Source of the DNA: a virus | Virus record (IMG/VR): IMGVR_UViG_3300021440_000125 | Span: 1 to 22,895 of that record | DNA length: 22,895 nucleotides | Strand: one strand, 5' to 3' | Part shown: positions 1 to 22,895 of the stretch, piece after piece | Layout: each line of letters begins with the position of its first letter | Position numbering within the stretch: the stretch's first letter is position 1 | Position numbers and translations under genes: made by a program | The notes under the pieces: generated by a model | What the model saw: only the letters and a program-made list of their open reading frames with translations | Told to the model about the DNA's origin: nothing | The model's database searches: none

Positions 1-47
1 GATGGGGTCGTGACGACACTGACCCCTACCCGAAAGGAACAAAATGA
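1..47 (+). CDS. C-terminal end of an upstream Imm5-like array member (partial)
   Basis: Only the last 14 codons are in the window, read from position 3 to the TGA at 45-47. The visible end is WGRDDTDPYPKGTK. The last eight residues, DPYPKGTK, are identical to the end of the gene that stops at 1380 and nearly identical to the end of the one that stops at 703. The TGA overlaps the ATG of the next gene in an ATGA junction, as at the following two junctions. I infer that this is a third member of the same tandem family lying upstream. An unrelated gene that has acquired the same 3' end is the alternative. Confidence 0.6.
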   Translation, partial: WGRDDTDPYPKGTK

Positions 48-703
48 AAACAACGCTAGCGAAGATTCGCGCAGCAAGTCCATGCCCTGACGGCTGGGAG
101 AAGCTGTTGCGCCATTTGGGAAAGACCGGGGCTGATGATGAGCCGCTGAGCCTAGCAACCGTTCTTGATAGCAATGGTCTGACAGACGCTACTTGGTGCT
201 TACGAGCTGTGAATGGCTACAACCGGGAAAAGCGACTTTTCGCCGTGTGGTGCGTTCGCCAGGTGCAGCACCTCATGCCTGACAAGCGAAGCATCGATGC
301 GCTGGACGTAGCCGAGCGATACGCCAATGGCGAGGCGACGATAGATGAGCTTGTCGCAGCCCGCGACGCCGCCGCCTATGCCGCCGACCACGACACCGCC
401 AACGCCGCCGCCAACGCCGCCGCCTACGTCGCCTACGACACCGCCAACGCCGCCGCCCACGCCGTCTACGACACCCAAACCGCCGCCGCCTACGTCGCCT
501 ACGACACCCAAACCGCCGCCCACGCCGCCGCATCCGCCGCCGCCGCAGCATCCGACTACAGAGTGATCTTCGCCGCAGACGAACGCGGTAGCGACTACAA
601 AGTGATCTTCGCCGCCGCCCGAGCAGCACAAGCCGCTGAGCTTAGCCGCGTGATCGCCTGTATCGACGCCGGACAAGACCCCTACCCGAAAGTCACGAAA
701 TGA
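44..703 (+). CDS. Imm5-like putative immunity protein with Ala-rich C-terminal tract (copy 1)
   Basis: This 219-residue protein has a conserved N-terminal part (about residues 1-110) with the segments SPCPDGWEKLLRHLGKT, REKRLFAVWCVRQVQHLMPD and ALDVAERYANGEAT. I recognise these from phage and bacterial proteins annotated as Imm5-like or putative immunity proteins; their role in phages is unknown. Residues 107-190 are an alanine-rich helical tract built from units such as YDTANAAA and YDTQTAAA, ending in a near-perfect 13-residue repeat (SDYRVIFAA / SDYKVIFAA). The end is DPYPKVTK. There is no signal peptide or membrane segment. The start is supported by GAAAGGA five bases before the ATG, and by 4-base ATGA overlaps on both sides. 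A long antisense reading frame here is a by-product of the GCC repeats. Gene reality is near certain; function is not established. Confidence 0.85.
   Translation: MKTTLAKIRAASPCPDGWEKLLRHLGKTGADDEPLSLATVLDSNGLTDATWCLRAVNGYNREKRLFAVWCVRQVQHLMPDKRSIDALDVAERYANGEATIDELVAARDAAAYAADHDTANAAANAAAYVAYDTANAAAHAVYDTQTAAAYVAYDTQTAAHAAASAAAAASDYRVIFAADERGSDYKVIFAAARAAQAAELSRVIACIDAGQDPYPKVTK
357..560. repeat. GCC-triplet low-complexity tract in copy 1
   Basis: The tract is dominated by the codons GCC, GAC, TAC and AAC in period three and encodes the Ala-rich part of the first Imm5-like protein. Short units such as CGCCTACGTCGCCTACGACA occur twice (about 420 and 490). It keeps frame throughout, so any gain or loss of units has been in multiples of three. 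The low complexity opens all reading frames on both strands and gives misleading antisense frames. Confidence 0.8.
554..615 (+). repeat. Two 23-base direct repeats, 39-base period
   Basis: GACTACAGAGTGATCTTCGC begins at 554 and GACTACAAAGTGATCTTCGC at 593. Each unit extends three more identical bases and they differ at one base. The 39-base period equals 13 codons, so this is an in-frame duplication inside copy 1 that doubles the DYR/KVIFAA segment. Copy 2 has no equivalent, so the duplication happened after the two genes separated, or was lost from copy 2. Confidence 0.8.
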
Positions 704-1380
704 AAACAACGCTAGCGAAGATTCGTAAAGAAAGCCCCTGCCCTGACGGATGGCAGAAGCTGCGGCGCCACTTGGGAAAGACCAAGGCTGATGACGAACC
801 GCTGAGCCTGGAGGTTGTTCTAGACAGCAACGGCGTGCGAGACACAATCTGGTGTTTACGCGCCGTGGATGGCTACGATCGCGAGAAGCGACTTTTCGCC
901 GTGTGGTCCATCCGCCAGGTGCAGCACCTCATGCCTGACCAGCGATGCATCGAGGCGCTGGACGTGGCCGAGCGCTTCGCCAATGGCGAGGCGACGATAG
1001 ATGAGCTTGATGCGGCCCGCGACGCCGCCTACGCCGCCGCCGCCGACGCCGCCGCCGACGCCGCATACGCTGCCTCCCATGTCGCCTACTGCGTCGCCCA
1101 CGAAACCGCCGTCGCCGCCGCCCACGCCGCCGCTGCCAACGCCGCTGCCCATGCCGCCAACGCCGCCGCCTACGTCGCCGACCACGACACCGCCAACGTC
1201 GCCAACGTCGCCTACGACACCGCCAACGCCTCCGCCTACGTCGCCGCCCAAACCGCCGACGCCCAAACCGCCTACGAGGTCGCTTGGGACGCTGCCCGAG
1301 CCGCCCAAACCGCTGAGCTGCGCCGCGTGGTTGTCTGTATCGAAGCTGGCCAAGATCCCTACCCGAAAGGAACGAAATGA
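700..1380 (+). CDS. Imm5-like putative immunity protein with Ala-rich C-terminal tract (copy 2)
   Basis: This 226-residue protein is a paralogue of the preceding gene. The first 26 bases of the two genes are identical, the N-terminal 110 residues match closely (SPCPDGWQKLRRHLGKT, REKRLFAVWSIRQVQHLMPD, ANGEATIDEL), and both end in QDPYPK plus three residues. The Ala-rich tract (residues 107-210) has a different unit order, with YAAAADAAADAAYAA at its start and DHDTANVANVAYDTANA later, so tracts evolve faster than the domain. The ATG overlaps the previous stop (ATGA, 700-703). The usual ribosome site is altered here (GAAAGTC in place of GAAAGGA), so translation probably depends on coupling to copy 1. 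Function unknown, as for copy 1. Confidence 0.85.
   Translation: MKTTLAKIRKESPCPDGWQKLRRHLGKTKADDEPLSLEVVLDSNGVRDTIWCLRAVDGYDREKRLFAVWSIRQVQHLMPDQRCIEALDVAERFANGEATIDELDAARDAAYAAAADAAADAAYAASHVAYCVAHETAVAAAHAAAANAAAHAANAAAYVADHDTANVANVAYDTANASAYVAAQTADAQTAYEVAWDAARAAQTAELRRVVVCIEAGQDPYPKGTK
1017..1300. repeat. GCC-triplet low-complexity tract in copy 2
   Basis: This is the counterpart of the tract in copy 1, made mostly of GCC with interspersed GAC, TAC, AAC, CAC and GTC codons in strict period three. It is longer than in copy 1 and arranged differently, though both contain the YVADHDTAN/YVAYDTAN type of unit. It may be a site of strand slippage or of recombination between the two genes. Confidence 0.75.
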
Positions 1381-1625
1381 TTTTGCAAGCAACCCAAGAC
1401 TGTTTGATCGTCCGACCTGACCTTGAAAAACACGAGCTTTTCGTGCTGCTGCGACAGAAACAGACGGGTACGGGCACCGTGATTTCTGTTGGCCCTGACG
1501 CCACAGATGTTAAAGTCGGTGATCGGGTGCTGTTTGGTGATTCCATCGGTCAAGACTTGCAATGGCAGGGTGAACACCTGCTCGTGATGCGGGAGGCCCA
1601 CACCCTCGGAGTATTTGACGCATGA
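1377..1625 (+). CDS. GroES-like co-chaperonin
   Basis: This 82-residue protein follows the GroES (Cpn10) pattern: an N-terminal strand CLIVRPDLEK, a short loop region (residues about 17-30, containing LFVLLR) where GroES has its mobile loop, then TGTVISVGPDATDVKVGDRV with the typical GxVxxVGP and VKxGDRVLF signatures, and a C-terminal EHLLVMREAHTLGVFD matching the yxxxxExDILAV end. GroES is usually about 97 residues, and the missing part lies mainly in the roof hairpin. GroES caps GroEL; phage versions such as T4 gp31 adapt the host chaperonin to fold the phage coat protein. Here it sits in an ATGA-overlap chain between the Imm5-like array and the portal gene, with GAAAGGA before its start. 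Folding the P22-type coat encoded at 8499 is the likely job, by inference. Confidence 0.85.
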   Translation: MILQATQDCLIVRPDLEKHELFVLLRQKQTGTGTVISVGPDATDVKVGDRVLFGDSIGQDLQWQGEHLLVMREAHTLGVFDA

Positions 1626-3808
1626 AAGACAACATCGGAATCGTGGCCGCAGCGAATGTGGCAAAAAACGGCCCGTATCCGTCAAAAGGCGGTTCCGAGG
1701 ACATTCTGGCCATCGCCCGGTCTCGCATGACAATGGCGATCTCGGCCATGTCTGAGACCCGCGAGAGCGAACTCGATGACCTGCGCTTCTACGCAGGCTC
1801 CCCGGACAACCAGTGGCAGTGGCCCGCTGACGTGCTCCAGACTCGTAGCGCGGTTCAAGGTCAGACCATCAACGCCCGCCCCACGCTGACCATTAACAAG
1901 CTACCACAGCACGTCAAGCAGATCACCAACGAGCAGCGGATGAACCGCCCCAGTATCAAGGTGATCCCGGCTGATGACGAAGGCGATGTCGAGGTGGCCG
2001 AGGTCTACAGCGGTGTGATCCGCCACATTGAGTACATCTCCGACGCAGACGTGGCCTATGACACTGCCTGTGAGAACCAGGTCTCCTACGGTGAAGGCTA
2101 CGTCCGTCTGCTGACCGAGTATTGCGACGAGGCCACGTTCGATCAGGACATCAAGATCGGGCGCATCCGCAACAGCTTCTCGGTTTACATGGACCCGCTG
2201 ATTCAAGACCCCACCGGTGCCGATGCCCGCTGGTGCTTCATCACTGAGGACATGACCAAGGCTGAGTACGAGCGGGTGTACCCGGACGCTGCGCCCATCA
2301 CGACCCTGATGTCGCTTGGCGTGGGCGATCAGTCAATCAGCAACTGGATTAGCGAAAATACGGTTCGGATCGCCGAATACTTCTACATTGACCACGACAA
2401 GGCTACGCTGAACCTATACCCCGGTAACGTGACTGCGTTTGACGGCACTCCCGAAGACAAGCAGCTTCGGATGATGTTCATCAAACCCCTGCGCCAGCGT
2501 CAGTCCGACCGCAAGAAAGTCAAGTGGTGTAAGACCAACGGCTACGAGATTCTTGAAGAACGCGAGTGGGCTGGTCAGTACATCCCCGTGGTGCGTGTGG
2601 TCGGTAATGAGTTCGAGGTCGATGGTCGCCTGTACGTGTCGGGGTTGGTGCGCAACGCCAAGGACGCCCAGCGCATGTACAACTACTGGGTATCGCAGGA
2701 AGCCGAGATGCTGGCGCTGGCCCCCAAAGCCCCGTTCATCGGCTACGGCGGCCAGTTCGAGGGGTATGAAACCCAATGGAAGACTGCCAACACCCAGAAC
2801 TGGCCGTATTTGGAGGTAAACCCGGACGTTACGGATGGTCAAGGTAGCGTCTTGCCCCTACCCCAGCGGGCCCAGCCTCCGATGGCGTCCAGCGGCCTTT
2901 TGCAAGCTAAGGCGGGGGCATCTGAGGACATCAAGTCAGCTACTGGTCAGTACAACGCTTCGCTGGGCATGACCAGCAATGAGCGTTCTGGTAAGGCAAT
3001 CCTTGCGCGTCAGCGTGAGGGCGACGTGGGAACCTATCACTATGTGGATAATCTGGCTCGTGCTATTCGCCATGTGGGTCGTCAGTTGGTGGATCTGATC
3101 CCCAAGATTTACGATACCGAGCGGATCGCTCGTATCATTGGCGAAGACGGCGGACCATCGACCGTCAAAATGAACCCGATGCAGCAGGAACCGGTCAAGA
3201 AGATCGTGAACCAAGAAGGCGTCGTGATCGACAAAATCTACAACCCGGCTGTCGGCAAGTACGACGTGCGCGTTGTCACCGGCCCCGGCTACGCCACTAA
3301 GCGTCAGGAAGCCCTTGAGTCGATGGCCCAACTGCTGCAAGGTAACCCGCAACTGTGGAGCGTGGCCGGTGACCTATTCGTCAAGAACATGGATTGGCCT
3401 GGTGCCCAAGAACTCGCCAAGCGGTTTCAGAAGACCCTTGACCCCAAGGTGTTGGCCGACGAGGACAACCCGGCTCTGGTGGCAGCGAATCAGCAAATGG
3501 AGCAGATGGCTCAGCAGATGCAGGTCATGCAAGCCATGCTGGAGAACGTGCAGCAGAGCATGGAAGCCAAAGAACTTGCCATCAAGGAGTTCGAGGCCGA
3601 GGTCAAGGCGTACAGCGCCGAGACCCAGCGCATCAGTGCTATGCAGGCCAGCATGACCCCCGAGCAGATTCAGGATATTGTGATGGGTACCATTGCGGCT
3701 GCGGTGGACACTGGCGATCTGGTGGCCGGCACGCATGGTGTGCGCGAGACTCCACAAATGGAAGCAATGGAAGCACCCGACCAAGGAGAGATGAATGGGA
3801 TGCGCTGA
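1622..3808 (+). CDS. Portal protein, P22 gp1 type
   Basis: This 728-residue protein matches the P22-type portal in length (P22 gp1 is 725) and in typical segments: MAISAMSETRESELDDLRFY near the N-terminus, TRSAVQGQTINARPTLTINK, a block with RQREGDVGTYHYVDNLARAI, and a long Gln/Met/Glu-rich C-terminal helix (about residues 615-690) corresponding to the P22 barrel. The portal forms the twelve-subunit ring at one head vertex through which DNA is packaged and ejected, and it anchors the tail. The start overlaps the groES stop (ATGA). The gene lies before the scaffold and coat genes as in P22, but a tailspike block intervenes. Terminase genes are expected upstream and are not visible. Confidence 0.93.
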   Translation: MKDNIGIVAAANVAKNGPYPSKGGSEDILAIARSRMTMAISAMSETRESELDDLRFYAGSPDNQWQWPADVLQTRSAVQGQTINARPTLTINKLPQHVKQITNEQRMNRPSIKVIPADDEGDVEVAEVYSGVIRHIEYISDADVAYDTACENQVSYGEGYVRLLTEYCDEATFDQDIKIGRIRNSFSVYMDPLIQDPTGADARWCFITEDMTKAEYERVYPDAAPITTLMSLGVGDQSISNWISENTVRIAEYFYIDHDKATLNLYPGNVTAFDGTPEDKQLRMMFIKPLRQRQSDRKKVKWCKTNGYEILEEREWAGQYIPVVRVVGNEFEVDGRLYVSGLVRNAKDAQRMYNYWVSQEAEMLALAPKAPFIGYGGQFEGYETQWKTANTQNWPYLEVNPDVTDGQGSVLPLPQRAQPPMASSGLLQAKAGASEDIKSATGQYNASLGMTSNERSGKAILARQREGDVGTYHYVDNLARAIRHVGRQLVDLIPKIYDTERIARIIGEDGGPSTVKMNPMQQEPVKKIVNQEGVVIDKIYNPAVGKYDVRVVTGPGYATKRQEALESMAQLLQGNPQLWSVAGDLFVKNMDWPGAQELAKRFQKTLDPKVLADEDNPALVAANQQMEQMAQQMQVMQAMLENVQQSMEAKELAIKEFEAEVKAYSAETQRISAMQASMTPEQIQDIVMGTIAAAVDTGDLVAGTHGVRETPQMEAMEAPDQGEMNGMR

Positions 3809-3841
3809 TTTCGTGGGCGCGTTGTTCTTGGCGCGGCATTC

Positions 3842-3882
3842 CGGCTCCTCCCCCAAGCTAAATTTCCTCGCATAAGGAGCCG
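3842..3882 (+). promoter_or_regulatory. Inverted repeat enclosing the tailspike ribosome binding site
   Basis: CGGCTCCT (3842-3849) is the exact reverse complement of AGGAGCCG (3875-3882), with a 25-base loop. The right arm contains the AAGGAG ribosome binding site of the gene starting at 3885. If the mRNA folds this way the site is paired, which would lower translation. It lies in the only gap larger than 70 bases in the late operon. It has no U-run, so a terminator is less likely. Confidence 0.5.
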
Positions 3883-3884
3883 AA

Positions 3885-5828
3885 ATGACGGTCAATCTTT
3901 CCATGTTGGCAGGGGCGGGCGCTCAATTTTTTGATAGCAACGGTACCCCATTGACCGGCGGCAAGTTGTACAGCTACGCATCCGGTACTACTACGCAGCA
4001 AACCACGTACACCACTAACGCGGGCAATGTGGCCCACGCAAACCCTATCGTTCTTGATTCGGCGGGGCGCGTGTCAAATGGGGGCGAGATTTGGCTTACT
4101 GACGCGGTTAGCTACAAATTTGTACTGAAAAATTCATCGGATGTGACGATTGCCACATACGACAATATCACGGGTAACGGCAGTGGTATTTACGATGACG
4201 TTTTTGTTCGGTTAGCACAGCCCAATGGTTCATCACTTATCGGCTTTTTGCAGTCAGGGACAGGCACGGCTGCCACTACGGTCCAGGTAAAGCTGCGAGA
4301 GAGCTTGAGTGTGTTGGATTTTGGCGCTGTAGGCGATGGCGTCACGAATGACACAGCAGCTTTTGCCAATGCAATCGCAGAAGCATGGACGACGGGTAAA
4401 TCTGTTTACGTCCCTGCTGGAGATTACAAAGCAAAAATCACAATTCCTCCCTCCAGTGTTGGCGAATATCGCGGCGATGTTTTCATCATTTATGGGGACG
4501 GCGCGGCATCGGGTTTTCTTGATAACCCGTCCATTAATGGAACCAGAATTACTTCGCCCGACACTGACCCCACATTCAGGTTTGACAATACGCTTGGCCC
4601 ATCAGCCGCAGCAAGTAATACTTACCGCATTCGCAACATACGTTTTCAAGGTGACAGTAGCAACCCTGTTATGTCGCTAGATCGTTTTTCTGGCGACTAT
4701 TCTACTATTGAAGAATGTGAAATTCGCCAAAAAGGGTCAGGAGACGGGATTTATATCGAACATGGCTATGCGGCAACAATTCGCAACTGTTATGTGATGA
4801 ATGACGATTTGGTTGCTCTTCCTGGCACTGTTAGAACTGGAACGGCGGTAAGCGTTAGCGCAACCTCTACCTTATCCGGCGGACTATTGCGTTTTGAGCA
4901 CGTAACTACCCGAGGGTTCGCTACAGGTTTTGTCATTGGTGGGGCTGGCGCACCCCCTGCCCCAAGTAGTTTGTCAACTTTGCTGGAGCAGTGCGAATGT
5001 TCTACTGTGACGAATGGCATCGTTGTTGGCACAGGCGTTCGCAAGACAATCATCAACGATTGTTACTTTGAAGGCGTTGAGAACACAGTTGTTTATGACA
5101 GAGGCACGTCAACCACTGTCAGCAATTCGTTCTTTTTCGGTACATCGACCACTTGTTTTGCCACCGGTATTCGCAGCACAGATGCTACGTATGGCAACGT
5201 GTATTTTGCCAATGAGATGCAACTGAGCCATGCTGGCACAATCGGTATCGATCTTTACACCGATGGCGATGCGAATGGTCGGTCGAAGGTTGTGCGCGAC
5301 AATTTCATCTACAACAACAGCGCATCAGCGGCGAACATTAACGGTGTCAGGCTGACTGGCTCTAACCCAACAGCTACCGTTCAAGGCAATATCTTTCGCC
5401 CTCGTAGAGCATGGGCTGGCACGAGTACACTGAAAATCAATGACCTTACCACGGGCGTAAACACGGGCATTGTTCCGCTGACCGATTCTCTAAACGAGTT
5501 CCCGTTGTATTCCAACATCGGGATTTCATTAGGGAATGGTGGGGTAATCAATGAGTCGGCTGTTGCCGCCGGTGTTCTGGCAATGGGCGCTGCGTCATTT
5601 GTTGACTTTGCCCCCACCGTCGCAACGAATGTCACGCAGTTGAGCATCAACGGTGTCAGCGGACGTATTGTCTTGATCACATGCAACGCAAACGTGACCT
5701 TGCAGAACGGCCCTTACATGGTGCTGGCTGGCGGCGCAGACTTCACTGGGGGCGGTCAAATTCTTTTGAATGTCCGGGTCTTGGGTGGTGTTGTGTACGC
5801 CTACGAAATCTCTAGGGCGGTATTCTGA
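3885..5828 (+). CDS. Tailspike/tail fibre with pectate-lyase (beta-helix) domain
   Basis: This 647-residue protein has an N-terminal virion-binding region (about residues 1-100; QFFDSNGTPLTGGKLYSYAS, IVLDSAGRVSNGGEIWLTDA) of a type common in short-tailed phage fibres. A linker follows, then the start of a right-handed beta-helix with the hallmark SVLDFGAVGDGVTNDTAAF (about residues 141-160) of the pectate-lyase superfamily. Helix coils with EECEIRQKG, IRNCYVMND and INDCYFEG run to about residue 520, then a C-terminal beta region. Such spikes bind and often cleave surface polysaccharide. AAGGAG precedes the ATG. The stop overlaps the next start (TGATG). The gene is visibly more AT-rich than its neighbours, which fits exchange of receptor-binding domains. 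The substrate cannot be predicted. Confidence 0.88.
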   Translation: MTVNLSMLAGAGAQFFDSNGTPLTGGKLYSYASGTTTQQTTYTTNAGNVAHANPIVLDSAGRVSNGGEIWLTDAVSYKFVLKNSSDVTIATYDNITGNGSGIYDDVFVRLAQPNGSSLIGFLQSGTGTAATTVQVKLRESLSVLDFGAVGDGVTNDTAAFANAIAEAWTTGKSVYVPAGDYKAKITIPPSSVGEYRGDVFIIYGDGAASGFLDNPSINGTRITSPDTDPTFRFDNTLGPSAAASNTYRIRNIRFQGDSSNPVMSLDRFSGDYSTIEECEIRQKGSGDGIYIEHGYAATIRNCYVMNDDLVALPGTVRTGTAVSVSATSTLSGGLLRFEHVTTRGFATGFVIGGAGAPPAPSSLSTLLEQCECSTVTNGIVVGTGVRKTIINDCYFEGVENTVVYDRGTSTTVSNSFFFGTSTTCFATGIRSTDATYGNVYFANEMQLSHAGTIGIDLYTDGDANGRSKVVRDNFIYNNSASAANINGVRLTGSNPTATVQGNIFRPRRAWAGTSTLKINDLTTGVNTGIVPLTDSLNEFPLYSNIGISLGNGGVINESAVAAGVLAMGAASFVDFAPTVATNVTQLSINGVSGRIVLITCNANVTLQNGPYMVLAGGADFTGGGQILLNVRVLGGVVYAYEISRAVF

Positions 5829-7318
5829 TGGCTACATACTATTGGGTTGGCGGTAACGGAACTTGGGACAACGCGAGTTCCGCAAACTGGTCGGCGTCAT
5901 CGGGTGGGGCCGGTGGTGCGGGTATCCCTAACAGTACGGACACCGTGAACTTTGACTCTGGGAGCGGAACCGCTGCCCGAGTCACTGTGGCAGCGACAGC
6001 GGCTTGCACGAACGCTACCATCAACAAAGCAGACATCGCGCTGTCGTTGTCCGGGTCGCCCACGTTTGCCGGGCTTGTGACATTCACCACAGGCTCTTTG
6101 GCGCTTAACGGGTTCACTTGGACGGCGGCAAGAATCTGGAGCAACAACACCAACACCCGGTCAATTTCTTTCGGTGGTGGCAAGTTTGTGGCCACTGGTG
6201 GGGGGTCTGCTGGTGTTGTCGCTTGGGACTTCCGAGACTTGACGAATTTAACCCTCGTCGGAGCCTATGCGGTTGATTTCACTTATTCAGGTTCGACTGG
6301 TAGCCGATTGATTTACCATGCCAGCACTGCTGGAAATACGGAAGCCAACGGCTTGAACGCCACGGTTATCGGAGGCGGTGATTCGTTCAGCAATGCCCCC
6401 AACACAAGATATAACAACCTGGTGTTTTCAGGGTTCACTGGAACGTACCCGATTGGCAATGGCGCAGCACAAACGATCTACGGCAATTTGACGCTATCGT
6501 CTGGCATGACGTTGACCGATGGCGCAAACACCACCACGTTCGCATCCACAAGCGCCACCCCTCGCGTCATCACTTGCGCAGGCAAGACCCTCAACTGCAA
6601 TGTCAACTTCAACGGTGTCGGCGGGTCTTGGCGGTTCGCTGATTCTTTTACTGTTGGCTCCGCGCGCACGATGACGCTGACAAACGGAACGATTGACTCC
6701 AACGGCCAAGCGGTGTCAATCAACACGTTCGCCACAGCGGCTGGCGGCGCAAAAACGATGACAACGGGCAGCAGTGTTTGGACAGTCACGGGTAGCGGTG
6801 TTGCATGGAACACCTCCACTGACGCTGCGAATGTGACGGTCAACGCCGGCGCATCCACCATCACTATGACCAGCGCCAGCGCTAAGACATTCGCTGGAGG
6901 TGGTAAGTCGTTTGGGACTCTGGCCCAAGGCGGCGCTGGCGCGTTGGCCATTAGCGGAGCAAACACCTTCGCCAACATCGCCAACACTGTGCAGCCTGCA
7001 ACGATTACGTTTCCGGCCAGCACAATAACCACGGTTAGCGCGTTCAGTGTCTCGGGAACCAGCGGCAACCAGATCACGCTCAACAGTTCGACGGTCGGCG
7101 CCCGCGCAACTCTGACCGATGCGTCTGGTACGGTCAACGTCAGTTTTTGCACCATCCAGGACATTAACGCTACGGGCGGTGCAATCTGGAACTCGCTGAC
7201 GAGTGCGGGCAACGTTGATGCTGGGAACAATCTGAACTGGAATTTCAGCGCGACCCCACAAACCGTAACCGAAGTAGCATACGCCCTTCGTTCATTCACC
7301 ACGCCACGGAGATTTTAA
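5828..7318 (+). CDS. Beta-rich virion protein, probably tail or surface-associated
   Basis: This 496-residue protein is rich in Gly, Ser, Thr and Asn and has almost no charged residues in long stretches. It opens with YYWVGGNGTWDNASSANWSA, a pattern I know from large beta-solenoid-like proteins of aquatic phages, and ends with IWNSLTSAGNVDAGNNLNWNF, which resembles the last coil of pectin-lyase-like repeats. Strand-turn units such as TFASTSATPRVITCAGKTL repeat loosely throughout. The start overlaps the tailspike stop by one base (TGATG), so it is co-translated with the spike and probably forms part of the same adhesion apparatus. No catalytic motif is recognisable. A head fibre or autotransporter-like surface protein is an alternative. 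Function is inferred from context. Confidence 0.75.
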   Translation: MATYYWVGGNGTWDNASSANWSASSGGAGGAGIPNSTDTVNFDSGSGTAARVTVAATAACTNATINKADIALSLSGSPTFAGLVTFTTGSLALNGFTWTAARIWSNNTNTRSISFGGGKFVATGGGSAGVVAWDFRDLTNLTLVGAYAVDFTYSGSTGSRLIYHASTAGNTEANGLNATVIGGGDSFSNAPNTRYNNLVFSGFTGTYPIGNGAAQTIYGNLTLSSGMTLTDGANTTTFASTSATPRVITCAGKTLNCNVNFNGVGGSWRFADSFTVGSARTMTLTNGTIDSNGQAVSINTFATAAGGAKTMTTGSSVWTVTGSGVAWNTSTDAANVTVNAGASTITMTSASAKTFAGGGKSFGTLAQGGAGALAISGANTFANIANTVQPATITFPASTITTVSAFSVSGTSGNQITLNSSTVGARATLTDASGTVNVSFCTIQDINATGGAIWNSLTSAGNVDAGNNLNWNFSATPQTVTEVAYALRSFTTPRRF

Positions 7319-7319
7319 A

Positions 7320-7628
7320 ATGGCGAACAACCTCCTCAAAGTCGTTACGTCGTGCCTCGGTTACCAGCAGATCATCAGCTTGGGCACGTCGGCTGGTCTG
7401 ACACTGCCAACAACCGACGCCAATGGTCTTAATTGCCCTCCCGCATTTGCCTTGATCGTTGCTGAATCCCAGGGCGTTCGCTGGCGCGATGATGGCGTTG
7501 CGCCGACCGCTTCTGTCGGTATGCCGCTTGCTGTGGGCATCCCCTTGCAATATGACGGCGACTTGAGCAAAATCCGTTTCATTGAACAAGCATCCGGTGC
7601 AAAACTGAATATCAGTTACTATCGGTGA
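7320..7628 (+). CDS. Small phage structural protein, unknown function
   Basis: This 102-residue protein contains the segment ALIVAESQGVRWRDDGVAPT followed by SVGMPLAVGIPLQYDGDLSKI and ends KLNISYYR. I recognise this pattern from small hypothetical proteins in the structural regions of many phages; they are predicted beta-sandwich proteins and may decorate the virion. There is no signal peptide or membrane segment. GGAG eight bases before the ATG supports the start, one base after the previous stop. The position between the spike block and scaffold fits a virion component. Nothing in the sequence specifies its binding partner. Confidence 0.75.
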   Translation: MANNLLKVVTSCLGYQQIISLGTSAGLTLPTTDANGLNCPPAFALIVAESQGVRWRDDGVAPTASVGMPLAVGIPLQYDGDLSKIRFIEQASGAKLNISYYR

Positions 7629-7650
7629 TGTTCAAAACCATTATTACCGG

Positions 7651-7677
7651 CGGGGTTCACCGGGGTTCCTCTGGAAC
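7651..7677 (+). promoter_or_regulatory. Short direct and inverted repeats before the scaffold start
   Basis: The 54-base gap holds CGGGGTTC twice (7651-7658 and 7661-7668) and then GTTCC (7665-7669) paired with GGAAC (7673-7677) around a three-base loop. The right arm contains the GGA that serves as the ribosome site for the ATG at 7683. The stem is only five base pairs, so any effect is modest. A two-codon frame (ATG AAA TGA, 7678) also sits just ahead of the start. Confidence 0.3.
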
Positions 7678-7682
7678 ATGAA

Positions 7683-8483
7683 ATGACTGATGAAGTCCAA
7701 CACCTAGCGGAAGTAGACTCCGCGCCAGCCACCGAGGTGACGGCCACCACGGGTCAGGCACAAAACGCGCCGGAAGCCGCTGAGAATCAGCAAGGGCAGA
7801 TAGCCGAAGAGAAGAAATTCACTCAGGCCGAACTCGATGCGATGATCGGCAAGCGCCTCGCAAGAGAGCAACGTAAGTGGGAACGTGAGCAGCAAGCCAA
7901 GCAAGCAGAGATGCAAGCGCGGCAGTCGGTGCCAGCAGAGTTACCGCCTGCTGATCAGTTTGAAACCACGGAAGCATATGCGGAAGCATTGGCTGTCCGT
8001 AAGGCCGAAGAACTGATCGCACAGCGAGAAATTCAAAAGCAACGCGCTCAGATTGAGGACGCCTACGCAGAGCGTGAGGAAGACGCTCGGGTCAAGTACG
8101 CCGACTTTGAACAGGTCGCTTACAACCCGAACATCCGAGTCACCGATGTAATGGCAGGGGTAATCAAAGCGTCCGACATCGGGCCTGATCTGGCCTACTG
8201 GCTGGGCAGTAACCCGAAAGAAGCTGATCGCATCTCGCGTCTGTCGCCGCTCCTACAAGCGCGTGAAATTGGGAAGATCGAAGTCAAACTTGGCACCGAA
8301 CCTCCCCAAAAGAAAACAACGTCTGCGCCGGCGCCGATTTCCCCGGTGACTGCTCGCGCTGTGAACCCGGGTATCACTGATACCACCGATCCTCGGTCTG
8401 TCCAGACCATGAGTGCGTCGGAATGGATCGCCGCTGAGCGTCAACGACAAATCGCCAAGGCTCGGGCACTCCGCAACCGTTAA
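7683..8483 (+). CDS. Head scaffolding protein
   Basis: This 266-residue protein has the composition of a phage scaffold: an acidic, disordered N-terminus, then a long charged helix beginning KKFTQAELDAMIGKRLAREQ and continuing through Arg/Gln/Glu-rich heptads to about residue 140, and a basic C-terminus (AERQRQIAKARALRNR). In P22 the basic helix-turn-helix at the scaffold C-terminus binds coat, and the end here has the right character. P22 gp8 is 303 residues. It lies directly before the coat gene, as in P22. Scaffold directs procapsid assembly and is released afterwards. The start has GGA seven bases upstream. Assignment rests on position and composition plus the FTQAELDAMIGKRL pattern common to many phage scaffolds. 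Confidence 0.85.
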   Translation: MTDEVQHLAEVDSAPATEVTATTGQAQNAPEAAENQQGQIAEEKKFTQAELDAMIGKRLAREQRKWEREQQAKQAEMQARQSVPAELPPADQFETTEAYAEALAVRKAEELIAQREIQKQRAQIEDAYAEREEDARVKYADFEQVAYNPNIRVTDVMAGVIKASDIGPDLAYWLGSNPKEADRISRLSPLLQAREIGKIEVKLGTEPPQKKTTSAPAPISPVTARAVNPGITDTTDPRSVQTMSASEWIAAERQRQIAKARALRNR

Positions 8484-8498
8484 TTTAGGACTTGAGTC

Positions 8499-9707
8499 AT
8501 GGCAAACAGCCTTCTTACCATTGACATGATCACGCGCAAATCTCTGGAGATTCTGGAGAACAACCTCGTGATCACCCGCAACGTGAACCGCCAGTACGAT
8601 GACAGCTTTGCTGTCGAAGGCGCAAAGATCGGTTCGACCCTGCGTATCCGCCTGCCCGACCGCGCTCTGGTGACTGACGGTGCCGCCCTGCAAGCTCAGG
8701 ACGACAACGAACAGTACACCACCCTGACCGTGGCATCGCAGAAGCACGTTGGCATCAACTTCACCTCTGCCGAACTGACCATGCAGTTGGACGACTTCGC
8801 TGAGCGTGTTCTGAAGCCTCGCATCAGTCAGTTGGCATCCACCGTGGACGCTGACGTTGCCAACGCATTCAAGCAGTTCGGTAACTCTGTTGGTACCCCC
8901 GGCACTGCCCCCAGCACCGCGCTAGTGATGCTGCAAGCCCAGCAGAAGCTGAACGAAAACGCCGCCACCATGTCGCCGCGCTACCTGACCGTGAACCCCG
9001 CCGCCAACGCTGCGCTGGTGAACGGCTTGTCCGGCTTCTTCAACCCCACCGACGTGATCTCCCGCCAGTTCAAGAACGGCATGATGGGTGAGAATGTGCT
9101 GGGTTACGAGGAAGTGAACATGAGCCAGTCGATCAAGTCGTTCACCGTCGGCACCCGTGCCGCCGCTACCGGCTCGACATCTGCCGCCGTGACCACTGAG
9201 GGTGCAACCACCATCGCCATCACTGGCGCTGGTAACAACACCACCGTGAAAGCTGGCGACGTGTTCACCGTGGATGGCTGCTTTGCCGCCAACCCGCAGA
9301 CCCGCGAGTCCACCGGTTCGCTGTTCCAGTTCGTCGCTCTGGCTGACGTGACTCTGGGTTCGTCTGGTGAAGGTAACATCACCGTGGCTCCGATGTACTC
9401 GTCCTCCAGCGCTCTGGCTACCGTCGTGAGCCTGCCTGGCAGCAGCAAGGCTGTGACCTTCATCGGCGCTTCTGGTGGCACCTACGCTCAGAACCTCGCT
9501 TACCATCGTGACGCCATCGCGTTCGCCACCGCTGACCTGCTGCTGCCGCAAGGCGTGGACATGGCCAGCCGTGCCGTTCACAACGGCATCAGCCTGCGGG
9601 TGGTTCGCCAGTACGACATCAACAACGACCGTATGCCGTGCCGTGTTGACGTTCTGTATGGCTACAACACGATCCGTCCGCAGATGGGCTGCCGTATGTG
9701 GGGCTAA
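8499..9707 (+). CDS. Major capsid (coat) protein, P22 gp5 type
   Basis: This 402-residue protein matches the P22-type coat family: ANSLLTIDMITRKSLEILEN at the N-terminus, FAVEGAKIGSTLRIRLPDRA, QKHVGINFTSAELTMQLDDF, and LASTVDADVANAF. It has the HK97 fold and forms the icosahedral shell. Residues about 215-320 are a Thr/Ser/Gly-rich beta region at the position of the inserted I-domain of P22 coat, which stabilises the subunit during folding. P22 coat is 430 residues. AGGA lies about ten bases before the ATG. Codon choice is strongly biased toward C-ending and CTG/GGT codons, as expected for a very highly expressed gene. A strong hairpin follows the stop. Confidence 0.93.
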   Translation: MANSLLTIDMITRKSLEILENNLVITRNVNRQYDDSFAVEGAKIGSTLRIRLPDRALVTDGAALQAQDDNEQYTTLTVASQKHVGINFTSAELTMQLDDFAERVLKPRISQLASTVDADVANAFKQFGNSVGTPGTAPSTALVMLQAQQKLNENAATMSPRYLTVNPAANAALVNGLSGFFNPTDVISRQFKNGMMGENVLGYEEVNMSQSIKSFTVGTRAAATGSTSAAVTTEGATTIAITGAGNNTTVKAGDVFTVDGCFAANPQTRESTGSLFQFVALADVTLGSSGEGNITVAPMYSSSSALATVVSLPGSSKAVTFIGASGGTYAQNLAYHRDAIAFATADLLLPQGVDMASRAVHNGISLRVVRQYDINNDRMPCRVDVLYGYNTIRPQMGCRMWG

Positions 9708-9714
9708 TCTGAAA

Positions 9715-9736
9715 CCGGGGGCTTCGGCCCCCGTTT
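9715..9736 (+). terminator. TTCG-loop hairpin after the coat gene
   Basis: CGGGGGC (9716-9722) pairs with GCCCCCG (9727-9733) around a TTCG loop, giving a seven-pair GC stem with the very stable C(UUCG)G closure. Flanking AAA and TTT could extend it past a bulge. The T-run is only three long, so it is a partial terminator or an mRNA-stabilising element. It separates coat from the following gene and may help set a high coat dose. Confidence 0.65.
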
Positions 9737-9765
9737 CCCGAACTCAATCTTGAAAGGAAATTGTC

Positions 9766-10167
9766 ATGGCTCTCCCTAATGGTGGCGGTGGTTACCAACT
9801 CGGCGCAGGTAATGTCTCTGAAGCTCAACTGCTGGTGCAAGGCGCCCCGACCGCTCTGACCGCTGCTGCGACCGCAACGGCTGCTCAACTATCGAATGGT
9901 CTGTTCACCTTCAACGGCACCGCCGGCAACCTGACTCTGCCCACCGTGGCAGATCTGGAAGCTGGCATCCCGAACGCTGTCAAAGTGAACGCTGCTTTTG
10001 ACTTCTATGTCATCAACATCGACGCTGCTGGCTCGGATGCCATCACGGTCGCCGTCGGCACCGGCTGGACTCTGGTCGGCGCTGGTACGGTGTCCGCTGG
10101 CACTTCGGGTCACTTCCGCGCCCGCAAGACCGGCGACGGTGCTTGGACTTGCTACCGCATTTCCTAA
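9766..10167 (+). CDS. Putative capsid decoration protein
   Basis: This 133-residue protein opens MALPNGGGGYQLGAGNVSEA, then has a beta-rich, neutral body (ATAAQLSNGLFTFNGTAGNL, DFYVINIDAAGSDAITVAVG, GTVSAGTSGHFRARKTGDGA) ending WTCYRIS. Small proteins with this layout directly after coat genes are common in phages and are thought to decorate the head; I infer that role. AAAGGA lies seven to eight bases before the ATG. Codon use is as biased as in the coat gene, consistent with high expression. It is bracketed by two TTCG-loop hairpins, so its mRNA may be an independent stable segment. It has no catalytic motif. Confidence 0.7.
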   Translation: MALPNGGGGYQLGAGNVSEAQLLVQGAPTALTAAATATAAQLSNGLFTFNGTAGNLTLPTVADLEAGIPNAVKVNAAFDFYVINIDAAGSDAITVAVGTGWTLVGAGTVSAGTSGHFRARKTGDGAWTCYRIS

Positions 10168-10181
10168 TCGTTAGCAACTGA

Positions 10182-10203
10182 AAACAGGGCTTCGGCCCTG
10201 TTT
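10182..10203 (+). terminator. TTCG-loop hairpin after the decoration gene
   Basis: AAACAGGGC (10182-10190) and GCCCTGTTT (10195-10203) form a perfect nine-pair stem around TTCG, followed by CATTAT. It has the same loop and closing pairs as the hairpin at 9715. The 3' arm ends in TTT and the next start codon is only seven bases downstream, so it acts more likely as an attenuator or stabiliser than as a full stop. Confidence 0.7.
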
Positions 10204-10210
10204 CATTATC

Positions 10211-10456
10211 ATGAACGTCGTACTCGTACACCCCATCCACGGCGCCAAAGTTGCCATCAACGCGCAAGAACTCGAACACGACGAAAAACTCGGATGGACG
10301 CGCTACACCCCCGACGCGCCCGCTGAGAAACCGGTTGAATCGGCATCCGTCGAAGAATCGCCTACCAAGCGCAAGTATTCGCGTCGTGTGACCCGACAAC
10401 CTATCGAACAGCCCAACAGCGACACGCTGGCAAGCGACGAATCCGAAGAGATCTGA
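10211..10456 (+). CDS. Small phage protein with charged tail, unknown function
   Basis: This 81-residue protein has an N-terminal motif VVLVHPIHGAKVAINAQELE followed by KLGWTRYTP, which I know from small proteins found just after coat genes in several podoviruses. The second half is low-complexity and charged, with a basic patch (TKRKYSRRVTRQ) and an acidic end (SDESEEI). No ribosome binding site is evident: the start lies seven bases after a strong hairpin, so translation may depend on ribosomes from upstream or on a site I do not recognise. It ends one base before the next ATG. Function is unknown. Confidence 0.7.
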   Translation: MNVVLVHPIHGAKVAINAQELEHDEKLGWTRYTPDAPAEKPVESASVEESPTKRKYSRRVTRQPIEQPNSDTLASDESEEI

Positions 10457-10457
10457 A

Positions 10458-11168
10458 ATGGCTACTACGGCGGGCGATCAAATTAACCGGGCGTTGCGGT
10501 TGCTCGGCGTATTGGCCGAAGGTGAAACCCCGTCAGCGGCAACAAGCCAAGACGCGCTTCTGGCAATGAACCAGATGATCGACTCGTGGAACACCGAGCG
10601 GTTGTCTGTCTTCGCCACCCAAGACCAGGTTTTCAGTTGGCCTGCGGGCGAGATTCGTCGCACCCTCGGCCCCACTGGCGACTTCGTGGGTAACCGTCCT
10701 GTGCTGCTGGACACTGCCACTTACTACCGCGCCCCCAGCGGCGTGTCGTATGGCATCAAGTTCATCAACCAAGACCAGTACAACGGCATCGCTGTCAAGA
10801 CGGCCACATCCACTTTCCCGCAGGTCATCTTCGTCAACGAGACATTCCCCAATGTCGAGATGTTCGTCTACCCCAAACCCACACAGGTTTTGGAGTGGCA
10901 TTTTGTCTCGGTGCAGGAATCGGCACAACCAGCCGATCTGGCGACCCAGTTGTACTTTCCACCTGGGTACATGCGAGCCTTCACCTACAACTTGGCGATG
11001 GAGATCGCCCCCGAGTTCGGCGTTGAGCCGTCGCCACAGGTTCAGCGTATTGCCATGACCAGCAAGCGCAACTTGAAGCGCATCAACAACCCGGACGACA
11101 TCATGAGTATGCCCTACGCTGTCGTGGCGAACCGGCAACGGTTCAATATCTACGCCGGTAACTTCTGA
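10458..11168 (+). CDS. Tail accessory factor, P22 gp4-like (head completion)
   Basis: This 236-residue protein begins TAGDQINRALRLLGVLAEGE, followed by ALLAMNQMIDSWNTERLSVF, the conserved helical N-terminus of the P22 gp4 family. It continues with YPKPTQVLEWHFV and an end of basic helix. P22 gp4 is 166 residues, so this one has a longer middle region. gp4 binds under the portal, closes the filled head and provides the platform for gp10 and the tailspikes. GAAGAG lies ahead of the ATG, and the stop overlaps the gp10-like start (TGATG). The gp4-gp10 order is the same as in P22. Confidence 0.88.
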   Translation: MATTAGDQINRALRLLGVLAEGETPSAATSQDALLAMNQMIDSWNTERLSVFATQDQVFSWPAGEIRRTLGPTGDFVGNRPVLLDTATYYRAPSGVSYGIKFINQDQYNGIAVKTATSTFPQVIFVNETFPNVEMFVYPKPTQVLEWHFVSVQESAQPADLATQLYFPPGYMRAFTYNLAMEIAPEFGVEPSPQVQRIAMTSKRNLKRINNPDDIMSMPYAVVANRQRFNIYAGNF

Positions 11169-12601
11169 TGAAGACCCCGATCCTCGGTTCCTCCTACGTC
11201 GCTCGCAGCGTCAATGCTGCGGACGCACGCATGGTCAATCTGTTCCCTGAGATCATCCCAGAGGGGGGCAAAGAGCCAGCGTTTTTGAACCGCGCACCGG
11301 GCCTCAAGTTAAAGGTATCCGTGGGCATCGGGCCGATTCGGGGCATGTGGGAGTTCAACGACAACCTGTACGTGGTCAGCCGCGACAAGTTGTACAAGGT
11401 GGACTCCACCTACGCAGTGACCACGCTGGGCACCGTGGCGGGCACCAGTGGTCCAGTCAGCATGGCCGACAACGGCACTCAGTTGTTCGTGGCTTGCAAC
11501 GGTCCCGGCTACATATACAACGCCACGACCAACGCCTTCGCCCAAATCACGGACAGTGATTTTCCGGGCGCGGTGACCGTGACCTACCTTGATGGGTATT
11601 TCGTATTCAACGAGCCCAATAGCCAGAAGATTTGGGTCACCGGATTGCTGGATGGTCTGAGCGTAGACCCGTTGGACTTCGCCAGCGCCGAAGGCTCCCC
11701 GGACGGTGTGGTTGGCATCATTGCGGACCATCGGGAAGTCTGGGTGTTTGGCACCAACTCGGTCGAGGTTTGGTACAACAGCGGCAACGCAGACTTCCCC
11801 CTGTCGCGCATCCAGGGTGCGTACAACGAACTGGGATGTGCTGCCCCGTACTCAATTGCCAAGATGGACAACGGCCTGTTCTGGCTGGGCAAAGATGCCC
11901 GAGGCCAGGGCATCGTCTACCGGGCCAACGGCTACACCGGCCAGCGCGTCTCGACCCATGCTGTTGAGTGGCAAATCCAGCAGTACGACAACATGTCGGA
12001 CGCCATCGGGTACACATACCAACAGGACGGCCACAGCTTCTACGTACTGATCTTTCCGCAGGCCGACACGACATGGGTCTATGACGCGGCAACGCAAGCA
12101 TGGCACGAGCGGGGCGGGTTTACCAACGGTGAGTTCACCCGTCACCGCAGCAACTGCCAAGCATTCTTCCAAGGCGATGTATTGGTGGGTGACTACCAAA
12201 ACGCCAATGTTTACGCATTCGACCTTGAGAACTACTCGGACAACGGCAGCATCCAGAAGTGGCTTCGGTCATGGAGGGCGCTGCCCACCGACCAGAACAA
12301 CCTTAAACGCACCGCGCAACACAGCCTTCAGCTTGATCTGGAGACAGGCGTGGGTTTGACCCTTGGCCAAGGCAGTGACCCTCAAGTCATGCTGCGCTGG
12401 TCTGACGATGGCGGGCACACATGGTCCAGCGAGAAATGGGTCAGCATCGGTAAGATCGGCGAATACTACCGCCGCGCTATCTGGCGTCGTCTGGGGATGA
12501 CGATGAAAATCCGCGACCGTGTGTATGAGGTCAGCGGCACCGACCCCGTGAAGATTGCTATTGTGGGCGCGGAACTACTCGTGAGCCCGACGAATGCCTA
12601 A
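11168..12601 (+). CDS. Tail hub / packaged DNA stabilisation protein, P22 gp10-like
   Basis: This 477-residue protein (P22 gp10 is 472) has the characteristic opening MKTPILGSSYVARSVNAADA then MVNLFPEIIPEGG, LNRAPGLK and IGPIRGMWEFNDNLYVVSRD. The body reads as a beta-propeller-like series with NSVEVWYNSGNADFPLSRIQ, FWLGKDARGQGIVYR and FLVG-like turns, ending RDRVYEVSGTDPVKI. gp10 forms the hexameric hub between gp4 and the needle and helps keep packaged DNA in. It overlaps the gp4-like stop by one base and the next gene by eight bases. Assignment is firm. Confidence 0.9.
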   Translation: MKTPILGSSYVARSVNAADARMVNLFPEIIPEGGKEPAFLNRAPGLKLKVSVGIGPIRGMWEFNDNLYVVSRDKLYKVDSTYAVTTLGTVAGTSGPVSMADNGTQLFVACNGPGYIYNATTNAFAQITDSDFPGAVTVTYLDGYFVFNEPNSQKIWVTGLLDGLSVDPLDFASAEGSPDGVVGIIADHREVWVFGTNSVEVWYNSGNADFPLSRIQGAYNELGCAAPYSIAKMDNGLFWLGKDARGQGIVYRANGYTGQRVSTHAVEWQIQQYDNMSDAIGYTYQQDGHSFYVLIFPQADTTWVYDAATQAWHERGGFTNGEFTRHRSNCQAFFQGDVLVGDYQNANVYAFDLENYSDNGSIQKWLRSWRALPTDQNNLKRTAQHSLQLDLETGVGLTLGQGSDPQVMLRWSDDGGHTWSSEKWVSIGKIGEYYRRAIWRRLGMTMKIRDRVYEVSGTDPVKIAIVGAELLVSPTNA

Positions 12602-13352
12602 CCCGGTCAACGTACCAATCACGCCACCACGGGTCGCGTTTATTGACCCGCGATCGGGCACAGTCTCGCGTGAATGGTATTTGTTTTTCCTGTCCTTGTT
12701 TCAGTCACAGGGCGGCAGCAGCATTTCACTTGACGATGTACAAAAAGGACCACCTGCGCTGACGGTTGACGAGGTCGATCACATTGTCAACAACGCCAGC
12801 GAAAACCTTGCGCCATCGCAAGACGGGCTGTTGGCGCAGACTGCCGAGTTGCAGAAAGAGATGCTGGGGTTGCAATCGACCCCGTCGCAAAATGATCTGT
12901 TGGCGCAGAATGCCGAGTTGCAAAAACAGATTCAAGCGTTGCAATCGGCCCCGTCGCAAAATGATCTGTTGGACCAGATTGCCGAATTGCAAAAACAGAT
13001 TCAAGCGTTGCAGGTCGCCCCGCAGTTCGATGTTGGTGTGGTCACTGCGGCGATTGCTGGATTGAGGTCAGCCCCGGCGACCAAGACTACCGACTTCACA
13101 GTTGCTGGCAATGAGACTTGGTTGATCAGCAACAAGTCCGGTTCGACTTGCACCGCGACGTTGCCCAGCGCCAGCACCAATGTTGGCCGGGTCCTGCATT
13201 TCCAGAATTACCAAGCCCAAACCCTCGTGTCAGCTTCGGTTAATGTGGTGCCGCTGGCTGGTGGTGCTGCCACGACGGCCATCTTGCCAGCCGTGGTCGG
13301 TGCAAACGCCACCTTGGTTTCCGATGGCACAAATTGGATAATGACGCAGTAG
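12594..13352 (+). CDS. Needle-like tail protein with coiled-coil repeats
   Basis: This 252-residue protein occupies the P22 gp26 (tail needle, 233 residues) position. It has an N-terminal segment PPRVAFIDPRSGTVSREWYL found in tail-tip proteins of other phages, a central coiled coil with three 23-residue units (residues 74-142, pattern PSQNDLLAQNAELQKQIQAL), and a C-terminal beta domain of about 90 residues (TDFTVAGNETWLISNKSGS to SDGTNWIMTQ). A trimeric fibre is implied. There is no sequence proof of homology to gp26, so a short side fibre is possible. The start overlaps the gp10-like gene by eight bases. Confidence 0.7.
   Translation: MPNPVNVPITPPRVAFIDPRSGTVSREWYLFFLSLFQSQGGSSISLDDVQKGPPALTVDEVDHIVNNASENLAPSQDGLLAQTAELQKEMLGLQSTPSQNDLLAQNAELQKQIQALQSAPSQNDLLDQIAELQKQIQALQVAPQFDVGVVTAAIAGLRSAPATKTTDFTVAGNETWLISNKSGSTCTATLPSASTNVGRVLHFQNYQAQTLVSASVNVVPLAGGAATTAILPAVVGANATLVSDGTNWIMTQ
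12813..13019 (+). repeat. Three 69-base tandem repeats
   Basis: Units at 12813-12881, 12882-12950 and 12951-13019. Units 2 and 3 are almost identical; unit 1 is more diverged. They encode 23-residue coiled-coil segments in the needle-like protein, so the repeat number sets fibre length. 69 is a multiple of three, so unit gain or loss keeps the frame. Confidence 0.9.
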
Positions 13353-13356
13353 GACT

Positions 13357-13371
13357 CCAACGATTCGTTGG
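13357..13371 (+). promoter_or_regulatory. Small hairpin between needle-like gene and next gene
   Basis: CCAACG (13357-13362) pairs with CGTTGG (13366-13371) around ATT. It lies just after the TAG at 13350-13352. There is no T-run, so a terminator is unlikely, and it does not include the AAGGAG at about 13380. It may mark an mRNA processing or stability site. Confidence 0.3.
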
Positions 13372-13392
13372 GACCCTCATAAGGAGTTCAAC

Positions 13393-13731
13393 ATGACAGT
13401 CACCGTCAAAGTTCTGGTCCCGGCAAAAACTGTCGAGAACACCCAGACCACGCAGTACACGGCCACTAACGTGACCACCATCATTGACAAGTTCACGGCG
13501 ACCAATTACAGCGCCTCGGCTGCAACGATCTCGGTCAACTTGGTCACTACCGCTGGTACCGCCGGTAACACCAACCTGGTTACCAAGACCAAGACGCTCC
13601 AGCCGTCCGAGATTTACACGTTCCCGGAACTGGTGGGTCAGGTCTTGGGGAGTGGCGATTTCATCTCGACGATTGCCGGGACGGCCAGCGCAATCAACAT
13701 GCGGGTCAGTGGTCGTGAGGTGACTCAGTGA
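13393..13731 (+). CDS. Small beta-rich virion protein, unknown function
   Basis: This 112-residue protein is made largely of Thr, Ser, Val and Ala with alternating strand patterns (TVTVKVLVPAKTVENTQTTQ, SAATISVNLVTTAGTAGN, LQPSEIYTFPELVGQVLGSG, AINMRVSGREVTQ). It looks like a single beta-sandwich, as in small head or tail decorations of other phages. AAGGAG lies about eight bases before the ATG. Its stop overlaps the next gene's GTG start. I do not recognise a specific family, so only its place within the tail assembly genes hints at a role. Confidence 0.7.
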   Translation: MTVTVKVLVPAKTVENTQTTQYTATNVTTIIDKFTATNYSASAATISVNLVTTAGTAGNTNLVTKTKTLQPSEIYTFPELVGQVLGSGDFISTIAGTASAINMRVSGREVTQ

Positions 13732-14195
13732 AAGTAACCTACGGTGACGGGTTCGGGGTTGCGCCGCAGCAGATAATGCGGCAGAAGGTGGAATCACTAC
13801 AGCGGGAGTTAACCAAGCTGCCGCAATACGAACCTGAGACAAAGCACTACTTCCATGGCGGCATGTACTGCCGTGAAGTGTTTCGTCACGCCGGGGTGCT
13901 CGTGGTCGGCGCAGTCCACAAAAAAGAACATTTTTATATCATCGTGTCGGGAACTGTCCAGATCACGGACGGTGATGGAAATGCACAAGAGGTCACCGGA
14001 CCGCACTTGTTTCAAAGTAAACCCGGGACAAAGCGGGCGGTGTATGCGGTTACCGACACGCTTTGCATGACCTTCCACACCACCGAGTCAAAGACAGTCG
14101 AAGAAGCCGAAGCCGAATTGGTGGAGGTTGACCCCGATTCGATGTACATTCTCGGTAATCAGGTCAAACACAAAGAAATCGAGGGGCAGCCATGA
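13728..14195 (+). CDS. Cupin-like protein in the P22 gp14 position
   Basis: This 155-residue protein starts at a GTG that overlaps the previous stop (GTGA). Residues about 40-125 carry a cupin-like beta-barrel pattern: YFHGGMYCREVFRHAGVLVV, AVHKKEHFYIIVSGTVQITD, GPHLFQSKPGTKRAVYAVTD and CMTFHTTESKTVEEAEAEL. Similar proteins occur among the structural genes of many podoviruses, usually unnamed. HKKEH (about residues 64-68) could bind metal, but the full cupin ligand set is not clear. P22 gp14, a 150-residue-class head assembly protein, lies in the same place before gp7; that is synteny, not proven homology. Enzyme function is undecided. Confidence 0.7.
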   Translation: MKVTYGDGFGVAPQQIMRQKVESLQRELTKLPQYEPETKHYFHGGMYCREVFRHAGVLVVGAVHKKEHFYIIVSGTVQITDGDGNAQEVTGPHLFQSKPGTKRAVYAVTDTLCMTFHTTESKTVEEAEAELVEVDPDSMYILGNQVKHKEIEGQP

Positions 14196-14899
14196 CTTTT
14201 TGGGTTGCTGGTTCCGTTGTCGCCAGTTCTCTTATTGGTGCGAGTGCTTCTAAAAGTGCAGCAGGCACCCAGGCCGCTGCCGCTGGTAGTGCGGCACAGC
14301 TTCAGAACGAGCAGTATCGCCAAACACGCGAAGATCAAATGCCTTGGCTCAAGGCAGGCGAACAGGCGCTCAATAAGCTGGTGCCGCTGGCAACCGATTA
14401 CACCCCGTTCGGCATGTCTCAATTCCAAGCTGACCCGGGTTATGGGTTCCGTATGTCAGAAGGCATGAAGGCGTTGGAACGGTCAGCCGCAGCCCGTGGT
14501 GGCCTGCTCTCGGGTGCCACGCTCAAAGGCATCCAACGCTTTGGTCAAGACCTCGGCTCTCAGGAGTACCAAAATGCTTTCAATCGGTATCAAACCGAAC
14601 GCGCAGCACGCCTCCAGCCGTTGCAGTCCCTCGCGGGGGTTGGTCAAACTACTGCGCAGCAACTTGGGCAAGCTGGTCAAACGATGGCGTCCAACGTCGG
14701 GGAATCCCTGACGAGTGGCGCTGCTGCTCGTGCATCCGGCTATGTGGGGGGTGCCAATGCACTCACTCAAGGTCTGGGCACTTACCTGAACTACTCGCAG
14801 GGTCAGAACATGCTGAACGCGCTTCGCGTTCCAACGTCAACGATCCCCCCGACCACATACCCATCGTACCAAGTACCGTACATGGCTACTATGGGGTAA
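14192..14899 (+). CDS. Ejection protein, P22 gp7-like (DNA transfer)
   Basis: This 235-residue protein (P22 gp7 is 229) has the usual start of this group: a hydrophobic, small-residue N-terminus (WVAGSVVASSLIGASASKSA), then EQYRQTREDQMPWLKAGEQA, a FQADPGYGFRMSEGMKALER block and AARGGLLSGATLKGIQRFGQ, followed by a Gln/Ala/Gly-rich helical tail. Such proteins sit inside the virion and are injected with the DNA to form part of a conduit across the cell envelope. The ATG overlaps the cupin-like stop (ATGA). It heads the three-gene ejection block, as in P22. Confidence 0.85.
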   Translation: MTFWVAGSVVASSLIGASASKSAAGTQAAAAGSAAQLQNEQYRQTREDQMPWLKAGEQALNKLVPLATDYTPFGMSQFQADPGYGFRMSEGMKALERSAAARGGLLSGATLKGIQRFGQDLGSQEYQNAFNRYQTERAARLQPLQSLAGVGQTTAQQLGQAGQTMASNVGESLTSGAAARASGYVGGANALTQGLGTYLNYSQGQNMLNALRVPTSTIPPTTYPSYQVPYMATMG

Positions 14900-14908
14900 A
14901 GAGTCAAC

Positions 14909-16258
14909 ATGGCTATCAACCCCGCAATCGCTCTCGGTGTCAAAGGTATCGAACTCCAAGACCCGTTGGCCCAATACGGTCGTGTAATCGCGATCCAGAA
15001 CGCCCAACAGCACAACCAACTGGCGCAGTTGCAAATGCAGCAAGCCCAGCGTGAACAAGACGCCACCAACGCGCTCAACCGCGCCTATGCTGAAGCCTAC
15101 AACCCTCAGACCGGCGACGTGGACATCAATCGTCTGCGCACCTCGATGGCGTCAGGAGGCTACGGCTCCAAGCTGCCCGACATTGAAAAGAAACTTGGTG
15201 ACGCCAAAACCCAGCGCCTGACCCAATCCAAGACCGAAGGTGAGGTGCTAGACGCCGCGCTTAAGCGTTCCCGTGGCTTTCTTGAAACGCTGGACCCCAA
15301 CGCCCCCAATGCTGCCGAAGCGTATGTCGCATGGCACGAGGCCAACCACAAAGATCCGATCATTGGACCTGCGTTAGCTGCCCGTGGAGTGACTGCCGAT
15401 CAATCCCGCGACCGCATCGCACAACTGATCCAGACTCCCGGCGGTCTTGCTCGACTGATTAATGAGTCGAAGCTGGGCACCGAAAAGTTCATGGAAATGA
15501 ACAAGCCGCAGTTGTCCACCACCGACGTGGGCGGGCAGGTCGTGTCGCGCACGTTCCAGCCGGTCACCGGCGAACTCAAGACCATCGGAACTCAGACCAA
15601 GACAATGGGCCCGGGTGAAGCCGATCGCATCCGCAACGAAGGTCTACGCATCGGCCTCGAAGGTCGCCGTGTCGCGGTGTTGGAGGAAAACGCACGTCGG
15701 GAAGCCGATCCTGCGTTCCAGCAGCGCATGGGCGCAGCCAAAGCAACAGGCGAAGCCATCGCCAAGGGCAGTGTGGCAGCGCAGCAAGCATTGCCGCAGA
15801 TCATTAGTCGTGCCGAAGACGGTATCCGCTTGATCGACGAGTTGGTCGGCAAACGTGACTCCAAGACCGGTCAACTGCTCAAAGGTGAGAAACCGCACCC
15901 CGGCTTTGAGGGTGCAGTGGGTGCCACTTGGCTTCCGGGTTATCGACTCGTCCCGGGCACCAATGAAGCTGGCTTCATGGCTCGATTCGACCAGATTAAA
16001 GGCGCCTCGTTCCTCGAAGCGTTCCAGGCTCTCAAGGGTGGCGGCGCAATCACGGAAAAAGAAGGTGCAAAGGGTACGGACGCCATCAATCGGATGTCCA
16101 CCTCGACCGATGAAAAGGAGTTCATCCGAGCAGCGATGGACCTTCAAGACGTGATCCGCAAAGGCGTGTCAAACGCTCAATATCGCGCTGGTGGGGCAGC
16201 ACCCGCTGCACCCACTGCACCAGCAGCCGGCGGCGTCAAGTTCTTGGGGTTTGAATAA
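14909..16258 (+). CDS. Ejection protein, P22 gp20-like position
   Basis: This 449-residue protein (P22 gp20 is 471) is mostly helical with few cysteines. It opens MAINPAIALGVKGIELQDPL, then Gln-rich helix (residues 35-55), a charged middle, and a C-terminal domain beginning HPGFEGAVGATWLPGYRLVP and including RFDQIKGASFLEAFQALKGG and FIRAAMDLQDVIRKG, a pattern I recall from phage internal proteins. The end is an Ala/Pro/Gly linker. There is no membrane segment. The stop overlaps the next ATG (TAATG). The assignment to the gp20 role follows from size and order between gp7-like and gp16-like genes. Sequence similarity to gp20 itself is not evident. Confidence 0.75.
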   Translation: MAINPAIALGVKGIELQDPLAQYGRVIAIQNAQQHNQLAQLQMQQAQREQDATNALNRAYAEAYNPQTGDVDINRLRTSMASGGYGSKLPDIEKKLGDAKTQRLTQSKTEGEVLDAALKRSRGFLETLDPNAPNAAEAYVAWHEANHKDPIIGPALAARGVTADQSRDRIAQLIQTPGGLARLINESKLGTEKFMEMNKPQLSTTDVGGQVVSRTFQPVTGELKTIGTQTKTMGPGEADRIRNEGLRIGLEGRRVAVLEENARREADPAFQQRMGAAKATGEAIAKGSVAAQQALPQIISRAEDGIRLIDELVGKRDSKTGQLLKGEKPHPGFEGAVGATWLPGYRLVPGTNEAGFMARFDQIKGASFLEAFQALKGGGAITEKEGAKGTDAINRMSTSTDEKEFIRAAMDLQDVIRKGVSNAQYRAGGAAPAAPTAPAAGGVKFLGFE

Positions 16259-18378
16259 TGCCTATCGCCCGCTTCCAGCTACCCGATGGTCGCGTGGCTC
16301 GGTTCGAGGTGCCTGAGGGCACTAGCCCCGAGCAAGCGCAGTCAATGATCCAATCCCAATTGCCAGCGATCAGCCAACCCGCTGCACCTGGGCTACCTGA
16401 GTCGCTGCGCCCACGCACCGCCGCATCCGAGGGTTCCCCCGGTGCTCGGCAAGACCTGACCACAACCCAACGGGTGTATCAGGCTGTTCGCCCCTACGCC
16501 GCCCCGGTAGTCGAGGCGCTAGGTGCTGGCGGTGGTGCTCTGCTGGGCGGTGGTGCTGGAACGGTGCTCGGCCCCGTGGGCACGGCCACCGGTGCCGTGG
16601 GTGGCGCTGGTCTGGGCTACGGCATCGCCAAGGAGGCCCTCGAACTGGCCGACGTGTACCTCGGCGGCAAGGCCCCGCGCCAAGGAGCAGCACATGTCAT
16701 CGAGCCGGTGCGCAACATTCTCGAAGGTGCCACCTTTGAAGCAGGTGGGCGTGTCGTTGGTCCGCTGCTCCAAAAGGGTCTGGGGAAACTGGCCGATCTG
16801 CGCCAGATGCCCCAGAACAAGGCGGCCAGCATCGCCCGCAACGCCCTCGGCCCGGACCTGCCCGAGGCGATCAACGCCCTCAAGGCTTCGCAGGGTACGG
16901 GTGTGAGTGCCGCGCAGGCTACTGCCGACATCAACAGCCCGACATGGCAGGCGTTGATCGCCCGCACCACGGCCCGCGATCCTCGTTTCCTGCGGGCGCT
17001 GGAGGAGTCCCAAGGCGAAGTATCGCTCAACGCTTTAGTCAAGCTGGCAGGCGGTGCCACGGCAACCGATGTCCGCACGACCAACCAAGTCGCCAAACAG
17101 ACCCTCAACGACATCACCAGCCCTGCCCGCCAGGCTTCGCTGTCCCGTGCCAACAAGGGCATGGAAGTAGCGGCGCTGGAGAACCAAGCCGTGCAAGATG
17201 CAGCCGCTGCTGCTCAAAAGGTGCAGCAAGTTCGGACGCTGGAAAGTGGCAAAAACAAAGCAATCGACGCCTATTACAAATACGGTATCGATGACACGAC
17301 TGGCACAATCATCCCCGGCCAGCAAGCCGATCACATGGGAAGATTGGCGCAAGATGCTGAACGCTGGGCATCGAAAGCCGCTGATGCCTCCCTCGATCTC
17401 GGCCAAGGTTCTCGTTACTCTCAAGCCGCTGCCGACACTTTGCGTGCTGCTGGCATTAAGCCGTTGGAAACTCAGCCGCTGGTGGACAGCCTGCACAAGA
17501 TCACCCGCGACCCTGAGTTTGCTGGCAACGATGTCATGAGGGCGTCCGTGGACAACCTGACCCGCGATTTGATCGAGTGGACAGGCAAGGGCGGTGTCAT
17601 CGACGCCAGAGCCCTCGACGCAATCCGCAAGAACTCGGTCAACGCCGCTGTGCGTGACCTGCTCAAAGGTCAAGACCCAGGCGTCCAGCGCGAGGCCGCT
17701 GCCTCGGTCATGGCCCGCGTCAAACCCATGATCGTGGACGCCGTGGAGGCTGCTGGTGGTAAAGGCTACCGATCCTATCTCGAAGACTACGCCAAGGGGA
17801 TGCAGGACATCGCTAAGCAGAAACTCAGCGGTGAAGCCCTGGACCTGTGGAAAAACGACAAGGACGCCTTTGTGCGCCTGGTGAAAGGCGAGTCGCCGGA
17901 AACTGTGGAAAAGATTCTCGGCCCGGGCAAATACAACATCGCAGTCGAGTTGGCCGAAAACACACTGGACACCTTGCATTCCGAGGCAGCCAAGGTGCTG
18001 CGCAACGCCACCATCAAGTCGCAAGTTGAAGGTGGCCAGACCGCGCTCAAGGAACTGTTGCTCCAGCACATGAGCAAGTTCCGTTTTCCGTCGTACATGA
18101 GTGCCCTGATCACAGCGACCAATAAGTCGCTGAACATCTTGGAAAACAAAATCGGTCGGAAAACGATGGGAACTTTGACCGAGGCACTCAAAACACCCGA
18201 GGGTGCTGCGAACCTGCTGGAGTCGCTGCCCGCTGCCGAGCGCACCCGGGTATTGCGACTGATCGGTGATCCGTCAAAGTGGAGTGCGCCAGCCCGCGCG
18301 ACAGTGACTGGCACAACCGCCGCCGGTGTCAACATGCTGGCACCTGATCGCAATGTTGAAAATGAGTTTGTGAGGTAA
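16258..18378 (+). CDS. Large ejection protein, P22 gp16-like position
   Basis: This 706-residue protein (P22 gp16 is 609) starts with a small domain (IARFQLPDGRVARFEVPEGT, SPEQAQSMIQSQL) that recurs in phage internal proteins. Residues about 85-125 form a Gly/Ala-rich glycine-zipper segment (ALGAGGGALLGGGAGTVLGP onward) able to insert into a membrane. The rest is a long helical body rich in Ala, Lys and Glu. In P22, gp16 enters the host with the DNA and is needed for transfer across the inner membrane. The glycine zipper supports that kind of role. No lytic transglycosylase motif is visible. The start overlaps the previous stop. Homology to gp16 is inferred from position. Confidence 0.75.
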   Translation: MPIARFQLPDGRVARFEVPEGTSPEQAQSMIQSQLPAISQPAAPGLPESLRPRTAASEGSPGARQDLTTTQRVYQAVRPYAAPVVEALGAGGGALLGGGAGTVLGPVGTATGAVGGAGLGYGIAKEALELADVYLGGKAPRQGAAHVIEPVRNILEGATFEAGGRVVGPLLQKGLGKLADLRQMPQNKAASIARNALGPDLPEAINALKASQGTGVSAAQATADINSPTWQALIARTTARDPRFLRALEESQGEVSLNALVKLAGGATATDVRTTNQVAKQTLNDITSPARQASLSRANKGMEVAALENQAVQDAAAAAQKVQQVRTLESGKNKAIDAYYKYGIDDTTGTIIPGQQADHMGRLAQDAERWASKAADASLDLGQGSRYSQAAADTLRAAGIKPLETQPLVDSLHKITRDPEFAGNDVMRASVDNLTRDLIEWTGKGGVIDARALDAIRKNSVNAAVRDLLKGQDPGVQREAAASVMARVKPMIVDAVEAAGGKGYRSYLEDYAKGMQDIAKQKLSGEALDLWKNDKDAFVRLVKGESPETVEKILGPGKYNIAVELAENTLDTLHSEAAKVLRNATIKSQVEGGQTALKELLLQHMSKFRFPSYMSALITATNKSLNILENKIGRKTMGTLTEALKTPEGAANLLESLPAAERTRVLRLIGDPSKWSAPARATVTGTTAAGVNMLAPDRNVENEFVR

Positions 18379-18383
18379 CACCG

Positions 18384-18602
18384 ATGTCGTTCGAAAATGC
18401 TGAAATCGACCCAGTGAAATACGGGGGTCTGTTGCAAAAAGTGCAGGATATGGATAAGAAGGTGGACAAGATGGAACGCCAGCTTGAACAGCTTTTGGAA
18501 CTCGCCAACAAGGGCAAAGGTGGCCTGTGGTTCGGCATGACCGTGGTGTCAGCGGTGTCGGGCGTCGTTGTCTTCGTCATCAACCACTGGAAAGGCAACT
18601 GA
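18384..18602 (+). CDS. Small coiled-coil plus C-terminal membrane protein (XhlA-type holin or accessory)
   Basis: This 72-residue protein has a heptad-bearing helix (about residues 17-43: VQDMDKKVDKMERQLEQLLE) followed by a single membrane segment (about 46-66: GLWFGMTVVSAVSGVVVFVI) and a short basic end. This is the layout of XhlA-like lysis proteins, and the gene is adjacent to the endolysin. It probably acts in the cytoplasmic membrane in lysis, either as holin or as partner of the 3-TM holin at 18984. GAGG precedes the ATG. The stop is one base before the endolysin GTG. Confidence 0.7.
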   Translation: MSFENAEIDPVKYGGLLQKVQDMDKKVDKMERQLEQLLELANKGKGGLWFGMTVVSAVSGVVVFVINHWKGN

Positions 18603-18603
18603 C

Positions 18604-18984
18604 GTGTTCCAGCTTGGTCCCAGATCAAAGATGCGTCTTCAAGGGGTCCACCCGGACCTTGTGAAAGTCGTCGAACGTGCCATTCACATAACCACGGTGG
18701 ACTTCCTCGTGCTCGAAGGTGTCCGCGATCCCCATCGCCAGCGCACACTGGTGGCATCAGGGGCCAGCCAGACAATGAACTCCCGGCACCTGACAGGTCA
18801 CGCCGTCGATCTGGGGGCATGGGTGGACGAACAGGTCAATTGGTCGTGGCCGCTATACGACAAGATCGCTGCTGCAATGAAGGAAGCGGCCAACCAGGTC
18901 AAAGTCCCAATCGAGTGGGGTGGGGACTGGAAGTCGTTCAAGGACGGCCCGCATTTTCAACTGCCTCACAAGGAGTACCCCTGA
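18604..18984 (+). CDS. Endolysin, M15-type zinc peptidase
   Basis: This 126-residue protein cleaves peptidoglycan peptides (L-alanyl-D-glutamate or D-Ala-D-Ala type). The M15 signature is present: SRHLTGHAVDL (His62, Asp69) and WGGDWKSFKDGPHFQL (His117) supply the zinc ligands, and Asp114 fits the catalytic acid of T5-type endolysins. VLEGVRDPHRQRTLV is the usual preceding block. I choose the GTG at 18604 as start: AAAGG lies about seven bases before it, and translation begins MFQLGPRSKMRLQGVHPDL, the normal family start. An in-frame ATG at 18568 would add 12 unlike residues within the preceding gene. There is no signal peptide, so export depends on a holin. The stop overlaps the next start. 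Confidence 0.9.
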   Translation: MFQLGPRSKMRLQGVHPDLVKVVERAIHITTVDFLVLEGVRDPHRQRTLVASGASQTMNSRHLTGHAVDLGAWVDEQVNWSWPLYDKIAAAMKEAANQVKVPIEWGGDWKSFKDGPHFQLPHKEYP

Positions 18985-19352
18985 TGGACCCGTTAACCAT
19001 TCTTGCCGCCCTCGGTCCGTTGGCCGTTGACTTAGGGAAATCCCTTATTGGTCGGTTCATCCAGACCGACACTTACAAGCCGGTGAACGTAGACGAGTAC
19101 GTCAAGATGCGCCAGCTCGATCTGGATATGTTCAAGGCCATGAACGATGCAGGGGGCACCAACCCCTCATATCCTTGGGTTGAGGCTGCGGTGCGCCTGA
19201 TGCGCCCTGCTGTCGGTGTCCTTGTGCTGGGTACTTGGGCGTATCTCAAGGTCAACAGCGTTAACAGCGAGTCCGTAGACAACTTTGCCAGCGCTGTTGG
19301 GTTCTATTTGTTTGGCGACCGCACCCTGTTTTACGCTCGCAAGAGCAAGTAA
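18984..19352 (+). CDS. Holin, GTA 3-TM type
   Basis: This 122-residue protein starts at the ATG overlapping the endolysin stop (TGATG, AAGGAG ahead), giving MDPLTILAALGPLAVDLGKS. Hydrophobic segments lie at about residues 4-20, at VRLMRPAVGVLVLGTWAYLK, and near the C-terminus (FASAVGFYLFGDRTLFYARK). The pattern PWVEAAVRLMRPAVG and the length match the three-TM holin family first noted with gene transfer agents. It would permeabilise the inner membrane so that the endolysin reaches the wall. It is the last gene of the late operon, and its final 22 bases overlap the end of the opposing gene. No spanin pair is recognised. Confidence 0.8.
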   Translation: MDPLTILAALGPLAVDLGKSLIGRFIQTDTYKPVNVDEYVKMRQLDLDMFKAMNDAGGTNPSYPWVEAAVRLMRPAVGVLVLGTWAYLKVNSVNSESVDNFASAVGFYLFGDRTLFYARKSK

Positions 19353-19543
19353 AGAACCGGGACACAGAACACCCACCCGAGAATTGCGAGGAGTGCCCAC
19401 TTTGCCAGCGCCTTCAGTTGTCGGGCTACGTAGAACCTAAACACTGATTCTGGGTGTTTCGGGTATCGGTGTTTCACTTTTGCCAATCTTGCAGGGCAAT
19501 CGCGGCCCTGGTTGCAGTTCCCGTACTCGTCGCAGCATTTCAT
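19331..19543 (-). CDS. Small Cys-rich N-terminus / single-TM protein
   Basis: With the ATG at 19543 the protein is 70 residues and begins MKCCDEYGNCNQGRDCPARL, a cysteine-rich segment that I know from small proteins of betaproteobacterial phages. A membrane segment follows (about residues 43-67: LAKWALLAILGWVFCVPVLY). AGAGGAG lies about ten bases upstream of the chosen start. A longer frame from 19591 lacks such support. The first 107 bases overlap the preceding zinc-ribbon gene in another frame. The four cysteines near the N-terminus could bind a metal. Function unknown; it is the most distal gene of the minus-strand operon. Confidence 0.6.
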   Translation of the reverse strand: MKCCDEYGNCNQGRDCPARLAKVKHRYPKHPESVFRFYVARQLKALAKWALLAILGWVFCVPVLYLLLRA

Positions 19544-19679
19544 CTTTGACAATCTCCTCTGTGGTGAACCGGTGAAGGTTGGCGCATTCATAGCGACGCA
19601 CTGTGGTGTTTCTAGTCTTACGGGTGCGGGTCTCCTTAACCGAAGTCCAAGCCCCGCATTCTGGGCATTTCATGCTCAT
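19437..19679 (-). CDS. NrdR-like zinc-ribbon protein
   Basis: This 80-residue protein begins MSMKCPECGAWTSVKETRTR, followed by RNTTVRRYECANLHRFTTEE. This corresponds to the zinc ribbon of NrdR, the repressor of ribonucleotide reductase genes, with Cys5, Cys8, Cys32 and probably His36 as ligands. Phages carry many such stand-alone ribbons; the ATP-cone of full NrdR (about 150 residues) is absent. The ATG overlaps the previous stop (ATGA, 19679-19676), which decides the start over the in-frame codon at 19694. The C-terminal 35 residues overlap the Cys-rich gene and look unstructured. It may act as a small DNA-binding regulator or adapter. Confidence 0.7.
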   Translation of the reverse strand: MSMKCPECGAWTSVKETRTRKTRNTTVRRYECANLHRFTTEEIVKDEMLRRVRELQPGPRLPCKIGKSETPIPETPRISV

Positions 19680-20047
19680 GACGCCGCTCTCCACTTCACC
19701 CCGAGATTGAACGCGCTGTTCATGGTCGTGCGAGACTTTGCCCGGGCGTAGTATTCCCGCTTGACCTTGAGTTGGTCAGCCTTGGGCCTCTTGGCATTAG
19801 GCTTGTCACCCATCGCGTAGACGGCCCGTGGGTATTTACGGGAGCCGTCGTGGTCGTGGATGTACCGCACAACATGGATGCGTTTGACCCCGGCCTTGGT
19901 GCGCTTGCTCATGCGCCGCAGGACTGCGTGGGCGTCATATCGGGTGACCCCCAAATGCTCGGCCAACTCCATCGCAGTGATCTCGCCGAACTCGGCAATG
20001 GCGGCAATGGCAGCAATGACTCGCTTTCCACGGTTCAGTGCACCCAA
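19676..20047 (-). CDS. Winged helix-turn-helix DNA-binding protein
   Basis: This 123-residue protein has a helix-turn-helix at about residues 22-47 (EITAMELAEHLGVTRYDAHA, then VLRRMSKRT), followed by beta strands (KRIHVVRYIHDHDGSRKYPR) forming a wing, and a basic C-terminus rich in Lys and Arg. The layout suits a phage transcription regulator, though operator and target are unknown. The start is a TTG at 20047 with GGAGG about seven bases ahead. I see no in-frame ATG near. The C-terminus overlaps the zinc-ribbon gene (ATGA), so the two are co-translated. Confidence 0.7.
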   Translation of the reverse strand: MGALNRGKRVIAAIAAIAEFGEITAMELAEHLGVTRYDAHAVLRRMSKRTKAGVKRIHVVRYIHDHDGSRKYPRAVYAMGDKPNAKRPKADQLKVKREYYARAKSRTTMNSAFNLGVKWRAAS

Positions 20048-20085
20048 GGTGCCTCCTCCGGTAGGTGAAAAGACAATGTGGTCAT
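20035..20085 (-). CDS. Possible 16-codon coupling ORF
   Basis: An ATG at 20085-20083 overlaps the stop of the 69-residue gene (ATGA) and opens a 16-residue frame, MTTLSFHLPEEAPWVH, that ends at 20035-20037, twelve bases inside the TTG-started HTH gene. Its position could carry ribosomes to the weak TTG start, since the two frames overlap. The short length gives no protein evidence, so this may be chance. Confidence 0.25.
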   Translation of the reverse strand: MTTLSFHLPEEAPWVH

Positions 20086-20291
20086 GCTTGCTCCTCGGTG
20101 CCGTTGCGCAGATAGGCCGTCAGGCGCTCGACCTGCGCCTCGCGGTACTTGCACATGGCGTCGGCGTATTCGCGGGCTGTCTGAGCCTCCAACAGCCCTC
20201 GCTTGCTGTCTTCCAGTTCCAGCAGGGCCAAGGTTTCGGCGCTTGGGGTTGTGTACACACTTTTCAGCCAGTCGATGGTTTCACGGATCAT
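20082..20291 (-). CDS. Small helical phage protein, unknown function
   Basis: This 69-residue protein begins MIRETIDWLKSVYTTPSAET and has a helical body with LALLELEDSKRGLLEAQTAR and EYADAMCKYREAQVERL. I recall related small proteins in Burkholderiales phages and prophages, all without assigned function. The start at 20291 is favoured by AAGGAG seven bases upstream and by the ATGA overlap with the preceding stop (20288). An in-frame upstream start at 20315 would lie well inside the preceding gene. There is no membrane or DNA-binding motif. Confidence 0.65.
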   Translation of the reverse strand: MIRETIDWLKSVYTTPSAETLALLELEDSKRGLLEAQTAREYADAMCKYREAQVERLTAYLRNGTEEQA

Positions 20292-20764
20292 TTTGCAACT
20301 CCTTGCCTGGGCCATCCCAGCTTGGCCAGGTCAGTCATCACGTTTGCCAGTGCTGGCAGGTTCTTGGTCGGCTGCGCCTCAGTCGGGTAGTATTTCTTGA
20401 ACTCGGGAAAAGCTGTCAGTGCTTGATTGAGTGTGTTGATGCCCCCGAACGCAGCGATCAGCTTGAGGCGCATGCCATCGCGCTCTTGCTCCTCCTTCTC
20501 GTACGGTGCAACGATCTCGTTGATCTGTGCATCGGTCACGTCACCCACAATGGTATTGCCCCATTTGGAATACTGGTTGGTGTACTTAACGTTTTTCTCA
20601 CGCAGCGCCTTGGGTCTGGTCTTGTACACCTCGCGCACCTCGGGTGACATCGCCTTGACGATAGCATTGACGATTGCCTCGCTTCGCTTCACCTTGTCGA
20701 TAGGTTGGGTGTCTTGCATGATGGCTAGGACGATGGTTTCTTTGTGCAGTTTGGTTAGCTTCAT
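20288..20764 (-). CDS. Nmad5-like protein (putative nucleotide-modification-associated)
   Basis: This 158-residue protein starts MKLTKLHKETIVLAIMQDTQ and contains SEAIVNAIVKAMSPEVREVY, a Glu/Arg-rich middle (APYEKEEQERDGMRLKLIAA) and an end with INTLNQALTAFPEFKKYYPT then LPALANVMTDLAKLGWP. The pattern, with a helical N-terminus and a terminal block of tandem helices ending in PAL, resembles the Nmad5 domain predicted by comparative genomics to accompany DNA base modification. I hold this at moderate confidence because the family is short and divergent. GAGGAG lies eight bases before the ATG, downstream of a palindrome and possible promoter, so it would head a new transcript. Confidence 0.55.
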   Translation of the reverse strand: MKLTKLHKETIVLAIMQDTQPIDKVKRSEAIVNAIVKAMSPEVREVYKTRPKALREKNVKYTNQYSKWGNTIVGDVTDAQINEIVAPYEKEEQERDGMRLKLIAAFGGINTLNQALTAFPEFKKYYPTEAQPTKNLPALANVMTDLAKLGWPRQGVAK

Positions 20765-20795
20765 TACACTTACTCCTCAGTGGTTAGTGTGCAAC

Positions 20796-20810
20796 AAGTG
20801 TACCACACTT
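20796..20810. promoter_or_regulatory. Palindromic candidate operator
   Basis: AAGTGT (20796-20801) and ACACTT (20805-20810) are perfect inverted arms around ACC. Further AGTGT/ACACT half-sites occur at 20786-20790 and 20766-20770 in the same 46-base gap. This density of half-sites suggests a repressor-binding region upstream of the Nmad5-like gene. The window encodes a winged-HTH protein in the same operon, which is a candidate ligand by inference only. Confidence 0.4.
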
Positions 20811-20827
20811 TCAGTAAAGACCGTCAA
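20797..20827 (-). promoter_or_regulatory. Possible sigma70-type promoter, minus strand
   Basis: Reading leftward, TTGACG (20827-20822) resembles a -35 box and TACACT (20802-20797) a weak -10 box, with a 19-base spacer that is longer than ideal. The -35 lies in the last codons of the MazG-like gene and the -10 overlaps the palindrome at 20796-20810. The arrangement is plausible for a repressible promoter, but the match is weak. Confidence 0.25.
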
Positions 20828-21245
20828 GCACCGGCGATTGGTAATTTGGGCCTTTGGTGATCTTGCCGTTTTGGTCACGGATCGGTCGACCGTTCTCGTC
20901 GAATTTTGACCAGTTGCTAGTGTTCACGCGCTTACATGCGTGTGCGCCTTTCATACCCGCGCAGTAGGCCGCACCGACACCAGTGACGACTTGATCAGCG
21001 ATGCTGTCAAGGAACTCTTTGCGGTTGGTGATTTGCGCACTCACGACCCCCTTTTTCAACCAGTCAGCCAACATGTGCATGACCTCTCGGGCGTCCGATA
21101 GCGCACTGGGGGCACCGAGTAATTTGATGGTGTCCATCATCTCGACGATCTCTTCAAAATGGCATCCAAGCTGCACGTTGAAGTCTTTGTCGGTGGGATC
21201 AGGGCGGGCGCGTTTGTGCCAGAGTTCAATGGCTTCAATCGTCAT
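20811..21245 (-). CDS. MazG-like nucleotide pyrophosphohydrolase
   Basis: With start ATG at 21245 the protein has 144 residues (MTIEAIELWHKRARPDPTDK). It carries the metal-binding EExxE (HFEEIVE, residues 31-35) and, 40 residues on, EFLDSIADQ (Glu77, Asp80, Asp84). It ends with VNTSNWSKFDENGRP and GKITKGPNYQSPVLDGLY, the tail of phage MazG-like enzymes. These all-helical enzymes hydrolyse nucleoside triphosphates to monophosphates and pyrophosphate. In phages they can alter nucleotide pools. AAAGGAG lies seven bases before 21245. An ATG at 21251 overlaps the helicase stop (ATGA) but has only one base between it and that site. A much longer frame upstream (to 21590) lies inside the helicase and is not real. 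Confidence 0.8.
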   Translation of the reverse strand: MTIEAIELWHKRARPDPTDKDFNVQLGCHFEEIVEMMDTIKLLGAPSALSDAREVMHMLADWLKKGVVSAQITNRKEFLDSIADQVVTGVGAAYCAGMKGAHACKRVNTSNWSKFDENGRPIRDQNGKITKGPNYQSPVLDGLY

Positions 21246-21247
21246 CT

Positions 21248-22654
21248 TCATACTCCTTTGGATTGACGGTATTGCTTGACTGCGTTTCGCAGCCCTGCTT
21301 GGGTTGCGGCTTTCTCGTCGAGGGCCAATGCTTGTGCTTGGTCGAGGGTGCTCTGCATCAGGATGCGGTGGCACATGACCGGTGCCCCTTGACCTTGGCG
21401 GCGCACCCGAGCGTTGAACTGCTCGTACAGGTCCAGCGACCAGTTGAGGCCATACCATACGAGGATATGGCCGTTTTTCTGGAGGCCGTCGATACCGTGG
21501 CCCATCGACGCCGGGTGGCCGATCATCAGTTGGCAGTCGCCAGTTTTCCAGCGGTGCATGGCATTTGTGAGCGCAGCCTCGCTCTTGCACTCAGTCAGGT
21601 TGATCGGGCGCAGATCTTTGAACCGGGTCATGATCCGTTCGGCATCGCTGCGGTAGGCGTAGGCGCACAGGATCGGTGAACCTTGGGCTTCGTCGATGAT
21701 GTCCTCAAGGGCGTCCAGCTTCATGTCATGCACCGGCTCCCACAGTGGCATCCCGGCAACCGGGTACATGGCTCCGTTAGAGAACTGCAAACACTTGTTG
21801 GTCAGGGTCGCCTGGTTGAACGCCTCGATCTCCTTACCGCTGTCGAGCACCATGAAGAACTCTTTTTCCAGCCTGTCGTACTTGGCCCGCAGATCGTCGG
21901 GCATCTCGATCTCGATGTTGTTGACGATCAGGTCAGGCAGCGGGTTGTAGTCCTCAGCCGACATCTCCAGCGTGATGTCGCCGATCAGCTTCTTGATTGT
22001 GTCCTCAGTGTCCTCGTAGGGCACTTCCTTGTACGGCCCAACCTTGCGGTAAAACCGGGTACGGAACGCCGTCTTGCTGGTGCCCAGACGATCGCCACGG
22101 TCCACCACGAGGAACTGCCCGTGGAGGTCCTTGTAACCATTGCTGGCCGGGGTGCCAGTGAGGCCAGTGGTCCAGTCGAACTGGTCAGCGATTTTGCGAA
22201 ACGCCTTGACCCGGTTCGTGGCGCTATTCTTCATCTTGCTGATCTCGTCCCAGACGATCCCGTTAAACGGCATCGGGCGATCCTTCTTGATGAAATAGGT
22301 CTGTAAGGTCTCAGCAAGCCAGCCAAGATTCTCGTAGTTCACCATGTACACGTCAGCAGGGCGTAGCAAGGCGCGGGTGCGCTGGTCCTTGGTGCCCGCG
22401 ACCATGCTGAAGCGCAGGTGCTTGGTGTGCTCCCACTTCACAGCCTCCTGGCGCCAGACCAGCCGGATAACCCGGATCGGGGCGACGATGACCACGCCAC
22501 GCAGAAAGCCGGTGTTGACCAAATGCGCGAGGCTGGTCAGCGTGATGATGGTCTTTCCCAAGCCCATGTCCAACCACAGCATCGAGTTGGGGCGGGTACA
22601 CTGGAAATTGACCGCCTTCTTCTGATAGCCGTGGAGTAGGTCAGGGGTTAGCAT
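21248..22654 (-). CDS. SNF2/superfamily 2 DNA helicase
   Basis: This 468-residue protein has an SNF2-like ATPase core: Q-motif region LLHGYQKKAV, Walker A MGLGKT (residues 30-35), motif Ia VVIVAPIRVIRLVW, motif II WDEISKMKN (135-143; DEIS in place of the usual DEAH), motif III TGLTGTPASNG (about 163), motif V GHPASMGHGIDGLQ and motif VI QFNARVRRQGQ near residue 415. It probably remodels DNA in replication or recombination; it is shorter than cellular SNF2 proteins, as is normal in phages. I choose the ATG at 22654, overlapping the micro-gene stop by seven bases. A GTG at 22666 would add four residues. It overlaps the MazG-like gene at the other end and follows a VRR-NUC nuclease, a usual pairing. 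Confidence 0.88.
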   Translation of the reverse strand: MLTPDLLHGYQKKAVNFQCTRPNSMLWLDMGLGKTIITLTSLAHLVNTGFLRGVVIVAPIRVIRLVWRQEAVKWEHTKHLRFSMVAGTKDQRTRALLRPADVYMVNYENLGWLAETLQTYFIKKDRPMPFNGIVWDEISKMKNSATNRVKAFRKIADQFDWTTGLTGTPASNGYKDLHGQFLVVDRGDRLGTSKTAFRTRFYRKVGPYKEVPYEDTEDTIKKLIGDITLEMSAEDYNPLPDLIVNNIEIEMPDDLRAKYDRLEKEFFMVLDSGKEIEAFNQATLTNKCLQFSNGAMYPVAGMPLWEPVHDMKLDALEDIIDEAQGSPILCAYAYRSDAERIMTRFKDLRPINLTECKSEAALTNAMHRWKTGDCQLMIGHPASMGHGIDGLQKNGHILVWYGLNWSLDLYEQFNARVRRQGQGAPVMCHRILMQSTLDQAQALALDEKAATQAGLRNAVKQYRQSKGV

Positions 22655-22773
22655 TGCCCACCCCACTGTGCAGCCATAGCATCAGCGATGCCTTGGTAAG
22701 TTGTGCTGCGGAGCTTCCATCGGTCTGGTGATGGAGGCATCTTGTGGATGCGGGCCGCCAATACTTTCAGCAT
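22648..22773 (-). CDS. 41-residue micro-gene between nuclease and helicase
   Basis: This small ORF (MLKVLAARIHKMPPSPDRWK, then LRSTTYQGIADAMAAQWGGQ and C) starts at an ATG overlapping the VRR-NUC stop by seven bases (ATGCTGA) and ends overlapping the helicase ATG by seven bases (ATGCTAA). The matching junctions on both sides make a real gene more likely than chance. A GATGGG stretch just upstream is only a weak ribosome site. I do not recognise the family. It lacks cysteine clusters or membrane segments and may be a basic helical cofactor of the helicase. Confidence 0.5.
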   Translation of the reverse strand: MLKVLAARIHKMPPSPDRWKLRSTTYQGIADAMAAQWGGQC

Positions 22774-22895
22774 CCCATCACCATTAGATCGACCATTGCT
22801 TTGCCGTCGTCCACGTTGTCCACCACGAACAAGGACACCTTGTGCTGGCGCAACCTATCGTGTTCACGCTCCTGCGCTGGTGTGGGCTTCTGCCC
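22767..22895 (-). CDS. VRR-NUC nuclease, C-terminal end (partial)
   Basis: The window holds 42 codons and the TGA at 22767. The segment GQKPTPAQEREHDRLRQHKV followed by SLFVVDNVDDGKAMVDLMVM matches the C-terminal part of small phage VRR-NUC proteins: the Gln-Lys-Pro-x-x-x-Gln helix, and the strand with a terminal VVD. Small stand-alone VRR-NUC domains are metal-dependent nucleases that act on branched or nicked DNA and commonly precede SNF2-type helicases in phage genomes. The catalytic residues, which lie earlier in the domain, are outside the window. Confidence 0.75.
   Translation of the reverse strand, partial: GQKPTPAQEREHDRLRQHKVSLFVVDNVDDGKAMVDLMVMGC

Follow-up and report, generated by a model that had tools for sequence, protein, structure and literature searches.

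At the left end of the phage DNA that we analysed (a stretch of 22,895 bases, here called the window), we found two overlapping copies of a small accessory gene of the family phrog_18326. We read them, with a probability of about 65%, as a small tandem array whose genes are gained, lost and reshuffled via recombination between direct repeats; the sequences compared do not polarise the direction of these changes, gain or loss.

The locus between terL and groES

All features described here lie on the plus strand. The window opens with the 3' end of terL, the gene for the terminase large subunit (1–13, ending ...SWMGS, with its TGA stop at 11–13), which is complete in contig L004 (513 aa). Array gene 1 (44–703, 219 aa, phrog_18326 E = 1.6e-40) and array gene 2 (700–1380, 226 aa, E = 1.4e-45) follow, and after them come a groES-like co-chaperonin gene (1377–1625, 82 aa; Pfam Cpn10 E = 2.9e-07, 30.8 bits with a cut-off of 21.1) and a P22-like portal protein gene (1622–3808; PF16510 E = 1.3e-181). 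Genes 1 and 2 overlap by ATGA and their products end in DPYPKVTK and DPYPKGTK, respectively, and we confirm the description in an earlier note on this DNA of two consecutive overlapping genes directly 5' of the groES-like and portal genes. The third, partial array member that the note had placed upstream, ending at position 47, is absent: the near-identical contig L004 has terL as the upstream gene, and the frame in question consists of 44 open codons that run out of frame within terL.

Each array gene encodes a conserved helical head (residues 1–105 in gene 1, 44–358, as seen in alignments; 700–1014 in gene 2) followed by a hypervariable Ala-rich tract. The gene 1 tract (359–630) stands out in tract statistics and contains 12-, 33- and 45-nt internal repeats found with TRF. 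For gene 2, AlphaFold (AF2) predicts the head with a mean pLDDT of 96.6 (87.8 for the entire protein) and two long helices at residues 100–158 and 168–215 (tract at 1015–1302). Elsewhere in the window, a gene at 12594–13352 has near-exact internal repeats (..PSQNDLLAQNAELQKQIQALQSAPSQNDLLDQIAELQKQIQALQ..) and encodes another tandem-repeat coiled-coil-like protein of this phage.

Repeats at the array boundaries

The exact sequence CCCTACCCGAAAGGAACNAAATGA, which we call J, is found at 24–47 and 1357–1380, and a third occurrence with two mismatches lies at 680–703, all three where the earlier note had placed them. The repeated unit starts at 21, which makes it a 27-bp direct repeat covering the last eight codons of the preceding gene. 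J has an SD-like AAGGA five bases 5' of the ATG and precedes three starts, which supports the proposal that the repeated unit contains a ribosome site and a start codon. With up to three mismatches allowed, the core of J has no further site in the window, none of 100 dinucleotide shuffles of the window matched J, and J was confined to array boundaries both in the window itself and across the four contigs from this phage.

The first boundary repeat, J1 (21–47), lies in the non-coding spacer between terL and gene 1, outside any real ORF, and carries the SD-like AAGGA and the gene 1 start codon, while in J3 (1354–1380) the gene 2 tail is combined with an SD-like AAGGA and the groES-like gene's start codon. 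J2 (677–703) has GTCAC for GGAAC; its SD-like AAGGA is gone and its ATGA stop-start overlap is retained. Over 680–703 it reads AAAGTCAC as against AAAGGAAC, which leaves gene 2 without the AAGGA that is present before gene 1 and groES, and gene 2 of the window phage may therefore depend on translational coupling. In contig L005, unlike in J2 of the window, GGAAC and hence AAGGA are kept at all junctions.

J1, though non-coding, spells DPYPKGTK. Because a DPYP tail is coding in the relative L284, we read this stretch as a leftover gene tail; judging by this one spacer, J1 best reads as a relic of an upstream copy that was lost, or that was partly or never fully imported. At the right edge of the array, the groES start in relatives is AAAAAATGA and J ends in AAATGA, so that six bases are common to the two.

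Copy number in the slot behind terL

Contig L004 (35.5 kb) is 99.98% identical to the window across 6041 nt, carries two copies and extends leftward into terL. Contig L005, with near-identical flanks, carries three copies (at 2295, 2945 and 3571) and four J junctions, and its copy 3 is the same sequence as gene 2 of the window, with no changes in the tract and two in the head, both synonymous. The terL relatives comprise 243 phage records, and in cousins with terL 79–96% identical and the slot covered there are no family genes between terL and groES or portal. Copy-number variation, which the earlier note had proposed to look for, is therefore present, with three copies in L005, two in the window and L004 and none in the cousins; contigs of the window phage break at the array, and assembly could under-call these numbers. 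In the relatives that were read, the slot commonly holds a short basic ORF (MPLVKS..., phrog_2423), often with a second small gene. Judged from this comparison, the slot behind terL is a general accessory locus of the window phage's group. Its length in relatives runs from 0 to more than 3 kb, with differing small genes (L188, with 3184 bp from terL to groES; L150, L151, L163 and L165).

Arrays in other phages

Among about 127 distinct loci we found six independent arrays, those of the window phage, L006 (four genes), L011 (two), L028 (two), L238 (three) and L284 (two); about 122 of the 127 loci are single-copy. In trees of the four arrays tested, copies group by phage, with clade support of 0.999 for the window phage, 0.989 for L028, 0.869 for L011 and 0.516 for L006, and these arrays therefore expanded in place. 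The copies of the window phage form one clade, as expected from the earlier proposal that its array had expanded where it stands.

Boundary repeats number n + 1 for n genes in the window (3 for 2), L005 (4 for 3), L011 (3 for 2) and L238 (4 for 3). In L011, CAACCAATACAAC is found before, between and after the two genes (0.01 expected in the locus), and in L238 a repeat of about 50 bp occurs four times around three genes; both boundary sequences are unrelated to J. In L006, L028 and L284 the boundary similarity is less clean than n + 1, and the end of copy 1 in L028 resembles the end of an unrelated upstream gene. The idea that genes are added or lost as cassettes thus survives once it is modified and generalised, with n + 1 boundary repeats and a non-coding J1 after terL, and without the upstream member. 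The earlier note had expected the idea to fail if the upstream gene was unrelated; that gene is terL, and the cassettes hold in this other form.

Direct repeats with a score of at least 12 flank 13 of the 90 single-copy family genes as compared to 21 of 699 other genes of the same loci (Fisher p = 3e-5), a comparison that counts the window phage among the 13. The start of each control gene was set at its first ATG, and this may make the control less sharp. A search for relics in the flanks of single-copy loci returned mostly low-complexity noise, and two cases, in L085 and L217, look real. Upstream of gp36 in L085 (Burkholderia phage Bcep176), the DNA encodes FTVTLAALRKAGAC, 13 of 14 residues identical to a family gene start, and this segment is likely to be a relic of a lost copy, judged by that match. 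The apparent relic in L217 is ARAALAEQGEK in the downstream flank.

Several further features were observed in these phages. Upstream of the L011 array there is a 41-bp direct repeat (3906–3946 and 4286–4326, 98%) that ends in CAACGAAT/CAACCAAT, and this end overlaps the first bases of the repeat that bounds the array. Contig IMGVR_UViG_3300029982_000034 (L014 and L037) has two family members at two distant places. In L006, several starts at 1317–1860 and 3355–5000 have a common leader of the AAGGGGG(A)AAATTATG type, which looks like a genome-wide start-associated element in that phage.

Recombination and selection among copies

The copies of L005 were typed at the 58 sites that separate genes 1 and 2 of the window. 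Copy 2 is of gene-2 type up to nt 39 (except for a short stretch from –6 to –2), largely of gene-1 type from nt 51 and again of gene-2 type at its 3' end, and copy 1 carries a 12-site patch of gene-2 type at 85–126. Sites cluster beyond what shuffling gives (p below 1e-4 for copy 2 and p = 0.0004 for copy 1). By its site pattern, copy 2 matches the middle gene that a single unequal crossover of copy 1 with copy 2 would produce. The crossovers detected fall within genes (for example, at ORF nt 39–51) and none demonstrably in J, and they give no support to the suggestion that flanks recombine at the DPYPK junction.

In all paralogous pairs permitting an estimate, dN/dS of the heads is 0.04–0.40 (0.20 for genes 1 and 2 of the window). 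Outside the heads it is mostly 0.7–1.4 and lower in L006 and L011, values that carry the uncertainty of aligning repeats. In L028, the heads differ at 2 sites and the tracts differ widely. Since the heads are under purifying selection, all copies look functional, and these alignments point to a constant head and a fast-changing Ala-rich helical tract. The comparison of head and tract also supports the tract variation among copies that the earlier note had described.

The family and its relation to Imm5

The phrog_18326 profile matches both window genes and all 62 aligned family members. The family has 111 members of 129–373 residues, built from a roughly 105-residue head in which many positions are invariant, an Ala-rich tract and a C-terminal cap. 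The tract is 53% Ala, with peaks of Ala-Ala autocorrelation at 4, 8 and 12 residues. Searches of solved structures (PDB) by sequence and by fold, with the full protein and with the head, found no similar entry.

The window proteins had been called Imm5-like, a name that holds as remote kinship and not as direct membership. Against Imm5 (PF14423, gathering cut-off 25 bits), gene 1 scores 13.9 bits and gene 2 has no match, and none of the 62 family members matches at E 0.01 (the best relative, L284, reaches 19.0 bits). Against Imm5_like (PF21805, cut-off 25 bits), the head of gene 1 scores 12.2 bits. Direct Imm5 membership was rejected on these scores. The copies of L284 exceed the Imm5_like cut-off, with 30.8, 28.2 and 26.9 bits, and L284 aligns with gene 2 of the window at 51% in the head (E = 3e-31) and in the tail as well (CIDAGQDPYP in L284, coding). 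With L284 as the intermediate, the window proteins can fairly be described as remote kin of Imm5_like, below the membership cut-offs. They resemble Imm5 and Imm5_like proteins in having a helical head followed by an Ala-rich helical stretch, and they differ in falling under both cut-offs and in having no toxin partner. A fold match in BFVD was obtained to A0A6J5RNF9, annotated 'Imm-5-like domain' (E = 6.6e-3, TM 0.42–0.45). A search for PF14423 in 274 bacterial genomes gave no match, and the controls were equally silent, which makes it uninformative. Matches in PADLOC and NCBIfam were single and weak, probably owing to low complexity, and were set aside.

No toxin gene lies beside the window array, whose neighbours are terL and groES. 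Among 102 neighbours of other family members, no family is common to more than 4 members and 97 different PHROG families are represented, a diversity too great for assigning a function through guilt by association; several of these neighbours are recombination genes. The literature that we searched on phrog_18326 or on Imm5_like in phages contained no report of function or array behaviour.

A model for the array and alternative explanations

In T4 under ToxN selection, tifA was amplified at flanking microhomologies of 6–10 bp, one of which is left between the repeats (PMC9391042), and in T6 a similar amplification is driven by SegB (PMC13096335). The T4 dmd-tifA and T6 cases share with the window array a small phage gene present in tandem, a short direct repeat between neighbours and a variable copy number, and by this analogy J is a local instance of the recombination at short direct repeats that amplifies tifA. 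In contrast to those cases, the window array is natural, belongs to another gene family and has copies old enough for divergence and mosaicism; selection by a defence system belongs to the T4 case, whereas the window array is known from sequence alone. A further difference is that its repeat spans the gene end, the ribosome site and the start, which makes each unit precisely one gene. Direct repeats would recombine unequally, first the short ones at gene ends and later the genes themselves, and because of what the boundary repeat spans, each event would add or remove one whole translatable gene, ribosome site and stop-start overlap included. The right edge of the array would have been joined at the AAATGA common to J and the groES start, and the Ala-rich helical hairpin would diversify by slippage and recombination with the head domain held constant.

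We consider it improbable that J is instead a start-associated element for translation or regulator binding, of which the DPYPK tail is merely the translation. Its SD-like AAGGA five bases from the ATG, before three starts, would suit such a role, and there is a precedent in the start-associated sequences (SAS) that cluster K mycobacteriophages carry (PMC3203893). These are 13 bp long, recur upstream of starts and, like J, place a short repeat with a ribosome site directly before starts. However, SAS are found genome-wide before unrelated genes, whereas J is confined to the array boundaries in the window and the four contigs, for which reason a genome-wide start element was rejected; furthermore, J2 persists without AAGGA, and in L284 the tail codes for protein and can be aligned. 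An assembly artefact, in which repeats and copies come from misassembled strains, is very improbable. Contigs L003 (at 1), L089 (at 5612) and the window (at 1) do have ends that fall in or beside the array, which suggests population variation or repeat-induced assembly breaks, but the separate records of the window and L004 agree across both copies into terL at the 99.98% given above, and the L005 copies are distinct and in frame, with J variants of their own.

Two further alternatives concern why copies are kept. Amplification purely for dosage, with more of the same protein needed and the copy differences neutral, is rather doubtful: tifA of T4 was amplified for dose (PMC9391042) and the heads are conserved here, but a young dosage array is expected to be homogeneous, whereas the window-phage copies have 83.7% DNA identity (leader and head) and the tracts are strongly different in every array, even in L028 with its 2 head differences. 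It is also unlikely that the array is a near-neutral by-product of GC-rich repeats that make the gene prone to duplication, an array without adaptive meaning. The 12-nt-type repeats that make up the tract and the single-copy state of most loci (about 122 of 127) fit such an origin; however, purifying selection on the heads of all paralogous pairs indicates that copies stay functional, additional genes have a genome-size cost in a phage of about 36 kb, and arrays arose independently six times.

Possible function and significance

Given the accessory placement, the lack of fixed neighbours and the recurrent arrays, the most likely role of the array protein is that of an inhibitor of a host toxin. 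We tentatively suggest that it blocks a defence toxin of the host, much as an immunity protein or antitoxin would, and that its gene may be amplified for dose or variety; the window copies lie in the late packaging region, an odd placement for an early counter-defence role. Deaminase and CdiA toxins are the listed targets of Imm5-type immunity proteins, and polyimmunity loci can consist of immunity genes in tandem (PMC3482391). The homogeneous polyimmunity loci of bacteria described there resemble the window array in having tandem paralogs of an immunity-type family in varying number (two, three or none in the window group). In contrast to those loci, the array is on a phage, within a block of packaging genes, with no toxin nearby and with remote kinship to Imm5_like. 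A phage 'polyimmunity' array, in which a constant head and a helical hairpin variable in length and sequence would be duplicated, shuffled and lost as independent units of translation and would provide each lineage with a shifting repertoire of inhibitors directed at variable toxins or defence proteins of the host, is a speculative reading that we regard as unlikely.

Taken together, the recurrent expansion, the constant head and the fast-changing tract point to a conflict between this gene and hosts, which recommends the family for counter-defence screening. Laboratory evolution of T4 had shown that genes can be amplified through short homologies. In natural sister phages and six independent arrays, the sequences carry the marks of such a process: boundary repeats, relics, chimeras and empty slots.
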